Assembly: GCF_000337795.1 (NCBI RefSeq)
Contig: NZ_AOLP01000012.1
Span: 124,001 to 188,000, forward strand
Source: Haloferax denitrificans ATCC 35960
Lineage (GTDB): Archaea > Halobacteriota > Halobacteria > Halobacteriales > Haloferacaceae
Length of the DNA: 64,000 nucleotides
Reading direction: 5' to 3'
Position numbers and translations under genes: made by a program. Of this stretch, positions 1 through 64,000 are shown one piece after another. The notes beneath the pieces were generated by a model that was not told where the DNA came from, made no database searches, and saw only the letters and a list, made by a program, of their open reading frames with translations. Within the stretch, counting starts at the first letter, position 1, and the number at the start of each line of letters is the position of its first letter.

Positions 1-152
1 ATCTTTGATTCGACTTCGATCCGCCCGCACCGTGCGCGGCGTGTCGGACGCGACTACTGTCCGGTCTCGCATACACTCTCCGGCGCGAGAACCCGGAGAT
101 GCGTATTTGTGGCGGGAGCGCGTCTAGCGAGGACGGAACGGAGTGCAACGAG

Positions 153-545
153 ATGGACTGGGAGCGAACGGTGGGCGGCTACGCGCTCGTCATGGGAGCC
201 GTGACGCTCGTCATCTGGGTGTTGACCGTCGACGGCGGCCCGGTGATGGAGCCGCGGGCCGACCCGTTTTCGCTGTTCGCGTCGCTCGTGTTGGGCGGGC
301 TGACCGGCGTGTCGCTTCTGGCGGCGGGTGCGGGACTCGTCCGCCGGCAGTTGTGGGCGCGTCCGCTCAGTCTCGTCGCCTTCGGCCTGCTTTTCGCCGG
401 CGTCATCGACAGCGCCGGCTACTACGCCGCGGTCGGGCGAGTCGGCGTCGTCGTGGCGCTGTTCGTCGTCTGCCTCACCACGCTCGCGGCGCTCGGGTGG
501 TCGCTCGTCGACGCCCGGAACCGGGCGCGGCGGGCGGCGTGGTGA
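153..545 (+). CDS. Hypothetical four-helix membrane protein
   Basis: A 130-residue protein that is hydrophobic almost throughout, with about four predicted membrane segments separated by short charged loops and a basic C-terminus (DARNRARR). I chose the ATG at 153 (MDWERT), after which the hydrophobic pattern starts at once. An in-frame ATG at 99 would add 18 polar residues with no sign of conservation. No catalytic motif is visible and I do not recognise the family. It lies just before rfcL on the same strand, but rfcL has its own TATA-like element, so co-function is not implied. Confidence 0.7.
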   Translation: MDWERTVGGYALVMGAVTLVIWVLTVDGGPVMEPRADPFSLFASLVLGGLTGVSLLAAGAGLVRRQLWARPLSLVAFGLLFAGVIDSAGYYAAVGRVGVVVALFVVCLTTLAALGWSLVDARNRARRAAW

Positions 546-669
546 GTCAGCGTCTGCGTCGGCGTCTGCGTCGGTGAGCCGCCCGGAACTTCGAGCGGTT
601 CCGGCGGCGCGTCCGGCCGGCGCGGGGCGCTCCGCAACCACTAAACGCGCCTCGGTCCTCCTTCCGGTA

Positions 670-2139
670 ATGGTAGACTGGACGGAGAAGTACCGCCCAT
701 CGACGCTCTCCGAGGTCCGCGGCAACAACAAGGCCCGCGACGCCCTCGCGGAGTGGGCCAAGACGTGGGACGACCACCGGGAGGCGGTCGTCGTCCACGG
801 GAGCCCGGGCATCGGAAAGACCTCCGCGGCCCACGCGCTCGCCGCCGACATGGGCTGGGAGACGGTCGAGTTGAACGCGTCGGACCAGCGGACCGGCGAC
901 GTCATCGAGCGCTTCGCCGGCCGCGCCGCGAAGAACGCGACGCTCGCCGGCTCGTCGACGGGCACGTCCACCCGGCAGTTGGTCATCCTCGACGAGGCCG
1001 ACAACATCCACGGCAACTACGACCGCGGCGGGGCCAGCGCCGTCACCCGCCTCGTCAAGTCGTCGAGCCAGCCCATCGTCCTCATCGCCAACGAGTTCTA
1101 CGACATGAGCCGCGGGCTCCGGAACGCCTGTCAGGAAATCGAGTTCCGCGACGTGTCCGCCCGCTCTATCGTCCCCGTCCTCCGCGACATCTGCCGCAAG
1201 GAGGGACTGGAGTTCGAGTCCGACGCGCTCGACCGCATCGCCGAGATGAACAGCGGCGACCTTCGCTCGGCCGTCAACGACCTGCAGGCCGTCGCCGAGG
1301 GCCGCGAGAAAATCACCGAGGAGGACGTGGTCATGGGCGACCGCGACCGCTCTGTCGGCCTGTTCGAGTTCCTCGACGCCGTCCTCAAAGAGGAGTCCGC
1401 ACAGGACGCGCTGTACACCGCCTACGACGTGGACGAGACGCCCGACGACCTCACGAAGTGGGTCGAGGACAAGGTGTCGCTCGTCTACGAACCCGACGAA
1501 CTCGCCCGCGCCTACGACTTCCTCGCCAACGCCGACCGCTGGCTCGGCCGCGTGCGCGCCACGCAGAACTACTCTTACTGGCGCTACGCGACCGACAACC
1601 TCGCCGCCGGCGTCGCGGCCTCCCGCGACCGGACCCGCGGCGGGTGGACCCGCTACGGCGGCGCGCCCTACCGCTCGACCCGCGACAAGACCCGCGACAC
1701 CGTCGTCCGGAAAATCGCGCAGAACGGCGGCTTCAGCATGGCGACCGCCCGCCGCGAGGTCCTCCCGTACCTCTCGGCCATCACCCACCACTGCAAGCCC
1801 CGCGAACTGACCGTCGCCATGGCCGCCTACTACGAGTTCGACGAGTCGCACGTCTCCTTCGTCACCGGGAGCGGCGAGACGACGAACAAGGTCCAGTCCA
1901 TCGTCGAGGACGCCGGCGAACTCCGCGAGGAACTGGTCGAGGAACACGCCGGCGGCGCGTTCGCCGGCATGGAAGGCGTGTCTATCGAGGGCGACGACGC
2001 GGCCGCCGACGGCGACGGCGACGCCACAGACGACGTGCTCGACCGCGACGCCGACGCCGACGCCGACGAGTCGGCCGAGAGCGACGACTCTGACGCCTCG
2101 ACCGACGACGGGCAGTCCGGCCTCGACGACTTCTTCTGA
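670..2139 (+). CDS. rfcL: Replication factor C large subunit (clamp loader)
   Basis: A 489-residue AAA+ ATPase that with RFC small subunits loads the PCNA sliding clamp onto primed DNA. Seen: the N-terminal WTEKYRP box, Walker A GSPGIGKT (about 44-51), Walker B LVILDEAD (104-111), and a C-terminal collar region. A very acidic low-complexity tail ends in QSGLDDFF, a canonical PCNA-interacting (PIP) box at the extreme C-terminus. The ATG at 670 places the family N-terminus (MVDWTEKYRP) at residue 1. A TATA-like ACTAAAC lies about 30 bases upstream, consistent with a leaderless message. Length is normal for haloarchaea and no intein is present. Confidence 0.97.
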   Translation: MVDWTEKYRPSTLSEVRGNNKARDALAEWAKTWDDHREAVVVHGSPGIGKTSAAHALAADMGWETVELNASDQRTGDVIERFAGRAAKNATLAGSSTGTSTRQLVILDEADNIHGNYDRGGASAVTRLVKSSSQPIVLIANEFYDMSRGLRNACQEIEFRDVSARSIVPVLRDICRKEGLEFESDALDRIAEMNSGDLRSAVNDLQAVAEGREKITEEDVVMGDRDRSVGLFEFLDAVLKEESAQDALYTAYDVDETPDDLTKWVEDKVSLVYEPDELARAYDFLANADRWLGRVRATQNYSYWRYATDNLAAGVAASRDRTRGGWTRYGGAPYRSTRDKTRDTVVRKIAQNGGFSMATARREVLPYLSAITHHCKPRELTVAMAAYYEFDESHVSFVTGSGETTNKVQSIVEDAGELREELVEEHAGGAFAGMEGVSIEGDDAAADGDGDATDDVLDRDADADADESAESDDSDASTDDGQSGLDDFF

Positions 2140-2250
2140 GCGGGACTGCGCGCCGCGTTTCCGCCCTGTCTCTGCCTCGTTTCCGCCGCACCGATGCCCG
2201 GGGATTGACGCCACGCGGAGCTTTTTGGGGCCGCCCGACGAACCGCGCCT

Positions 2251-3312
2251 ATGAGAGCCGCAGTCCTCCGCGAACACGGTGAACCGCTCGACGTGACGGA
2301 ACTCCCCGACCCGACGTGCGACCCCGACGGCGTCGTCGTCGAGGTCGAGGCCTGCGGCATCTGCCGGAGCGACTGGCACTCGTGGATGGGCCACGGCGAG
2401 TGGGCCGACGACGCGGTCCCCGCCGGCCAGATTCTCGGCCACGAGCCCGCCGGCCGCGTCGTCGAGGTCGGCGACCGCGTCGAGACGATTCGAGAGGGCG
2501 ACCGCGTCGCCTTGCCGTTCAACCTCGCCTGCGGCTCGTGCGGCTACTGCCAGACCGGCCACGGCAACGTCTGCACGGGCGACCATCCGCACGCCCTCGG
2601 CTTCGAACCGTCCGCGCAGGGCGCGTTCGCGGAGTTGGTACATCTCCCGTCCGCTGATTACAACGCGATTCAGCTCCCAGAGGACGTCTCGCCGACCGAC
2701 GTGGCCGCGCTCGGCTGTCGGTTCATGACGGCCTACAACGCCCTCGACGCCCGCGCCGGCCTCCGCGCGGGCCAGTGGGTCGCCGTCCACGGCTGTGGCG
2801 GCGTCGGCCTGTCGGCGATTCAGGTGGCGAACGTCCTCGGCGCGCGCGTCGTCGCGGTCGACGTGCGCGAGTCCGCGCTCGACGCCGCGACCGACCTCGG
2901 CGCTGACGCCGTCGTCGACGGCTCCGCGGAGGACCCGGTGGACGCCATCCGGGGGCTGACCGACGGCGGGGCGCACGTCTCGCTCGACGCGCTCGGCGTC
3001 GCCGAGACCTGCCGGAACTCGGTCCGCTCGGTCCGGCCGCGGGGCTCGCACGTGCAGGTCGGCCTGACGACCGAGGCCGAAAAGGGGAACGTGTCCCTGC
3101 CGACCGACTGGATGACGAGACACGAGGTGTCGTTCCTCGGCGCGCGCGGGATGCCGCCGACGAGCGCGGACGACCTGCTGTCGCTACTCGCGTCGGACGC
3201 GGTCGACCCCGGCTCGCTCGTGACGAAGACCGTCTCGCTCGACGAGGTTCCGGAACGGCTGGCCGCGATGACCGACTACGACACCGTCGGCGTCGAAGTG
3301 ATGGTCCCGTAA
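2251..3312 (+). CDS. Zinc-dependent alcohol dehydrogenase, MDR family
   Basis: A 353-residue medium-chain dehydrogenase/reductase. The GroES-like N-terminal domain carries the catalytic-zinc pattern CGICRSDWH and GHEPAGRV. A structural-zinc loop with cysteines follows (CGSCGYCQTGHGNVC). The Rossmann domain has GCGGVGLSAIQ with an acidic residue ending beta-2 (VAVDV), which favours NAD(H) over NADP(H). Substrate is not readable from sequence; alcohol or polyol oxidation is typical. A T-rich stretch (CTTTTTGG) lies about 30 bases upstream of the ATG. It appears to be a single-gene unit between rfcL and a convergent small zinc protein. Confidence 0.9.
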   Translation: MRAAVLREHGEPLDVTELPDPTCDPDGVVVEVEACGICRSDWHSWMGHGEWADDAVPAGQILGHEPAGRVVEVGDRVETIREGDRVALPFNLACGSCGYCQTGHGNVCTGDHPHALGFEPSAQGAFAELVHLPSADYNAIQLPEDVSPTDVAALGCRFMTAYNALDARAGLRAGQWVAVHGCGGVGLSAIQVANVLGARVVAVDVRESALDAATDLGADAVVDGSAEDPVDAIRGLTDGGAHVSLDALGVAETCRNSVRSVRPRGSHVQVGLTTEAEKGNVSLPTDWMTRHEVSFLGARGMPPTSADDLLSLLASDAVDPGSLVTKTVSLDEVPERLAAMTDYDTVGVEVMVP

Positions 3313-3356
3313 AAGCGGAGTTCGGCGGTTGGGACGCTCGTTGGCTCGTTGCCGGC

Positions 3357-3590
3357 TCAGGGCGTCGGCGTCGGCGTTCGACGCTCCTCGGACGCCTCGT
3401 CGTCCGCGAGGCCGCGCCAGACGACCTCGCCGCAGTCGGGACAGTCGAGTCGGACCGTCCGGCCGTCGCGCGTCCGCTCGGGCCACGCGTCGATGCCGGC
3501 GGCGCGGCCGCAGGTCTGACAGAAGAGGACGGCCTTGGTGCGTTCGCTATCGGGCGGTTCGTGACTGAATTCGCGGGGAGCGTAGTTCAT
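3357..3590 (-). CDS. Small CxxC zinc protein
   Basis: A 77-residue protein with two CxxC knuckles, CQTC at 24-27 and CPDC at 50-53, spaced as in a one-zinc ribbon. The acidic, threonine/proline-rich tail is probably disordered. Such small zinc proteins are common in haloarchaea and mostly uncharacterised. It is convergent with the alcohol dehydrogenase and upstream of the amino-acid ABC transporter, without visible operon linkage. Function unknown; nucleic-acid or protein binding would be a guess. Confidence 0.8.
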   Translation of the reverse strand: MNYAPREFSHEPPDSERTKAVLFCQTCGRAAGIDAWPERTRDGRTVRLDCPDCGEVVWRGLADDEASEERRTPTPTP

Positions 3591-3660
3591 GCCGCAGGAA
3601 GCGGCGTTTCGGGGGATAAGCTTGTTGGAAGATTCCGGGTGTGTGCCCGGCTACCCCGGC

Positions 3661-4389
3661 TCAGAGCAGTTTCGAGAGGAACTGCTTGCCGCGGTCGGTC
3701 TTCGGGTTCTCGAAGAACACCTCGGGCGGCGAGTCCTCGACGACGCGGCCGTCGGCCATGAGGACGATTCGGTCGCCGACCTCGCGGGCGAACCCCATCT
3801 CGTGGGTGACGACGAGCATTGTCATGCCCTCGTCGGCGAGGTCGTGCATCACGTCGAGCACTTCCCCGACGAGTTCGGGGTCGAGCGCGCTCGTGACCTC
3901 GTCGAACAGCATCACGTGGGGGTCCATGGCGAGCGCGCGGGCGATGGCGACGCGCTGTTGCTGGCCGCCGGACAGTTGGTTCGGGTAGGAGTCCGACTGC
4001 GCGCCGAGGCCGACGCGGTCGAGCAGTTCGTCGGCGCGCCGCGTGGCGTCTCCTTCTTTGAGGCCCTTGACCTTCGTCGGCGCGAGCGTCACGTTCTCCC
4101 GCGCCGTCTTGTGGGGAAAGAGGTTGAAGCTCTGGAACACCATGCCGATGCGCTGGCGCAGGCGGTTGATGTCCGCGTCCTCCGCGGAGATGGACTGGCC
4201 TTCGAGCCGAATCTCGCCGCCCTGAATCTCTTCGAGGCGGTTCGCACAGCGGAGGAGCGTCGATTTCCCGGACCCCGAGGGGCCGATGACGACGCACACT
4301 TCGCCCTCTTCGACGTCGAGGTCGACGTCCTTCAGGACGTGCGTCTCGCCGAAGTACTTGTCCACTTCGTCGAATTCGAGGAGGCTCAT
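3661..4389 (-). CDS. Polar amino-acid ABC transporter, ATP-binding protein
   Basis: A 242-residue ABC ATPase of the GlnQ/HisP type that powers amino-acid import at the cytoplasmic face of the membrane. Seen: Walker [10 protein letters not shown] (36-44), Q-loop at [10 protein letters not shown], signature LSGGQQQR (139-146), Walker [13 protein letters not shown] and the switch histidine in VTHEMGF. The length is that of a minimal PAAT-family ATPase with no C-terminal regulatory domain. Its start overlaps the permease stop by four bases (ATGA), so the two are translationally coupled. Substrate specificity cannot be read from the ATPase. Confidence 0.95.
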
Positions 4390-5219
4390 CGGCGGTCACC
4401 TCCCCAGTCGGAGCGGGCTTCGAGGTAACTGACGATTTTACCGAGCGGAATCGTAATCATGAGGTAGGCGATGGCGACGAGGAGGATTGGCGTCCACGGG
4501 TCGAACGTGGTCGAGTTGACGTTGCGGAACGCGCTGATGAGCTCCGGGATGGCGATGACCGTCAGGAGCGAGGTGTCCTTCACGAGGATGACCTGGTCGT
4601 TGCCGATTGCGGCGAGCGCGTTGCGCCACGCCTGCGGGAGGACGACCTCGCGCATGCCCTGCACGTAAGACATCCCGAGCGAGCGGGCGGCCTCCATCTG
4701 GCCCTCCGGGACGGCGTCGATACCGCCGCGGACGGCCTCGCCGACGTAGGCGGCGTGGTTGAGCGTCAGTCCGATAATCGCGGTCGGAATCGCCCAGTTG
4801 GAGATGGGGAACTGCCCCGGCGGCCAGAACGCCGGAATCCCGACGTAGATGACGAGCAACTGGAACAGAAGCGGCGTCCCGCGGAAGAACTCGACGTAGG
4901 CGGTCGCAACGGTGTTCGTGAACCTCGTGTTCGACACCCGACCGAGTCCGACGAAGACGCCCGCGGTGACGGAAAACAGACTCCCGACGAGGACGATACC
5001 GAGCACTCGCAGGAACGCGTTGACGAACTGCGGGTGGATAATCTCGACGAGGAGTTCGAAATCGACCTGGGTGAAGATAATCGCCGCGATGAACCCGCCG
5101 ACTCCGAGCGTGAATAGTCCCGCGATGGCCGCGCCCAGCCGCCTGAGCGTTTTGTCGTTCAAGAACTGCTCTTGGTACTCACCGTCACCGGTTCGTCCCT
5201 CGGAGTAGGATTCAGCCAT
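4386..5219 (-). CDS. Polar amino-acid ABC transporter, permease
   Basis: A 277-residue inner-membrane permease of the HisMQ type. An unusual hydrophilic N-terminus of about 30 residues precedes the first helix. The core carries [12 protein letters not shown] and the EAA loop ([25 protein letters not shown] split over about 180-205), the docking site for the ATPase. [15 protein letters not shown] is characteristic of glutamine/glutamate and basic amino-acid permeases. One permease gene implies a homodimeric channel. The order binding protein, permease, ATPase on the minus strand forms a complete import cassette. Confidence 0.95.
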
Positions 5220-5246
5220 TGGTAGTGTTTCTCACAGTGGTGGGAT

Positions 5247-5252
5247 AAAAAA
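5247..5252 (-). terminator. Oligo-T tract after the binding-protein gene
   Basis: Read on the minus strand this is a TTTTTT run inside the 49-base gap between the substrate-binding gene and the permease gene. Archaeal RNA polymerase terminates at such U-tracts. Partial termination here could explain higher expression of the binding protein than of the membrane parts, a common stoichiometry in these cassettes. This is inference from position and sequence only. Confidence 0.4.
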
Positions 5253-5268
5253 CGCGTCCTGGTTCGGC

Positions 5269-6078
5269 TTATCCGGAGAAGTACTCCGAGTAAATCTCGT
5301 CGTACGTGCCGTTGTCGCGGATGGTCTGGAGCGCGCCGTTGACCTCCTCGCGCAGGTCGTCGTCGTCCTGCCGGAAGCCGATGCCGTACTCCTCGACGGT
5401 GAGGGTGAGGTACGGCGGGGCGTTCTCCTTGCCCTGTTCCTCGGCGGCACCGGGACCTTCGAGGAACCGGACGTTGTCGCTCTGGTCGACGAAGGCGGCG
5501 TTGACGGTGTTGTCGTTGACGACCGCGCTGACCTGGTTGTTCCGGAGCGCGTCGAACGCGCCGGTCACCTGGTCGTAGCTCTGAATCGTCAGGTCGCCGT
5601 CGAACTCCTCTTTGAGGCTGGTCGCGGCGCTCTCGCCGGTCGTCCCCTTCTGGACGCCCACGGTGACGCCCCGGAGGTCCTCCTTCGAGGAGATATCACT
5701 GCTGTTGAGGACGATGACCGTCTGGTAGGCGGTGAAGTACGGGTCCGAGAAGTCGATCTGCTCCGCGCGGTCCTCGGTGATGGTCATCGCGGACATGATG
5801 ACGCGGAAGTTCCCGTTGTTGAGCGAGGGGATGATGCTGTCGAAGCTCGTCTTCTGGAACTCGTGTTCGTAGCCGAGCTCGCCGAAGACCGCCTCGGCGA
5901 TGTCGACGTCGAAGCCGACGAGTTCGCCCTCGGTCGTCTCGTACTCGAACGGCCGGTACGGGATGTCCGAGCCGATGGTAATCGTCTCGCTACTACTGCC
6001 GCCGCCGCCGAGACAGCCGGCCAGCGTGAACGCGGCCGCGGCCCCGGCGGAGCCCTTCAGAAAGGTGCGACGTTCCAT
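5269..6078 (-). CDS. Amino-acid ABC transporter, Tat-exported lipoprotein binding protein
   Basis: A 269-residue periplasmic-binding-protein-like lipoprotein (HisJ/GlnH family, SBP_bac_3). The N-terminus MERRTFLKG is a Tat twin-arginine signal, followed by a hydrophobic stretch and lipobox LAGC (cysteine 22), so it is exported folded and anchored by lipid outside the membrane. The mature part shows DIPYRPFEY, GFDVDIAEAV and SAMTITEDRAEQIDFSDPYF, typical ligand-binding segments. I chose the ATG at 6078 because a TATA element (GTTATAC, centred near 6107) lies about 28 bases upstream; an in-frame ATG at 6087 is the alternative. Confidence 0.94.
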   Translation of the reverse strand: MERRTFLKGSAGAAAAFTLAGCLGGGGSSSETITIGSDIPYRPFEYETTEGELVGFDVDIAEAVFGELGYEHEFQKTSFDSIIPSLNNGNFRVIMSAMTITEDRAEQIDFSDPYFTAYQTVIVLNSSDISSKEDLRGVTVGVQKGTTGESAATSLKEEFDGDLTIQSYDQVTGAFDALRNNQVSAVVNDNTVNAAFVDQSDNVRFLEGPGAAEEQGKENAPPYLTLTVEEYGIGFRQDDDDLREEVNGALQTIRDNGTYDEIYSEYFSG

Positions 6079-6342
6079 AACAGCCATCAGGTAGCACAGC
6101 CCCGTATAACACTTCTTCGGTCCGTTCGTCAATTCGTTCCGATATTGACGAAAAATATCCGGGAATTGTGTGGATGGGTGGGATATATCTCTAACCGTGA
6201 AACGGATTCGCCATATCGTCGTTTTATCGGAGTAGTATGCAACTCGAATTGCGAAAGTTGTGGATATTGCCGATAGTTATCTCATTTCTTGTATTTTAGT
6301 TGTTAAACGGAGTGCGCCCCAACCCGAAGTCACGCTCCGCCG

Positions 6343-7176
6343 TCAGTCGGCGTCGTTCGTCGCGCCGGCCTGCGGTATCGGGAGGCCGCCGCGGACGAGG
6401 ACCGCCGCGCCGACGACGAGGACGAGCGCGAGGACCGTCCCGCCGAGGTGGGCGAGTTCGAGCGCCGGCCCGTACACCTGTCGACCGGCGATGAGGAGCG
6501 CGACGACCACGACGCTCGCGGGCGCGGTGACGAATCTGAGCCGGTCGTAGGCGTCCGCCCGCGGGCCGTGAGCGGCGTTCGCCCAGAGAGTGACCGCGAC
6601 GAGCGCGGCGTAGGTCGTGAGGCCGACGACGTAGTAGACGGCCTGCGTCGTCGGGCCGAAGGAGACGAACGCATGGGGCGCGAGGACGAGCATGACGGGC
6701 GCGCCGACGAGCGCCAGTCTGACCGCGTCGGCGATGCGGGGGATGCCGCGGTCGGCGAGCCCCCACGCGGCGGCGGCGACGACGGCGGTGAAGATGGAGG
6801 TCGCGACCACGTAGTGGGCGGTGAGGATGACCCACTCGTACTCGGTGACGGTGAGCGCCCCGAGGACGATTTGGAACGGGAGGATGACCGTGGCGACGAC
6901 GAGCGCGTAGCGGACTCCTTTCGCGACGCCCTCGCGCCACGCCTGCACGGTCGTCCCGAGGATGAGGAAGCCGGTGAGCATGGCGACGAGGCGGTGGAAC
7001 CATTCGAGGAAACTGCCCCAGTTGGCCGGGAACAGCCCGAGGAAGCCGTCGCAGAACGGCCAGCGGCCGGCGCAGGTGAGCCCAGCGCCCGCGGCGGCGG
7101 TGTACACGCCGAGGACCATCAGGACGCCGGTCATCGCGGCGGCCCCCGCGAGGAGGCGGCGAAGCCGAGGTGTCAT
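6343..7176 (-). CDS. ctaA: Heme A synthase-like protein (COX15/CtaA family)
   Basis: A 277-residue integral membrane protein with about eight helices. In the family it oxidises the C8 methyl of heme O to give heme A for aa3-type terminal oxidases. Seen: paired helices with conserved histidines at WFHRLVAMLTG and LTAHYVVAT, the segment FQIVLGALTV, and an extracellular cysteine pair in the first loop (LTCAGRWPFCDG), as in CtaA where the pair is redox active. Transcribed away from the M24-like gene. Haloarchaeal CtaA is well known, so the assignment is fairly secure. Confidence 0.88.
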   Translation of the reverse strand: MTPRLRRLLAGAAAMTGVLMVLGVYTAAAGAGLTCAGRWPFCDGFLGLFPANWGSFLEWFHRLVAMLTGFLILGTTVQAWREGVAKGVRYALVVATVILPFQIVLGALTVTEYEWVILTAHYVVATSIFTAVVAAAAWGLADRGIPRIADAVRLALVGAPVMLVLAPHAFVSFGPTTQAVYYVVGLTTYAALVAVTLWANAAHGPRADAYDRLRFVTAPASVVVVALLIAGRQVYGPALELAHLGGTVLALVLVVGAAVLVRGGLPIPQAGATNDAD

Positions 7177-7368
7177 ACGCGTGGGTCAGAACCGCGCGAA
7201 CTTATATCTCGTCGGTATGGTCCTCGAAGGTGTCACCGCGCGACCGCCTCGTGCGCCGGGTCCGGCCGGCCGGGTCGCGTCGGACTGGGTCGTCTCGGTC
7301 GCGTCGGACCGGTTCGTCCGGGTCGTCCGAGCCGTCCCATTCAAGTCGATTCGGTTGGACGCGCGAAC

Positions 7369-8475
7369 ATGGACGAGCGACTCGACTCCCGGGCGGACCG
7401 ACTCAACGCATATCTCGCGGACCGCGACCTCGAAGCGGTCTGGTTCGCCCGACCGAACTCCTTCGCGTGGCTCCTCGGCGGCGACAACGTCGTCGACCGC
7501 GACTCGCCTTTGGGCGTCGCCGCCGCCGGCTACGACGGCGACGAGTTCCACGTCGTGACGGACAACATCGAAGCGACCCGCCTGCTCCACGAGGAAGTGC
7601 CCCACGAGGACGTCCGCGTCCACCGCTTCCAGTGGTACGAGGGGTCGCTGGCGTCCGGCGTCGAGGCGGTCTCGCCGACCCCCGCCGCCGCCGACTTCGA
7701 CGTGCCCGGCTTCGCGGACGTGGACGCCGCGGCCGTCCGCCAGCCGCTTTCGGACGCCGACATCGAGGCCTACCGCGAACTCGGCCGCGACGCGGCGAGC
7801 GCGGTCGAGCGGGTCTGCCGCGAACTCGCGCCGGGCGACACCGAACACGAGGTCGCCTCCGGTCTGAAGGTCACGCTCAGCGCGATGGGCATCGAAGCGC
7901 CGGTGGTGCTCGTCGGCGGCGGGCGGCGCGCCCAGAAGTACCGCCACTACACGCCCAAACAGGAGGAACTCGGCGACTACGCCCTCGTCTCGGTGACGGC
8001 CCAGCGCGGCGGCCTCTACGCGAGTTGCACGCGGACCGTCGCGTTCGACGCGCCCGAGTGGCTCGAAACCCGCCACGAGGGCGCGATGCGGGTCGAGACC
8101 GAGGCGCTGGCGGCGACCCGGAAGGCGGCCGCGGCGGGCGGCACCGCGGGCGACGTGTTCGACGCCATCCGCGACGCCTACGACGCGGTCGGCGAGTCCG
8201 AGGAGTGGCTGAATCATCATCAGGGCGGCGCGGCAGGGTTCGCCGGCCGGGAGTGGTTCGCCGCGCCCGACGCCGACGACGAGGTCCGCGTGCCGATGGG
8301 CTACGCCTACAACCCGACCATTCAGGGCGCAAAGAGCGAGGACACCGCGCTCGTCACCGACGAGGGCGTCGAGGTGCTGACCGCGACCGGCCGCTGGCCG
8401 ACCCGGACCGTGACCGACGCCGACGAGACGGTCGAACTCGAACGCCCGGAAATTCTTCACATCGAAACGGAGTAA
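7369..8475 (+). CDS. M24-fold (aminopeptidase P/creatinase-like) protein with degenerate metal site
   Basis: A 368-residue protein with a creatinase-type N-terminal domain and a pita-bread C-terminal domain. Overall order matches Xaa-Pro peptidases: the strand before CTRT, the His region (NHHQGG) and the closing SEDTALVTDEG. Aligning by eye to the M24 metal ligands, both Asp residues of the D...D-x-TRT motif are replaced by Ser (LVSV and ASCTRT), and the Glu of EPG is replaced by Asn (NPT). Only the His and the final Glu survive. It may be a non-metallo member, as creatinase is, or non-catalytic. The start at 7369 gives MDERLDSRAD. Confidence 0.85.
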   Translation: MDERLDSRADRLNAYLADRDLEAVWFARPNSFAWLLGGDNVVDRDSPLGVAAAGYDGDEFHVVTDNIEATRLLHEEVPHEDVRVHRFQWYEGSLASGVEAVSPTPAAADFDVPGFADVDAAAVRQPLSDADIEAYRELGRDAASAVERVCRELAPGDTEHEVASGLKVTLSAMGIEAPVVLVGGGRRAQKYRHYTPKQEELGDYALVSVTAQRGGLYASCTRTVAFDAPEWLETRHEGAMRVETEALAATRKAAAAGGTAGDVFDAIRDAYDAVGESEEWLNHHQGGAAGFAGREWFAAPDADDEVRVPMGYAYNPTIQGAKSEDTALVTDEGVEVLTATGRWPTRTVTDADETVELERPEILHIETE

Positions 8476-8533
8476 TTTTTCGAGCGGAGCGGCGTCGATT
8501 CGGCGTTCCGACCTCGCCGCCGTCCGCCGAGGG

Positions 8534-8549
8534 TTCGACTATTGTCGAA
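8534..8549. promoter_or_regulatory. Palindromic operator-like site upstream of maeB
   Basis: A perfect inverted repeat TTCGAC-TATT-GTCGAA, 57 bases before the maeB start. A second, imperfect palindrome (TTCGAC-GTT-GTTGAA) follows at 8557-8571. The same arms with a different four-base spacer occur upstream of pccB (38910-38925), which suggests a shared dimeric transcription factor. Which factor is not known to me. Confidence 0.55.
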
Positions 8550-8606
8550 GTCAAAATTCGACGTTGTTGAATAGCTTTTTGCCCCCTGCGCGAGGAGGTG
8601 TGGTTC

Positions 8607-10865
8607 ATGGGACTGGACGACGACTCACGGGAATATCACAGACAGGACCCGCCCGGAAAAATCGAAATCGCGACGACGAAGCCGACGAACACCCAACGCG
8701 ACCTGAGCCTGGCGTACTCGCCGGGCGTGGCCGCGCCGTGTCTCGACATCGCGGACGACGAAGACGCCGCCTACGAGTACACCGCGAAGGGCAACCTCGT
8801 CGGCGTCGTCTCCAACGGCTCCGCCGTCCTCGGGCTGGGGAACATCGGAGCGCAGGCGTCGAAACCGGTGATGGAGGGCAAGGGCGTGCTGTTCAAGCGC
8901 TTCGCCGACATCGACGTGTTCGACGTCGAACTCGACATCACGAACGTGGACGAGTTCGTGGCGGCGACGAAGGCGATGGAGCCGACGTTCGGCGGCATCA
9001 ACTTGGAGGACATCAAGGCCCCCGAGTGCTTCGAAATCGAACGACAGCTCCGCGAACAGATGGACATCCCCGTGTTCCACGACGACCAGCACGGCACGGC
9101 TATCATCTCCGGCGCGGCGCTTTTGAACGCCGCCGACGTCACCGACAAAGACCTCGACGACCTCGACATCGTCTTCTCCGGGGCGGGCGCGTCCGCGCTC
9201 GCGACGGCGCGGTTCTACGTCTCTCTCGGCGCGAAAAAGGAGAACATCACGATGTGCGACTCCTCGGGCATCATCACCGAGTCGCGCGTCGAGGAAGGTG
9301 ACGTCAACAAGTACAAAGCCGAGTTCGCACAGCCGGTCGACGAGGGGTCGCTGTCGGACGCGATAGAGGGCGCGGACGTGTTCGCCGGCCTCTCGGTCGG
9401 CGGCATTGTCAGTCAGGAGATGGTGCGGTCGATGGCCGACGACCCCATCATCTTCGCCATGGCGAACCCCGACCCCGAAATCACCTACGAGGACGCGAAG
9501 GACGCCCGCGAGGACACGGTCATCATGGCGACGGGGCGCTCCGACTACCCGAATCAGGTGAACAACGTGCTCGGGTTCCCGTTCATCTTCCGCGGCGCGC
9601 TCGACGTGCGCGCGACCGAAATCAACGAGGCGATGAAGCGCGCGGCCGCCGAGGCGCTCGCCGAACTCGCCAGGCAGGACGTGCCCGACGCGGTCGTCAA
9701 GGCCTACGGCGACCACCCGCTCCAGTTCGGCCCCGACTACGTCATCCCCAAGCCGCTGGACCCCCGCGTGCTGTTCGAGGTCGCCCCCGCGGTCGCGCAG
9801 GCGGCGATGACCTCCGGCGCGGCCCGCGAGCGCCTCGACATGAACGCGTACCGCGAGCGCCTCGAAGCCCGCCTCGGGAAGTCCCGCGAGATGATGCGCG
9901 TCGTCCTCAACAAGGCGAAGTCGAACCCCAAGCGGGTCGCCCTCGCCGAGGGCGAAGACGAGAAGATGATTCGCGCCGCCTACCAGATGCAGGAGGAGGG
10001 CATCGCCGAACCCATCCTCGTCGGGAAGACGACGACGATTCTGCGGAAGGCCGAGGAGCTGGGTCTCGACTTCGACCCGACCATCGCCAACCCCCGCGAC
10101 GGCGAGTGGGACCACTACGTCGACCGCCTCTACGAGCTTCGACAGCGCAAGGGCGTCACGAAGTCCGAGGCCGAGGAACTCGTCCGCCGCGACTCGAACT
10201 ACTTCGCCAGCGTGATGGTCGAAGTCGGCGACGCGGACGCGATGCTGACGGGGCTGACCCACCACTACCCGTCGGCGCTCCGCCCGCCGCTCCAGATTAT
10301 CGGCACCGCCGCCGACGCCAACTACGCGGCCGGCGTCTACATGATGACGTTCAAGAACCGCGTCGTCTTCTGCGCCGACACGACGGTCAACCTCGACCCC
10401 GACGAGGAGATTCTCGCGGAGATTACGAAGCACACCGCGGACCTCGCCCGCCAGTTCAACGTCGAGCCGCGCGCGGCGCTCCTCTCGTACTCCAACTTCG
10501 GGAGCGTCACGAACGAGGGGACGCGCAAGCCCCGCGACGCCGCGGCGCTCCTGCAGGGCGACCCCGAGGTCGACTTCCCGGTCGACGGCGAGATGCAGGC
10601 CGACACCGCCCTCGTCGAGGACATCCTCGAAGGCACCTACGACTTCGCGGAACTCGACGGCCCCGCGAACGTCCTCGTGTTCCCGAACCTCGAAGCGGGC
10701 AACATCGGCTACAAACTGCTCCAGCGTCTCGGCGGCGCGGAGGCCATCGGCCCGATGCTCGTCGGCATGGACAAACCGGTTCACGTCCTCCAGCGCGGCG
10801 ACGAAGTCAAGGACATCGTGAACTTGGCGGCGACGGCAGTCGTGGACGCGCAGGAAGAGGAGTAA
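8607..10865 (+). CDS. maeB: Malic enzyme with C-terminal phosphotransacetylase-like domain
   Basis: A 752-residue MaeB-type malate dehydrogenase (oxaloacetate-decarboxylating), converting malate to pyruvate with NADP or NAD. The N-terminal malic domain includes [11 protein letters not shown], a Lys/Asp region and [13 protein letters not shown]. The NAD-binding domain has [14 protein letters not shown]. From about residue 425 the phosphotransacetylase-like domain begins ([37 protein letters not shown]), which in bacterial homologues is regulatory and binds acetyl-CoA. GTG at 8598 is in frame, but GAGGAGGTG there looks like a ribosome-binding site for the ATG at 8607. Confidence 0.95.
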
Positions 10866-10887
10866 GCTCCCGAGCGGAGCGAGGGCC

Positions 10888-10893
10888 TTTTTG
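10888..10893 (+). terminator. Oligo-T tract after maeB
   Basis: A TTTTT run about 25 bases after the maeB stop, following a GC-rich imperfect hairpin (CTCCCGAGCGGAGCGAGGGCC). A second T5 run lies 15 bases further on. Archaeal termination at T-runs makes this the likely end of the maeB transcript. Confidence 0.4.
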
Positions 10894-10958
10894 GTCCAGC
10901 TTTTTGCGGAGAGGGTGAGCGGAGCGAACCCGAACCGGAAAAAGATGGTCGTGCGACC

Positions 10959-10999
10959 TGGCGGCGACGGCGGTCGTGGACGCACAGGAAGAAGCGTAA
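10959..10999 (+). repeat. Partial duplicate of the maeB 3' end
   Basis: These 41 bases repeat maeB 10825-10865 with about five mismatches, stop codon included. They would encode [13 protein letters not shown] and stop, against [13 protein letters not shown] in maeB. No start codon or coding context precedes the copy, so it is a non-coding remnant. It probably arose by tandem duplication and decay or by recombination with another malic-enzyme gene. It is the only recognisable content of the gap between maeB and the next gene. Confidence 0.8.
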
Positions 11000-11028
11000 C
11001 GCGCAGTCCGACTCTCGATTATTCTTTT

Positions 11029-11754
11029 TTACCCGAACTCGACCCACGCGACGGCGACGCCCAGCCCGACCGCCGGCGGGGCCGCGTAGAGCGCGAACGT
11101 CGTCGAGTCCGGCGGCGAGAAGCACGCGGCGAAGACGACGAGACAGAGGAGCGACAGCCCTCTCGTCCGCCCGGCGAGTCGCCGGGAGAGCGCGCCGGCG
11201 CGGCGTAACCCGAGCAGGAGCGGGGCGACGGCCGCGCCGCCGCCGACCGCGACCGGGAAGAACAGTTCGAGTTCGAGCGCCGACTGGCGGGAGTCGGCCG
11301 CGACCCGGCCCCATTCGACCAGCAGGTCAGCGAGGGCCGGCGCGAACTGCCGCGCGACGAGAGTTCCGACGAGGAAGCCCGCGGCGGCGAGCGCGAGCCA
11401 CCCCGAGGCGGCGCGGAGGTCGACCGCGGGGTCGCGGTCGGCGAGGGGGAGGAGCGAGACGCCGGCGGCGAGGAATCCAGCGAGCACGCCCAGTTCGAGC
11501 CGGACGATGAAAGTCGGGTCGCCGACTCCGACGACAGCTGTCGAAACACCGGGTGTCAGAGAGATACCGGCAGTCGGCGAAACGCCGGCGGTCGGCGCGA
11601 GGAGCCCGGGGTCGCGGACGGCGGCGAAGACGAAGACGGCCGTCAAGAGGGCGGTGACGACGAGTCGGCGCGCATGGCGACGCGCGGTCACACCGAGCGG
11701 CGAGCGTCCGCGTCGCCGCGGGTCGAACGCGTCGGCGGTCTCCGTGGGGTCCAT
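11029..11754 (-). CDS. Hypothetical multi-pass membrane protein
   Basis: A 241-residue protein with a basic N-terminus (TARRHARR) and about six hydrophobic segments, including GVLAGFLAAGVSLLPL, GWLALAAAGFLVGTLV and a C-terminal AVGLGVAVAW. A proline/glycine/threonine-rich loop near residues 50-75 repeats TAGVSPTAGISLTPGVS and probably faces outside. The start is the ATG at 11754 (MDPTETADAF); a longer frame uses a TTG and is not credible. Convergent with maeB, with no recognisable domain. Function unknown. Confidence 0.65.
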   Translation of the reverse strand: MDPTETADAFDPRRRGRSPLGVTARRHARRLVVTALLTAVFVFAAVRDPGLLAPTAGVSPTAGISLTPGVSTAVVGVGDPTFIVRLELGVLAGFLAAGVSLLPLADRDPAVDLRAASGWLALAAAGFLVGTLVARQFAPALADLLVEWGRVAADSRQSALELELFFPVAVGGGAAVAPLLLGLRRAGALSRRLAGRTRGLSLLCLVVFAACFSPPDSTTFALYAAPPAVGLGVAVAWVEFG

Positions 11755-11930
11755 ACGTCCGGCGTCGCCGCTCCGCGTTGTCAACTTTTTGACAGTGGAG
11801 TGACCGGCCGGAGACGGGACGACCGCCCGATGGTTGCGGCCCGGGAAGCGACGCCCCGGTGGGACTGCTCGCGCTCGGCGGCCCGCGCGATGGGCGGGGC
11901 GAACGGGGACGGGTCTCAGACGCCTCGCGC

Positions 11931-12569
11931 TCAGTCGCTCGCGCGCCCTTCGAACCGCGAGGGCGGGAGGTAGCTCACGTCCGTGCCGGAGTCGGCTTCG
12001 AACTCCGGGGGGTCAGGGAGCACACAGCGGTCGGCGCGACGGTTGACGTGTTCGTACTCGCTCGGCGCGTTCGCCAGCGGGTGCGCGGGGTTCTCGCGGC
12101 TGTCGATTCGCGCGGCGCGAAGCTCGCCGAATCCGGCGATGCGGGCCTGAATCCCCCGCCAGTGGTGTTCGCTCCCGGCGGGAACGACGATTCGCTTCGG
12201 CGACTTCCAGTCGGGGTGGTCGCCGGCGAGAACGGCGTTGTTGACGTTCGCGGCGAGGTCGTCGTGGTCGACGAGGACGCCCACGCGAGCGCCCGGCGGC
12301 GCGCGATGGGCGAGCACGTCCAGTCCGAGGTGAAGTGCGCGATACTCCGAGACGTTGTTGTCCGGCGGCACGTCAGGGAGTGCGATACGGGCGACTCGCT
12401 CGCCGTCGCGGGTCTCTATCACTGCACCGAGTCCACCGCCGTTCGGGCGGTACGACCCGTCCGTCGCGACGTAGAAGTGCCGTTGGTGCGTGCGCGGCGG
12501 GTGTGCGATGTGAGGCGTCGGCGACTCGTCGAACAAGTCCCGAAGTGTGGGACGGCCGGTCACGGCCAT
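11931..12569 (-). CDS. rnhA: Ribonuclease HI, archaeal type
   Basis: A 212-residue RNase H-fold protein that cleaves the RNA strand of RNA-DNA hybrids. The carboxylate set is visible: Asp37 in ATDGSYRPNGGG, Glu75 in NNVSEYRAL, Asp101 in VLVDHDDL, and a last Asp near residue 180 in NRRADR. An N-terminal extension of about 30 residues (LRDLFDESPTP) precedes the fold, as in other haloarchaeal homologues. A TATA-like GTTTATTAC lies about 22-30 bases upstream of the ATG. It is divergent from the EamA transporter gene across a 115-base promoter region that holds a spaced inverted repeat. Confidence 0.92.
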   Translation of the reverse strand: MAVTGRPTLRDLFDESPTPHIAHPPRTHQRHFYVATDGSYRPNGGGLGAVIETRDGERVARIALPDVPPDNNVSEYRALHLGLDVLAHRAPPGARVGVLVDHDDLAANVNNAVLAGDHPDWKSPKRIVVPAGSEHHWRGIQARIAGFGELRAARIDSRENPAHPLANAPSEYEHVNRRADRCVLPDPPEFEADSGTDVSYLPPSRFEGRASD

Positions 12570-12571
12570 AC

Positions 12572-12658
12572 GAACGTTTCGGAGATGGGACGTAATAAAC
12601 GTACCCCGTATTCGGGGGGCGAGTCGGGAACCTGCGACCGGGCCGTAACGAAACGTTC
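12572..12658. promoter_or_regulatory. Spaced inverted repeat in the rnhA/EamA divergent promoter region
   Basis: GAACGTTTCG at 12572-12581 is matched exactly in inverse by CGAAACGTTC at 12649-12658. The first arm touches the rnhA start, the second lies 27 bases before the GTG of the transporter gene. Both arms occupy the position where leaderless transcripts begin. A shared regulator acting on both genes is one reading; chance is the other. Confidence 0.35.
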
Positions 12659-12684
12659 AGGCACCTCCCCGGCGCACCATCGCT

Positions 12685-13620
12685 GTGACACGGTACCGAA
12701 ACGTCGGTCTGTTCGTCGTCCTCGCCGCCGTCTGGGGGTCCGCGTTTATGGCCATCAAAGCCGGGCTGGAGTTCTTCCCGCCGGTGCTGTTCGCGGCGCT
12801 CCGGTACGACGTGGCGGGGGTCGTGATGCTCGCCTACGCGCTGTACGCCACCGACTCGCCGCTCCCGCGCGGCAGGTCCGAGTGGACCGAAATCGCCATC
12901 GGCGCGGTGTTCCTCATCGCCGCGTACCACGCGCTTCTGTTCATCGGCGAGACCGACCCCAACGTGACGAGCGCCGCCGCGGCTGTCATCGTGAGCCTCA
13001 GCCCGGTTCTCACCACCGGATTCGCGCGACTCCTGCTCCCGAGCGAGCGACTCACCGCGCTCGGCGTCGTCGGTCTCCTCCTCGGCCTCGTCGGCGTCGC
13101 GGTCCTCTCGGAGCTCGACCCGGGCAACCTCCTCGCCGGCGGCACGGTCGCGAAACTCCTCATCTTCGGTGCGGCCGCCGCGTTCGCCCTCGGCTCCGTC
13201 CTGACCCGTCGGGTCGACTCCGAGATGCCCATCGAGACGATGGAGGCGTGGTCGATGCTCCTCGGCGCGGGGCTGATGCACGTCGCGTCCGTCGGGCTCG
13301 GCGAGCGCGTCGGCTCGGTCGTTCTCAACGTCCAGTCCGTCGCCGCGCTCGCGTATCTCTCACTCGCGGCGAGCGCGCTCGGCTTCCTCATCTACTTCGA
13401 CCTGCTCGCGCGGCTCGGTCCCATCGAAATCAACCTCGTCTCGTACGTCGCACCCGTCTTCGCGGCGCTCGCCGGCTGGGCGTTCCTGAGCGAGGTCCCC
13501 ACCTCGTCCACGGTCGGCGGGTTCGCGCTCATCTTCCTCGGGTTCGTCCTCCTGAAGCGCGGGGCGATTCGGCGCGAACTCCGCTATCGGTTCGGTGACG
13601 GGACCGGCGCGGCCGACTGA
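12685..13620 (+). CDS. EamA/DMT-family transporter
   Basis: A 311-residue membrane protein with ten predicted helices arranged as two EamA repeats. The first begins NVGLFVVLAAVWGSAFMAIK and the second near residue 145 (AKLLIFGAAAAFALGSVLTRR). The motif WGSAFMAIKAGLEFFPPVLFAALRY is a typical first-repeat signature (here split over residues 15-40). Members export or import small metabolites; the substrate cannot be inferred. The start is a GTG at 12685, and no upstream ATG is in frame. Confidence 0.9.
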   Translation: MTRYRNVGLFVVLAAVWGSAFMAIKAGLEFFPPVLFAALRYDVAGVVMLAYALYATDSPLPRGRSEWTEIAIGAVFLIAAYHALLFIGETDPNVTSAAAAVIVSLSPVLTTGFARLLLPSERLTALGVVGLLLGLVGVAVLSELDPGNLLAGGTVAKLLIFGAAAAFALGSVLTRRVDSEMPIETMEAWSMLLGAGLMHVASVGLGERVGSVVLNVQSVAALAYLSLAASALGFLIYFDLLARLGPIEINLVSYVAPVFAALAGWAFLSEVPTSSTVGGFALIFLGFVLLKRGAIRRELRYRFGDGTGAAD

Positions 13621-13639
13621 CGCACGCGGCCATACGCGG

Positions 13640-13957
13640 CTACGCGTCTGTCGTGTCCGTCTCGTCCGTCTCGTCCGTCGCGTCCGCCCGCTCGACCGAC
13701 TCCACTTCTCCGACCATCGTCCAGCCGTCCTCGCCGGGGCGCTGTCGACCGACGACGACGGCGTCGTTGTTCTCCGTCGTCGCGAACCGATAGACCGCGC
13801 CGTCGCCGTTGAGTCGGCCTTCGGCCTGAAAATCGGTCTGGAAGAACTCCGCGCTGTCCAGCGTGAACGTGCCGTCTATCTCCTCGCCGACGACGAGGCG
13901 CATGGCGTTCGGGTGGATGTTGTACATGCGCTTTGCGACGCGATTGAGGTCGGGCAT
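13640..13957 (-). CDS. Conserved haloarchaeal-type hypothetical protein
   Basis: A 105-residue soluble acidic protein. The first 85 residues look folded (MPDLNRVAKRMYNIHPNAM, VVGEEIDGTFTLD, DGAVYRFATTENNDAVVVG), with alternating strands suggestive of a small beta-barrel. The C-terminal 20 residues are a low-complexity Asp/Thr/Glu tail. No motif I recognise. Convergent with the EamA gene. Well-behaved composition and a clear ATG make it a real gene, function unknown. Confidence 0.75.
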   Translation of the reverse strand: MPDLNRVAKRMYNIHPNAMRLVVGEEIDGTFTLDSAEFFQTDFQAEGRLNGDGAVYRFATTENNDAVVVGRQRPGEDGWTMVGEVESVERADATDETDETDTTDA

Positions 13958-14303
13958 ACCCCGACAGTTGCGCTCGCGGGCTAAATCCCTGCGGGAGCGA
14001 CGCCGACCGAATCACTCGCCAGACCGCGGACGACGTGTCGAGTTACCGACTGTATCGAGCGCCACGTTCGCATCGGAGAAAACCCGCGGAAATTCAGGGT
14101 TCGACGACCGTTCAAGAACGCGTGACTATCCCGTGAATAAAAGAGTTAGATACGATTATGAAGTATTAGATGGGCGCTCGTCTAGCGATGAAACTTCACA
14201 TTTACCTGATAGTCGCAGGTAAACGAGTATGAAACGAGTCGAATTCTCGCACCTAATTATGACCCCTCCGCTCCATGTCGTAGTCGTAGGTGCCCCCCAA
14301 CCA
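13958..14303. other. Intergenic region with inverted repeat and AT-rich promoter sequence
   Basis: This 346-base gap includes an AT-rich stretch (GTGAATAAAAGAGTTAGATACGATTATG split near 14131-14160) that could serve as promoters. A perfect 8-base inverted repeat TTTACCTG-N7-CAGGTAAA lies at 14201-14223. An in-frame ATG at 14229 would extend the following small gene by 25 residues. No coding potential of its own is apparent. Confidence 0.5.
14201..14223. promoter_or_regulatory. Inverted repeat TTTACCTG-N7-CAGGTAAA
   Basis: A perfect 8-base inverted repeat with a 7-base spacer, six bases before the ATG at 14229 and 80 bases before the preferred start of the next gene. The short arms and AT-rich ends fit a dimeric repressor site better than a terminator, since no T-run follows. 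Confidence 0.4.
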
Positions 14304-14570
14304 ATGTCGAACTCCCCATCTACGGTCCCCCGTGAACGCCTCTCCCAACTCCGCGAGCTCCTAACGGAAGAACAGTCGCTTCGCTTCGGCTTCGAACTCG
14401 TCGCCGCACCGCTTCGGTTCGTCGGCTTCTGGGCCGCAGTCGCCCTCCCGTTCCTGTATCTTCCCCTGCTGTTCGGCGGCCTCGAAGCGAGCGAGTTCAC
14501 CGTCTTCGGCGCGCTTCTCGCGCTCAACGCGCTCGCGCTCGTAGTCGGCCACAACTACGCTCGGTCGTAG
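14304..14570 (+). CDS. Small two-helix membrane protein
   Basis: An 88-residue protein: a polar N-terminal third (MSNSPSTVPRERLSQLRELL), then two hydrophobic helices (FVGFWAAVALPFLYLPLLFGG and FTVFGALLALNALALVVG). I preferred the ATG at 14304 because the preceding in-frame codons from ATG 14229 look unlike coding sequence. Function unknown; no partner is evident nearby. Confidence 0.6.
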   Translation: MSNSPSTVPRERLSQLRELLTEEQSLRFGFELVAAPLRFVGFWAAVALPFLYLPLLFGGLEASEFTVFGALLALNALALVVGHNYARS

Positions 14571-14840
14571 ACGACGCGGTCGTGTAGTCGCGCGTCCGCG
14601 GCTCACACCGACACGGCCTGCGTTTTCCCTCCACTTCCGCGCCCCCATCCGCTCATGTCTCCCGTCTTTCTTCCCTCCCCCTACGCTTCCGGCGCGCCTC
14701 CATCGCGCCTCAACCGCACCTCCCGCGATTTTCACACGTCTCTCGGACTCTGTGCGTTCGCCCGCCCACCCACGCACGTCCCTCATTTTCGACCGTCGGG
14801 AATCGAGTCGCTTTAGCGCGGTCCGGTCTTCGGGGTCGGT

Positions 14841-15824
14841 ATGTCGCTCGCGATGGTTCCACTCGGACGGACGGGAACGACGGTCTCCGAACTCGCGTTC
14901 GGGACGTGGCGGTTCGGTCGGCAGAACGACGACGGCGAGGTCGAAGTCGGCCGCGACCGCGCCCACGAACTGCTCGACGCGTACGCCGCCGCCGGCGGGA
15001 ACTTCATCGACACCGCCGACATGTACGGCGACGGCGCGAGCGAGCGGTACATCGGCGAATGGCTCGGTGAACGCGACCGCGAGGACTTCGTCGTCGCGTC
15101 CAAAATCTTTTGGCCCACGCGCGAGGACGCCAACGGCCGCGGGCTCAACCGGAAACACCTCCGCCGCCAGATGGACCGCATCCTCGACCGCCTCGGCACC
15201 GACTACGTCGACCTGCTGTACATCCATCGGTGGGACGACGAGACGCCGGTCGAGGAGTTCATGCGGACGCTCGACGGCTTCGTCCGCGACGGCAAGGTGA
15301 ACTACCTCGGCACCTCGACGCTCGAACCCAACGCGTGGAAGGTCGTCAAGGCGAACGAACTCGCCGACAAGCGGGGCTACGAGCCGTTCAAAGTCGCCCA
15401 GCCGCGGTACAACGCCGTCAACCGCGAGATAGAGGGCAACTACCTCGACATGTGCGCCGACTACGACATCGGCGTCGTCCCGTGGTCGCCCTTGGCCGGC
15501 GGCTTTCTCACGGGCAAGTACGCCCGCGACGAGCGCCCGCCCGCGGACTCCCGCGCGGCGAACGACCAGCGGTTCGCCGACTCGTATCTCACGCCGTCGA
15601 ACTTCGACGCGCTCGAACGGGTCGAGGAGGTCGCCGAGGCGGTCGGCGCGTCGCCCGCGCAGGTCAGCCTCGCGTGGCTCATGCATCACCCGCAGGTCAC
15701 CGCGCCGATTGTCGGCGCGCGCACGGTCGACCAACTCGGCGAGAACGTCGCGGCCGCGGACATCGACCTCACGCCCGACCAGTTCGAACGAATCTCGGTC
15801 GCCAAGCGTCACGTGTCCGCCTAA
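14841..15824 (+). CDS. Aldo/keto reductase
   Basis: A 327-residue NADPH-dependent oxidoreductase with a TIM-barrel fold. The catalytic tetrad is visible: Asp in FIDTADMYG, Tyr in the same motif, Lys in VVASKIFWP and His in LLYIHRWD. The C-terminal part has GVVPWSPLAGGFLTGKY and PIVGARTVDQL, typical of the AKR11/12-like (Kvbeta/YajO) branch. Reduces carbonyls; physiological substrate unknown. A TATA-like CTTTAGCG about 30 bases upstream supports the ATG at 14841. The preceding 270 bases are pyrimidine-rich and hold nothing recognisable. Confidence 0.93.
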   Translation: MSLAMVPLGRTGTTVSELAFGTWRFGRQNDDGEVEVGRDRAHELLDAYAAAGGNFIDTADMYGDGASERYIGEWLGERDREDFVVASKIFWPTREDANGRGLNRKHLRRQMDRILDRLGTDYVDLLYIHRWDDETPVEEFMRTLDGFVRDGKVNYLGTSTLEPNAWKVVKANELADKRGYEPFKVAQPRYNAVNREIEGNYLDMCADYDIGVVPWSPLAGGFLTGKYARDERPPADSRAANDQRFADSYLTPSNFDALERVEEVAEAVGASPAQVSLAWLMHHPQVTAPIVGARTVDQLGENVAAADIDLTPDQFERISVAKRHVSA

Positions 15825-15886
15825 CGCGTTCGTCGCCGCGGCCCCGAACCGTCAGGTGTAGGTGTCGCCGGCGGGTATCGGCGCGT

Positions 15887-16447
15887 ATGACCGACGACGC
15901 GTTCGACGCCGACGCCTACGTCTCCGAACTCCGGGCGAAGCGCGAGGAGAAAGACGACTTCTTCGGGTCGCACCCGCAGTCGCCGATTCCGCCGGAGAAG
16001 CGCGACGACTTCGACGGCCTCGACTACTTCGACCCCGACCCCGACTACCGCGTGACCGCGTCGGTCGAGACGCACGCCGACCCCGAGCCGGTGACGATGA
16101 ACACCTCGACGGACGGCGAGGTCCGGTATCTCCGCGTCGCCACGTTCCACTTCGAACTCCGCGACACCGACCTCACCCTCGGCGCGTACCGCCAGGAACA
16201 CGACGACTCGCCGACGCTTTTCGTCCCCTTCCGCGACAAGACGACGGGCCAGCAGACCTACAACGGCGGTCGGTACATGGAACTCACGCCCGACGCGCCC
16301 CTCGACGAGTTAGACGAGGTCGTCGTCGACTTCAACCTCGCGTACAACCCGTTTTGCGCGTTCACCGAGGCCTTCGAATGCCCGCTTCCGCCGGAGGAGA
16401 ACTGGCTCGACGTGGTCGTCCCCGCCGGCGAACAGGACTACGAGTAA
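15887..16447 (+). CDS. DUF1684 family protein
   Basis: A 186-residue soluble protein. The N-terminal segment (SELRAKREEKDDFFGSHPQSPI) followed by FDGLDYFDPDPDYRV is the signature of DUF1684. The core includes FELRDTDLTLGAYRQ, LFVPFRDKTTGQQTYNGGRYM and VVDFNLAYNPFCAFTEAFECPLPP, the last two being its best conserved motifs. The family is widespread in bacteria and haloarchaea and structurally beta-rich, but its biochemical role is unknown to me. It starts at ATG 15887, about 60 bases after the aldo/keto reductase. Confidence 0.85.
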   Translation: MTDDAFDADAYVSELRAKREEKDDFFGSHPQSPIPPEKRDDFDGLDYFDPDPDYRVTASVETHADPEPVTMNTSTDGEVRYLRVATFHFELRDTDLTLGAYRQEHDDSPTLFVPFRDKTTGQQTYNGGRYMELTPDAPLDELDEVVVDFNLAYNPFCAFTEAFECPLPPEENWLDVVVPAGEQDYE

Positions 16448-16497
16448 CCCCGAGCAAAAGCGCAAGTTCCATATCGGACGCTTCCGGAGAGACCGAC

Positions 16498-16686
16498 ATG
16501 GGACTGCTCAGTTCGAAGAAAGCCGTCATCGGGATGGCGCTGATGATCGTCGGGACGCTCGCGATGCTGCCGGGAACGCTACCGAACTCCGCACAGGTGA
16601 TGTCCTACGCGGTCGTTGTCGGTGCCGGTGCGCTCACCCTCGGAACGTGGCTGGTCGGCACGTCCGAAGAGGGCCGCCCGGTCTGA
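16498..16686 (+). CDS. Small two-helix membrane protein
   Basis: A 62-residue protein with a short basic N-terminus (MGLLSSKKA) and two hydrophobic helices (VIGMALMIVGTLAML and SYAVVVGAGALTLGTWLVG) joined by a Pro/Gly turn. The acidic tail ends SEEGRPV. It lies 50 bases downstream of the DUF1684 gene on the same strand and could share its transcript. Function unknown. Confidence 0.65.
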   Translation: MGLLSSKKAVIGMALMIVGTLAMLPGTLPNSAQVMSYAVVVGAGALTLGTWLVGTSEEGRPV

Positions 16687-16862
16687 GACCGGCGCATCCC
16701 CGTTGTAACGGCGAAGAACCGTCTGTTCTCGCGACGGCGTAGTTCGTCTGTCTGAGCGCGCGTCAGCGACGCCGCCGGACACGCTCCGCGGGAGTCGAAT
16801 CACCCGCGGCTCGCGGAGTCGGTCGGTCGGAAGAAAACGATGCCGCGAAGGCGGTGTTGCGT

Positions 16863-17333
16863 TCAGGCGTCGGGTCCGGACCAGCTCTGGAGCGTCGCGG
16901 AGTTACTGCCGCTCTCGGAGGTCCAGATGACTCGAACAGTCGCGGTCGAGAGGTCGTCGGCGTTCTGCTCGACGACCGTCACTTGGCTCCCGGCGGTGAT
17001 TTCCGTATCCGTGGATATCCATTCCCAAGTCGCGGTCGTGCCGCTCGACCCTGGGAGTTCCGTACCCGAGGTGTTGTCAAGTGCGACCGACGAGGTGATG
17101 TTGACCTGCGCGGCGTCGATGGAAGACCCGCTCTCGTGGGTGACCGTGAGGGCGGTGCCGTTGTAGTCGAACCCGAAGCTCGCCTGCGGGGCGGTGTCGC
17201 CGACCTGGTCACCGAGACCGAGGACGAACGTCCCGATAACGGCCGCGAGAATCACCGTGATGGCGACCATGAGGATGACGCCGATGACCGGCGAGACCGC
17301 GTCGTCCTCGGCGAGGAGTTGTTTGAAATTCAT
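16863..17333 (-). CDS. pilA3: Type IV pilin, PilA family
   Basis: A 156-residue pilin. The short class III signal peptide ([11 protein letters not shown]) precedes a hydrophobic H-domain, [16 protein letters not shown] followed by [17 protein letters not shown], which inserts into the pilus core; a PibD-like prepilin peptidase would cut just before AVSPVIG. The rest is a beta-rich, Ser/Thr/Asn-rich head with NxS/T sites that could be N-glycosylated. The upstream pilin gene ends one base before this ATG (TAG then ATG). In H. volcanii two adjacent pilins next to nrdJ are called PilA3/PilA4; the number here is by gene order and less certain than the family. Confidence 0.88.
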
Positions 17334-17765
17334 CTATCCGTTGTAGGTCCACTGCTGGAGCGTGGAGGACGTGCTTCCACTCTGCGAGTTCCAGACGACG
17401 CGAACGGTGTCGCCGTCAGCGAACGCGGCTCCCGTGGAATTAACGACAGCGGAGTCTCCTGCGCTAATGGGGTCCGTTCCACCGTAATCGGTCCAGTTCC
17501 CGTCCGGACTGTCGATGTCGCCAGTCACCGTCACCTGATTTGCGGCGATCTGTTCACCGCTCTCGTGGGTGATGGTGAGGTTTCCTTCTCCGTTGTAATC
17601 GAAGCTAAAGCTCGCCTGCGGAGCGGTCTCGCTGACTTGGTCGCCGAGGCCGAGGACGAACGTCCCGATGACGGCCGCGAGGATGACTGTGATCGCCACC
17701 ATCAGGATAACCCCGATGACGGGACTGACTGCACGGTCTTCCGTGAAGAGATGTTTGAGTTGCAT
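17334..17765 (-). CDS. pilA4: Type IV pilin, PilA family
   Basis: A 143-residue pilin, first gene of the pilin pair. Signal peptide MQLKHLFTEDR, then the H-domain [16 protein letters not shown], identical to its neighbour for over 30 residues although the DNA differs at many third positions. The head domain resembles that of the neighbour at both ends (SETAPQASFSFDYNG, VRVVWNSQSGSTSSTLQQW) and differs in the middle. Such pilins build adhesive pili for surface attachment. The promoter is probably in the AT-rich 17880-17970 stretch. Confidence 0.88.
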   Translation of the reverse strand: MQLKHLFTEDRAVSPVIGVILMVAITVILAAVIGTFVLGLGDQVSETAPQASFSFDYNGEGNLTITHESGEQIAANQVTVTGDIDSPDGNWTDYGGTDPISAGDSAVVNSTGAAFADGDTVRVVWNSQSGSTSSTLQQWTYNG

Positions 17766-18164
17766 GCGTTATGTCCGACACCCGGACGGTATCAGCTCGC
17801 CGAAGACACCGGTGGCGCGTCGCTGTCGCGCGACCAGCATCCCTGCCCGGCACCCGTCGCGGTGTGTCCACCCGACCGGTATCTCCGGGATAACTTAAAT
17901 CTACGTGCCAGATTAATGTGTTATTTCACCCCGTGATTTAGGCATTAATATAGTGTTTATATGGTGTTTAAGTCCCTAACTACCCTCTGCGAGAGACAGT
18001 TTTGAAGAATATTTGATGTGTCTCGGAGTTCCCCTCGATTCCGACGGGCTCATGCAACGGTTTCGAACGCACCGTGAGACGAACAGTACGGACCTCCGGA
18101 GAGGACAAAAGAACAGAGCGGAAGAGAGACGAGACCGCGACTGCGGGGAGTTACCGCCCCGCGT
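17766..18164. other. AT-rich regulatory gap upstream of the pilin pair
   Basis: This 399-base gap separates the pilin start from the nrdJ stop, both on the minus strand. The section 17885-18020 is strikingly AT-rich for this genome (ACTTAAAT, ATTAATATAGTG, TTTATATGG), with several possible TATA boxes for pilin transcription. That is far upstream, implying either a 5' leader of more than 100 bases or a further promoter closer in. I see no credible gene. Confidence 0.5.
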
Positions 18165-21100
18165 TCAGCACTCGGACCAGCCGCAGTTCTGACAGGTCTT
18201 ACAGCCCTCGGAGTAGTAGAGGTCCATCTCGCCGCACTCGGGACACTCGGGGCTCTCGCCCGCCGCGAGCAGGTCCGCGACGGCGTCGTTGTCGGAGCCG
18301 TCGTCGACGGCGACGCCGCCGTCGGTGTCCGCGTCCTCGGCCGCGGCGGCCTCGGCTTCGACCTCGGTCAGGTTCTGCTGTTGCGGGTAGCCCTTGTCGA
18401 TGTCGCCGTCGAGGTACCGCCGCATGGCGGTGCCGATGGCGTCCGGGATGGAGTTGATCTGCTCTCCTTTGTCCCACGCGACCTTCGGGCTCCGGATGCC
18501 CTTCAGCTCGTTCGCAATCTCCTCGGGGTCGACGCCCGAGCGGAGCGACGTCGAGACGGTCTTGGCGAGCGCCTCGGTGAAGGAGGCGGTGAAGCCGCCG
18601 GAGTTGCCGATGTTGGCGAACAGCTCGAACGGCTCGCCGTGTTCGTCCTCGTTGATGTTGACGTAGAGCTTCCCGTAGCCGGTGTCGATGCGCTGGGTGA
18701 CGCCGTACAGCACGTCCGGGCGGGGGCGCTTTTTGCCCACGTCGCTCGGGGAGTCGGCGAAGGCGAGTTCGAGTTCGCTTCCGATGAGGTCCGAGACCTC
18801 CTCGGATTCGAGGAACGCCTCCACGTCGCCGAACACGTCGCGAATCTGCGAGACGATGGCCTCGGCGGCCTCCTCGTCGTCGGAGAACTCGGTGTTCTTC
18901 GCGCGCGTGGTGAGCACCTGCTTCGATCGGGTGCCGTCGCGGTAGACGGTGACGCCCTTGCCGCCGTGGTCGTAGATGTAGCGGTAGACCTCGTCCATGT
19001 CCTCTTTCGAGGCGCTGTTCGGGAAGTTACAGGTCTTCGAGATGGCGGAGTCGACGCCGCTCTGAAGGGCGCACTGGACGCCCGCGTGCTCGATACCCGC
19101 GAGGTCGGAGGTCACGACGAACAGCTCGGAGATGGCGTCCGGAACCGTCGACAGCGAGGCGAGGCCGTCGAACTGGTTGCTCGCCATCTGCTCTTGTGCC
19201 TCTTCCTTCACGGCCTCGACGTCGATGTCGTTGGCCTCCAGCACGCGGAGGAAGTAGTCGTCGAACTCGACGAGCATCTCGTCGCCCTGCACGTCGTCGG
19301 AGACGTTCTTGTAGTAGGCGACGTTGTAGATGGGCTCACAGCCGCCGGTGGTGTTCGACACCATCGACGTGGTGCCCGTCGGGGCGATGGTCGTCGTGTT
19401 GTGGTTGCGGATGGGGTAGCCGTCTTCCCAGTCGTCGGCGTCCTCGCCGGTGTGGTGTTCGAACCACTCGCGGTACTCGGTCGGGTTCGCGTACTTCGAG
19501 TCTTCCCACGCCTCGAACGGGCCGCGCTCTGCGGCGAGTTCGTGGGAGGCCCGCTTGGACCCGTGGTTGATGTGGGTCATGAGTTGCTGGGCGATTTCGT
19601 TGCCCTCGTCGGAGCCGTAGCGGACGCCGAGCTGGATGTACAGCTGGGCGAGACCCATGATGCCGAGGCCGATTTTGCGGAGTTCGCGGACCTTCTCCTC
19701 GATTTTCTCGACCGGGAAGTCCGACATCGTGACGACGTTTTCGAGGAAGCGCGTGCCGCTTTCGATGCGGTGGTTGAACTCCTCCCAGTCGACGGCGTCT
19801 TCGAGGAACGCCTCGGTCGCGGCCTCCAGCGAGTCGTACTCGTCGCCGTGGGCGTCGTACCAGACGCGCCAGTCGGGCGAATCCTCGGCGACGAGCGTCG
19901 AGAGATTGATGTGGCCGAGGTTACACGCCTCGTACTCCTCCAGCGGCTGTTCGCCGCAGGGGTTGGTCGCGAGAATCTGGTGGTCGGGGTGCTTTTCGAC
20001 GTCGAAGGAGTGCTGTTTGTTCGCGCGTTCGAGGTAGACGACGCCGGGTTCGCCGTTCTCCCACGCGCCCTCGATAATCTGGTCCCAGAGTTCCTTCGCG
20101 GGGACCGAAAGCACCTCGCCGACCTCGACGTGCTCGCCGAGACCGAACATGTCGTAGATCTCCTTCGTCTGGGGCGTGGCGACGTGCGGCTCTTCGGTGC
20201 GGGGGTTCGTGAAGACGAACTCCTCGTCGTTGTACAGCGCCTCCATGAAGCCGTCGGTGATGCCGACGGAGATGTTGAAGTTCGAGAGGTGGCCCTCGAC
20301 GGCGTTGCGGAGGTGCTTGGGGACGCGACCGTCCTCGTCGATGAGTTCGCGCGCCTCGTCGAGCGCGTCGACGAACTTGGTGTGCGTGAAGTCGTCGGGG
20401 TCGTTCAGGCGGAGCGTGTGCGCGAGCGAGACGTCCTTGTTCTTCGCGTGGAGGAACTGGATGACGTCGGGGTGGCTGACGCGCATGACGCCCATCTGCG
20501 CGCCGCGGCGCGCGCCGCCCTGCGCGATGGTCTCGCACATCTGGTCGAACGTCCGCATGAACGTGATGGGGCCGGAGGCGATGCCGCCGGTCGAGCCGAC
20601 CGCGTCGCCGTAGGGGCGGAGCTTCCAGAACGCGTAGCCCATGCCGCCGCCGGACTGGAACACCTCGGCGGCCTCCTTGGCCGTCTGGTGGATGTCGGTG
20701 ATGTCGTCGCCGGGGGAGTCGACGAAACAGGCCGAAAGCTGTTGGAGTTCGTCGCCGGCGTTCATGAGCGTCGGCGAGTTCGGCATGAAGGAGAGCTGTT
20801 CCATCAGCTCCTCGAACGTCTCGCGCTTCTCGACGACGACGTCGCGTACCTCCTCGGGGAGTTCGGGGACGAGGGTGTCGTAGGCGAACTTGTTGACGTT
20901 GTACACCGAAAGCGTCGTCTCGGCCTCGTCGTCGGCGGTGACGCCCGTGCCGAAGACCTCCGCGGCGAGTTCGTCGCGGCGCGGGTGGTCCGGCTTGATG
21001 AGGTCGGGGGTGACCGTGAGTTCGATGTCGCGCTTTTCGGCCTCGAAGACGGCCTCGGCGAGCGCGATGTTCTTCGCGACGCGGGGGAACAGGTCCTCCT

Positions 21101-21257
21101 GCGTCTCGACGAGGTCGCCGTCGGCGTCCTTGCGGAGGTAACGGGCCGGGAGAATGTTGTTGTAGGCGTTGCCCGTCATCCGCGCTTCGAGGGTCTCGCC
21201 TTCGGTCCGCTTGACCGGAAGCACGAGTTCGTCCGTCGAGAGGTTCGCGTCGCTCAT
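18165..21257 (-). CDS. nrdJ: Adenosylcobalamin-dependent (class II) ribonucleoside-diphosphate reductase
   Basis: A 1030-residue B12-dependent enzyme that makes deoxyribonucleotides in the cytosol without oxygen dependence. Seen: NSPTLMNAG, the redox cysteine in SACFVDSPGDD (Cys177), the thiyl-radical site NPCGEQPLEEYEACNLG (Cys434), and TGTTSMVSNTTGGCEPIYN for substrate/phosphate binding. The C-terminal acidic linker ends in a cysteine-rich domain (CPECGEMDLYYSEGCKTC followed by QNCGWSEC), used to pass electrons and bind zinc. No intein interrupts the gene. A structured 5' leader of about 80 bases is likely. Confidence 0.96.
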   Translation of the reverse strand: MSDANLSTDELVLPVKRTEGETLEARMTGNAYNNILPARYLRKDADGDLVETQEDLFPRVAKNIALAEAVFEAEKRDIELTVTPDLIKPDHPRRDELAAEVFGTGVTADDEAETTLSVYNVNKFAYDTLVPELPEEVRDVVVEKRETFEELMEQLSFMPNSPTLMNAGDELQQLSACFVDSPGDDITDIHQTAKEAAEVFQSGGGMGYAFWKLRPYGDAVGSTGGIASGPITFMRTFDQMCETIAQGGARRGAQMGVMRVSHPDVIQFLHAKNKDVSLAHTLRLNDPDDFTHTKFVDALDEARELIDEDGRVPKHLRNAVEGHLSNFNISVGITDGFMEALYNDEEFVFTNPRTEEPHVATPQTKEIYDMFGLGEHVEVGEVLSVPAKELWDQIIEGAWENGEPGVVYLERANKQHSFDVEKHPDHQILATNPCGEQPLEEYEACNLGHINLSTLVAEDSPDWRVWYDAHGDEYDSLEAATEAFLEDAVDWEEFNHRIESGTRFLENVVTMSDFPVEKIEEKVRELRKIGLGIMGLAQLYIQLGVRYGSDEGNEIAQQLMTHINHGSKRASHELAAERGPFEAWEDSKYANPTEYREWFEHHTGEDADDWEDGYPIRNHNTTTIAPTGTTSMVSNTTGGCEPIYNVAYYKNVSDDVQGDEMLVEFDDYFLRVLEANDIDVEAVKEEAQEQMASNQFDGLASLSTVPDAISELFVVTSDLAGIEHAGVQCALQSGVDSAISKTCNFPNSASKEDMDEVYRYIYDHGGKGVTVYRDGTRSKQVLTTRAKNTEFSDDEEAAEAIVSQIRDVFGDVEAFLESEEVSDLIGSELELAFADSPSDVGKKRPRPDVLYGVTQRIDTGYGKLYVNINEDEHGEPFELFANIGNSGGFTASFTEALAKTVSTSLRSGVDPEEIANELKGIRSPKVAWDKGEQINSIPDAIGTAMRRYLDGDIDKGYPQQQNLTEVEAEAAAAEDADTDGGVAVDDGSDNDAVADLLAAGESPECPECGEMDLYYSEGCKTCQNCGWSEC

Positions 21258-21793
21258 CTTACTGTCCCTCCCGCCCGAGCCGCGTTCGGGCGAGGTCGCG
21301 TCGATAGTGTCCGGAAATTCCGCTCATTGGTGACGATATTGGTGTGTGTTGCGTGGTTGGTTAAGGGCTTCGAACTCGGAGGTCCGACCGCCGAACGTAT
21401 CAGGTTTAGTTCAATTACGCCGACGGCCGGCGACCGGGTTCGAACTGCACGGATTCATAGGACGGACGGAAACCACATAACCGTAGGTAGAGCGGAGCGG
21501 AAGTGAAATAGCGACGCCGGAAATCGCAAGACATAGCGGTTATATCCAGTAGAACGTGAGGGGGGGAGACGGAACGTCTGAAACCGTCACATGGTGAACT
21601 GTCCCGCATCGCCGGAGAGGATATAAAGGAACCCCGGACAGTCGACAGCCACATAACTATCAGAATTCGTATGCACGAATTTCGCAGTCGCTCAGGGGTG
21701 CCGAAATCGGTCGTTTCGGCGGGGGAATCGCGCCGGAACCGCGCGACGGGACCGCCCACAAGCTTATCCGCTCTACGGGTGTCATATCGGGGT
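21258..21793. other. Divergent intergenic region between nrdJ and a small membrane protein
   Basis: A 536-base gap. Near nrdJ it holds a strong hairpin (21272-21292) and, further up, a minus-strand promoter (CGAAGCCCTTAACC, about 21359-21372). Towards the other gene it holds a plus-strand TATA (ATATAAAGG at 21621-21629), a palindrome around an ATG at 21671, and a second TATA-like AGCTTATCC about 33 bases before the ATG at 21794. I see no complete gene or tRNA in it. Confidence 0.5.
21272..21292 (-). promoter_or_regulatory. Hairpin in the nrdJ 5' leader
   Basis: CGCCCGA-N7-TCGGGCG, a perfect 7-base stem with a 7-base loop, 15 bases before the nrdJ start codon. If transcription starts about 25 bases after the TATA element at 21359-21368, the hairpin is inside an 80-base leader, which is unusual in a mostly leaderless genome. 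It could control translation or transcript stability. Confidence 0.4.
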
Positions 21794-22006
21794 ATGGTAC
21801 TGACTCCCCTCGCGCTCACCCCGTTACAGCTCGGCGGTCTCCTCTCCGGCCCGCTCGGTCAGATGCTCGTGGTGCTCGCGGCCGTCGCCGTCGTCATCCT
21901 CGTCGGCCGGCTGTTCCTCAAAGTCGCGTGGCGACTGGTCACCATCGCCGCCATCGTCGTGGGCGCGCTGTTGTTGCTCTCGTTTTTCGGCATCAACGTC
22001 CTGTAA
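21794..22006 (+). CDS. Small two-helix membrane protein
   Basis: A 70-residue protein dominated by two hydrophobic helices (QMLVVLAAVAVVILVGRLF and LVTIAAIVVGALLLLSFFG) with a short Leu/Pro-rich N-terminus. ATG 21794 is preferred, with a TATA-like AGCTTATCC about 33 bases upstream. An in-frame ATG at 21671 would add 41 polar residues of poor coding character. Function unknown. Confidence 0.65.
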   Translation: MVLTPLALTPLQLGGLLSGPLGQMLVVLAAVAVVILVGRLFLKVAWRLVTIAAIVVGALLLLSFFGINVL

Positions 22007-22103
22007 CCGCGGGAGAACAGGCTCCGGACCGCGACCACGCGAAGGCCGCGGTCGCGGTCGCACCGACGCACCGACGTACTGACGTGGCTGACGCGCCCTC
22101 GAT

Positions 22104-22718
22104 TCAGGCCACGTCGAAGCCGGCGACCGACGCGAGGAAGTTTCTGACGACGCCGTGTCCGGACCCCGTGAGCACGCTCTCGGGGTGGAACTGGACGCAC
22201 TCGATGGGGTACTCGCGGTGGCGGACGCCCATCACGAGCGCCTCGCCGTCGTGGTCGGTCGTCGCCGAGACGTCGAAGCAGTCGGGGACTTCCGTGGCGA
22301 CGAGCGAGTGGTAGCGCCCGGCCGGGAAGCCGTCTTCGAGGCCGGCGAAGACGCCCTCGCCGTCGTGGTCGACCGGGAACGCCTTGCCGTGAATCGGCTC
22401 CGGCGCGTGGCCGATGGTGCCGCCGTAGGCGTACACGGCGGCTTCGAGGCCGAGACAGACCCCGAGCGTCGGAATCTCGGGCGACAGCTCCGTGAGCACG
22501 TCGTTGGTCACGCCCACGTCGCGGTCGTTCTTCGGGTGGCCCGGCCCCGGCGAGATGACGATGGCGTCGGGGTTCAGGTCGCGTATCTCGTCGAGCGAGG
22601 CGGTGTTCTTCCGCACCTCGATGTCGAGCGGTTCGCCCTCGACGGTCTGTTCGGAGAAGTACTCCACGAGGTTGTACGTGAACGAATCGAAGTTGTCGAC
22701 GACGACGAGCCGAATCAT
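22104..22718 (-). CDS. trpG: Anthranilate synthase component II (glutamine amidotransferase)
   Basis: A 204-residue class I glutamine amidotransferase supplying ammonia to TrpE for anthranilate synthesis in tryptophan formation. Seen: VVDNFDSFTYNLVEYF at the N-terminus, oxyanion motif SPGPGHP, nucleophile in GVCLGLEA (TrpG usually has GVCLGHQ; here LE replaces HQ), and the His/Glu pair in VQFHPESVLTGSG. The start overlaps the trpE stop by four bases. Last gene of the trpD-F-E-G operon. Confidence 0.93.
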   Translation of the reverse strand: MIRLVVVDNFDSFTYNLVEYFSEQTVEGEPLDIEVRKNTASLDEIRDLNPDAIVISPGPGHPKNDRDVGVTNDVLTELSPEIPTLGVCLGLEAAVYAYGGTIGHAPEPIHGKAFPVDHDGEGVFAGLEDGFPAGRYHSLVATEVPDCFDVSATTDHDGEALVMGVRHREYPIECVQFHPESVLTGSGHGVVRNFLASVAGFDVA

Positions 22719-24289
22719 TGCGACGCCTCCTCGGTCCCGTACTCGATGCGGTGGACGGCGTCGAGCACCCCGCCCATCTTCTGTTCTGTCTCCTCGTACT
22801 CCGCGGTCGGGTCGGAGTCGGCGACGATGCCGGCCCCCGCGCGGACGGTGATGGCGTCCTCCGAGCCGCCGGAGTCGACCGTCGCGGTTCGGATGACGAT
22901 TGCCATGTCGGCGTCGCCGGTCCACGAGTAGTAGCCGACGCCGCCGCCGTAGACGCCGCGAGGCTCGTCTTCGAGGTCGTCGATAATCTCCATCGCGCGG
23001 ACCTTCGGCGCGCCCGTGAGCGTCCCCGCGGGGAACGTCGCGCGGGTGGCGTCGAAGGCGTCCGAGTCGGGGTCGAGCGTCCCCGAGACGGTCGATTCGA
23101 TGTGCTGGACGTGGCTGTATTTGATGATGCTCATGAAGTCCTCGACGCGGACGCTCCCGGGCGTCGAGACCCGGCGCACGTCGTTGCGGCCGAGGTCGAC
23201 GAGCATCGTGTGCTCGGCGCGCTCTTTCGCGTCCGCGAGGAGTTCGCCGGCGAGGCGGCGGTCCTCGACCGGGCCGGAGCCGCGCTGGCACGTCCCCGCG
23301 ATGGGGTTGACGACGACGCGGTCGCCCCTGACGGAGACGAGCGTCTCGGGGCTCGCGCCGACGACGCGTCGGTCGCCGTGCCGGAGCAGGTACATGTACG
23401 GCGAGGGGTTCACCTCGCGGAGCGAGGCGTACAGGCCGACCGGGTCGACCTGTCCGTGGAGCTTCCGGGTGCGCGAGATGACGCCCTGATAGATGTCGCC
23501 GTCGCGGACGTGTTCTTTCGTCTTCCTGACCGCGGTCTCGTACTCCTCGCGGGAGCCGGCGTCCTCGCCGGTCCGCTCGAAGCCGCCGGGCGAGGGGTCG
23601 GCCGCCGCCCGGAGCTTTTCCGCGACGCGTTCGGCCTCGGCGACGACGCCGTCGTACACCTCGCCGGGGTCGTCGTCGGGCGAGACGACGGGGGTACAGA
23701 CGAGGCGGACGGCGTCCTCGCGGTGGTCGAACGAGAGGGTGCGCGTCGTGAGGACGAACTCGGCGTCCGGGTCGTCGGTGTCGGGGCGGTCGCGGCCGAC
23801 CTCGTCGAGCCAGAGGTCGTAGACGGCCTCGTAGGCGAGGAAGCCGACCAGCCCGCCGGTGAGCGTCTGCCGGTCCGTCTCGGGGAAGTTGACGCGCGGG
23901 AGGTCCGGGAGCGCGCCGCGCAGGGAGTCGAGCACGTCGCCGTCGCCCGCGCCGACGAACTCGGCGGCGGGGCCGCCGAGGTCGGTCACGTCGACGCCGT
24001 CGGGGCCGACCGTCACGACCGCCTCGGGGTCGTAGCCGACGAACGAAAAGCGCGCGTGGGAGTCGGCGGCCGTCGCGGGCGCGGAGAACGCGCCCTGCGG
24101 GTTACTGGAGGAGACCTTCTCGGCGCTCTCCAGGAGGAAGCCGTAGTCGCTTCTGTCGGCGAGCGTCGTGTACGCGGCCAGCGGGTCCACGGACACGTCG
24201 AGGTCGGAAACGAGGTGCGTCACGACCGGTTCGTCCGCGTCGCCGACGAGGTCGACGAACTCCTCGCGGTCGGTGTCGGGGGCCGTCAC
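22715..24289 (-). CDS. trpE: Anthranilate synthase component I
   Basis: A 524-residue chorismate-binding enzyme that converts chorismate to anthranilate with ammonia from TrpG. The N-terminal region holds SDYGFLLESAEK, matching the LLES tryptophan feedback motif. The C-terminal catalytic part shows DIYQGVISR, PSPYMYLL, ASPETLV, PIAGTCQRG, MLVDLGRND, HIESTVSG and GTLTGAPKVRAMEIID. I set the start at GTG 24289, which overlaps the trpF stop as GTGA; the frame upstream of that point is only an open shadow of trpF. Confidence 0.94.
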   Translation of the reverse strand: MTAPDTDREEFVDLVGDADEPVVTHLVSDLDVSVDPLAAYTTLADRSDYGFLLESAEKVSSSNPQGAFSAPATAADSHARFSFVGYDPEAVVTVGPDGVDVTDLGGPAAEFVGAGDGDVLDSLRGALPDLPRVNFPETDRQTLTGGLVGFLAYEAVYDLWLDEVGRDRPDTDDPDAEFVLTTRTLSFDHREDAVRLVCTPVVSPDDDPGEVYDGVVAEAERVAEKLRAAADPSPGGFERTGEDAGSREEYETAVRKTKEHVRDGDIYQGVISRTRKLHGQVDPVGLYASLREVNPSPYMYLLRHGDRRVVGASPETLVSVRGDRVVVNPIAGTCQRGSGPVEDRRLAGELLADAKERAEHTMLVDLGRNDVRRVSTPGSVRVEDFMSIIKYSHVQHIESTVSGTLDPDSDAFDATRATFPAGTLTGAPKVRAMEIIDDLEDEPRGVYGGGVGYYSWTGDADMAIVIRTATVDSGGSEDAITVRAGAGIVADSDPTAEYEETEQKMGGVLDAVHRIEYGTEEASQ

Positions 24290-24951
24290 GCGACGACCTC
24301 CTCGTGGTCGCCGGACGCTCCGCGGGCCGCCTTCGCCGCGGCGACGAACGCGCGGACCGCGTCGTGGTCCTTGACGCCGCCGGACGACTCGACGCCGCTC
24401 GCGACGTCGACGCCGTAGGGTTCGACCGTGCGAACCGCCTCGGCGACGTTGTCGGGTGTCAGGCCGCCCGCGAGCACCACGGGGATATCGACCGCGTCGA
24501 CGAGTTCGCGCGAGGCGTCCCAGTCGTGAGTCTCGCCGGTGCCGCCCGCGCCGGACGCGGAAGGCGTGTCCACGAGGACGGCGTCGACGACGGGCGCGAC
24601 GGCCCGTGCGCGGTCGAGGTCGGTCGCGTCGACGACGGGGACGACCCGGACGCCCGTCGCGCGGAGCGAGTCGAGGTCGTCGGCCGCGAAGTCGCCGTGG
24701 AGTTGGAGCACGTCGGGACCGACCTCGCGCGCGAGGTCGCGGGCGTGGTCGATGGAGTCGGGCATGGTCACGAGGACGGTCGTGAGGAACGGCGGCGCGG
24801 CGGCGAACAGCTCGCGGGCGCGCTCGCGAGGGATCTCGCGGGGCGTGTCCACGGGCACGTCGCAGATGGCACCGACGGCGTCGGCACCGGCCGCGTCGAC
24901 GGCGGCGAGGTCGGTTTCGTCGGTGACGCCGCACACTTTGACGCGGGTCAT
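24286..24951 (-). CDS. trpF: Phosphoribosylanthranilate isomerase
   Basis: A 221-residue TIM-barrel enzyme, third step of tryptophan synthesis from chorismate. The catalytic Cys is in VKVCGVTDETDL at the N-terminus and the catalytic Asp in VDAVLVDTPS. The phosphate-binding end has VLAGGLTPDNVAEAV and GVDVASGVES. Its ATG is one base after the trpD stop, and its end overlaps trpE. Placement between trpD and trpE is a usual haloarchaeal order. Confidence 0.94.
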   Translation of the reverse strand: MTRVKVCGVTDETDLAAVDAAGADAVGAICDVPVDTPREIPRERARELFAAAPPFLTTVLVTMPDSIDHARDLAREVGPDVLQLHGDFAADDLDSLRATGVRVVPVVDATDLDRARAVAPVVDAVLVDTPSASGAGGTGETHDWDASRELVDAVDIPVVLAGGLTPDNVAEAVRTVEPYGVDVASGVESSGGVKDHDAVRAFVAAAKAARGASGDHEEVVA

Positions 24952-24952
24952 C

Positions 24953-25948
24953 TCACGCCTCCCGGAGCGCGTCGAGCTTGGCTTTCGCGGCGCCGGACTC
25001 GATGGCGTCGCGGGCGACTTCGACGCCCTCCTCCAGCGAGTCCGCGAGGTCGGCGACGTAGACGGCCGCGCCGGCGTTGGCGAGGATGAGGTCGCGCTTC
25101 GGCCCGGTCACGTCGCCGGTGAGGATGCCTTCGAGGTCGTCGGCGTTCTCCTGCGGGGTGCCGCCGGCGACGTCCTCGATGGGGGCCTGTTCGAGGCCGA
25201 GGTCGGCGGGCGTGAGGGTGTACTCGGTGATTTCGTCGCCGTCGATTTCGGCGACTGTGGTCGCGTCGTGGAGCGCGATTTCGTCCATGCCGGAGCCGTG
25301 GACGACGAGGGCGCGCTCGACGGGCATGTGCGACAGCGACTCGGCGATGAGCGGGACGAGGTCGGCGTCGTAGACGCCGAGGACCTGCGCGTCGGCCCCG
25401 GCGGGGTTCGTCAGCGGCCCGAGGACGTTGAAGATGGTCCGCATGCCGAGTTCCTTCCGCGGGCCGATGACGGCCTTCATCGCGGGGTGGAACACGGGCG
25501 CGAGCATGAAGCCGACGCCGTTGTCCTCGATACAGGCTTCGACGGACTCGGGGTCGGCCTCGACGTTCACGCCGGCAACCTCCAGCACGTCGGCGCTCCC
25601 AGAAGACGAAGAGACGGAGTAGTTGCCGTGCTTGGCCACCGCCGCGCCCGCGCCGGCCGCGACGAGCGCGCTCGTGGTCGAGACGTTGATGGTGTTGTAG
25701 TCGTCGCCGCCGGTGCCGCAGGTGTCGACGAGCGGGCCGCGGTCGGGTTCGATGGTCAGGGCGGCGTCGCGCATCCCCTGCGCGAACCCCGCGATTTCGG
25801 CCTCGGTCTCGCCTTTCGACCGGAGCGCGGCGAGGAGCGCGCCGATTTGCGCCTCGGTCGCGTCCTCGAAGACCGCCCGCGCGGCGTCGCGCGCCTCCTC
25901 GATAGTCAGGTCCGCACCGCCGGTCACACGTTCGATATAATCCTGCAT
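24953..25948 (-). CDS. trpD: Anthranilate phosphoribosyltransferase
   Basis: A 331-residue enzyme transferring phosphoribose from PRPP to anthranilate. Seen: LAALRSKGETEAEIAG at the dimer interface, VDTCGTGGDDYNTINVST (PRPP/pyrophosphate loop), KHGNYSVSSSSGSADVLE and FMLAPVFHPAMKAVIGPRKELG, then TIFNVLGPLTNPAGA. First gene of the trpDFEG operon. The ATG at 25948 is about 30 bases downstream of a TATA-like CATAAC element flanked by repeats of GATGTAC. Confidence 0.95.
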   Translation of the reverse strand: MQDYIERVTGGADLTIEEARDAARAVFEDATEAQIGALLAALRSKGETEAEIAGFAQGMRDAALTIEPDRGPLVDTCGTGGDDYNTINVSTTSALVAAGAGAAVAKHGNYSVSSSSGSADVLEVAGVNVEADPESVEACIEDNGVGFMLAPVFHPAMKAVIGPRKELGMRTIFNVLGPLTNPAGADAQVLGVYDADLVPLIAESLSHMPVERALVVHGSGMDEIALHDATTVAEIDGDEITEYTLTPADLGLEQAPIEDVAGGTPQENADDLEGILTGDVTGPKRDLILANAGAAVYVADLADSLEEGVEVARDAIESGAAKAKLDALREA

Positions 25949-25959
25949 TGGTAATCACC

Positions 25960-25999
25960 GATGTACTTCTTCGGGTTATGATGTACAAATTCGTACATC
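25960..25999 (-). promoter_or_regulatory. TGTACA-type operator cluster at the trp operon promoter
   Basis: GATGTAC occurs at 25960-25966 and again at 25980-25986, and its inverse GTACATC at 25993-25999. The last two form a perfect inverted repeat with a 6-base spacer (AAATTC), containing TGTACA at 25982-25987. The sites bracket the probable TATA box (CATAAC, read on the minus strand), so a bound protein should block or guide TBP/TFB. TGTACA is the core of the TRP box bound by TrpY in Methanothermobacter; whether a related regulator acts here is inference. Confidence 0.6.
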
Positions 26000-26119
26000 G
26001 GCTTAAGCGTGTCGGGCTGGCGAAAATCGCCGCCATCGGGCGGTCGCCGCTCGGGGCGAATCGACCGCGACGGACGGCGGGACCGCGCTGTGACCCGAAT
26101 CGCCGCACGTAGTCAGATT

Positions 26120-26133
26120 CGAAAGCTTAAATT
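26120..26133 (+). promoter_or_regulatory. BRE/TATA promoter for the tRNA-Val pair
   Basis: CGAAAGCTTAAATT combines a BRE-like CGAAA with a TATA-like CTTAAAT, about 60 bases before the first tRNA-Val. The predicted start near 26155 gives a short 5' leader removed by RNase P. No other promoter is apparent before the second tRNA, so one transcript probably carries both. Confidence 0.55.
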
Positions 26134-26188
26134 GTAACCCCGGACAACGGAGAGATGCGTCCGAACGGGCGCGGGAAGCTCCGTAACC

Positions 26189-26263
26189 GGGTTGGTGGTC
26201 TAGTCTGGTTATGACACCTCCTTGACATGGAGGAGGCCGGCAGTTCAAATCTGCCCCAACCCA
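26189..26263 (+). tRNA. tRNA-Val (anticodon GAC)
   Basis: A 75-base tRNA without CCA. Acceptor arms GGGTTGG and CCAACCC pair fully, with discriminator A at 26263. The anticodon stem CCTCC/GGAGG encloses loop TTGACAT, so the anticodon is GAC, reading GTC/GTT valine codons. The T-arm has GTTCAAATC. No intron. An identical copy follows 45 bases later. Confidence 0.97.
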
Positions 26264-26308
26264 CTCCTCTTCCCGCGTTTCGGCGTTCGGCGATGTTCGC
26301 AACACACC

Positions 26309-26383
26309 GGGTTGGTGGTCTAGTCTGGTTATGACACCTCCTTGACATGGAGGAGGCCGGCAGTTCAAATCTGCCCCAACCCA
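26309..26383 (+). tRNA. tRNA-Val (anticodon GAC), second copy
   Basis: Identical over all 75 bases to the tRNA at 26189-26263 (same acceptor, anticodon loop TTGACAT and T-arm). The spacer shows only short similarity. The exact identity points to recent tandem duplication or ongoing gene conversion. Confidence 0.97.
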
Positions 26384-26407
26384 CTACTTTCTCGCGACGA
26401 GTTATCT

Positions 26408-26435
26408 ACCGAGCACCGCGTAGCGTGTGCTCGGT
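26408..26435 (+). terminator. Hairpin downstream of the tRNA-Val pair
   Basis: ACCGAGCAC-N10-GTGCTCGGT, a perfect 9-base inverted repeat starting 25 bases after the second tRNA. It may mark the end of the tRNA transcript. No T-run follows directly, so a factor-independent terminator is doubtful. Confidence 0.4.
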
Positions 26436-26462
26436 GCCACGAGTCGCGTGCAATCGTGCCGC

Positions 26463-26477
26463 GGGGCAGATTTGAAC
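26463..26477 (-). repeat. Inverted fragment of the tRNA-Val T-arm
   Basis: On the minus strand this reads GTTCAAATCTGCCCC, identical to 15 bases of the T-loop and 3' stem of the two tRNA-Val genes. It is followed by a run of haloarchaeal GAGCGAACG/CAGTGAGCGAG inverted repeats (26480-26530). It could be a remnant of recombination at tRNA 3' ends, or chance given how conserved T-arms are. Confidence 0.5.
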
Positions 26478-26618
26478 CAGCGAGCGAACGCAGTGAGCGA
26501 GTGAGGTTCACGCGAGCGGAGCGAGCGTGTCACCCGACACAGCCCACCGCACCACTCACCGACCATACAGTCTCCCACACCACCCAACCACTATGTTTTC
26601 CCCCCGCGAACTCCGCCC

Positions 26619-26768
26619 ATGACCCTCCTGCAGATTCCCGGCGGTCCGGAACTCGTCATCCTCGCGCTGTTGCTCCTCATCCCGCTCGCGGTCGTCTATC
26701 TGGGCTACAAGCTCATCCAGTCGCTCCGGGCGTTCGAAGAGGGCAGAAACGAGCAGTCACAGCGGTAG
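26619..26768 (+). CDS. Small single-helix membrane protein
   Basis: A 49-residue protein: MTLLQIPGGPELV, one hydrophobic helix (ILALLLLIPLAVVYLGY), then an amphipathic polar segment (KLIQSLRAFEEGRNEQ). The layout recalls TatA/TatE (a short GPEL-like entry, one helix, an amphipathic helix), but the FG hinge and conserved lysines are absent. I therefore leave it unnamed. Confidence 0.6.
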   Translation: MTLLQIPGGPELVILALLLLIPLAVVYLGYKLIQSLRAFEEGRNEQSQR

Positions 26769-26770
26769 CG

Positions 26771-27280
26771 TCACGACGATACGTCGGGTCGGGCGTCGTC
26801 GCTTCGACTCTCGGCGGCTCCCGCCGGCGACGCCAACCGCTGTCGCCGGTGGTGCAGACGCGCCAGTTGGAGCGTCACCGCGTAGCCGACGACGGCGAGG
26901 GCGACGGCGAGAATCGTGTTGCCGACGAGCTGTCGAAACAGGATATCGAGACCGGCGCTGAGCGACACGTCTGCGACCGAGGCCCCCGGAACCGGGCCGA
27001 GCAGGTGCGAGCCGAGCCAGAAGCTCGCGCCGTAGACCGCCCACTTGACGGGCGGGTTGAACACGACGAGCGTGGCGACGAGCGCGAGTCGGCTCGCCCG
27101 CTCGACGAAGTAGCCGATGAGGGCGAACAGCGCGAGGGCGGTCCCTGCGGTCGGCATGGCCACGAAGAAGACGCCGAACGCGAAGCTGGCGGCCACCTCG
27201 TGAGGTGTGTGGTCCGCCGCGAACGCTCGTTCGAGGCCGGACCTGACGCGGGGACGAATCGACGCGAGACGGTCGTACAC
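26771..27280 (-). CDS. DUF2062 family membrane protein
   Basis: A 169-residue protein with three to four membrane helices. The N-terminal signature HTPHEVAASFAFGVFFVAMPTAG is the DUF2062 hallmark (residues about 24-46), followed by a helix and VVFNPPVKWAVYG, the family's second conserved motif. The C-terminus is polar. In bacteria such domains occur alone or fused to glycosyltransferases; the role is unknown. The start codon is GTG at 27280. Confidence 0.85.
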   Translation of the reverse strand: MYDRLASIRPRVRSGLERAFAADHTPHEVAASFAFGVFFVAMPTAGTALALFALIGYFVERASRLALVATLVVFNPPVKWAVYGASFWLGSHLLGPVPGASVADVSLSAGLDILFRQLVGNTILAVALAVVGYAVTLQLARLHHRRQRLASPAGAAESRSDDARPDVSS

Positions 27281-27377
27281 TCGTCGCGACTAGAAGCGAG
27301 ACGTCGTTATCAACGCTTCGCCGATTTGGTTCGTGATAGCAATCGGCGTGGAACGCCCGGCGACCGGCGGGCGGCGG

Positions 27378-27815
27378 TCAGCGGAACCGGCGGTCCGACT
27401 CCCATTTGTCCTTGAGTTCTATCATCTGGCCGACGCCGCGGGCCACGTCCGAGAGATGGAAGGCGATGTCCGTGGCGGTCACGATGCCGACCATCTCCGA
27501 GCCGTCGACGACGACGAGCTTTTTCACCCCTCGGTCGCGCATCTTCTCGGCGGCCACGCGCGTCGTGGAGTCCGGTCGGACCCACTTGATGGGACTCGAC
27601 ATGACCGCGCGGGTCGGGACCGCGGACAGCGGCTTCCCGCTCGCCACGCCGGCGCGGAGCGCGTCCGACTCGGTGACGATGCCCGCGGGACCGCCGTCGG
27701 CCATCACGACGACGCTCCCCGCGCCCCCGCGGAGCATGGTTCGCGCGCAGTCGGCGACGCTCGACCCCAGTTCGACGGTCGCAACCTCCTCGGTCATGAT
27801 GTCGTCGACGCGCAT
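27378..27815 (-). CDS. CBS-domain pair protein
   Basis: A 145-residue protein made of two CBS motifs (a Bateman module) with no effector domain: MRVDDIMTEEVATVE...GSVVVMADGGPAGIVTESD and VMSSPIKWVRPDSTTRVAAEKM...KLVVVDGSEMVGIVTATDI. Such modules bind adenosine nucleotides and regulate partners. It starts one base after the transducer stop codon, so the two genes are co-transcribed and a nucleotide-sensing link to taxis is conceivable but unproven. Confidence 0.92.
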   Translation of the reverse strand: MRVDDIMTEEVATVELGSSVADCARTMLRGGAGSVVVMADGGPAGIVTESDALRAGVASGKPLSAVPTRAVMSSPIKWVRPDSTTRVAAEKMRDRGVKKLVVVDGSEMVGIVTATDIAFHLSDVARGVGQMIELKDKWESDRRFR

Positions 27816-27816
27816 C

Positions 27817-30114
27817 TCAGTCGTCCGCGGGCGAGGGCTCTCGCTCGGGGCGCGACTCGGACGCGGCGCGGGTCCGGTCCGGGTCGGTTCCCGCCGTCGC
27901 CTCCTCGCCGAGCACGTCGTCGACGGTCGCGGCCACGTCGCCGCCGTCGTCGACCTCGAACGCGTCGAGGAGGTCGTCGAGGTGGCTCACGTGCGACGAG
28001 AGCTCGCGCACGTCTCCGTTGACGTCCACGAGCGCGGCGCTCTGTTCTTCGGCGGTCGCGGAGACGTTCTCGGCCTCGGCGGCGGTCTCCTCGGAGATGC
28101 CCGCGATTTCGTCGGTCATCGAGAGCACCTCTTGGGAGGAGTCGGCCTGACTGCCCGTGGCGTCCGAAATCTCGTGGACGCTCGCGGTCGTCTCCTCGAC
28201 GCGCTCGACGATGCCGTCGAAGGAGGAAAGCGCCTCGTCGACCGAGGTGGCGCTCTCTTCGACCTGCGCCTGCATGCGTTCGATGCGGGAGACGACGGCG
28301 TCGCGCTGGCTCTCGATTTCGGCGACGAGCGACTCGATGTCGCCCGCCGAGGACTTCGTCTCCTGTGCGAGCTGTTTGACCTCGTTGGAGACGACGGCGA
28401 ACCCCTCGCCGGCCTCGCCCGCGCGGGCGGCCTCGATGTTCGCGTTGAGCGCGAGGATGTCGGTCTGTTCGGCGATGTCGGTGATGACCTCGACGATTTC
28501 CTCGATTTGGGCGAGGCGGTCGTCGAGTTCGCGGACCTCGCCCACGGTCGCCTCCGTCTCGGCGCGCACGGCGTCGATGTCGTCGAGGGCGTCGGTGGCG
28601 GCGGTCTGGCCGTCCAGCGAGCGCGCCTCTGCCTCCTCGGTGAGCCGGACGAGCTCGTCGGCCGACGAGGCGATCTGCTGGATGGACGCAGAGAGGTCGT
28701 TAATCTCGTCGGCGGCGGCGACGAGGCTGTCGGTCTGCTCGCTCGCGCCCTCGGAAATCTGCTGGACCGACGCCGACACCTCCTCGCTCGCGGCGGACAC
28801 GTCGTCGGCGCGGTCGGCCACGCGGTCGGCGAGCGTCGCCACGTCCTCGCCGAACGTCTTGACCGTGCCGACGGTCTGTTCGATGTCGTCCATCATCTCG
28901 TTGTACGCGGCGGCGACGGTCGCCATGTCGCGGCTCTCGGAGTCGGTCGGGAGGCGGACGCGCAGGTCGCCGTCGGCCGCGCGGGTCATCGCCTCGCTGT
29001 AGGTCCGGGCGTCGGTCCGCTGGTCGCGGAGGTCGTCCCGGAGGTTGCCGATGCCGCGGACGACCTGTCCGAACTCGTCTCTCCGGTCGGTTTCGAGGTC
29101 GACGTCGAGGTCGCCGTCGCGGAGCGCGGCGACGGTCGACGCGAGGTCGACGAGCGGGAGCGCGGTGTTGCCGCGGACGATGAGCGCGAAGGCGACGAAG
29201 CCGAGTATCGAGAGCGCCAGCAGTGTCGCAATCCCCAGACCGACGCTTCGGGAGAGCGCGAAGACGTGGCTCGCGGGGGCGTGCAGGAGGAGCACGCCGC
29301 CGGAGACGGGGACGTGCGCGACGACGTGCGGCGAGGAGACGAAGCCCTCGACCGGGTCGAGGCGGGCGACCCCCGTCTCGCCGGCGAAGGCGTCGTCGAG
29401 TTCGGACGCCTCGGCGGCGGGATAAGCGACGTTCGACTGGCCGCCGCCGCCGTCGTAGAGGACGTTCCCGTCGGTCGTCACGAGTTGGGTGAAGCCGCCG
29501 TCGATGCGGTTGCCGTCGAGCGCGGCCCCGAGCGAGGACGCCTCGGCGACGAGGACGATTGCGCGCGGTTCGATGGACGGAAGCGGCGCGACGAAGCCCA
29601 TGTAGGCGACGCCGTCTTCGACGTAGACGGTGGTCCGCTCGACGCCGTCGTCCGAGAGGTCGGCGCTCGCGGGGAGCGGAAGCGACCCGCCTTCGAACAG
29701 CGTCGTCCCGACCGCGCCCTCCTCGGAGGAGCCGATGACGGTCGTCGTCTCGGTGTCGACGAAGTGGAGCGCGGCCACGTCCGCGGGCATGTCCGCTTTC
29801 GCGGCCGTCAGGGTCGCCGAAGACCGGCCGTCGAGCGTGCTCCCGGCGGCGGGGTCGTCCGCGACGATGGTGGCGAGGCGTTCGCGCTCGTCGAACCACG
29901 TGTCCACCTGCAGGGCCTCGCGTTCGGCCTCGGTGAGGAGGTTGGCGCGGGCGTTCTCGTCTATCGTGGATGCCGTCTGTTGATACTGGACGGCTCCGAC
30001 GCCGGCGACGAGGACTGAGACGAGTAGCATCGCGGCGACGAGCCGCCGCATGTAGCTCTCCGTAATCGCATCAGGAAGCCGTGATTCGGCCTCCAAAACG
30101 AGATTCTCGGCCAT
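27817..30114 (-). CDS. Methyl-accepting transducer protein (Htr type)
   Basis: A 765-residue membrane chemoreceptor. Helix 1 is at about 24-42 ([18 protein letters not shown]). A large extracellular sensor of roughly 260 residues follows, Cache-like in length and pattern, then helix 2 ([21 protein letters not shown]), a HAMP region ([20 protein letters not shown]) and a long coiled coil. The tip motif is [35 protein letters not shown] (split over residues about 550-585), which binds CheA and CheW. Glu/Gln pairs in the coils are likely methylation sites. The ligand is unknown. I chose ATG 30114 ([11 protein letters not shown]). Confidence 0.93.
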
Positions 30115-30289
30115 TACCGTACCGACCCGAATGCGGTGCATAAATCCGTGCCTTCGAGTATCAAACGAGATAATAAGTCGACGCGGCGACGGTCGAACGG
30201 GCTTCGACGACTGCGGACCGCGGGCCGGGCGGCCCCGACCAGTCCGCCCCGAGCGTCAACCATACGGCTGTTGAACGCTAGCAACCCAC

Positions 30290-30583
30290 ATGGAAACCGA
30301 GTTCCGCCTGCTCGTGGCGGGCTTCTGCATCGTCGCGCCGTCGCTGTTGTTCGTCGGGTTCGTCAGACTGCTCGACGCCATGCGCGAGGACGACCTCGTC
30401 GAGCGCGTCCTCGACAGGGTCGACGAGGGAGGCGGGCCGACCGGGACGGCGCTCGACCCGACGACGTTCCTGCGGTCCGCAGGGGAGAAGTCGCGTCGGC
30501 GGACGGCGGTCTGCCGGGAGTGCGGCGCGCCGAACGCGACCGACGGCGGGCGCTGTGGGCTGTGCGGGGCGGCGTTGCGATAG
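30290..30583 (+). CDS. Membrane-anchored zinc-ribbon protein
   Basis: A 97-residue protein: an N-terminal membrane helix (LLVAGFCIVAPSLLFVGFV), an acidic linker, and a C-terminal zinc ribbon with CRECGAPN and CGLCGAA. Short zinc-ribbon membrane proteins are frequent in haloarchaea and largely uncharacterised. It is divergent from the transducer gene and convergent with sucD. Confidence 0.75.
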   Translation: METEFRLLVAGFCIVAPSLLFVGFVRLLDAMREDDLVERVLDRVDEGGGPTGTALDPTTFLRSAGEKSRRRTAVCRECGAPNATDGGRCGLCGAALR

Positions 30584-30593
30584 CGCGGGCGCG

Positions 30594-30599
30594 AAAAAA
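30594..30599 (-). terminator. Oligo-T terminator after sucD
   Basis: Read on the minus strand, a TTTTTT run (followed by CGCGCCCG) lies about 40 bases after the sucD stop codon. It sits between two convergent genes, where it can end the sucCD transcript. Confidence 0.45.
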
Positions 30600-30636
30600 G
30601 AATCGAAGAAAACGGAAAGCCGCGTTCGAGGCGGCG

Positions 30637-31506
30637 TTAGAGGAAGTCTTCGATGTGGTCGGCGACCTCGTTGGGGGTGTCGCCGACGGGGACGCCCGCG
30701 TCGTTGAGGGCGGAAATCTTGGACTCCGCGGTGCCCGTGCCCGACCCGGAGACGATAGCGCCGGCGTGACCCATGCGCTTGCCCGGCGGTGCCGTGCGGC
30801 CGGCGATGAAGCCGGCGACGGGCGTGTCCATGTTCTCCGCGATGAACTTCGCGGCCTGCTCTTCGTCCTCGCCGCCGATTTCGCCGCACATGACGACCGC
30901 GTGCGTGTCGGGGTCGTTCTCGAACGCTTCGAGGGCGTCGACGAACGACGTGCCGATGATGGGGTCGCCGCCGATGCCGATGGCGGTGGTCTGGCCGATG
31001 CCGCGCTCGGTCAGGTTCGAGACGACCTGATAGGTGAGGGTGCCGGAGCGGGAGACGAGGCCGACGTTCCCCTCCTCGAAGATGTTTCCGGGGAGGATGC
31101 CGAGCTTGGACTCGCCGGGCGTGATGATGCCCGGGCAGTTGGGACCGATGAGGCGCGTGTCGGTCTCCGACAGGCGCTTGTTGACCTTGGCCATGTCCTG
31201 CGTCGGGACGCCCTCGGTGATGGCGACGACGAGGTCGAGGTCCGTGTCGAGCGCCTCGAAGATGGCGTCAGCGGCGAACGCCGGCGGGACGAACACGACC
31301 GAGGCGTTGGCGTCTTCCTCGTCGACCGCCTCTTCGACGGTGTCGTAGACGGGGATGCCGTCGACGTCCTGACCGCCCTTTCCGGGGGAGGTCCCGGCGA
31401 CGACGTTCGTGCCGTATTCGACCATCTGGCGGGTGTGGAACTTACCTTCGCCACCCGTGATACCCTGTACAACCACTCGCGTGTCGTCGTCGACGAAAAT
31501 GCTCAT
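30637..31506 (-). CDS. sucD: Succinyl-CoA synthetase alpha subunit
   Basis: A 289-residue subunit of the ligase that interconverts succinyl-CoA and succinate with nucleotide-phosphate formation in the citric acid cycle. Seen: [18 protein letters not shown] (CoA-binding Rossmann fold), [34 protein letters not shown] and the phosphohistidine near [16 protein letters not shown]. The C-terminal ends [14 protein letters not shown]. The start overlaps the sucC stop by four bases, so the subunits are coupled. Confidence 0.96.
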
Positions 31507-32648
31507 TGGGACACCTCCTGTGCGTTCTTGACGGCACGCTGGACGGCGTCCTCCAGCGTCCCCTCGACCTGTACGAGGTCCGTGTTCAGAATCTCCATGC
31601 CCTCCTCGGCGTTCGTGCCCGCGAGGCGGACGACGACCGGCTTGGGAATCTCGTCGAAGCTCTCCAGCGCCTCGTTGATACCCTTGGCGACCTCGTCGCC
31701 GCGGGTGATGCCGCCGAAGATGTTGAACACGACGGAGTCGACGTTCTCGTCGGAGAAGACCATGTCCAGCGCGTTCGCCACGCGCTCGGCCTTCGCGCCG
31801 CCGCCGATGTCGAGGAAGTTGGCGGGTTCGCCGCCGAAGTAGTCCACGAGGTCGAGCGTCGTCATGACGAGCCCGGCACCGTTGCCGATGATGCCGACGT
31901 TACCCGACAGGCGGACGTAGTCGAAGCCGTACTCGCCGGCCTTGGCTTCGAGGTCGTTCTCGTAGGCGTCCTCTTCCATCGCCGCGAGGTCGTCGTGACG
32001 GAACAGGGCGTCGTCGTCGATGTTCATGACGGCGTCCGCGGCGACGATGTCGCGGTCCGAGGTAATCATGACGGGGTTGATTTCGATGTCCGACGCGTCG
32101 TTCGACTCGTAGAGGTCGTACAGCGTCGTGAGGAACGAGGCGACGTCGAAGGCGACGTCGCGGGGGATGCCCGCCTCGAAGACGACCTTCCGGGCCTGAT
32201 AGGGATGCAGGCCGAACGCGGGGTCGATGTGCTCGCGGGCGATTGCGTCCGGGTTCTCCTCTGCGACTTCCTCGATGTTGACGCCACCCTCCGTCGAGAC
32301 CATCGCGACGGGCTTGCCCTCGCTTCGGTCCATCGTGACGCCGACGTACAGTTCGTTCTCGAAGTCGACGCCGGCCTCGACGAGCACTCGGTCGACCGTG
32401 TAGCCCTTGAGGTCCATCCCGAGGATGTCCTCTGCGGCCTGTCGAGCCTCGTCTTCGTTCGTGGCGATTTTGATGCCACCGGCCTTGCCACGCCCACCGA
32501 CGTGTACCTGCGCCTTGATGGCGGCGGGGTATCCGATCTCCTCGACCGCCTCCATGACCTCCTCTACCGACGACGCGAGACGGGACTCTGGCACCGGAAT
32601 CCCAGCCTCTGCGAAGATGTCCTTCGCCTGGTATTCGTGAAGCTTCAT
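31503..32648 (-). CDS. sucC: Succinyl-CoA synthetase beta subunit
   Basis: A 381-residue ATP-grasp subunit. N-terminal [20 protein letters not shown] is diagnostic. [18 protein letters not shown] binds nucleotide, and EINPVMI marks the metal region. The C-terminal domain has [30 protein letters not shown] and [14 protein letters not shown]. Its TATA (ATTTAAGC near 32677) is 27-29 bases before the ATG at 32648; another ATG two codons upstream (32654) is possible. Confidence 0.96.
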
Positions 32649-32738
32649 TACCATGCGTGGGAGGGGAAGGCACGCGCTTAAATCCCATTCATCTACGTTC
32701 AGGGTCGACGGTGTCAGACTCTCCTAATAGATAACTCG

Positions 32739-32752
32739 TTTTGCATATATGC
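32739..32752. promoter_or_regulatory. Palindromic TATA-like repeat, copy 1
   Basis: TTTTGCATATATGC, containing the perfect 10-base palindrome GCATATATGC. An identical 14-mer recurs 79 bases downstream (32818-32831). No ATG lies at the leaderless distance from this copy, so it is either an upstream operator or the relic of a duplicated promoter; ATGAACCC...CTGGAT after it resembles the start of the small gene after copy 2. Confidence 0.5.
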
Positions 32753-32817
32753 GTTCTATGAGGGCTGAACGGTACGCGTAGGGTCAAATGAACCCGAAGC
32801 TCTGGATAGGAAAACAC

Positions 32818-32832
32818 TTTTGCATATATGCA
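32818..32832 (+). promoter_or_regulatory. Palindromic TATA promoter of the small gene, copy 2
   Basis: TTT followed by the perfect 12-base palindrome TGCATATATGCA (32821-32832), centred 26-27 bases before the ATG at 32853, which is the haloarchaeal leaderless-promoter distance. A symmetric TATA could in principle be read both ways and could double as a repressor site. Confidence 0.55.
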
Positions 32833-32852
32833 ACCCTCTATGGTACACAGAG

Positions 32853-32957
32853 ATGAACCCAGATACGCTGGATCTAATCAGCAAGAACATCGAGAGAAAC
32901 CACGATAAATACGTGGCGATGGGTTCTCCCGGTGAGGTCACCGAGGACAAAGCCTGA
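32853..32957 (+). CDS. Putative 34-residue small protein
   Basis: ATG to TGA encodes MNPDTLDLISKNIERNHDKY then VAMGSPGEVTEDKA, a charged, soluble, probably helical peptide. Support: the palindromic TATA lies at exactly the leaderless distance, and codon choice suits a peptide rather than spacer. No family is recognised. It is convergent with the Fic/DOC gene and could be its antitoxin, or the truncated remainder of one. This is inference; existence of the peptide is unproven. Confidence 0.4.
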   Translation: MNPDTLDLISKNIERNHDKYVAMGSPGEVTEDKA

Positions 32958-33072
32958 GCTAAAACCCGTTCTCCCGGCCGTGATTGATCACGCTTCGTAA
33001 CTGTTCGAGCGTCGGCTTCATCGGCAGGCGATTCTCGCAGTCCAAGAGGAAATTTCTGAAATATCGATGCCA

Positions 33073-33089
33073 ACTAACGTATAGTTAGT
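33073..33089. repeat. Inverted repeat at the Fic gene stop codon
   Basis: ACTAAC-GTATA-GTTAGT, a perfect 6-base inverted repeat that contains the TAA stop of the Fic/DOC gene in one arm. It could be a short terminator or a site where the reading frame was broken, because coding-like sequence continues in frame beyond it. Confidence 0.4.
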
Positions 33090-33813
33090 CTTTCAGCCAC
33101 AGAGAATTGTATTTCACATCCGAATGGAGGCCACGAATTATCTTGGAATGCAGTACGGCACGCTCGATGTGATCTCCGGGCCACTCCTCGTCGGGGAAAT
33201 CGACATCGTTCTGCTTCAGTAAACCGTACAAAGAGGCCATGCCTGTTCGGTGGTTCGCATCCGGAAACGTGTGAATTCCAGCAAACGCACGCATCCAATG
33301 AGTACACTGCTGTGAGAGTGATTCTGTCCGTGGGAACTCGCGGAGCAAGCGGTTTAGTTTCCAATCGGTAGCTCCGAGAATCTTTTGTTGGGTGTATGTT
33401 GGCGACTCGTTGAGGATTCGATAGTCGTTCTCCGGATCTCTGAAGAACTGGAGGTTAATCTGCTTGATGTCTGTCGGGTCTAACTTCGAAAAGTCGGTGA
33501 GACGCCAGTCGGAGACACAGAGTCCCTCATCGATGACGAGATCCTCCCCAGAGAACCAGGGAGAACAACCCTCCTCGGCGAAGACGGCCTCGCCAGATGC
33601 GGTCGCTTCGAATGTATCTTCAGCGACTTCCACGACTGCCCCCACACGGGCGAGCAAGCGGCATTGAAGCCGAATTACGTTCTCTCGAAACCGGTCCTCC
33701 GCGAGGTCCTCGGGCGTGGAAACCCCACGCTCTACTAGCCGGCTCAAGAGTTGTTTCTCAGAGAGGTACATCGGACCGCCTCGTTTCTGCCACGGCGCGA
33801 GGTTTCGGTCCAT
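33085..33813 (-). CDS. Fic/DOC-type protein with N-terminal winged helix
   Basis: A 242-residue protein. The C-terminal half carries HTFPDANHRTGMASL, matching the Fic core HxFx(D/E)(G/A)N-x-R that binds ATP and AMPylates (Fic) or phosphorylates (Doc) target proteins. The N-terminal 75 residues look like a winged helix (LSEKQLLSRLVERGVSTPEDLA). GC is clearly below that of flanking genes, suggesting transfer. I see no clear inhibitory (S/T)xxxE(G/N) helix, so any antitoxin must be separate. ATG 33813 fits a TATA-like CTTATCC upstream; ATG 33771 is the alternative. Sense sequence continues in frame after the TAA. Confidence 0.75.
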   Translation of the reverse strand: MDRNLAPWQKRGGPMYLSEKQLLSRLVERGVSTPEDLAEDRFRENVIRLQCRLLARVGAVVEVAEDTFEATASGEAVFAEEGCSPWFSGEDLVIDEGLCVSDWRLTDFSKLDPTDIKQINLQFFRDPENDYRILNESPTYTQQKILGATDWKLNRLLREFPRTESLSQQCTHWMRAFAGIHTFPDANHRTGMASLYGLLKQNDVDFPDEEWPGDHIERAVLHSKIIRGLHSDVKYNSLWLKD

Positions 33814-33857
33814 GGTGTAGGGAAAATACGTAATAGGATAAGAACTTCTGTGTAACT

Positions 33858-34823
33858 ATGCGCGCTGTCAGATTCCACGACCACGGCGGACGCGACGTGC
33901 TTCAGGTAGACGACATCGACACGCCCGAGCCGGCGGCGGGCGAGGTCCTCGTCGACGTCGCGGCCGCGGGCGTCAACCCGGTTGACACGTACTTCCGCGA
34001 GGGCTCGTACCAGCCGTTTGCGATGCCGATGATTCCCGGCGTCGACGTGGCCGGAACGGTCGCGGCGGTCGGGGCCGACGTGACGGGATTCGCGGAGGGC
34101 GACCACGTCGTCGGCACCGGCATCGGCAAGGACCACTACGGCGGCTACGCCGAGTTCGCGGCCGTCCCGACCGACCGGCTCGCGGTCCTCTCGGACGACG
34201 TGGACCTCGTCGCGGCCGGCGGCGCGGGCGTCGCCGGCGTCACCGCGTGGCGCGCCCTCGTCGACCACGGCGGGATGCAACTCGGCGACACGGTGCTGAT
34301 TCACGGCGGCTCCGGCGGCGTCGGCCACGCCGCGGTCCAGCTCGCCGCGGCGTCCGGGGCCCGCGTCATCGCCACCGCCGCGCCCGACTACCACGACCGG
34401 GTGGCCGAACTCGGCGCGGACGTGGTCCTCGACTACGACCGCGACGACCTCGCGGACGCCGTCCTGGAGGCCGCGACGGGCGACGGCGTGGACCTGACGC
34501 TCGACCACCGGCTGGACGACTACCTCCAGTTCGACGCCGACGTGGCCGCTCACGGCGGTCGCATCGTCGGCATCGGCGAGAACGACCCCGAAGTCGGCTT
34601 CGACCTGTCGTCGTCGGCCCGGGGGAAGGACCTCTCGCTGACGATGATGAGCATGTTCAACACGCCCGACCTCTCCGCGCCCCTGCGCGAACTCGCCGGG
34701 CAAATGGGCGCGGGCGAGTTCGAAATCGACGTGGCGCGGACCTACGACCTCGACGAGGCCGCCGAGGCCCACCGCGCCGTCATGGAAGACAGCTTCCTCG
34801 GCAAGTTGGTCATCACGCCCTGA
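33858..34823 (+). CDS. NADPH:quinone reductase-like MDR oxidoreductase
   Basis: A 321-residue zinc-independent medium-chain dehydrogenase/reductase. N-terminal MRAVRFHDHGGRDVLQVDDI, GVNPVDTYFREG and PGVDVAGTV identify the quinone oxidoreductase branch. The Rossmann fold shows LIHGGSGGVGHAAVQLA. No zinc-binding cysteines. It presumably reduces quinones or enones with NADPH. The start is 44 bases from the divergent Fic gene's start, and the TATA region is shared between them. Confidence 0.92.
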   Translation: MRAVRFHDHGGRDVLQVDDIDTPEPAAGEVLVDVAAAGVNPVDTYFREGSYQPFAMPMIPGVDVAGTVAAVGADVTGFAEGDHVVGTGIGKDHYGGYAEFAAVPTDRLAVLSDDVDLVAAGGAGVAGVTAWRALVDHGGMQLGDTVLIHGGSGGVGHAAVQLAAASGARVIATAAPDYHDRVAELGADVVLDYDRDDLADAVLEAATGDGVDLTLDHRLDDYLQFDADVAAHGGRIVGIGENDPEVGFDLSSSARGKDLSLTMMSMFNTPDLSAPLRELAGQMGAGEFEIDVARTYDLDEAAEAHRAVMEDSFLGKLVITP

Positions 34824-34899
34824 CGGGCCGTCTCCCCGCACTACTGCGGTCGGTGGCGGCCGGTCGCCTGCGGGCGCACAGCCGCGACCGAATTATGTT

Positions 34900-34920
34900 C
34901 CGTGCGCACTTACCGCACGG
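34900..34920. promoter_or_regulatory. Inverted repeat at the SDR transcription start
   Basis: CCGTGCG-N7-CGCACGG is a perfect 7-base inverted repeat ending two bases before the ATG at 34923. An AATTATG TATA-like element lies just upstream (34891-34897), so the repeat covers the expected transcription start. It suits a repressor site or a hairpin at the very 5' end of the mRNA. Confidence 0.4.
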
Positions 34921-34922
34921 AC

Positions 34923-35630
34923 ATGGACGTGGTATTCGATTTCGACGGAACCGTAGCTCTCGTGACCGGTGCGAGCGGCGCGCTCGGTGGCGCGGTCGCC
35001 CGCGCGTTCTACGAAGCGGGCGCGTCGGTCGCGGCCGCGGACGTGGTCGAACCCGACGACGAGGACGGCTTCTTCGAGTCCGAGGAGGTTCGGTTCTACG
35101 AGGGCGATTTCACCGACGAGGACGACGTGGCACGCGTCGTCGACAGCGTCGTCTCCGACTTCGGCCGCCTCGACCACCTCGCCAACATCGCCGGGACGTG
35201 GCGCGGCGGGACGCCGGTCGACGAGACGGACGCGGACACCTTCGACTTCCTGTTCGACGTGAACCTCAAGACGATGTTCCTCGCGTCGAAACACGCGATT
35301 CCGCACCTCCGCGAGACCGAGGGGTCCGTCGTGAGCGTCTCGGCCCGCTCGTCGCTTTCGGGCGGCGAGGGCGACGGCGTCTACCGGGCGTCGAAGGCCG
35401 GCGTGCGCCTGCTCACCGAAACCATCGCCGAGGAGAACCGCGGGATCGTGCGCGCGAACGCGGTCATGCCGAGCGTCATCGACACGCCGATGAACCGCGA
35501 GATGATGGCCGACGCCGACTTCGACGCGTGGGTGAAACCCGAGGAAATCGCCCGAACCGTTCTCGCGCTCTGTTCGGACGCGACTCCCGTGACGAGCGGC
35601 GCGGCCGTCCCGGTGTACGGCGAGGCCTGA
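34923..35630 (+). CDS. Short-chain dehydrogenase/reductase
   Basis: A 235-residue SDR. Cofactor motif TGASGALGG near residue 12, NIAGTWRGG (NNAG equivalent), and the catalytic Ser-Tyr-Lys set in VSARSSLSGGEGDGVYRASKAG. An acidic residue after beta-2 (AADVVEPDD) favours NAD. The substrate is unknown. I chose ATG 34923; a GTG at 34902 is in frame but lies inside the inverted repeat. Follows the quinone reductase-like gene by about 100 bases. Confidence 0.9.
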   Translation: MDVVFDFDGTVALVTGASGALGGAVARAFYEAGASVAAADVVEPDDEDGFFESEEVRFYEGDFTDEDDVARVVDSVVSDFGRLDHLANIAGTWRGGTPVDETDADTFDFLFDVNLKTMFLASKHAIPHLRETEGSVVSVSARSSLSGGEGDGVYRASKAGVRLLTETIAEENRGIVRANAVMPSVIDTPMNREMMADADFDAWVKPEEIARTVLALCSDATPVTSGAAVPVYGEA

Positions 35631-35639
35631 GTCGCCTGA

Positions 35640-35662
35640 CTCGTGGCAACATTCGCCACGAG
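35640..35662. terminator. Hairpin after the SDR gene
   Basis: CTCGTGGC-N7-GCCACGAG, a perfect 8-base inverted repeat ten bases after the SDR stop codon, followed about 30 bases later by TTTTT. It probably forms the 3' end of the SDR mRNA. Confidence 0.45.
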
Positions 35663-35881
35663 AGGGTATGGCATTCGTTTCGGTGCGCACGAATTTTTAC
35701 GCGGTACGCAAGGGATTCACGAACACGACACTCGTTAGAAAAATGAGGATACTTAGGGGATAAATTCGGACGAACGCGACACAGACTATAGTTGGTTGGA
35801 GAATTATGTTGATTTTCGCTCCGATATGCGACGGCATACCGCGTCATTTATCAGGCCCACATCGGCAACAGGGTGATAGAC

Positions 35882-37219
35882 ATGACCGAACGTGAAACGT
35901 GGGCAACCAGGGCAGGGTTCATCCTCGCGGCCGTCGGCAGTGCGGTCGGCCTCGGGAACATCTGGCAGTTCCCGTTCAAGACCGCCGAGTTCGGCGGTGC
36001 CTCCTTCCTGATCGTCTACCTCGTCGCGGCGCTCGGCATCGGCCTCCCGGCCATCCTCGCCGAGTTCGTCATCGGACGCAAAGCCAACCTGAACACCATC
36101 AGCGCCTTCGAGAAACTCGGCTACAAGGAGTGGCGCGTCGTCGGTGCCGTCGGCCTGTTCACCGGCTTCTGGATTCTGTCGTACTACAGCGTCGTCGGCG
36201 GCTGGGTCCTCCGGTACATCGGCGGGAGCCTGACGGGCGCGTACTTCGCCGCTCCCGCGGAGTACTTCGGTCAGGTGTCCGCCGGGATGGACGCGCTCGC
36301 GCTCCACGCCGTCTTCATGGCGCTCGTCGTCGGCATCGTCGCCGCGGGCATCGAAGACGGCATCGAGAAGGCGACGAAGCTGATGGTGCCGAGCATCGTC
36401 GTCATCCTCGCCGCGCTCGCCGTCTTCGCCTTCACGCTCCCCGGCGCGTCGGCGGGCTACGCGTACTTCCTCTCGCCCGACTTCAACGCGCTGTCGGAGA
36501 ACTTCGCCGAAATCGTCCCCTTCGCCGTCGGCCAGGCGTTCTTCTCGCTGTCGCTCGGCATGGGCGCGATGATTACCTACGCCTCCTACATCGACGGCGA
36601 CCAGAGCCTGTTCGGCGACGGTATCACCATCGTCTTCCTGAACAGCTTCGTCGGCATCCTCGCCGGGCTCGTCGTCCTCCCGCTCCTGTTCGCGCAGGGC
36701 ATCGACCCCAACACGAGCGGGGCGGGCGCGGTGTTCATCAGCGTCGCCGGCGCGTTCGGCGACATCCCCGGCGGCCAGATAGTCGGCCTCGTCTTCTTCG
36801 CGGTCGTGCTCATCGCGGCGCTCTCGTCGGCGATTAGCCTGCTCGAAGTCGTCGTCTCGTGGGCCATCGACAACTACGACGTGTCCCGCCCGCAGATGGC
36901 CGTCGGCCTCGGCGGCGTCATCTTCCTGCTCGGCGTCCCCTCGGCCATCGACACCGCGTGGCTCGGCTGGTTCGACACGCTCGCCTACCAGCTTCTCCTC
37001 CCGCTTTCGGTCCTCGGCATCCTCGTCTTCGCGGCGTGGGTCTACGGCGCGCCCGCCATCGACGAACTGATGAAGGGGAGCGGACTCGGCGAGGGCGTCG
37101 GCCTGACGTGGCTCTGGCTCGCCCGCACGCTCGTTATCGTCGCCGTCGTGGCGACGCTCGCCCTCGGCCTCCAGACGCTGTTCCTCGGCGAGAGCCCGGC
37201 TATCATCCCGCCCCTCTGA
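35882..37219 (+). CDS. Sodium-dependent transporter, NSS/SNF family (copy 1)
   Basis: A 445-residue neurotransmitter:sodium symporter with about 11 helices. The first helix motif GFILAAVGSAVGLGNIWQFP is the LeuT-type Na+ and substrate site. LSLGMGAMITYASYI is helix 6-like. Substrates in the family are amino acids and related compounds. A TATA-like CATTTATCA lies about 35 bases upstream. I used ATG 35882 (MTERETWATR). A paralogue follows at 37392 on the same strand. Confidence 0.93.
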   Translation: MTERETWATRAGFILAAVGSAVGLGNIWQFPFKTAEFGGASFLIVYLVAALGIGLPAILAEFVIGRKANLNTISAFEKLGYKEWRVVGAVGLFTGFWILSYYSVVGGWVLRYIGGSLTGAYFAAPAEYFGQVSAGMDALALHAVFMALVVGIVAAGIEDGIEKATKLMVPSIVVILAALAVFAFTLPGASAGYAYFLSPDFNALSENFAEIVPFAVGQAFFSLSLGMGAMITYASYIDGDQSLFGDGITIVFLNSFVGILAGLVVLPLLFAQGIDPNTSGAGAVFISVAGAFGDIPGGQIVGLVFFAVVLIAALSSAISLLEVVVSWAIDNYDVSRPQMAVGLGGVIFLLGVPSAIDTAWLGWFDTLAYQLLLPLSVLGILVFAAWVYGAPAIDELMKGSGLGEGVGLTWLWLARTLVIVAVVATLALGLQTLFLGESPAIIPPL

Positions 37220-37391
37220 GGCGGCTGACGGTCCCGCTTTTCGAGCGGTTAGGAATCATCGGTAGCGACGCGTATTCTCCGACTATTCGACGGCAATTTT
37301 CACGCGTAGACCACTCAAAACCGTTAAATTTCTCCGATGACGTATCGTCGGTCCGAAAGCCCTTTTACCGGTGGACTGGCAATGGGTGGCA

Positions 37392-38810
37392 ATGACACGA
37401 GAAACATGGGCAACACGGCTCGGGTTCATCCTCGCGGCCGTCGGTAGCGCGGTCGGCCTCGGGAACATCTGGCGGTTCCCGTGGCAGACCGCCGAAAACG
37501 GCGGCAGTGCGTTCCTCGTCGTGTACCTCGGTATCGTCCTCCTCGTCGGCGTCCCCGGACTGCTCGGCGAGTTCGTCATCGGCCGCCGCGCGAAGAAGTC
37601 GCCGGTCGGCGCGCTCCGGGACCTCTCGGGGTCGAACAAGTGGGGTATCGTCGGCGCGTTCTCGGTCGTCACCGGCATCTCGTTGCTCTCGTTCTACAGC
37701 GTCGTCGGCGGGTGGATTATCCGCTATCTCCTCGAAAGCGGGGCCGCGGTCGTCGGCGGGAGTCCCGCGTACTTCACGAATCCGGGCCAGTACTTCGGCG
37801 GCGTCTCCGCCGGCGTCGACGCGGCGCTCTACCATCTCCTGTTTCTCGGCCTGACCGCGCTCATCGTCTTCGCGGGCGTCCGCAAGGGCATCGAACTCGG
37901 CACGAAGGTCATGATGCCCGCCGTGCTCGTCCTCCTCGTCGGCCTCGCCGGCTGGGCCGCGACCCAGCCCAACGCGGCCGCGGGCTACGCCTTCTTCCTC
38001 CGATTCGACCCCTCGGTCATCTCCGAGAACTTCTTCGCCATCCTCGGTCCCGCCGCCGGGCAGGCGCTTTTCACTCTCTCGCTCGGCGCGGGCACGATGA
38101 TAACGTACTCCTCGTACCTCGGCGAGGACCGCTCTCTCCCCTTCGACGGGAGCGCCATCGCCATCCTCAACACGGCGGTCGGGGTCGTCACCGGCCTCGT
38201 CGTCTTCCCGCTTCTGTTCTCGCAGGGCATCAACCCGACCGAGACCGGCACCGGGCCGGGCGCGCTGTTCGTCGGCCTCGCCGGGGCGTTCTCGCAACTC
38301 CCCGCGGGGACGCTCATCGCCACCGCGTTCTTCGCCGTCGTGACGCTCGCGGCGCTGTCGAGCTCCATCAGCATGCTCGAAATCCCCGTCGCGTTCCTCG
38401 TCGACGAGTACGGCGTCTCCCGAAGACGCGCCGTTTCCGGGATGACCGCGCTCGTCGCCGTCACCGGGACCGTCTGCGCGTTCAACCCGAGCATCTTCGG
38501 CTTCGTCGCCGGGCCGCTCGTGAACGTCCTCCTGACCGCCGGCCTCGCCGCGTTCCTCCTGTTCGTCGGCTGGGTCATGGGCCGCGAGGCGCTCGAAGAG
38601 TTCGCCGCGGGCGCGGGCGACTTCGGGAAGTCCCTCGGCACGCCGTGGCTCTTCGCCGTCGGCGTCGTCCTCCCGCTGTTCCTCGTCTTCACGCTCCTCA
38701 CGCACTTCGGCGTGGACACGACCATCGGCTTCTGGCCGACCGTCGCGGTCGCCGTCGTCGCGTCCGCCGCCGCCTTCTTCGGGCTTCGACAGCCCGACTC
38801 GGTCGTCTGA
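37392..38810 (+). CDS. Sodium-dependent transporter, NSS/SNF family (copy 2)
   Basis: A 472-residue paralogue of the preceding gene. N-terminus MTRETWATRLGFILAAVGS then AVGLGNIWRFPW; helix 6 region LSLGAGTMITYSSYLGE. It is longer at the C-terminus by an extra helix (TIGFWPTVAVAVVASAAAFFG). Protein and DNA are nearly identical to copy 1 around the first helix and diverge elsewhere. The 170-base gap between the copies contains its own AT-rich promoter, so they may be separately regulated. Confidence 0.93.
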   Translation: MTRETWATRLGFILAAVGSAVGLGNIWRFPWQTAENGGSAFLVVYLGIVLLVGVPGLLGEFVIGRRAKKSPVGALRDLSGSNKWGIVGAFSVVTGISLLSFYSVVGGWIIRYLLESGAAVVGGSPAYFTNPGQYFGGVSAGVDAALYHLLFLGLTALIVFAGVRKGIELGTKVMMPAVLVLLVGLAGWAATQPNAAAGYAFFLRFDPSVISENFFAILGPAAGQALFTLSLGAGTMITYSSYLGEDRSLPFDGSAIAILNTAVGVVTGLVVFPLLFSQGINPTETGTGPGALFVGLAGAFSQLPAGTLIATAFFAVVTLAALSSSISMLEIPVAFLVDEYGVSRRRAVSGMTALVAVTGTVCAFNPSIFGFVAGPLVNVLLTAGLAAFLLFVGWVMGREALEEFAAGAGDFGKSLGTPWLFAVGVVLPLFLVFTLLTHFGVDTTIGFWPTVAVAVVASAAAFFGLRQPDSVV

Positions 38811-38909
38811 GCGGCGACTCGACCCCCGAACTCCTTGTTTTCCACCGACGAAACCGCGAGGAGCGGCCCGTCCCCGCGCCACCAACTGTGATGATTGTTC
38901 CATCTATTA

Positions 38910-38925
38910 TTCGACAACTGTCGAA
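38910..38925. promoter_or_regulatory. Palindromic operator-like site upstream of pccB
   Basis: TTCGAC-AACT-GTCGAA, a perfect palindrome 77 bases before the pccB ATG. The arms are identical to those before maeB (8534-8549), with the same spacer length and different spacer bases. Conserved arms with a free spacer are what a dimeric regulator site looks like. Confidence 0.55.
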
Positions 38926-39002
38926 GTAAGGGTTGCCGGATTGCGGAACTCCTTTGACCGAGGACTGCGGACCGATGTTTCAATGAGCGAAGGTGGTCTG
39001 GC

Positions 39003-40553
39003 ATGACGATGGAAGACCGGATCGACGAACTCCGCGAGAAGCGCGAGGAAGCCCTGAAGGGCGGCGGCGAGGACCGAATCGCCTCCCAGCACGACAAGGG
39101 CAAGATGACCGCCCGCGAGCGCATCGACTACTTCCTCGACGACGGCACCTTCCGCGAGTTCGACCAGTTCCGGACCCACCGCAACCACAAGTTCGGCATG
39201 GAGGAGACGAAGCTCCCCGGCGACGGCGTCATCACCGGCTACGGCGAGGTCGACGGCCGAACCGTCTTCGTCTTCGCCCACGACTTCACCGTCTTCGGCG
39301 GCTCGCTCGGCGAGGTGTTCGCCGAGAAGGTCTGTAAGGTGATGGACAAGGCGATGGAGGTCGGCGCGCCCGTCGTCGGCCTCAACGACTCCGCCGGCGC
39401 GCGGATTCAGGAGGGCGTCCAGTCGCTCGGCGGCTTCGGCGAAATCTTCCGCCGCAACACCGAGGCGTCGGGCGTCATCCCGCAGATTTCGGCCATCATG
39501 GGCCCCTGCGCGGGCGGCGCGGTGTACTCCCCCGCGCTGACGGACTTCACCTTCATGGTCCGCGACACGAGCCACATGTTCATCACCGGCCCGGACGTCA
39601 TCAAGACGGTCACGGGCGAGGAGGTCACCTTCGACGAGCTCGGCGGCGCGACGACCCACACCTCGACCAGCGGGGTCGCCCACTTCGCCACCGACACCGA
39701 GGAACAGGCGCTCGACGACATCCGCCACCTGCTTTCGTATCTCCCGCAGAACAACGTCGAGGACCCGCCGCGCGTCGAGCCGTGGGACGACCCCGAGCGC
39801 GTCGACGACGGCCTCGCCGAGGTCGTGCCCGACCAGCCCCGCAAGCCCTACGACATCCACGACGTGCTCGACGGCGTCCTCGACGAGGGCTCCTTCTTCG
39901 GCGTCCAGGAGGACTTCGCGAAGAACATCGTCGTCGGCTTCGGCCGCCTCGACGGCCGCTCGGTCGGCATCGTCGCCAACCAGCCCCGCGTGAACGCCGG
40001 CACCCTCAACATCGAGGCCTCCGAGAAGGGCGCGCGCTTCATCCGCTTTTGCGACTCCTTCAACATCCCCATCCTCTCGTTCGTGGACGTGCCCGGCTTC
40101 CTGCCCGGCACCGACCAAGAACACAACGGCATCATCCGCCACGGCGCGAAGCTCCTCTATGCCTACTCCGAGGCGACGGTCCCCCTCATGACCGTCATCA
40201 CGCGCAAGGCCTACGGCGGCGCGTACGACGTGATGGCCTCGAAGCACCTCGGCGCGGACGTGAACTACGCGTGGCCGACCGCCGAAATCGCCGTGATGGG
40301 CCCGCAGGGCGCGGTCAACATCCTCTACCGCGACGAACTCGACGCCGCGGACGACCCCGACGCCCGCCGCGACGAACTCATCGAGGAGTACCGCGAGGAG
40401 TTCGCCAACCCCTACACCGCCGCGGACCGCGGCTTCATCGACGACGTCATCGAACCCGGCGAGACCCGCGAGCGCCTCATCTCCGACCTCCGGATGCTGA
40501 ACTCCAAGCGCAAGTCCCAACCCGACAAGAAACACGGCAACATCCCGCTATGA
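39003..40553 (+). CDS. pccB: Propionyl/acyl-CoA carboxylase, carboxyltransferase subunit
   Basis: A 516-residue biotin-dependent carboxyltransferase that moves CO2 from carboxybiotin to an acyl-CoA. Seen: [56 protein letters not shown] (acyl-CoA oxyanion loop), [14 protein letters not shown] and, in the second half, [27 protein letters not shown] and [13 protein letters not shown]. Its partner pccA is at 51591-53390. Its stop overlaps the start of pccX (ATGA). Propionyl-CoA is the likeliest substrate, by analogy with H. mediterranei. Confidence 0.93.
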
Positions 40554-40819
40554 GCGGCGAACTGCTGTCGGGGCTGTCGATTCCGGACGACGCCGACGCC
40601 GAGGAGGCCGCGGCCATCGCCGCCGCCGTCGGCGCGCATCTCCACGACCAGTCGGTCGCCGCGGCCGCCGCGGCCGCAGACGACGGCGAGGAGACGTGGA
40701 ACGAAAAGCGCTGGCGGTACGCCGGCCGCCTCGAATCGGTCACGGGCTGTGGCCGCCGCGTCCCCGCCGGCGCGCCGACCGACGGGTGGGCCGCCTCGGG
40801 CCGCGTCGACCGGTTCTGA
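40550..40819 (+). CDS. pccX: Small subunit of the acyl-CoA carboxylase (PccX-like)
   Basis: An 89-residue protein translationally coupled to pccB. It has an acidic and Ala-rich middle ([22 protein letters not shown], split over about 19-42) and a C-terminal motif [19 protein letters not shown] resembling acyl-CoA carboxylase epsilon subunits. A small third subunit named PccX is known for the haloarchaeal propionyl-CoA carboxylase. The coupling and motif make this assignment likely. Confidence 0.8.
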
Positions 40820-40882
40820 GTCCGGGCGCTGGGATTTCACGGCAGAAAATTCACATTCTCTTCCGACGTTCGTTCGTCCGAT

Positions 40883-41185
40883 ATGGTCCAATCCGCGCTC
40901 GTCTGGCTGTTTCTCAACGCCGTTCTCGCCGGCTTCGCCGCCGTCGCGGTCGCGGCACACTACGCCGACGAGGGCGAACCCGACTTCGTCTCCGCGGCGC
41001 TCACCGCCGTCTTCGCGGGGACCTGCATCGAACTCGGAATGGCGAACGGCTACCTCCCCGACGGCGTCCTCCCGACTGTCGCCGTCGGCGTCTGCATCGC
41101 CGTCGCCCTCGTCTCGGTCGCGCTCGGCGTGAAACGCGACCAGACGGCGTTTCAGGCGTTCCGCGGCGAGCGTCGGGCTCGGTAG
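40883..41185 (+). CDS. Small membrane protein, unknown function
   Basis: A 100-residue protein with three hydrophobic helices (WLFLNAVLAGFAAVAVAAHY, SAALTAVFAGTCIELG, TVAVGVCIAVALVSVALGV) and a basic C-terminus. An AT-rich TATA-like stretch (GAAAATTCACATTC) lies about 35 bases upstream. Its stop codon is one base from the stop of the convergent glycerophosphodiesterase gene. No family recognised. Confidence 0.7.
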   Translation: MVQSALVWLFLNAVLAGFAAVAVAAHYADEGEPDFVSAALTAVFAGTCIELGMANGYLPDGVLPTVAVGVCIAVALVSVALGVKRDQTAFQAFRGERRAR

Positions 41186-41186
41186 T

Positions 41187-41843
41187 TCACTCCGCGAGCG
41201 CCGGGTCGTCGACGACGACGCCGTCGACGCCGTACTCCCGGAGTCGCCGAACTATCTCGCGGTCGGGAACCGTCCACGCGTTGACCTCGAAGCCGCGGTC
41301 GTGGGCCTCCTCGACCCGCGCCGACGAGAGGAGGTCGTAGTGCGGGTGGACGGCCGCGCAGTCGAGGTCGGAAGCGACCGACAGCGACTCCGCCCAGTCG
41401 GACGCGAAGAGGAACGCGACCGGGAGCGCGCTCGTCTCGCGCACCTCGCGGAGCGCCTCGGCGTCGAACGACGAGACGAGTATCTCGTTTCCCGCGTCGC
41501 CGACCACGGCCGCGAGGTCGTCTGCGAGGCCGCGTTCCTTCAGTTCGACGTTGACCGCGACGCGGGCGGGGAGGGCGTCGAACACCGCGGCGAGCGTCGG
41601 AACCGACTCCTCGGAGTCGCCGATTGTGAGTTCTTGGAGGTCCGCGAGGCTCGTCTCGGCGACGCGGCCGGCCGCGTCGGTCAGGCGGTCGAGCGTCTCG
41701 TCGTGGAAGACGACGAGTTCGCCGGAGCCACAGCGTCGGACGTCGAGTTCGACCCAGTCGAGTCGCGTCGCGGCCGCGTCGAAGGCGGCGAGCGTGTTCT
41801 CGGGGGCGAGGGCGGGACAGCCGCGGTGACCGATGACGCGCAT
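41187..41843 (-). CDS. ugpQ: Glycerophosphodiester phosphodiesterase
   Basis: A 218-residue TIM-barrel GDPD that hydrolyses glycerophosphodiesters to glycerol phosphate and an alcohol. Seen: the catalytic HRGCPALAPENTLAAF at the N-terminus, the metal pair in DWVELDVRRC, FHDETLDRLTDAAG with the second catalytic His, and NVELKERG. No signal peptide, so it is cytosolic. In haloarchaea it would feed glycerol-based carbon or lipid turnover. Confidence 0.93.
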   Translation of the reverse strand: MRVIGHRGCPALAPENTLAAFDAAATRLDWVELDVRRCGSGELVVFHDETLDRLTDAAGRVAETSLADLQELTIGDSEESVPTLAAVFDALPARVAVNVELKERGLADDLAAVVGDAGNEILVSSFDAEALREVRETSALPVAFLFASDWAESLSVASDLDCAAVHPHYDLLSSARVEEAHDRGFEVNAWTVPDREIVRRLREYGVDGVVVDDPALAE

Positions 41844-41930
41844 GTCGGTACGTCGCGGGAGGGCGGCCTAAACGCTTCCTCCGGACCGGTCGAAAGCGCT
41901 CGGGAGGGGTTCGTTCGGGTATAGTGTACT

Positions 41931-42000
41931 GGGGACCGACGCGTGCGGGGCCACGCGCCCGCGGTCCCCGGCGCGCGGACCGGCGCGGCCGCTCCGCGCG
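41931..42000 (-). ncRNA. Two adjacent GC-rich hairpins downstream of rps17e (possible structured RNA)
   Basis: Hairpin A: outer arms GGGGACCG (41931-41938) and CGGTCCCC (41962-41969), inner arms CGCGTG (41940-41945) and CACGCG (41952-41957). Hairpin B: CGCGCGGA (41972-41979) and TCCGCGCG (41993-42000). They lie 45-115 bases after the rps17e stop in its sense. They may be the structured 3' end of the operon transcript or an independent small RNA; a TATA-like GGGTATAGTG exists at 41917-41926 on the plus strand. Orientation is uncertain. Confidence 0.35.
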
Positions 42001-42044
42001 GGCTGGAGAAGATGTGTTCGCAGAGAGAATCGACTGACTCGAAC

Positions 42045-42233
42045 TTACGCGCCCTGGCCGCCCTTCTTGCGCGTGATGTAGCCGGCGATGCGGTTGCGGA
42101 CGCCCTTCGACTCGACCGTGGTCAGTTCCTCGACGCTGTCCTTGTTCGTCTCGAAGTCCGTGTTGAACGCCTGCGGGTATCGCTCCAGCAGGATGTTACC
42201 AAGCTGCTTGACGTACTTGGGCTTGATTGCCAT
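42045..42233 (-). CDS. rps17e: 30S ribosomal protein S17e
   Basis: A 62-residue small-subunit ribosomal protein. MAIKPKYVKQLGNILLERYP then FNTDFETNKDSVEELT is the full S17e pattern, and the Lys/Gly tail (GYITRKKGGQGA) contacts rRNA. This archaeal/eukaryotic protein is absent from bacteria. It is the last gene of the cofD operon, 24 bases after DUF447, so a housekeeping translation gene is coupled to a cofactor cluster. Confidence 0.97.
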   Translation of the reverse strand: MAIKPKYVKQLGNILLERYPQAFNTDFETNKDSVEELTTVESKGVRNRIAGYITRKKGGQGA

Positions 42234-42257
42234 GTCGGAAGATTCCCCGGACGAACA

Positions 42258-42932
42258 CTAAAACGATTCGTTCCGTCTCGCGGCCGCCCGCTCGCGCCAG
42301 CCCGCCAACTCGTCGATTCGCGCGAACGCCTCGCGCTCTCTTTTCCCGCCGCATTTCTCGACCGTCTCGGCGAAGTAGTCGAGCCGGTCAAGCAGGTCGC
42401 CGGTGTCGAACACCGGCACGTCGAGGCGCGAGGCCGCCACCGTCGCGTCGACGACCGCGCCGAAGCCGCGGTTGATGGTGAACGGCCGGGTCCGCTCGAC
42501 CGCGGCGTCGACGGGTCGGAGTTCCCACGTCTCCCACTCGGTCCCGCCGTCCTCGCCGGACTCAACCGGCGCCGCCTCGACTTCGGCCCACGCGTCGGCC
42601 GAGTCGAGGACCGGCAACTCCCGCTCGTAGATGGTCATCGCGGCCTCGACGAACGCCCGCGGGTCGGAGACGAACTGGACGACGCCGCCGCCCTGCCGGT
42701 GGAAGTTCCGACGGGTCCGGGTGTTGCCCCACGTCGTCGCGGTCGCCAGCGGTGGCGACCCGGAGGACACGCCGGCGGGAGCGTCGCGGGTCTCCGGCGC
42801 GTGGACGCCGAGCGCCGCGAAGTTCCACCGGTCGTTCGGCCCGAGCGTGGCGACGACCGTCTCGGTGACGCCGCGGAGTTCGACGGGCCAGTCAACCGCG
42901 CTGTCGGGGCCGGATTCGCGCTCGTCGCTCAC
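42258..42932 (-). CDS. DUF447 family protein
   Basis: A 224-residue protein. WPVELRGVTETVVATLGPNDRWNFAALGV and TTWGNTRTRRNFHRQGGGVVQFVSDPRAFVEAAM (each split in the real chain) match the DUF447 fold, a split-barrel flavin-reductase-like domain. TINRGFGAVVDATVAASRLDV starts the C-terminal half. Biochemical function is unknown to me; the fold suggests FMN or F420 binding. The start overlaps the CitG-like stop by four bases (ATGA). The family is archaeal and also seen with methanopterin-type C1 genes in methylotrophs. Confidence 0.85.
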   Translation of the reverse strand: MSDERESGPDSAVDWPVELRGVTETVVATLGPNDRWNFAALGVHAPETRDAPAGVSSGSPPLATATTWGNTRTRRNFHRQGGGVVQFVSDPRAFVEAAMTIYERELPVLDSADAWAEVEAAPVESGEDGGTEWETWELRPVDAAVERTRPFTINRGFGAVVDATVAASRLDVPVFDTGDLLDRLDYFAETVEKCGGKREREAFARIDELAGWRERAAARRNESF

Positions 42933-43789
42933 AGCGGGACCCCCCGCTCCAGCGCGACGAACGTCGCCGCGCAGGCGATGTCGGCGGTCGTCCCGGGGTT
43001 GATTCCCTCGGCGACGAACGCCTCGGCCAGTTCCTCGGCCTCACTGAGGTCCGAAACGTCGGCCGCGCGGGCCATCACGTCGCGGGCGACGGCCTCGCCG
43101 TGATTCGTCGCCACGAGCGTATCGGGTTCCTCCGCGAGCAGGTCCAGAAACGCGCGAGCGACGCGGTCGGTGACGGGGCCGTCGTCGGCGAGGATGGTCT
43201 CGGCCGCGCGGAAGGTCCGGGCGAACCCGCCGGTCCACTCGCGGGCGTTGGCGTCGCGGTCGGCGCTCAGGTCCATCACGTCGGAGAGCGTGACTCCGCG
43301 GTCTCGGAGCGCGTCGGCCGCGTCGCCGCCGCGCCGAACGTCGAGGTCCGGGGCGTCCTCGGGCACGTCGCCGACGGCCACGTCGACGTGTTCGAACGCG
43401 CGGTAGAACCCGACCGCGTCGGCGACGGTGGTCGATTCGACCACGTCGGTCGCGCCCGCGGGAGTGAGGTCGCGGTCGTCGTCCGCGGCGGCCCGGACGA
43501 GCGGCACGAGAAGCAGGAGACAGCCGAACTGCGTGTTTCCGCCGCCCTGTCGGCTCATCCCGGCGACCGCCTCCTCGAACGCCTCGCCGACCGGCGCGCC
43601 TGACTCGGCCAGTTCGAGACCGGCCGCGGAGCCGACAGCGCCGGTCAGGAAGTGTTCGAAGTGCAGGTCCGAGAGGTCGCGGCGGCGGTCGACGTTCCCC
43701 GGCTTGGGCGTGCCCGCGACTTCGAGCAAGAGCGCGAGTTCGGCGTGGCGCGCGGGGCCGAACCCGCGGTCGGAGACGGGCGCGACCAT
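42929..43789 (-). CDS. CitG-like triphosphoribosyl-dephospho-CoA synthase family protein
   Basis: A 286-residue protein. ALLLEVAGTPKPGNVDRRRDLSDLHFEHFL (split) holds the family's TPKPGxVD motif and a following conserved Phe, and GGGNTQFGCLLLLVPL is the second signature. In bacteria CitG makes the 2'-(5''-triphosphoribosyl)-3'-dephospho-CoA precursor of the citrate lyase prosthetic group. Citrate lyase is not evident here, so the archaeal protein probably has another nucleotide substrate. Overlaps the Dus-like gene by one base (TGATG). Confidence 0.87.
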   Translation of the reverse strand: MVAPVSDRGFGPARHAELALLLEVAGTPKPGNVDRRRDLSDLHFEHFLTGAVGSAAGLELAESGAPVGEAFEEAVAGMSRQGGGNTQFGCLLLLVPLVRAAADDDRDLTPAGATDVVESTTVADAVGFYRAFEHVDVAVGDVPEDAPDLDVRRGGDAADALRDRGVTLSDVMDLSADRDANAREWTGGFARTFRAAETILADDGPVTDRVARAFLDLLAEEPDTLVATNHGEAVARDVMARAADVSDLSEAEELAEAFVAEGINPGTTADIACAATFVALERGVPL

Positions 43790-44580
43790 CAGGCGGACAC
43801 CCCGCTCTCGTCGCCCGACTCGGCGGCGTCTTCGCGCCCGGCGAACCAGTCGTCCACGGCGGTTCGGACCCGACGGAGGACCGTCTGATTGTCACTCGGC
43901 CGCCCGACGCTCACGGCGTCGGCCCCGTAGTCGAGGTACTCGGTCGCCGTCTCGCGGTCGCGGACGCCGTTGTTGGCGACGAGAAAGAGGTCGGGCGCGG
44001 CGGCGGCCACGTCGGCAATCACGGCCTCGGAGTCCATCGCGTCGACGTGGAGCCAGTCGGCCCCCGCGTCGGCGAGCGTGACCGCGAGGCTCGGGAGGGC
44101 AACGCCGTCGATTTCGGCGCGGACTTTCGCGCCGACCGGCGCGTCCGACTCGGCGGCCGCGGCGACGTACGCGGCCAGCCGGTCGGAATCGCGCAGGAGC
44201 GTCTCGCCACAGCCGACGGCGCAGAGTTCGTCCTGTCGGCAGTGGGCGTTTATCTCCACGCCAGCGCCGCGGTCGGCGCAGACGGCGGCGACCTCTCGAA
44301 TCGGGTCGGCCGCGGTCGCTCTGACGTTGACGGCGACGAAGCGGTCTTCGCCGTCGAATCCGGCGAGGGCGTCGAGTTGGTCGGAAACGAAGGCGACCGG
44401 GTCGTCGGCGAGGAACTCCGAGCGCCCGCGGGCGACGAGGTCGCTGGCCGCCGCCTGCGAGGGCTCGTCGAGGGCGACGCCGCCGAGGAACGCCGCGCCG
44501 ACGTGGGGGGCCGCGCCCTCGGCCCACGCGGCGTCCGACTCGCCGCTGAGGCTCGAAACGGCGACTCGCGGTTCGAACAT
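43789..44580 (-). CDS. tRNA-dihydrouridine synthase-like flavoprotein (archaeal branch)
   Basis: A 263-residue TIM-barrel protein. EINAHCRQDELCAVGCGETLL corresponds to the N-x-GCP...GGALL region of Dus enzymes but with His-Cys in place of the usual Gly-Cys-Pro. VGAKVRAEIDG, DWLHVDAMDS and LVANNGVRDRETATEYLDYGADAVSVGRPS make up the phosphate/FMN-binding half. It is shorter than true Dus proteins and lacks the C-terminal helical tRNA-binding domain, so a small-molecule role is possible. Overlaps both neighbours by one base. Confidence 0.8.
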   Translation of the reverse strand: MFEPRVAVSSLSGESDAAWAEGAAPHVGAAFLGGVALDEPSQAAASDLVARGRSEFLADDPVAFVSDQLDALAGFDGEDRFVAVNVRATAADPIREVAAVCADRGAGVEINAHCRQDELCAVGCGETLLRDSDRLAAYVAAAAESDAPVGAKVRAEIDGVALPSLAVTLADAGADWLHVDAMDSEAVIADVAAAAPDLFLVANNGVRDRETATEYLDYGADAVSVGRPSDNQTVLRRVRTAVDDWFAGREDAAESGDESGVSA

Positions 44581-45572
44581 CACGACACCTCGCTGAGCGC
44601 CTCGGAAACGGCGCGAGCGACGCGTTCGGCGTCGTCGGGACCGTCGATTCGCGTGTCGGTTCTGACGACCGGCCGGTCGAGGTCGGTGCCGTCGGCCGCG
44701 TCGAGGACGAACGCGTCGGCGAAGGGGTAGGCCTCGGCGACGCCCGCGGTCGAGGGGTCGTAGCCGACGCCTTCCATGAGGTCGGCGGCCGGCCCGGAGA
44801 ACGCGGTGTCCTCCACGAACGGCGAGACGGCGACGACCGGCGTGTCCGCGAGGGCGTCCGCGAAGCCGTCGATGGCGAGCATCGGCCCGATGCTCGTGAC
44901 GGGGTTCGAGGGGCCGACGACGACGGGGTCCGCGAGGGCGTCGGCGACTTCGTCGGTGACTGCGGCGTCGTCGGCCCCGCGGAACTCCACGTCGCGGACG
45001 GCGGGGTCGGCGCGGCGGTGGACCCAGTACTCCTGGAAGTGCATCGTCCCTTCGTCGGTGTGAATCAGCGTCGCCACGGGGTCGTCGCTCATCGGGAGGA
45101 GTGACACGTCGAGGTCGAAGGCGTCGGCGAGCGTCCGGGTGACCTCGGTGAGCGAGTTCCCCTCGTCGAGAAGCGAGGTGCGGGTGATGTGGACCGCGCG
45201 GTCGCGGTCGCCGATTTCCATGAACTCCGCGACGCCGGAGAAGCGCCGCCAGCGGGCGATGTCGCGGCCGGCGGTCTGGGCCGACTCGGGGAGGTAGCGC
45301 GGGCCGGATTCGAGGCCGGCCGCGTCGGCGAGGCGGTGGAGTTCGTCGTCGGTCGCGGTGGTGTCGTCGGCGATTCCCCACCAGCGGTCGGTGTCGAGGA
45401 CGCCGCCGCCGGCGAAGAGGACGGTGTCCACGTCGGGACAGACGAGGTGGCCGCCGAGTTCCACGTCGTCGCCGGTGTTGGCGACGACGGTCGTCTCGTC
45501 GGGGTCGAACACCCCGGCGGCCCCGTCAAGGAGTTTGGGGGTGCCCGTACCCCCGGCGAGGAAGGTAACCAT
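44580..45572 (-). CDS. cofD: 2-phospho-L-lactate transferase (coenzyme F420 biosynthesis)
   Basis: A 330-residue CofD that joins a lactyl-phosphate (or phosphoenolpyruvate) diphospho-guanosine donor to Fo, forming F420-0. Seen: [17 protein letters not shown] (nucleotide-binding loop), [58 protein letters not shown] and [18 protein letters not shown], the main family blocks. F420 is present in haloarchaea. First gene of the overlapping cluster that continues with the Dus-like, CitG-like, DUF447 and S17e genes. Confidence 0.95.
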
Positions 45573-45686
45573 GGTGCGCCGTACGGCGAGTGCCCGTTTG
45601 AAAGTTCCTTCACCGGAGACGCCGGCCGGTCGCGGGCCGCGCGGGCCGCGCGGTCGAGACGGCCGTGTAGACCGACGAAGCTCCCG

Positions 45687-45940
45687 TCAGGGACCGCCGC
45701 GGTAGGCCACCGACACGTCGAACTCCGAGGGCATCACCTGTCCGGCGACCGCCTTCCTGACGAAGTAGCCTGAGAAGCCGGTTATCAGCGCCGCACCGAG
45801 GCCGGACATGACGCGCGTCCGGCGGCCACGCCGGTCAGGGCGCTCATGGCGGCCCAGTAGCCCGCGAAAATCACGGACAGGCACGCGAGACCGAGGAGGG
45901 CGTAGCCGAGTACGTTTCTGAGCGCCGACCGGGGATTCAT
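45687..45940 (-). pseudogene. Small membrane protein, apparently split by a frameshift
   Basis: ATG 45940 opens a frame (MNPRSALRNVLGYALLGL... AMSALTGVAAG) with one membrane helix that then runs into an odd Cys/Arg tail and stops at 45785. The frame ending at 45687 begins (ATG 45809) with MSGLGAALITGFSGYFVRKA and a sensible C-terminus. Inserting one base in the GCCGCCGG tract near 45815-45822 would join them into an 84-residue, two-helix protein. Either a real frameshift, a sequence error, or two overlapping small genes. No function assigned. Confidence 0.5.
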
Positions 45941-46065
45941 GGGCGCGTATCGTCGCCCCCGCGTGAAACGGTTTGTGGGCGGTCGAACGGGAGTCGGCCC
46001 GCCTATCGCGCCCCCGCGACGAACCGAATGCTCGGCTATTTGACTCCTCTCGTGTAACACCCGCC

Positions 46066-47238
46066 ATGACCGCCGTCAAGGACAGCGTCCACGACTACAT
46101 CTCCCTCGACCCCGTGGCCGCCGAACTGGTCGACACGCCCGCGTTCCAGCGGCTTCGACACATCAAACAGCTCTCGACGGTCCGGCTCGTCTACCCCTCC
46201 GCGAGCCACACGCGATTCGAACACAGCCTCGGCGTCTACCACCTCGCCTCCCGCGCCCTCTCGCACCTCGGCGTCGACGGCGACCGCGCCGCCCACGTCC
46301 GCGCCGCCGCGCTCCTCCACGACATCGGCCACGGCCCCTACGGCCACCAGACCGAAGAGCTCATCCGCCGGCGCACCGGCCGCGACCACGACGAGATTCA
46401 CCACCTGCTCGACGGGACCGAAGTCGGCGCGGTCCTGACCGACCACGGCCTCGACCCGGACCGCGTCGCCGACATGGTCGACGGTGCGGGGGGCCTCGGG
46501 CAGTTAGTCTCGGGTGAGTTGGACGTTGACCGGATGGATTACCTCGTTCGCGACGCCCACCACACCGGCGTCCCCTACGGAACCATCGACCACGGCCGCC
46601 TCGTCCGCGAACTCCGGTATCGGGACGGCGAACTCGTGTTGGCTGAGGGGAACGTCCAGACCGCCGAATCACTGCTTCTCGCGCGGGCGCTGATGAACGC
46701 GACCGTCTACCGCCACCACGTCTCCCGCATCGCGGGCGCGATGCTCGAACGCGCCTCCGAGCGCCTCGTCGACGACGGCGTGCCAATCGAGGAGTTCGTC
46801 CGGATGGCCGACCACGACCTGCTCGTCGCCCTCGGCGAGCGCGTGCCCGACCTCGGCCGTCGCATCGAGCGCCGCGACCTGTACAAGCGGGCCGTCTGGG
46901 CCCCCATCGACGCCGTGCCGACCGACGTGGTCGAACTCGACTACGAGGCGACGCGGGCGGCCGAGCGGGAGGTCGCCGACGCCGCCGACGTGTCGCCCGA
47001 GTCGGTCATCGTGGACGCGCCGTCGCGGCCGCGAATCAAGGAGTCCCGGTCGCGCGTCGTCGTCAACGGCGTCGTCCGACGGCTCGAAGACGCCTCGGAA
47101 CTCGTGGGCGCGCTCCGGTCGACTGAGCGGACGCAGTGGCGACTCGGCGTCTACGCGCCCGAGGCGGTCCGCGACGAGGTGGCCGCGGCCGCCGTGGACG
47201 TGCTCGGGCTTCCCGTGCGCGTGACGACGCCGGTCTGA
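46066..47238 (+). CDS. HD-domain phosphohydrolase (copy 1)
   Basis: A 390-residue member of the SAMHD1/dGTPase-like HD superfamily. KDSVHDYISLDPVAAELVDTPAFQRLRHIKQL (split), HTRFEHSLGVYHLASRAL with the first His, ALLHDIGHGPYGH with the HD dyad, and SGELDVDRMDYLVRDAHHTGV with the final Asp form the metal site. Likely hydrolyses a (deoxy)nucleotide phosphate. The start is set at ATG 46066. A paralogue follows directly on the same strand. Confidence 0.92.
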   Translation: MTAVKDSVHDYISLDPVAAELVDTPAFQRLRHIKQLSTVRLVYPSASHTRFEHSLGVYHLASRALSHLGVDGDRAAHVRAAALLHDIGHGPYGHQTEELIRRRTGRDHDEIHHLLDGTEVGAVLTDHGLDPDRVADMVDGAGGLGQLVSGELDVDRMDYLVRDAHHTGVPYGTIDHGRLVRELRYRDGELVLAEGNVQTAESLLLARALMNATVYRHHVSRIAGAMLERASERLVDDGVPIEEFVRMADHDLLVALGERVPDLGRRIERRDLYKRAVWAPIDAVPTDVVELDYEATRAAEREVADAADVSPESVIVDAPSRPRIKESRSRVVVNGVVRRLEDASELVGALRSTERTQWRLGVYAPEAVRDEVAAAAVDVLGLPVRVTTPV

Positions 47239-47307
47239 ATCGCGTGGAGAGTCGGCGAGACACGGCCGTCCGACCCTTTTTCACCGATGGCGGTCGACTC
47301 ACCCACC

Positions 47308-48531
47308 ATGACGACCATCAAGGACAGCGTCCACGACCACATCGAGGTCGAGGGCGCGGCCGAAGCCCTCCTCGATACGCCGGAGATGCAGCGACTCCGG
47401 CACATCAAGCAGTTGGGAACCGTCCAGCTGGTCTACCCCTCCGCGAACCACACGCGGTTCGAACACAGCCTCGGCGTCTACCACCTCGCCTCCCGCGCTC
47501 TCTCCCACCTCGGCATCGAGGGTGACGCCGCCGCCCACGTCGAGGCCGCGGCGCTCCTCCACGACGTGGGCCACGGTCCCTACAGCCACAACATCGAGGA
47601 CGTTACCCACCGCCACACCGGCAAGTACCACGACGACGTGGAGGGACTCGTCGCCCGCGGAACCGTCGGCGAGACGCTGGAGGCCGAGGGGTTAGACCCC
47701 GAGCGCGTGGCCGCCTTGGTCGAGGGCGACGGCGAGTTCGGCCAACTCGTCTCCGGGGAGTTGGACGTCGACCGGATGGACTACCTCGTCCGCGACGCCC
47801 ACCACACCGGCGTCCCCTACGGAACCATCGACCACGAGCGCCTGATTCGGGAACTGACGTTCGTCGACGGCGAGTTGGTCCTCGCGGAGGGGAACGTCCA
47901 GACGGCCGAGTCCCTGCTTCTCGCCCGCGCGCTCATGAACCCGACCGTCTACCAGCACCACGTCGCGCGCATCTCGAAGGCGATGCTCCGGCGCGCGTCG
48001 GAGCGACTGCTCGACGAGCCCGACATCGACGCCGAGGAGCTCCGCCGGATGGACGACCCCGACCTGCTCGTCGCGCTCCGTCTCACCGACTCGACGAAGG
48101 GGTTCGCCGAGCGACTGGCCACCCGCGACCTCTACAAGCGGGCCGTCTGGGCGGAGTTGCCGAACGTCCCCGACTCGATTATCGACGCCGAACACGACGC
48201 GCTCGCGGCGTTCGAGCGGGACATCGCCGACGCCGCCGACGTGTCGCCCGAGTCGGTCATCCTCGACGTGCCCTCGCGCCCGTCGATGACCGAGTCGTCG
48301 TCGCGGGTGATGGTCAACGGCGAGATTCGGCAGTTGGAGCGGGAGTCGCCGCTCGTGCAGGCGCTCCGGACCGCACAGGAACAGCAGTGGCGACTCGGCG
48401 TCTACGCCCCGCGCGAGGAGACAGAGCGCGTCGGCCGCGCGGCCGCCGACGTGCTCGGCCTCGACGTCGATGGCGCGCTCGTCGCCGAGGTCAGAAGCGG
48501 CCTCAACGCGACGCTCGACGAGTTCGAGTAG
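47308..48531 (+). CDS. HD-domain phosphohydrolase (copy 2)
   Basis: A 407-residue paralogue of the previous gene with the same motif order: KDSVHDHIEV, HTRFEHSLGVYHLASRALSHLG, ALLHDVGHGPYSH and SGELDVDRMDYLVRDAHHTGVP. Proteins are alike throughout, including the C-terminal half (DAADVSPESVI), and stretches of DNA are virtually identical. The start is ATG 47308 (MTTIKDSVHD), preceded by a T-rich element (CCCTTTTTCACC) at about -30. ATG 47287 would add seven residues. Confidence 0.92.
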   Translation: MTTIKDSVHDHIEVEGAAEALLDTPEMQRLRHIKQLGTVQLVYPSANHTRFEHSLGVYHLASRALSHLGIEGDAAAHVEAAALLHDVGHGPYSHNIEDVTHRHTGKYHDDVEGLVARGTVGETLEAEGLDPERVAALVEGDGEFGQLVSGELDVDRMDYLVRDAHHTGVPYGTIDHERLIRELTFVDGELVLAEGNVQTAESLLLARALMNPTVYQHHVARISKAMLRRASERLLDEPDIDAEELRRMDDPDLLVALRLTDSTKGFAERLATRDLYKRAVWAELPNVPDSIIDAEHDALAAFERDIADAADVSPESVILDVPSRPSMTESSSRVMVNGEIRQLERESPLVQALRTAQEQQWRLGVYAPREETERVGRAAADVLGLDVDGALVAEVRSGLNATLDEFE

Positions 48532-48583
48532 CCGCCGTCCCGAGACGGGAGGTTCAAGCACCGCCGAGACGCAGTCGAGAGCG

Positions 48584-49597
48584 ATGCAACTCGAGGGTAC
48601 GATACTCCGCGGCCGCGACTTCGACCCGGTCGAGGGGCGCGTCGTCGTCGAAGACGGCACGATAACCGCAATCGAGGAGACGGCGACCGATTCGACGGAC
48701 ATCGTCCTGCCTGCGTTCGTCAACGCCCACACCCACCTCGGCGACTCCATCGCCAAGGAGGCCGGCGAGGGGCTGTCGCTCGACGACCTCGTCGCGCCGC
48801 CAGACGGGCTGAAACACCGGCTCCTCCGCGCGGCCAGCACCGAGGAGAAAGCCGCCGCGATGCATCGGTCGCTCCGGATGATGGAAGCCGGCGGGACGGC
48901 GGCCTGTCTGGAGTTCCGCGAGGGCGGCGTCGAGGGCGTCGACGTCATCCGGCGGGCGCTCGACGGCCGCGACATCGAGGCGGTCGTCCTCGGGCGCGAG
49001 ACGGCGGACGCGATGGAAATCGCCGACGGGTTCGGTGCGTCGGGCGCGCGGGACGGCGAGTTCGGCGCGCTCCGGAACGCGACCGCGGCCGCCGGAAAGC
49101 TGTTCGGCATCCACGCGGGCGAGCGCGACGCCCACGACATCAACGCCGCGTTGGACCTCGAACCGGACTTCCTCGTCCACATGGTCCACCCCGAGGCGCT
49201 CCACCTCGAACGCGTCGAGGACAGCGAGATTCCCGTCGTCATCTGCCCGCGGTCGAACCTCGTCACCGACGCGGGCGTCGCGCCGATTCGCGAACTGGTC
49301 GACCGCACCACCGTCGCGCTCGGCACGGACAACGTGATGCTCAACAGCCCCTCGATGTTCCGCGAGATGGAGTTCACTTCCAAGCTGGCGGACGTGTCGG
49401 CCGCCGAAGTCCTCCGCATGGCGACCGTCAACGGGGCCGACATCGCCGGGCTGAACTACGGCCTCGTCGAGGAGGGCCGCGACGCCAAGCTTCTGGTCCT
49501 CGACGGCGACACGGACAACCTCGCGGGCGTCGAGGACGTGGTCCGCGCCGTCGTCCGCCGGGCCGGACAGGCGGACGTGAAAGACGTGTACCTCTGA
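48584..49597 (+). CDS. Amidohydrolase-superfamily protein (cytosine deaminase-like)
   Basis: A 337-residue metal-dependent hydrolase. The metal pair is in VNAHTHLGD, the third ligand region in GIHAGERD, a His in FLVHMVHPEAL, and the catalytic Asp in ALGTDNVMLNSPSMF. The N- and C-terminal parts form the usual beta-sandwich (GTILRGRDFDPVEGRVVVEDG, AKLLVLDGD). Substrate unknown; deaminase or dihydroorotase-like activity on a cyclic amide is typical. Starts about 50 bases after the HD gene. Confidence 0.88.
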   Translation: MQLEGTILRGRDFDPVEGRVVVEDGTITAIEETATDSTDIVLPAFVNAHTHLGDSIAKEAGEGLSLDDLVAPPDGLKHRLLRAASTEEKAAAMHRSLRMMEAGGTAACLEFREGGVEGVDVIRRALDGRDIEAVVLGRETADAMEIADGFGASGARDGEFGALRNATAAAGKLFGIHAGERDAHDINAALDLEPDFLVHMVHPEALHLERVEDSEIPVVICPRSNLVTDAGVAPIRELVDRTTVALGTDNVMLNSPSMFREMEFTSKLADVSAAEVLRMATVNGADIAGLNYGLVEEGRDAKLLVLDGDTDNLAGVEDVVRAVVRRAGQADVKDVYL

Positions 49598-49731
49598 GTT
49601 CGGGCGACTCCCCGCTTCCTGAATCCGCCCCCGACGAGTCGGAGAACGCTCACGAACGCCGACCTATTCTCGCAGTACTCCTCCCGTAGCAAAGGGTTAT
49701 TACCGACCCCGAGAATATGTTATCAAGTGTC

Positions 49732-50304
49732 ATGGTGTTGTACGACCGAATCATCGTTCCCATCGACGGCTCCGCCGGTTCCGAGCGCGTCGCGGTCCAC
49801 GCGGCGGCGTTAGCGGCCGTCCACGATGCGGAACTCCACGGGGTGTACGTGGTGAACGCCGGGAGCTTCGCGGGCCTCCCGATGGAATCGTCGTGGGAGG
49901 GGCTCGACGACATGTTGCGCGCCGACGCCGAGTCGGCGCTGGATAAAGTCGAGCGCGCGGCCGAGGCGCAGGGGGTCCCCGCCGAGACGCACGTCCTCGA
50001 AGGGACCCCGAGCCGCGAAATCGTCGAGTTCGCCGAGCGCGGCGAGTGCGACCTCATCGTGATGGGGACCCACGGCCGCGGCGGTATCGACCGCCTCCTC
50101 CTCGGGTCGGTCGCGGAAAAGGTCGTTCGGGCGTCGAAAGTTCCCGTCCTGACCGTCCGCATCGAGGGCGGCGGCGACGACGCCGACGAGCACGCCGTCG
50201 AGGTGCCGGGCGAGGCCGCGCCGGAGACGCCCGTCGAGTCGCCCGCGGAGGCGGACGCGGACGCGGCCGCCGACTCGACGGCGACCGCCGACGGCGGCGA
50301 GTAG
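49732..50304 (+). CDS. Universal stress protein UspA family
   Basis: A 190-residue single-domain USP. VLYDRIIVPIDGSAGSERV at the start and GTHGRGGIDRLLLGSVAEKVVR (split; ATP-binding G-x2-G-x9-G-S/T) show a nucleotide-binding UspA fold. The last 45 residues are an acidic Ala/Glu/Asp low-complexity tail. A TATA-like GGTTATTA lies 30-37 bases before ATG 49732. ATG 49717 would add five residues. Confidence 0.93.
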   Translation: MVLYDRIIVPIDGSAGSERVAVHAAALAAVHDAELHGVYVVNAGSFAGLPMESSWEGLDDMLRADAESALDKVERAAEAQGVPAETHVLEGTPSREIVEFAERGECDLIVMGTHGRGGIDRLLLGSVAEKVVRASKVPVLTVRIEGGGDDADEHAVEVPGEAAPETPVESPAEADADAAADSTATADGGE

Positions 50305-50339
50305 CGGAACGAAACAGCAGAACAGGTTCGGTCGCGGGC

Positions 50340-51524
50340 TCAGCGCCCGCCGTCGGCCGGGCGCAGGTGCTCGCAGTCGCCGGCGTGGACTCGTTTTTCG
50401 CCCTCGTCGGTCCGGACGACGAGCGTGCCGGGGTGTTCGATATCGACTGCTTCCCCCTCGATGACGCCGCTCGCGGTGTGGACGCGGACCCGCCTGCCGA
50501 GCGTGTCCGCCCGCTCGCGCCACGCCGGAAGGACGGCGTCGAGGTCGCCGCGCAGTTCGTCGAAGCGTTCGAGCACCCGCTGGACGAACACGCGGCGCTC
50601 GACGGGGCCGGCCTCGGCGGCGACGCTCGTCGCGCCTGCGGGGAGGTTCGCGGGGTCGAGATTGACGTTGACACCGGCTCCGATGACGAGCCACGAGACG
50701 CGGTCGGCCTCGCCTTCCATCTCGGTGAGGATGCCGCAGAGCTTTCGGTAGCCGCGGCCGTCGGGCGTGGCGGCTACATCTGACTCTGCCGAGTCAGATG
50801 AGTTATCGCTCATTTCGTTCACGATAACGTCGTTCGAACCGCCACTCGCTTCGCTCGTGGCAACACCACCTGCCTGAGCCGGTGAGCCTCCACTCACTTC
50901 GTTCGCGGAAACACCGTCTGCATTCGCAGACGAACTGCCACTCGCTCCGCTCGTGGCAACTACATCTGACTCTGCCGAGTCAGATGAGTTATCGTTCGCT
51001 TCGCTCACGATAACGTCGTTCGGCCACTTGATTTTCGCGTCCACCCCGGCCTCGCGCGCCGCGTCGCAGACGGCGACGGCCATCGCCAGCGTGTACAGCG
51101 GGGCGTACGCCGGCGGTTCGTCCGGTCGGACGAGCAGGCTCAGCCAGACGCCGCCGTCCGGCGCGGACCACTCCCGACGTTTCCGGCCCCGGCTGGCGGT
51201 CTGCTCGCGGGCGACGACGACCACGTCGCTCGCGCCCTCGGCGGCGAGGTCGCGGGCGCGGTCGTTCGAGGAGTCGAGCGTCTCGTGGAACTCCACGTCG
51301 TAGTCGGCGTCGAGACCGTACTCGATTGCCGGGCCGCCGTACTCCGGCACGTCGGTGACGACGTAGCCGTCGTCGGCGCTCTCGACGCCGAACCCCTCGT
51401 CGCGGAGTGATTCGACGTGCTTCCAGACCGCGGCGCGGGAGACGCCCAGTCGGTCGGCGAGCTCGGGCCCGGAGACGGGACCCGCGGCGAGTGCGTCGAG
51501 GAGGGCGCGTCGCGTGTCGCTCAT
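50340..51524 (-). CDS. birA: Biotin--protein ligase BirA with a low-complexity insertion
   Basis: A 394-residue bifunctional BirA. An N-terminal helix-turn-helix (LADRLGVSRAAVWKHVESLR) may make it a repressor as well as a ligase. The catalytic core has SSNDRARDL, the biotin loop SRGRKRREW (111-119), KIKWPND (164-170) and KLCGILTEME (261-270). Between WPND and KLCGIL, normally a few residues apart, about 85 Ser/Asp/Ala/Glu-rich residues are inserted, with an internal duplication 62 residues apart (169-191, 231-253). It biotinylates PccA, encoded next to it. Confidence 0.93.
   Translation of the reverse strand: MSDTRRALLDALAAGPVSGPELADRLGVSRAAVWKHVESLRDEGFGVESADDGYVVTDVPEYGGPAIEYGLDADYDVEFHETLDSSNDRARDLAAEGASDVVVVAREQTASRGRKRREWSAPDGGVWLSLLVRPDEPPAYAPLYTLAMAVAVCDAAREAGVDAKIKWPNDVIVSEANDNSSDSAESDVVATSGASGSSSANADGVSANEVSGGSPAQAGGVATSEASGGSNDVIVNEMSDNSSDSAESDVAATPDGRGYRKLCGILTEMEGEADRVSWLVIGAGVNVNLDPANLPAGATSVAAEAGPVERRVFVQRVLERFDELRGDLDAVLPAWRERADTLGRRVRVHTASGVIEGEAVDIEHPGTLVVRTDEGEKRVHAGDCEHLRPADGGR
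50778..50985. repeat. Array of short hairpins and a 186-base direct duplication inside birA
   Basis: ATCTGACTC-TGCC-GAGTCAGAT occurs at 50778-50799 and again at 50964-50985, exactly 186 bases (62 codons) apart. Between them lie further small palindromes: GTTCGAAC, GCCAC-N11-GTGGC (two copies, around 50850 and 50940), and GTCTGC-ATTC-GCAGAC near 50910. All keep the birA reading frame open. This resembles the GAGCGAAGCGAGCG-type palindromes seen elsewhere between genes in this window. Confidence 0.8.
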
Positions 51525-51590
51525 GGAGGTCGGTACCGGCGCACGGGAAAAGAGGTTCGCGGTTCCGGCGTTGGGTCCGAGGCCTCGGGC

Positions 51591-53390
<1,800 letters not shown>

Positions 53391-53587
53391 TTGCGGTAGT
53401 CTTTCAGGGAACCGCACGTTATTCTATCGATTTTCCCAACGCACGTCGGTGGCCGATTCGACAGACGACGATTTACGTGTTCGACCGTGAAAGAACGGCC
53501 GAGCTTACACTTCTCTGGCACTATCCGCCGCGAATACTGGTTCAAATCCAAACGGCCTTATGCGTGTGCCACACTACGACACGGGTA

Positions 53588-54622
53588 ATGGCAGTACGAG
53601 TCGGCATCCTCGGTGCAACCGGCGCAGTCGGACAGCGATTCATCCAACTCCTCGACGACCACCCGACGTTCGAACTCGCGGCGCTGACCGCGAGCGAGTC
53701 GAGCGCGGGCAAGCGATACGACGAGGCCGCGAAGTGGCGCGTCAACACGCCCATCCCGGACGACGTGGCCGCGATGGAAGTCGGTAGCACCGACCCCGCG
53801 GACGTGTCCGACGACATCGACCTCCTGTTTTCGTCGCTCCCGTCGTCGGTCGCCGCCGAGGTCGAACCCGAGTTCCTCGAAGCGGGCTACGTCGTCTCCT
53901 CGAACTCCTCGAACGACCGCATGGCCCCCGACGTGCCGCTCACGATTCCGGAGATAAACCCGGAGCATCTCGACCTCATCGAGGTCCAGCGCGACGAGCG
54001 CGGCTGGGACGGCGCGCTCGTGAAGAACCCGAACTGCTCGACCATCACGATGGTCCCGACGCTCGCGGCGCTCGACCAGTTCGGCCTCGAACGCGTCGAC
54101 GTCACGACCCTGCAGGCCGTCTCCGGCGCGGGCTACGACGGCGTCACCTCGATGGAGATTATCGACAACGCCATCCCGCACATCGGCGGCGAAGACGAGA
54201 AGATGGAGACGGAGTCCCGCAAGCTTCTGGGCTCGTTCGACGGCGCGGAGGTCGCGCTCCACGGCGCGGAGGTCAACGCCTCGTGTAACCGCATCCCGAC
54301 GCTGGACGGCCACCTCGAAAGCGTCTTCGCCGACCTCGCCGACGACGCCTCCCCCGAGGACGTCGCCGCCGCGATGCGCGAGTACCCCGGCGTCGACCTC
54401 CCGAGCGCACCCGAACAGCTCATCCACGTCTTCGAAGACGAGTTCCGCCCACAGCCCCGTCTCGACCGCGACCGCGGCGACGGGATGCAGATTTCGGCCG
54501 GCGGCATCCAGTCGACCGACCACGGCGTGAAGTACAACTGCCTCGCGCACAACACGATTCGCGGCGCGGCCGGCGCCTCCGTCCTCAACGGCGAACTGCT
54601 CGCCCAAGAGGGCTGGATTTAG
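53588..54622 (+). CDS. asd: Aspartate-semialdehyde dehydrogenase
   Basis: A 344-residue enzyme that reduces aspartyl phosphate to the semialdehyde with NADPH, at the branch to lysine, methionine and threonine. Seen: VGILGATGAVGQRFIQLL, SSLPSSVAAEVEPEF, the nucleophile KNPNCSTITM (Cys150), AVSGAGYDG and HGAEVNASCNRIPTLDGH. It belongs to the archaeal/fungal branch. ATG 53588 is chosen, with the family N-terminus starting there. Confidence 0.95.
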   Translation: MAVRVGILGATGAVGQRFIQLLDDHPTFELAALTASESSAGKRYDEAAKWRVNTPIPDDVAAMEVGSTDPADVSDDIDLLFSSLPSSVAAEVEPEFLEAGYVVSSNSSNDRMAPDVPLTIPEINPEHLDLIEVQRDERGWDGALVKNPNCSTITMVPTLAALDQFGLERVDVTTLQAVSGAGYDGVTSMEIIDNAIPHIGGEDEKMETESRKLLGSFDGAEVALHGAEVNASCNRIPTLDGHLESVFADLADDASPEDVAAAMREYPGVDLPSAPEQLIHVFEDEFRPQPRLDRDRGDGMQISAGGIQSTDHGVKYNCLAHNTIRGAAGASVLNGELLAQEGWI

Positions 54623-54709
54623 GCTTTCCTCGCCCGCCGACCTCGCGGTCTCCTCTCGCTTCGCTCGAATCAGACAGCGTTTTCACTCGACGTCGACAGA
54701 GCGTGTCGC

Positions 54710-55228
54710 ATGTCTCGACGCGGCCTCGAAACGGGGCTCTCCGCCGGCCTGCTCGTCGCCGCACTCGGCGGTATCGCGTGGGCCACCGGCGAGCCGTTCG
54801 TCTTCCCGAGCCTCGGCCCCACGGCGTTCGTCCTCGCGTTCCGGCGGCGGGGCGCGCGCGCCCGTTCGACTCGCATCGTCGGCGGGCACGCCGTCGGTGC
54901 CGTCGTCGGCTTCGCGGCCTACGCGCTCGTCGCGCCCGGTCTGACGCTCGGCTCGTCGCTTCCGGCCGCGTCGCCGGACACGCTCCGACTCGTCACGAGC
55001 GGGGCGGTCTCGGTCGCCGCGACGAGCTGGGGGATGGTCGAACTCGACGCGGTCCACCCGCCGGCGTGCGCGACGACGCTCATCGTCTCGCTCGGCCTGC
55101 TCTCGACGCCCCAGTCGGTCGCGACCATCGTCGCGAGCGTGGTCGTTCTCGTGGGGGCACATCAGATGGCGGACGCGGTGCTCGCCGAGATGTACGGAGA
55201 CCCCACCGACGCGGGCGCAGGGAGCTGA
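54710..55228 (+). CDS. HPP-family membrane protein
   Basis: A 172-residue protein with four to five helices. The signature VHPPACATTLIVSLG (about 123-137) is the HPP motif, and FPSLGPTAFVLAF the N-terminal family block. HPP proteins were linked to nitrite transport in chloroplasts and cyanobacteria, but general function is open. Stand-alone, 90 bases after asd. Confidence 0.88.
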   Translation: MSRRGLETGLSAGLLVAALGGIAWATGEPFVFPSLGPTAFVLAFRRRGARARSTRIVGGHAVGAVVGFAAYALVAPGLTLGSSLPAASPDTLRLVTSGAVSVAATSWGMVELDAVHPPACATTLIVSLGLLSTPQSVATIVASVVVLVGAHQMADAVLAEMYGDPTDAGAGS

Positions 55229-55337
55229 GCGTCGGTCCTCGGAGCCGTTACTCGAACCAGTAGACGCGGGAGAATGGGTGGTGTGGAGGGCGACTGATTC
55301 CGTTCGCCACCACGATGTGCCTCTGACAGCAGCAAGT

Positions 55338-55359
55338 AGTAACTCGTCACCGAGTTACT
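55338..55359. terminator. Perfect hairpin between HPP and the zinc-protein gene
   Basis: AGTAACTCG-TCAC-CGAGTTACT, a perfect 9-base stem with a 4-base loop, followed by TATGTATTC. It is 110 bases after the HPP stop and 190 before the next start. It could end the HPP mRNA or be an operator; the rest of this 299-base gap holds short repeats of CTCCTCCGAC and no gene. Confidence 0.4.
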
Positions 55360-55527
55360 TATGTATTCTGTGAATCACGTTCGCATCGGTCGCGCTAGCC
55401 CTTCTCGCGCGTATACGTGACAGTTTCCGTCTCCGCCGAGGGTCTCCTCCGACTGAGATTCCGCGACAAGAGACTCCTCCGACGACAAGTATATGTGGCA
55501 TGGTCTCAATTGACACGCTGTATCGCT

Positions 55528-55797
55528 ATGAAGCCGTGCCACAGCTGTCAGGCGGTTATCGACGAGTACATCCTGGACAAAAAGCTCGAAGTGCTGCGCG
55601 ACCTCACGGTTGACGACTTCAACCTGTGTGCGGACTGCACGACAGTCGTCGCCGATGCGTGCGTGGAATGCGGCGGTGGCGTCTATGTCCCGCGGGGCGA
55701 ATCGACGGTCCCCGACTACTGTCCGGCGTGCCGCGCGGACCTCATCCGGCGGACGGGCACCGACCCCGGCTGGACCTGCGATGCCGTCTCGACCTGA
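55528..55797 (+). CDS. Small multi-CxxC zinc protein
   Basis: An 89-residue protein with four cysteine pairs: CHSC, CADC, CVEC and CPAC, enough for two zinc sites. MKPCHSCQAVIDEYILDKKLEVL begins with a CxxC and an amphipathic helix (split). ATG 55528 is chosen because the preceding in-frame codons are Arg/Leu-rich and uncharacteristic; a TATA-like GTATATG lies 30-37 bases before it. It appears haloarchaea-specific and uncharacterised. Confidence 0.8.
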   Translation: MKPCHSCQAVIDEYILDKKLEVLRDLTVDDFNLCADCTTVVADACVECGGGVYVPRGESTVPDYCPACRADLIRRTGTDPGWTCDAVST

Positions 55798-55925
55798 ATA
55801 GCGGTTCTCGGCCGGTTTTTTGGGCTGTTGCCCGCGAGTGACGACGATTCACGCCGCGTCGACTCTGGAGTTACCACGACACTTCTGTCCGGCGGCGAGA
55901 GGACTGTCGGATTGCTGAAAAGAGT

Positions 55926-56062
55926 ATGGTCGAGTTCGTCGAAGAGTGGCAACGCGGGGCGTTTCTCCTTTCGGGTCCGCGCTCGTCGGCGGCGTCTCGG
56001 CGGTGTTCGTCGGGTCGGTGCTGGCGTTTCTGGCGTTCTCGTATCTGTTCTACGGGGAGTGA
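55926..56062 (+). pseudogene. Small membrane protein with an apparent frameshift
   Basis: ATG 55926 encodes MVEFVEEWQRG, then the frame turns into an Arg/Ser-rich shadow. One base back, another frame reads VSPFGSALVGGVSAVFVGSV then LAFLAFSYLFYGE and stops at 56062, a convincing single-helix membrane segment. Restoring one base in CGCGGGGCG (about 55953-55961) would give a 45-residue protein. A GTG at 55946 could instead start the second frame on its own (38 residues). Function unknown. Confidence 0.45.
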
Positions 56063-56248
56063 ACGTCGTGGCTCATCGGTGTACGGTGGCCACTTCTTAG
56101 AGTCCCAATCCCTCGCCGCCTGCGAGGCGGCCGGCGACTAGCTGGTCGGTCAGTCCGGACGGTGGGAGTGTTCGATGCACGCGGTTATCGTTCTCAGCTC
56201 TAATAAATTCACAGATAGTACTATACCGAACAGGGCCTGAATCGCCCT

Positions 56249-56980
56249 ATGAACGCCGACATACCCGCGATCATATACCAACAGTTGACAGCCCTGCCCC
56301 GACTGAATGGTCGGAACGCGATGTTAAACGGCGTCCGTGTGGAGTCGAAGACCATCTGGACTGACGAGGTGCTTCCGGACGCTGTTACGAAGTTCGTCGT
56401 CAATGACGAACCTGCGTATGAGTACCAGTACGTCAGTGGCCTCTCGGACGTCTGTTTCACTGGGTCCGAAGTCACGCTTATCGGTGGCGGTGAGGGCGTC
56501 TCGACGGTGAGAGCGGCGGAGATGGTCGGGTCGAACGGCTTTGTGACCACGTACGAAGGCGGGGAAAACCAGGTCCGAGCGGGGCGCAGAGCGCTCCACC
56601 TGAACGACGTGGAGAACGCGCAGATTCGACATGCAGTCGTCGGTGACGACATCTCCTTACGGTCGGACAAAGGGAAAGCGGACGTCGTTCCGGTCTCCAG
56701 CGTTGCGGAGTCGGACGTCCTCGGTATCGACGCGGACGGGGCGGAGTTCTCTATCCTTCGTTCCCTTGCTCGCGTCGACCAACCACCGGAAAGACTCGTT
56801 GTCGAACATCACGCGGTGCGCAATGATGGCGAGGTCGTCGTTGAGTTCGATCGGGATGAGGTCGTTTCCCTACTCGAAACCGCTGGCTACGAAGTGACCG
56901 AAGAGTACTGCGACGCTCGGGGCGCAAACTACGGAAAAGACGCGGAGATCATCCTCGTTTGTGAGCACGAGACGGTTTGA
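56249..56980 (+). CDS. FkbM-like SAM-dependent methyltransferase
   Basis: A 243-residue protein with a Rossmann methyltransferase core: VTLIGGGEGVSTVRAAEMVG (motif I), VTTYEGGENQVRAGRRAL (motif II, acidic), DVLGIDADGAEFSILRSL (the FkbM-type DVEGAE block) and RLVVEHHAV. Family members O-methylate sugars, often for glycans. Lower GC, mixed codons and an isolated position by tRNA-Pro suggest acquisition. A TATA-like AATAAATTC lies about 45 bases before the ATG. Confidence 0.82.
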   Translation: MNADIPAIIYQQLTALPRLNGRNAMLNGVRVESKTIWTDEVLPDAVTKFVVNDEPAYEYQYVSGLSDVCFTGSEVTLIGGGEGVSTVRAAEMVGSNGFVTTYEGGENQVRAGRRALHLNDVENAQIRHAVVGDDISLRSDKGKADVVPVSSVAESDVLGIDADGAEFSILRSLARVDQPPERLVVEHHAVRNDGEVVVEFDRDEVVSLLETAGYEVTEEYCDARGANYGKDAEIILVCEHETV

Positions 56981-57060
56981 ACTGACACCTCCCAGTCGGC
57001 CCTGGAGATGTACAGAGAGGGCTTGTACTGCTGGTGATTTTACTCCACGTAAGTGAGAAG

Positions 57061-57081
57061 TGGGACCGCTGAGAGTCGAAC
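57061..57081 (-). repeat. 21-base duplicate of the tRNA-Pro 3' end
   Basis: These 21 bases (TGGGACCGCTGAGAGTCGAAC) are identical to 57226-57246, the discriminator, 3' acceptor strand and part of the T-arm of the tRNA-Pro gene, in the same orientation, 165 bases away. The similarity ends abruptly at both sides. A copied tRNA 3' end is the typical scar of integrase-mediated insertion (attR/attL). No integrase is visible in the window. Confidence 0.8.
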
Positions 57082-57225
57082 GTCGGAAGACGGTCCCGCT
57101 CGCTTCGCTCGCGGGCTTCGACTTCCGGGCTCGACGCTCAGCTCCGTGCATACGGTACCCGACGCGATGTGCCTCGCCGGAGCCCTGACGGACTCACGGC
57201 TCGTCGCGTTGCGTCGGTAAAAGTA

Positions 57226-57296
57226 TGGGACCGCTGAGAGTCGAACTCAGGTCCTACCGACCCCATCGGCAGAGGATACCACTACCCCACGGTCCC
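57226..57296 (-). tRNA. tRNA-Pro (anticodon GGG)
   Basis: A 71-base tRNA without CCA on the minus strand. Acceptor arms GGGACCG and CGGTCCC pair fully, discriminator A. Anticodon stem TGCCG/CGGTA with loop ATGGGGT, anticodon GGG, reading CCC/CCT proline codons. T-arm CTGAG-TTCGACT-CTCAG. No intron. Upstream on the minus strand, CGAAG-GGCTTAACC (57327-57340) is a BRE/TATA promoter. Confidence 0.95.
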
Positions 57297-57469
57297 GGGG
57301 TGCATTCAAAGCGATGCGTGTCTCGCGGTTAAGCCCTTCGTTTCGTCGCGGCGACGCGACGGGATGACGTGCCACGGTATCGCACCGTCGTCCCGCGGTT
57401 CGAACGCTCTCGACCCCTCGGCGTTGCGCCGCGAATACGCTTTTGTCGCCTCGGAAGTAATGACAACCC

Positions 57470-57754
57470 ATGTTCACGTCCCTCCAGAGCGTCCCGCTCG
57501 GACTGCTCCCGTTCGTCGTGATGCTCCTCGTCCTCCTCGCAGTGGGCGTCGCGGCCGTCAGGTGGTGGTCGATTCGCCGCGGTGGCGAGTCCGAACCGGC
57601 CGCGGACCGCCCCGAGGAGTCGCGCGGCTACCCGTTGGCGTCGTGGCGCTACGTCTACGACCTCGACAAATCGGACGCGAAGCGGGAGGTCGCCTCGGTC
57701 AACGAGCAGGCGGAGACGCTCGCGGACGCGGACAGAAAGCGCCGGAGAAAGTAG
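57470..57754 (+). CDS. Small membrane-anchored protein
   Basis: A 94-residue protein: N-terminal helix (LGLLPFVVMLLVLLAVGVAAV), a short polar linker, then YPLASWRYVYDLDKSDAKRE and a basic C-terminus (DRKRRRK). The cytosolic part is highly charged. I do not recognise the family. Convergent with cbf5. Confidence 0.7.
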   Translation: MFTSLQSVPLGLLPFVVMLLVLLAVGVAAVRWWSIRRGGESEPAADRPEESRGYPLASWRYVYDLDKSDAKREVASVNEQAETLADADRKRRRK

Positions 57755-57763
57755 CGTCGCGCT

Positions 57764-58633
57764 TCAGACCAACACGGCTTCCAGCGAGACGACCGTCCCC
57801 GAGTCGGCGTCGGCGTCGCCGACGAGTTCGCCCAGACAGACCGCGGAGCCGTCGTCGGTGAAACAGGCGACGAGGTCGCCGCGGGCGGCGTCGGCGTCGA
57901 CGTCGAAGACGCCGGGGGCGTAGACGGGCGCGCCGTTGGCGACCTCGCGGGCGGCACTGTTGGCAATCGTGACCGACGGGAGGTGCGACAGCGCCCGTTC
58001 GGCGGACGAGACCACGTCGCGGAGCCACGACTCGTCGCCCTCCGCGGCGAACGCGAGGGCGTCCGCGAGGTCGTGGAGCGTCACGAGGTCCGCGTCGTCG
58101 AAGGGGTCGGTCGCGGTCCGGCGGAGGTGACCCATGTGACCGCCGGTGCCGAGCGCGAGTCCGAGGTCGTGACACAGCTTTCGGATGTACGTCCCCGACT
58201 CACAGCGGATGCGCAGGAGCGCCTGTCTGTCTTTCACTTCGAGGAGGTCGAGGTCGTAGATTTCGCGGACGCGGAGGCGACGCGAGACGGCGGACTTCCG
58301 CGGGGGCTTCTGGTAGAGCTTCGATTCGAACTCGGCGACGGTCGAGTCGATGTCGGCCGGCGCGGGGCCGTGGAGTTCGAGCACGGAGACGTACTCCTTT
58401 GCGCCTTCGAGGAACACCTGCGCCATGCGGGTCGCGTCGCCGAGGAGCGTGGGGAGACAGCCGGTTACCTTCGGGTCGAGCGTCCCCGAGTGGGCCGCAC
58501 GGTCGACGTCGGCCATGTCGCGGACCCAGCCGGTGACCTGGTGGGCCGACGGCCCCGGCGGCTTGTCGAGGTTGACGACGCCGAACGAGAGCAGGTCGTC
58601 GACGCTCCGGTGTTCGGGCGGGTCTCGGAGCAT
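57764..58633 (-). CDS. truB: tRNA/rRNA pseudouridine synthase Cbf5 (TruB family)
   Basis: A 289-residue archaeal Cbf5, the H/ACA-RNP pseudouridine synthase that also modifies tRNA U55. Seen: GVVNLDKPPGPSAHQVTGWVR, catalytic Asp in HSGTLDPKVTGCLP, QKPPRKSAVSRRLRVREIY, RIRCESGTYIRKLCHDLG and a C-terminal PUA domain (ANGAPVYAPGV). Starts two bases after the cytidylate kinase stop, forming a cmk-cbf5 operon as is common in archaea. Confidence 0.94.
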   Translation of the reverse strand: MLRDPPEHRSVDDLLSFGVVNLDKPPGPSAHQVTGWVRDMADVDRAAHSGTLDPKVTGCLPTLLGDATRMAQVFLEGAKEYVSVLELHGPAPADIDSTVAEFESKLYQKPPRKSAVSRRLRVREIYDLDLLEVKDRQALLRIRCESGTYIRKLCHDLGLALGTGGHMGHLRRTATDPFDDADLVTLHDLADALAFAAEGDESWLRDVVSSAERALSHLPSVTIANSAAREVANGAPVYAPGVFDVDADAARGDLVACFTDDGSAVCLGELVGDADADSGTVVSLEAVLV

Positions 58634-58635
58634 GG

Positions 58636-59214
58636 TCAGAAGTCGTAGCGGACGCCTTCGACCGGGTATTTGCCCTCGTCGGCCTCGGGGTCGTAGGAGT
58701 CGACCGCGGCGATGCAGACGGCCGTCACCTCGTCGGGGCCCCAGCGGGCGGTGTTGAGCGCGATATCGTAGATAGAGAGGTCCGTGATGTCGATGTCGTA
58801 GTACGCGTCGTACCGCTTGGCCTCGCTCGCCTCGCGGGTCGTGGTCTCCTCGCGGGCGATGTCGGGCGCTTTGTCCTCGCGGTCGGCGATGCGCTCGGCG
58901 CGGACGTCCACCGGGGCGTCGAGCCAGAAGCGGAGGTCGGCGGCGTCGCCCGCGAGCCAGCCGGCGAGTCGGGATTCGAGGAGCACGTCGTCGCGGTCGA
59001 GCGCGATATCGCGGAGGCGGCGGTCGAGGTCGCGGTCGATTTGGTCGTCCTCCTCGGCGAGTTTGTTGAACTCGACGGCGGTCATGTCGCGCTCGGCGGC
59101 GAGCTCGCGGAAGATGTCCCCGCCGCTTATGTGTTCGAGGTCGAACGCCTCGGCGAGCGCGGCGGCGGTCGTACTCTTTCCGCTGCCCGGTGGTCCGGAG
59201 ACGGTCAGTAACAT
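58636..59214 (-). CDS. cmk: Cytidylate kinase, archaeal type
   Basis: A 192-residue P-loop kinase phosphorylating CMP and dCMP. Walker [10 protein letters not shown] near residues 7-15, substrate region [12 protein letters not shown], and the LID part [24 protein letters not shown] (split). The archaeal short form lacks the large bacterial NMP insert. A TATA-like CTTTTAG centred near 59241 supports ATG 59214; ATG 59220 is two codons upstream. Confidence 0.93.
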
Positions 59215-59400
59215 ATCCATGCTGTGTGCGGTCGGCTAAAAGGTGTTATCGTTGCCGACGGCCCCTGCGGAGGCTTCGCACGGGGTCAGGGCGGACAGCT
59301 CGCGGCGGCGCAACGAGGTGGCGTCCCGCGGCTGGCGCGCGGCTGGTGAGTGTCGGAAACGGAGAGAGAAATCGGGTTGTTTCGAGTCGCCCGAACCGGC

Positions 59401-60318
59401 TTACGACGCCGACGGCGACATGTCGATGTTCAGGCTCTTGCGGATGATCTGGGTGAAGCCCATCGAGCAGAGGAAGTACCAGACGATCCACGCCTGCATG
59501 GGACCGAGAACGCCCTGCGTCCACTCGGCGGTGCCGACGAGCGGGAGCACGATGTTCCCGGTGATGATGTGCGGCTGGGCGTTCCCGCCGACGCCGATGG
59601 CCCAGTACATCCAGAGGAACACCGGGATGGTGAGGAACATAATCCAGACCATCGGGCGGAACTGCTCTTTGAACATGCCCATCTGGTCGCCCATCGCCTC
59701 CATCTGCTCTTCTTGAATCTTTTCGAGCTCCGCGTCGTCGCCGCGCTCCTTGGCGTCCTTCTGCCGCTGTTGGATGTCCTTCATCCGCTCTTGATACATG
59801 CCCATCTTCTCCATGTCCATGAGGTTCGCCTGCAGGAGCGTGGAGTAGAGGCCGGTCGCGAGCGCGAGGACCATCACGACGGCGTAGAACGGAAGCATCT
59901 CGGCGAGCGGGCCGAGCGCCACGTCCATCACGCCGCCGATGACGTTGCGGACCTCGGAGACGGAGTAGCCGAGGAACAGGCCGACCGTGACGACGGCCGC
60001 GCCCTTGTCGTACTTCGACCACGACGAGTCGCCGCTGTCGATGTCGGTCGACGAGGACGACGAGCCGCCGGAGCCGGACGTGTCGTCTTCGAGGCCGGCG
60101 CGGGTCTCACCCACGTCGGCGAGCCGGAACCCCTCGTCGCCGTCGACGAGGATACCCTTCTCGATGAGGCGACCCCACTGGCCGCTCGTGAGCTCGTCGC
60201 GAACGTCGGCCCACTCGACTTCTCCGTCGTCCGCCCGGTCGAGGACGGTCTCGACGGCGGCGCGCATGTCGGCGTCGGAGCCGACGAGGTCGCGCACCCG
60301 AGATTCGATTCGTGCCAT
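59401..60318 (-). CDS. DUF106 membrane insertase-like protein (archaeal YidC/Oxa1 relative)
   Basis: A 305-residue protein. The N-terminal 90 residues are soluble (ESRVRDLVGSDADMR ... EWADVRDELT, partly winged-helix-like), then a Ser/Gly/Asp linker. The membrane part has four helices, with a long cytosolic coiled coil (QERMKDIQQRQKDAKERGDD, EKIQEEQMEAMGDQMG) between helices two and three, typical of DUF106. Homologues bind ribosome/nascent chain and insert small membrane proteins. TATA-like CTAAAG lies upstream of the ATG. Confidence 0.9.
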   Translation of the reverse strand: MARIESRVRDLVGSDADMRAAVETVLDRADDGEVEWADVRDELTSGQWGRLIEKGILVDGDEGFRLADVGETRAGLEDDTSGSGGSSSSSTDIDSGDSSWSKYDKGAAVVTVGLFLGYSVSEVRNVIGGVMDVALGPLAEMLPFYAVVMVLALATGLYSTLLQANLMDMEKMGMYQERMKDIQQRQKDAKERGDDAELEKIQEEQMEAMGDQMGMFKEQFRPMVWIMFLTIPVFLWMYWAIGVGGNAQPHIITGNIVLPLVGTAEWTQGVLGPMQAWIVWYFLCSMGFTQIIRKSLNIDMSPSAS

Positions 60319-60468
60319 TACCGGCTCTTTAGCAACCGGCTGTTATCAAGGTTTTACTCTGCGGACGACAGCGAGCGCGCCGGCGGCGACGCTGGCGCTC
60401 CCGTTCCGTCGGTGAAAAACGTCGAGCCGAACTGCGTCGGTGAGGCGGTTCGCGCGTCGGACCCGCGC

Positions 60469-61095
60469 TTACGCGTCGTCGACGACGGACTGGATGTCCT
60501 CGAAGACCTCGTCGGGGGTCTGTTCGCCGTCGACTTCGACGAGGACGCCCTCGTCGCGGTAGTGCTCGATGACCGGCTCGGTGTTCTCCTCGAACACCGA
60601 CAGGCGCTCGCGGACGGTCTCTTCGGTGTCGTCGTCGCGCTGGACGAGTTCGCCGCCGCAGTCGTCGCAGACGCCCTCCTCTTCGGGCTGGTTGAACTTC
60701 ACGTGGAAGTTCGTGCCGCAGTCGTCGCAGACGCGGCGGCCGGTGAGCCGTTCGACGAGTTCGGACTCGGCGACCTGCAGGTAGATGACCGCGTCGAGGT
60801 CGGTGATTTCGGTGAGGTACTCCGCCTGCGAGAGGTTCCGCGGGTAGCCGTCGAGGACGTAGCCGTCGGCGTCCGCCAGCGCGGCCTCGACGATTTCGTT
60901 GACGACCGCGTCGGGGACGAGTTCGCCCTTCTCCATGAACGAACGGGGCGTTCCGTACTCGGTCTCCATGTCCTTGTTCGCGCGCAGTGCGTCGCCGGTG
61001 GTGACGTGTTCGACGCCGTAGGTCTCGGCGAGTCGCTTCGACTGTGTGCCCTTACCTGCGCCCGGCGCTCCGAGCAGGAGGATGCGCTTTCCCAT
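60469..61095 (-). CDS. adk: Adenylate kinase
   Basis: A 208-residue long-form adenylate kinase. Walker [35 protein letters not shown], and a zinc LID with two CDDC-type pairs ([10 protein letters not shown] and CDDCGGELV). Interconverts AMP, ADP and ATP. A TATA (ATATGC, centred near 61120) is 25-27 bases before ATG 61095, so the mRNA is leaderless and this start is preferred to the ATG at 61107. Confidence 0.96.
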
Positions 61096-61303
61096 ATCTG
61101 AACCCATCCAGCGAGAGCATATAGTGTTGAAGATACGTACTGAGTTCTGCGACGGCGACGGTCAGAGGAACGAGAAAATGTTGCTCCTTGTTTGTCGGCC
61201 CACAGCTCGTTCGGCCGTCCCACCGCGGTATTCGAGGGTTTTGTTGCCGGTTTCACAGACGGAAGCGACACGTTCAACGGGGCGGCCCGCGTGGCACTGA
61301 CAG

Positions 61304-61450
61304 ATGCGCGATTCGTCCCTCATGCGCGACGCGCTCGGCGCGACCGCCGTCGAGCGCGCGTACGGATTGTGGTGTACGCTCGAACGCGGCTGGCGCGCGA
61401 CCGCCCTCGGACTCGTCGTCGTGACCGTCCTCGCGGCGCTCGGGCCGTGA
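61304..61450 (+). CDS. Small single-helix membrane protein
   Basis: A 48-residue protein: MRDSSLMRDALGATAVERAY, then TLERGWRATALGL and a hydrophobic helix (LVVVTVLAALGP). It ends in a GTGA overlap with the GTG start of the exporter gene, which is good evidence that it is translated and coupled. An internal ATG at 61322 is an alternative start. Probably an accessory to the exporter; function unknown. Confidence 0.6.
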   Translation: MRDSSLMRDALGATAVERAYGLWCTLERGWRATALGLVVVTVLAALGP

Positions 61451-62484
61451 GCGCCGGGGCAGACACGGACGCCACGGACGCCACGGACGCCGGCGTCGGT
61501 CGACTCGCGCGACTCGCCCCCGGCGTCGGCCTCCTCGTCGCTCTCGCGGCGGCGGCCACCCTCGTCGCCGGGGTCGTCCCCGGCGTCAACGCGCTCCTGC
61601 TCGGCGTCTTCTTCGGGGCCGCCGTCGCCAACACGGTCGGCGTCCCCGACTGGGCGCGGCCCGGCGTCGACACGCAGAAACTCCTCCTCGAAACGGGTAT
61701 CGTCCTGCTCGGCGCTCGCATCGCCGTCGACGAACTCGTCGCCTCCGGCCCCGTGCTCGTCGCGCTCGTCGTCGTCACCGTCGCCGCGGGCGTTCTCCTC
61801 GTCGAGGCCGTCGCCGGGCGCGTGTTCGGCCTCGCCGACAAGACCGGGTCGCTCCTCGCGGCGGGTGCGAGCGTCTGCGGCGTCTCCGCGGCCACCGCCA
61901 TCGCCGGCACCATCGACGCCGACGGCGAGTCGCTCGCCCACGTCGTCGCCGCGGTCCTCCTGTTCGACGCCCTCACGCTCGCGGTGTTCCCCATCGCCGG
62001 CGACCTGCTCCCGCTGTCCGGCCGCCAGTTCGGCATCTGGGCCGGTCTGAGCATGTTCAGCACCGGCCCCGTCACCGCGGCCGGCTTCGCCCACTCCGAC
62101 GTGGCGGGTCGCTGGGCGACCGTCACCAAGCTCGCGCGCAACTCCATGCTCGGCTTCGTCGCCGTCGCCTACGCGGTCCGCTACGCCGGTCGGGCCGAGG
62201 AGGCCGCGACCGGCCTGCGCGCCGTCTTCGACGGCGTCCCCCGGTTCCTCGTCGGCTTCGTCGCCGTCGCCGCCGTCGCCAACCTCGGCCTGCTCTCGGA
62301 CCCGACGCTCGCGACCGTCGGCACCGCCAGCGACGCCCTGTTCGCGCTCGCGTTCGTCGGCCTCGGCCTCGACGTCCGACTCGATGCGATGCGGGAGACG
62401 GGCGCGGCCCCGCTCGCCGTCCTCGGCGTGCAACTGCTGACCGTCAGCGCGCTCGCGCTCGCCGCGGTCCTCGTGCTGTTCTGA
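61447..62484 (+). CDS. UPF0324 (YeiH-type) putative exporter
   Basis: A 345-residue membrane protein with about ten helices. A polar Asp/Thr/Ala N-terminus (GADTDATDATDA) precedes RLARLAPGVGLLVALA. Family blocks seen: ETGIVLLGARIAVDEL, AAGASVCGVSAATAIAG, AHVVAAVLLFDALTLAVFP, GLSMFSTGPVTAAGF and TVTKLARNSMLGFVAVAY. Bacterial homologues are annotated as sulfate or sulfonate exporters on modest evidence. GTG start 61447 overlaps the small upstream gene by four bases. Confidence 0.88.
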   Translation: MSAGADTDATDATDAGVGRLARLAPGVGLLVALAAAATLVAGVVPGVNALLLGVFFGAAVANTVGVPDWARPGVDTQKLLLETGIVLLGARIAVDELVASGPVLVALVVVTVAAGVLLVEAVAGRVFGLADKTGSLLAAGASVCGVSAATAIAGTIDADGESLAHVVAAVLLFDALTLAVFPIAGDLLPLSGRQFGIWAGLSMFSTGPVTAAGFAHSDVAGRWATVTKLARNSMLGFVAVAYAVRYAGRAEEAATGLRAVFDGVPRFLVGFVAVAAVANLGLLSDPTLATVGTASDALFALAFVGLGLDVRLDAMRETGAAPLAVLGVQLLTVSALALAAVLVLF

Positions 62485-62574
62485 CGTGTGGGCGCGCTCC
62501 GGCGGTCGTCCAGCGGCCGCCCCCCGCCGCATCGACGCGGGTCGCTTTTGTACCGCGCGGCTGTATCCGTCCAC

Positions 62575-62970
62575 ATGACTCGATTCGAGGCCGACACCCC
62601 CCGCGAGCGCCGGAAGCTCTTCGCCGACGCCGTGTCGGCGCACCGCGACCGCGGCAGTGCCTTTCTCACCATCGAGGCCGAGCGCCTCGACGACATCGAC
62701 GGCGAGGGCCCCGGCCCGTGGATTCAGTTCGCCGACCAGACGTTCAACATGGACGTGACCGAAGGCGAACTCGACCGCCTCAAGACGCTCCTCTCGGAGT
62801 TCCCCGAGTTCCGCATCGACCGGTTGGAGAGCCCCGAGGAGGCCGAGGGGACGAACGTCCGCATCACCGCTCGCTCGGACGCCAATCGCCTCGCCGGCTT
62901 CGCGGACCGCGTGTTTCAGGCGGTCTACGGCCGCGACGACGCGTACCGGGCGTGGGTCACCGCCGTCTGA
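62575..62970 (+). CDS. Conserved haloarchaeal-type hypothetical protein
   Basis: A 131-residue acidic soluble protein. MTRFEADTPRERRKLFADAV, SAFLTIEAERL, WIQFADQTFNMDVTEGELDRL and ITARSDANRLAGFADRVFQAVYG suggest a mixed alpha/beta fold with no catalytic motif known to me. ATG 62575 follows a T-rich element (CGCTTTTGTACC) by about 30 bases. Stand-alone. Confidence 0.75.
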   Translation: MTRFEADTPRERRKLFADAVSAHRDRGSAFLTIEAERLDDIDGEGPGPWIQFADQTFNMDVTEGELDRLKTLLSEFPEFRIDRLESPEEAEGTNVRITARSDANRLAGFADRVFQAVYGRDDAYRAWVTAV

Positions 62971-63162
62971 GGGCTCCGTCTCGCAGGGACCGAATCGCTC
63001 GACACCGTACCCCGGTTTGCGAACTTCTAAACCGATTGGCGCACAACCCCGGCACATGAATTCCCGACGGTCACGTTGTGAATCGGGCATCGGCACCCCG
63101 GCACAATCCCGTTCCGCCGGGTGGAATCGCCTCCGACACTCCCAACTTCGCGGGTTCGACAG

Positions 63163-63633
63163 ATGACAGACCACGTCGAGCCGCTGTTCTCGCGTCCCCT
63201 GCTCCCGCTCGCGAACGCGGACGACGCCGAACTCACCTGCGCCGCCGCGTTCCCGCGCATCGCCGCGGCCGGCGGTCGGGCCTCCGTCGTCCACGTCATC
63301 GAGAAGGCGGGCGGCGCGCCGGACAAAGCGGGCGTCGAACAGCGCGAGGAGGTCGCGGACGAACTGTTCGAGGTCGCCCGCCGCGCCGCGGACGACGCCG
63401 GTATCGACCTCCACACCGACCTCCGGTTTGCGACCGATGTCGGCGACGCCATCCTCGACGCCGCCGAAGACGCCGACGCGACGGCAATCGTCTTCACCCC
63501 GCGCGGCGGTCGCTCGTGGTGGGACCTGTTTTCGGGCGCGGTCCGCGACCAACTGGTCCGGCACAGCGACCGGCCCGTGGTCGTTTTGCCGGCCGGAGCG
63601 GACGACGACGGCGACGCCGGGGGTGAAACATGA
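63163..63633 (+). CDS. Universal stress protein-like, coupled to an APC permease
   Basis: A 156-residue USP-like protein. PLFSRPLLPLANADDAELTC, ASVVHVIEKAGGAPDKA, FEVARRAADDAGIDLHTDL and IVFTPRGGRSWWDLFSGAVRDQLVRHSDRPVVVLP follow the USP fold, but the G-x2-G-x9-G-S loop is altered (RGGRSWWDLFSG), so ATP binding is uncertain. Its stop overlaps the permease start (ATGA), suggesting that it regulates that transporter. The 190 bases upstream contain two copies of CCCCGGCACA. Confidence 0.85.
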   Translation: MTDHVEPLFSRPLLPLANADDAELTCAAAFPRIAAAGGRASVVHVIEKAGGAPDKAGVEQREEVADELFEVARRAADDAGIDLHTDLRFATDVGDAILDAAEDADATAIVFTPRGGRSWWDLFSGAVRDQLVRHSDRPVVVLPAGADDDGDAGGET

Positions 63634-64000
63634 CCGACGAGGAACTCGCCAAGGACCTCGGCCCGCTCGCGGCGTTGACAATCGGTATCGGGACGATGAT
63701 AGGCGCGGGAATCTTCGTGCTCCCCGGCGCGGCGGTCCAGGAGGCCGGGCCGCTCTCGGCCGCCGCGTTCGTCCTCGGCGGCGTTATCGCGCTCTTGACC
63801 GCCGCGTCGGCCAGCGAACTCGGCACCGCGATGCCGAAATCCGGCGGCGCGTACTACTACATCAACCACGCGCTCGGGCCGCTGTTCGGGAGCGTCGCCG
63901 GCTGGGGAAACTGGATGGGACTCGCGTTCGCCTCCGCGTTCTACATGACCGGCTTCGGTCAGTACGTGGTGACGTTCCTCCCCGTTCCGAGCCTCGTCCT
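63630..64000 (+). CDS. APC-family amino-acid permease (5' part, cut by window end)
   Basis: The first 123 codons of an amino acid-polyamine-organocation transporter. ELAKDLGPLAALTIGIGTMI and GAGIFVLPGAAV are the helix-1 signature. SASELGTAMPKSGGAYYYI is the helix-3 entry. The frame runs open off the window end. Coupled to the USP-like gene by a four-base overlap. Haloarchaeal APC permeases often carry or neighbour USP domains. Confidence 0.92.
   Translation, partial: MTDEELAKDLGPLAALTIGIGTMIGAGIFVLPGAAVQEAGPLSAAAFVLGGVIALLTAASASELGTAMPKSGGAYYYINHALGPLFGSVAGWGNWMGLAFASAFYMTGFGQYVVTFLPVPSLV

Follow-up and report, generated by a model that had tools for sequence, protein, structure and literature searches.

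Five overlapping or adjacent genes lie on the minus strand of the window, the whole 64,000-nucleotide stretch that was analysed. The first, cofD (45572-44580), encodes 2-phospho-L-lactate transferase, and its TIGR01819 score of 385 bits (cut-off 257) bears out the role in F420 biosynthesis that an earlier note had given it. It is followed by a gene for a Dus-like protein, an FMN-type TIM barrel of the MJ0144 family (44580-43789), a CitG-like gene (43789-42929; PF01874, 213 bits), a DUF447 gene with a GTG start (42932-42258; DUF447_N and DUF447_C, PF04289 and PF20766) and rps17e (42233-42045; Ribosomal_S17e, NF002242 95.8 bits). All five genes were verified, and re-checking of the coordinates gave the operon structure claimed previously: overlaps of 1, 1 and 4 bases at the cofD/Dus-like, Dus-like/CitG-like and CitG-like/DUF447 junctions, and a gap of 24 bases between DUF447 and rps17e.

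A comparison of 20 loci from different haloarchaeal genera showed the four-gene order cofD-dus-citG-DUF447 in 18 and citG next to DUF447 in all 20; the arrangement is therefore not due to chance. Because rps17e was closely downstream in only about 15 of these loci and located elsewhere in the others, it is the loosest member of the operon, a passenger. It still lay behind cofD-dus in two genomes that had lost citG-DUF447 (G001 and G007). The neighbours were not randomly placed in other archaea either, as citG and DUF447 adjoined in 59 of 75 loci outside haloarchaea whose flanking sequence was long enough for a neighbour to be seen. The scan of genome contigs returned Halobacteriota-like loci only, so other archaeal phyla were covered through the control genomes alone. 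The parts of the operon might instead lack a common function and be grouped with the ribosomal protein gene for convenience of transcription, the Dus-like protein acting on RNA, as the presence of rps17e and a Dus-like gene and the closeness of the Dus-like fold to tRNA-dihydrouridine synthases would allow. This is extremely improbable, given that citG adjoins DUF447 throughout the phylum in loci that have no rps17e, that their loss tracks the unlinked mptG and mer genes, and that the Dus-like protein has no tRNA-binding domain.

CofD and the Dus-like protein

Each of the 19 haloarchaea tested for CofD had it, those without CitG and DUF447 among them. The Dus-like protein scored 39.7 bits against PF01207 and matched only profile positions 53-224 of 311; the tRNA-binding tail is thus missing, as had been proposed, and the protein (a 263-residue model) consists of the barrel alone, whereas tRNA-dihydrouridine synthases also have a C-terminal tRNA-binding domain. 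Its best match was TIGR00736 (MJ0144 family), although the score of 121.9 bits was below the cut-off of 218.7. The GCP motif, described earlier as altered, has lost its G and P, but its Cys is invariant: in an alignment of 12 members the site was AHCRQ in all but one, which has AHCKQ, and Lys152 is likewise invariant. The structures nearest to the model (pLDDT 92.5) were tRNA-dihydrouridine synthases and DPD/DHODH. The protein corresponds to the N-terminal half of methanogenesis marker protein 9 and has no C-terminal marker domain; our literature search yielded no function assignment for the genes of MJ0144 and marker protein 9. Where citG-DUF447 was lost the excision was clean, leaving cofD-dus in place. 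The Dus-like protein was rejected as a member of the CitG/DUF447 module on this ground, and the earlier idea that it belongs to one shared cofactor pathway needs correcting, since it segregates with CofD.

CitG-like protein, DUF447 and MptG

The CitG-like protein belongs to the PF01874 fold family (212.9 bits, cut-off 27). It scored only 14.6 and 19.1 bits against the CitG and MdcB equivalogs (cut-offs 272.3 and 282.4), which agrees with the view that it is not a citrate-lyase enzyme, and neither citrate lyase nor malonate decarboxylase genes were seen on inspection of its neighbourhood. A solved relative is 3h9p. The protein was 30% identical to one encoded in a bacterial H4MPT cluster, with the KPGNV and NPGT.AD motifs common to both. 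We propose that it may act as an ATP-dependent (triphospho)ribosyltransferase in making a methanopterin-type carrier; a literature search found nothing assigning a CitG-like gene to methanopterin. The AlphaFold model of the DUF447 protein (pLDDT 87) matched the FMN-bound structures 2iml, 2nr4 and 2ptf, and three of the four solved relatives contained bound FMN. This supports the flavin part of the earlier suggestion that DUF447 binds flavin or F420. DUF447 is thus predicted to be an FMN-binding split-barrel protein and is proposed to act as a reductase of the same pathway as the CitG-like protein; the literature search found nothing assigning this gene.

MptG is beta-RFAP synthase, which catalyzes the committing step to methanopterin, the one-carbon carrier of methane-makers. 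The earlier note had held that haloarchaea are not known to use methanopterin for methanogenesis, and our literature search found no report of methanopterin in haloarchaea; yet mptG is present in the same genome (G000:C11:270444-271397, 169.8 bits, cut-off 113.5), elsewhere than the operon and outside the window. DUF447 was absent from 5 of 294 haloarchaea. Among 27 haloarchaea tested, all 22 DUF447-positive genomes had MptG and the 5 negative ones did not. The same five also lacked CitG and the F420-dependent reductase Mer (methylene-H4MPT reductase family), and they kept CofD, the Dus-like gene and Mch. Mer orthologs (276-337 bits) were found in 14 of 14 MptG-positive and 0 of 5 MptG-negative members of a 19-genome set. 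The losses of citG, DUF447, mptG and mer trace to only some three lineages, and those in Halobellus-type genomes may have removed a single plasmid cassette; raw Fisher values therefore make the losses look more independent than they are. Mch was retained by every MptG-negative genome and lacking in two that have MptG, a pattern that speaks against its using the new carrier in haloarchaea. Both copies of dihydropteroate synthase (DHPS) remained with or without MptG, and a dedicated second copy was therefore rejected.

These distributions also bear on whether coenzyme F420, or a derivative of it, is what the CitG-like protein and DUF447 modify or complete. Their shared operon with cofD (18 of the 20 haloarchaeal genera compared), the cofD gene upstream of dus-citG-DUF447 in some methanogen loci and the additional F420 ligase gene in one locus (L096) would be in keeping with such a role. 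CofD was, however, kept in 5 of 5 genomes without the CitG-like/DUF447 module; the control Sulfolobus acidocaldarius has MptG, CitG and DUF447 but no CofD, Mch or Mer; and bacterial clusters hold CitG-like and DUF447 genes together with H4MPT genes. F420 modification was rejected as the role because CofD is retained where the module is lost, and we consider it very unlikely. F420 is not the product of the CitG-like protein and DUF447, as the five loss genomes and the Sulfolobus trio indicate; the suggested link to F420 survives in an indirect form only, through Mer.

Haloarchaeal MptG exceeded the TIGR00144 cut-off, kept the GLGSGTQ, RGG.SG.G and GGF..D.GH motifs, and nested on a long branch within the methanogen clade. 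It reached 167-183 of the 328 bits needed for the NF040726 equivalog; MptG from a bacterial H4MPT cluster also fell below this cut-off (176.7 bits). The bacterial H4MPT-cluster MptG scored 146-177 bits, no higher than the haloarchaeal ones (151-183 bits). MptG relatives such as ForT, the nearest solved one, make C-nucleosides, so other products are possible for haloarchaeal MptG. CitG is not strictly required, as G344 and G401 carry mptG, DUF447 and mer with no citG anywhere in either genome, and the plasmid cassette of Halobellus limi holds the same three genes without citG beside them.

Mer, split MetE and a proposed carrier pathway

A mer-DUF447-mptG cassette was found in G344, in G401 and on the Halobellus limi plasmid. 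In G344, npdG and both MetE subunits lie beside it, and on the plasmid it is followed by both halves of the split methionine synthase; elsewhere mer adjoins cofE (F420 ligase). Haloarchaeal Mer scored 435-448 bits with NF002619 (cut-off 276) and 300-332 bits with TIGR03555 (cut-off 348.7). Split MetE followed MptG only partly: its pterin-binding subunit is also gone in genus g13 and both subunits are lost in G018, while G414 keeps it without Mer and G342 has both split and full-length MetE. It was therefore rejected as a strict co-follower.

Haloarchaeal MptG, the CitG-like protein and DUF447 could instead have tetrahydrofolate as their substrate, or produce an arylriboside such as a C-nucleoside, with Mer using methylene-tetrahydrofolate. 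Some haloarchaea contain tetrahydrofolate (PMC3261824), Mer and Mch have been assigned to folate and methanopterin-specific enzymes annotated as absent (PMC8305020), the nearest solved MptG relative is a C-nucleoside synthase, and Mch and both DHPS copies are independent of MptG. A folate-using Mer would not be expected to disappear exactly with MptG, CitG and DUF447, nor to be encoded in one operon with them, and haloarchaeal MptG is as near to its family as bacterial MptG inside an H4MPT cluster. We regard this explanation as unlikely.

The best explanation overall, which we consider likely, is a methanopterin-type carrier that serves methionine via Mer and split MetE; a pterin-like cofactor pathway, as previously suggested, is thus the preferred reading, since the CitG-like protein and DUF447 follow MptG. 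Being methanopterin-type, it is not undescribed in kind. The operon is made up of two modules: cofD goes with the Dus-like gene, and the CitG-like gene goes with DUF447. On this reading the first would be an F420 module and the second a methanopterin-type one. Our observations comprise gene content, co-loss, operon linkage, conserved motifs and the FMN fold; that haloarchaea have the cofactor, how it is built and which reaction each enzyme catalyses are inferred. MptG, encoded elsewhere in the genome, would form a beta-C-riboside from PRPP, and together with the CitG-like protein and DUF447 would yield a beta-RFAP-derived, methanopterin-like one-carbon carrier. DUF447 would carry out a reductive step with FMNH2, and our guess on chemical grounds is that it opens the ribofuranosyl ring to give 1-deoxyribitol. 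The CitG-like protein would use ATP as donor of a 5-(tri)phosphoribosyl group for the ribitol, with inversion producing an alpha-glycosidic bond. Such a bond is known in H4MPT. The haloarchaeal carrier would take a methylene group, which Mer would reduce to methyl with F420H2; this would explain why F420 genes adjoin the CitG-like and DUF447 genes. The methyl group would pass to homocysteine via split MetE, and folate would retain Mch and the purine branch.

That the two "orphan" genes of the operon travel with mptG leads us to suggest that haloarchaea have not given up making a methanopterin-like cofactor, which probably supplies the methyl group of methionine. This points to an apparently unreported cofactor in a genetically tractable archaeon, contradicts the annotation of methanopterin-specific enzymes as absent and Mer as folate-using (PMC8305020), and gives two unassigned protein families, CitG-like and DUF447, a testable place in methanopterin biosynthesis. 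More tentatively, haloarchaea may use tetrahydrofolate in parallel with a second, unreported carrier, a methanopterin-like pterin that comes from methanogenic ancestors and was kept to provide methionine with its methyl group in an F420-dependent way; the CitG-like protein and DUF447 might be the missing ATP-dependent ribosyltransferase and FMN-dependent deoxyribitol-forming reductase in all methanopterin makers, and some Halobellus species might have a shortened, ribosyl-free version. We hold this extended proposal to be possible but doubtful.

Comparison with known systems

Methylotrophic bacteria carry mptG, CitG-like and DUF447 genes together in their H4MPT clusters (archaeal-like C1 islands), and the three also occur together in haloarchaeal genomes. 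On the Phyllobacterium zundukense and Azoarcus plasmids, these genes form one cluster with mch, mtdB and fae, confirming that both families accompany archaeal-type C1 genes. The CitG-like gene occupies a position in the mch-orf5-orf7-fae order (PMC3615186). In contrast, haloarchaea have no linked fae, mtdB or fhc, and the genes lie in an F420 operon; their partners are Mer and split MetE, whereas the bacterial clusters serve formaldehyde oxidation.

Many Halobacteriota methanogens have the same order of Dus-like, citG and DUF447 genes in an operon with methanogenesis marker protein 9, with cofD sometimes upstream as in haloarchaea. In methanogens the Dus-like protein carries a fused TIGR03277 marker domain, which the haloarchaeal protein lacks. 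Triphosphoribosyl-dephospho-CoA synthase (CitG/MdcB) has the PF01874 fold and the KPG..D, NT.FG and NPG..AD motifs in common with the CitG-like protein, while the latter has a KPGNVDR signature and reaches 15-19 bits against cut-offs of 272-282. Haloarchaeal MptG shares TIGR00144 and its motifs with methanogen beta-RFAP synthase and reaches about half the NF040726 equivalog cut-off, its activity being predicted from sequence.

Operon structure and the Dus-like protein

Profile searches confirmed the families of five consecutive minus-strand genes in the window: cofD (45572-44580), a gene for a Dus-like protein (44580-43789), one for a CitG-like protein (43789-42929), DUF447 (42932-42258), and rps17e (42233-42045). 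Successive overlaps among the first four are 1, 1, and 4 bases, and 24 bases separate DUF447 from rps17e; the coordinates, spacing, and families of the overlapping operon described in the earlier note were all confirmed. A tandem pair of HD-domain proteins (HD + HD_assoc_2; 46066-47238 and 47287-48531) is encoded on the opposite strand just past the operon.

Among 20 haloarchaeal loci from different genera, citG and DUF447 were adjacent in all 20, the order cofD-Dus-like-citG-DUF447 was kept in 18, and rps17e lay close downstream in approximately 15. The citG-DUF447 pair is also the stable core outside haloarchaea, being adjacent in 18 of 20 sampled families of other Halobacteriota and in 59 of the 75 named non-haloarchaeal loci with room to see it. 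One Halobacteriota genome carries the run F420 ligase, cofD, Dus-like, citG, DUF447, and a PF02441 flavoprotein (locus L096:6073-11338). A 987-kb Natrinema thermotolerans record filed as a plasmid (L390) carries the operon, including the ribosomal gene; there, genes for an iron transporter and a cupin separate the Dus-like gene from citG.

The Dus-like protein lacks a tRNA-binding tail, as had been noted, and retains Lys152 and, in the AHC[RK]Q motif, the invariant Cys; its predicted model was nearest to tRNA-dihydrouridine synthases and dihydropyrimidine dehydrogenase. Its gene lies upstream of citG-DUF447 in many non-haloarchaeal loci. In both methanogen-type loci scanned (L084:4947-6179 and L089:4948-6186), the gene directly upstream of citG-DUF447 encodes a fusion of the barrel with the methanogenesis marker 9 domain (TIGR03277). 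This gives the unassigned marker 9 protein a genomic context and makes the haloarchaeal protein equivalent to its barrel half. The proposal that the Dus-like protein shares a pathway with CitG-like and DUF447 was not upheld: its gene belongs with cofD, directly behind which it was retained in all five haloarchaea whose operon has lost citG-DUF447.

Gene loss and linkage with mer and split MetE

DUF447 was missing from 5 of 294 haloarchaea: two genomes of one genus (G001, G007), two of another (G342, G414), and G018. The beta-RFAP synthase family (MptG) performs the step committing to methanopterin. MptG and CitG were absent from all five, and CofD and Mch were kept in each; MptG was present in 22/22 DUF447-positive haloarchaea tested. 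In a 19-genome set, the F420-dependent methylene-pterin reductase Mer occurred in all 14 MptG-positive and none of the five MptG-negative genomes, the only Mer-related match in G018 being a 133-bit paralog. Uncorrected Fisher values were 1e-5 (MptG-DUF447) and 9e-5 (Mer-MptG), with only about three independent loss events underlying them. The event in the Halobellus-type genus may be the loss of a single cassette; in relatives of G001/G007 and G018 the genes lie apart from one another, and linkage therefore does not explain the co-losses in these genomes. Gene loss is the decisive evidence for a methanopterin-type module.

Operon linkage agrees with this pattern. In G344 and G401, two genomes that have lost citG, DUF447 lies within a mer-DUF447-mptG operon, flanked in G344 by npdG, which encodes NADPH:F420 reductase, and by the genes for the two subunits of split methionine synthase. 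A Halobellus limi plasmid is annotated with npdG, mer, DUF447, mptG, and the MetE N- and C-subunits, and mer adjoins the F420 ligase gene cofE elsewhere. In G001 and G007, the pterin-binding MetE subunit is gone from its usual place and the catalytic subunit stands alone (L339:1399-2496 and L338:1435-2532), immediately following a gene for a subunit of A-type ATP synthase, suggesting a different methyl donor. No MetE match was found in G018.

Two further observations concern dihydropteroate synthase-like genes. G343 and G411 (family f31) have MptG, CitG, DUF447, and Mer, no Mch, and a single dihydropteroate synthase-like gene instead of two. In G003, G010, G018 (C3:163136-166000), G346, and G371, a Mer paralog, a luciferase-like F420 oxidoreductase, is encoded 1-4 kb away from the second such gene.

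Proposed pathway and conflicting evidence

After beta-RFAP, H4MPT biosynthesis includes reductive ribose opening to 1-deoxyribitol and alpha-linked attachment of ribosyl phosphate. DUF447 belongs to the FMN-binding split barrels, with solved FMN-holding relatives (2iml, 2nr4, 2ptf), and as an FMN reductase would suit the former step. CitG-type enzymes use ATP as the donor of a triphosphoribosyl group, which they transfer with inversion, and the CitG-like enzyme would suit the latter. In haloarchaea, Mer with F420H2 would convert the methylene carrier to the methyl carrier, from which split MetE would form methionine; such a branch would make the F420 genes beside citG-DUF447 and mer understandable.

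Several points count against a methanopterin carrier: no literature report of haloarchaeal methanopterin was found, tetrahydrofolate is known from some haloarchaea (PMC3261824), the cassettes of G344, G401, and the H. limi plasmid have no citG, and two genomes keep split MetE without Mer. Haloarchaea have been described as lacking methanopterin-specific enzymes, with a probably folate-using Mer (PMC8305020); the co-loss and operon data argue against this assignment but do not replace chemistry.

The pterin-like cofactor proposed in the earlier note is supported by the co-loss of CitG, DUF447, MptG, and Mer, by operon linkage, and by bacterial clusters. Its link to F420 holds through Mer only, as CofD is kept where CitG and DUF447 are lost and is absent from Sulfolobus acidocaldarius. 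That genome has DUF447, CitG, and MptG and also lacks Mch and Mer, indicating that the CitG/DUF447/MptG module is separable from F420.

Comparison with bacterial clusters

Haloarchaeal MptG branches within the methanogen MptG clade, with the GLGSGTQ and RGG.SG.G motifs retained. MptG of the Phyllobacterium cluster scored 177 and 146 bits on two MptG models, in the same range as haloarchaeal MptG, so the divergence of the latter is alone no reason to deny function. The bacterial clusters are independent support for a methanopterin-type module. In several bacteria, among them Phyllobacterium, Azoarcus, Cupriavidus, and Rhizobium, megaplasmids carry CitG-like and DUF447 genes 3-7 kb apart, with mptG at most 13 kb away where both were found. 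The window CitG and its Phyllobacterium counterpart share 30% identity and the KPGNV and NPGT.AD motifs. The Phyllobacterium and Azoarcus clusters additionally contain mch, mtdB, fae, and dihydroneopterin aldolase, and the Phyllobacterium CitG-like gene, flanked by a RimK-type gene and fae, holds the position occupied by orf7 in the methylotroph gene order (PMC3615186).
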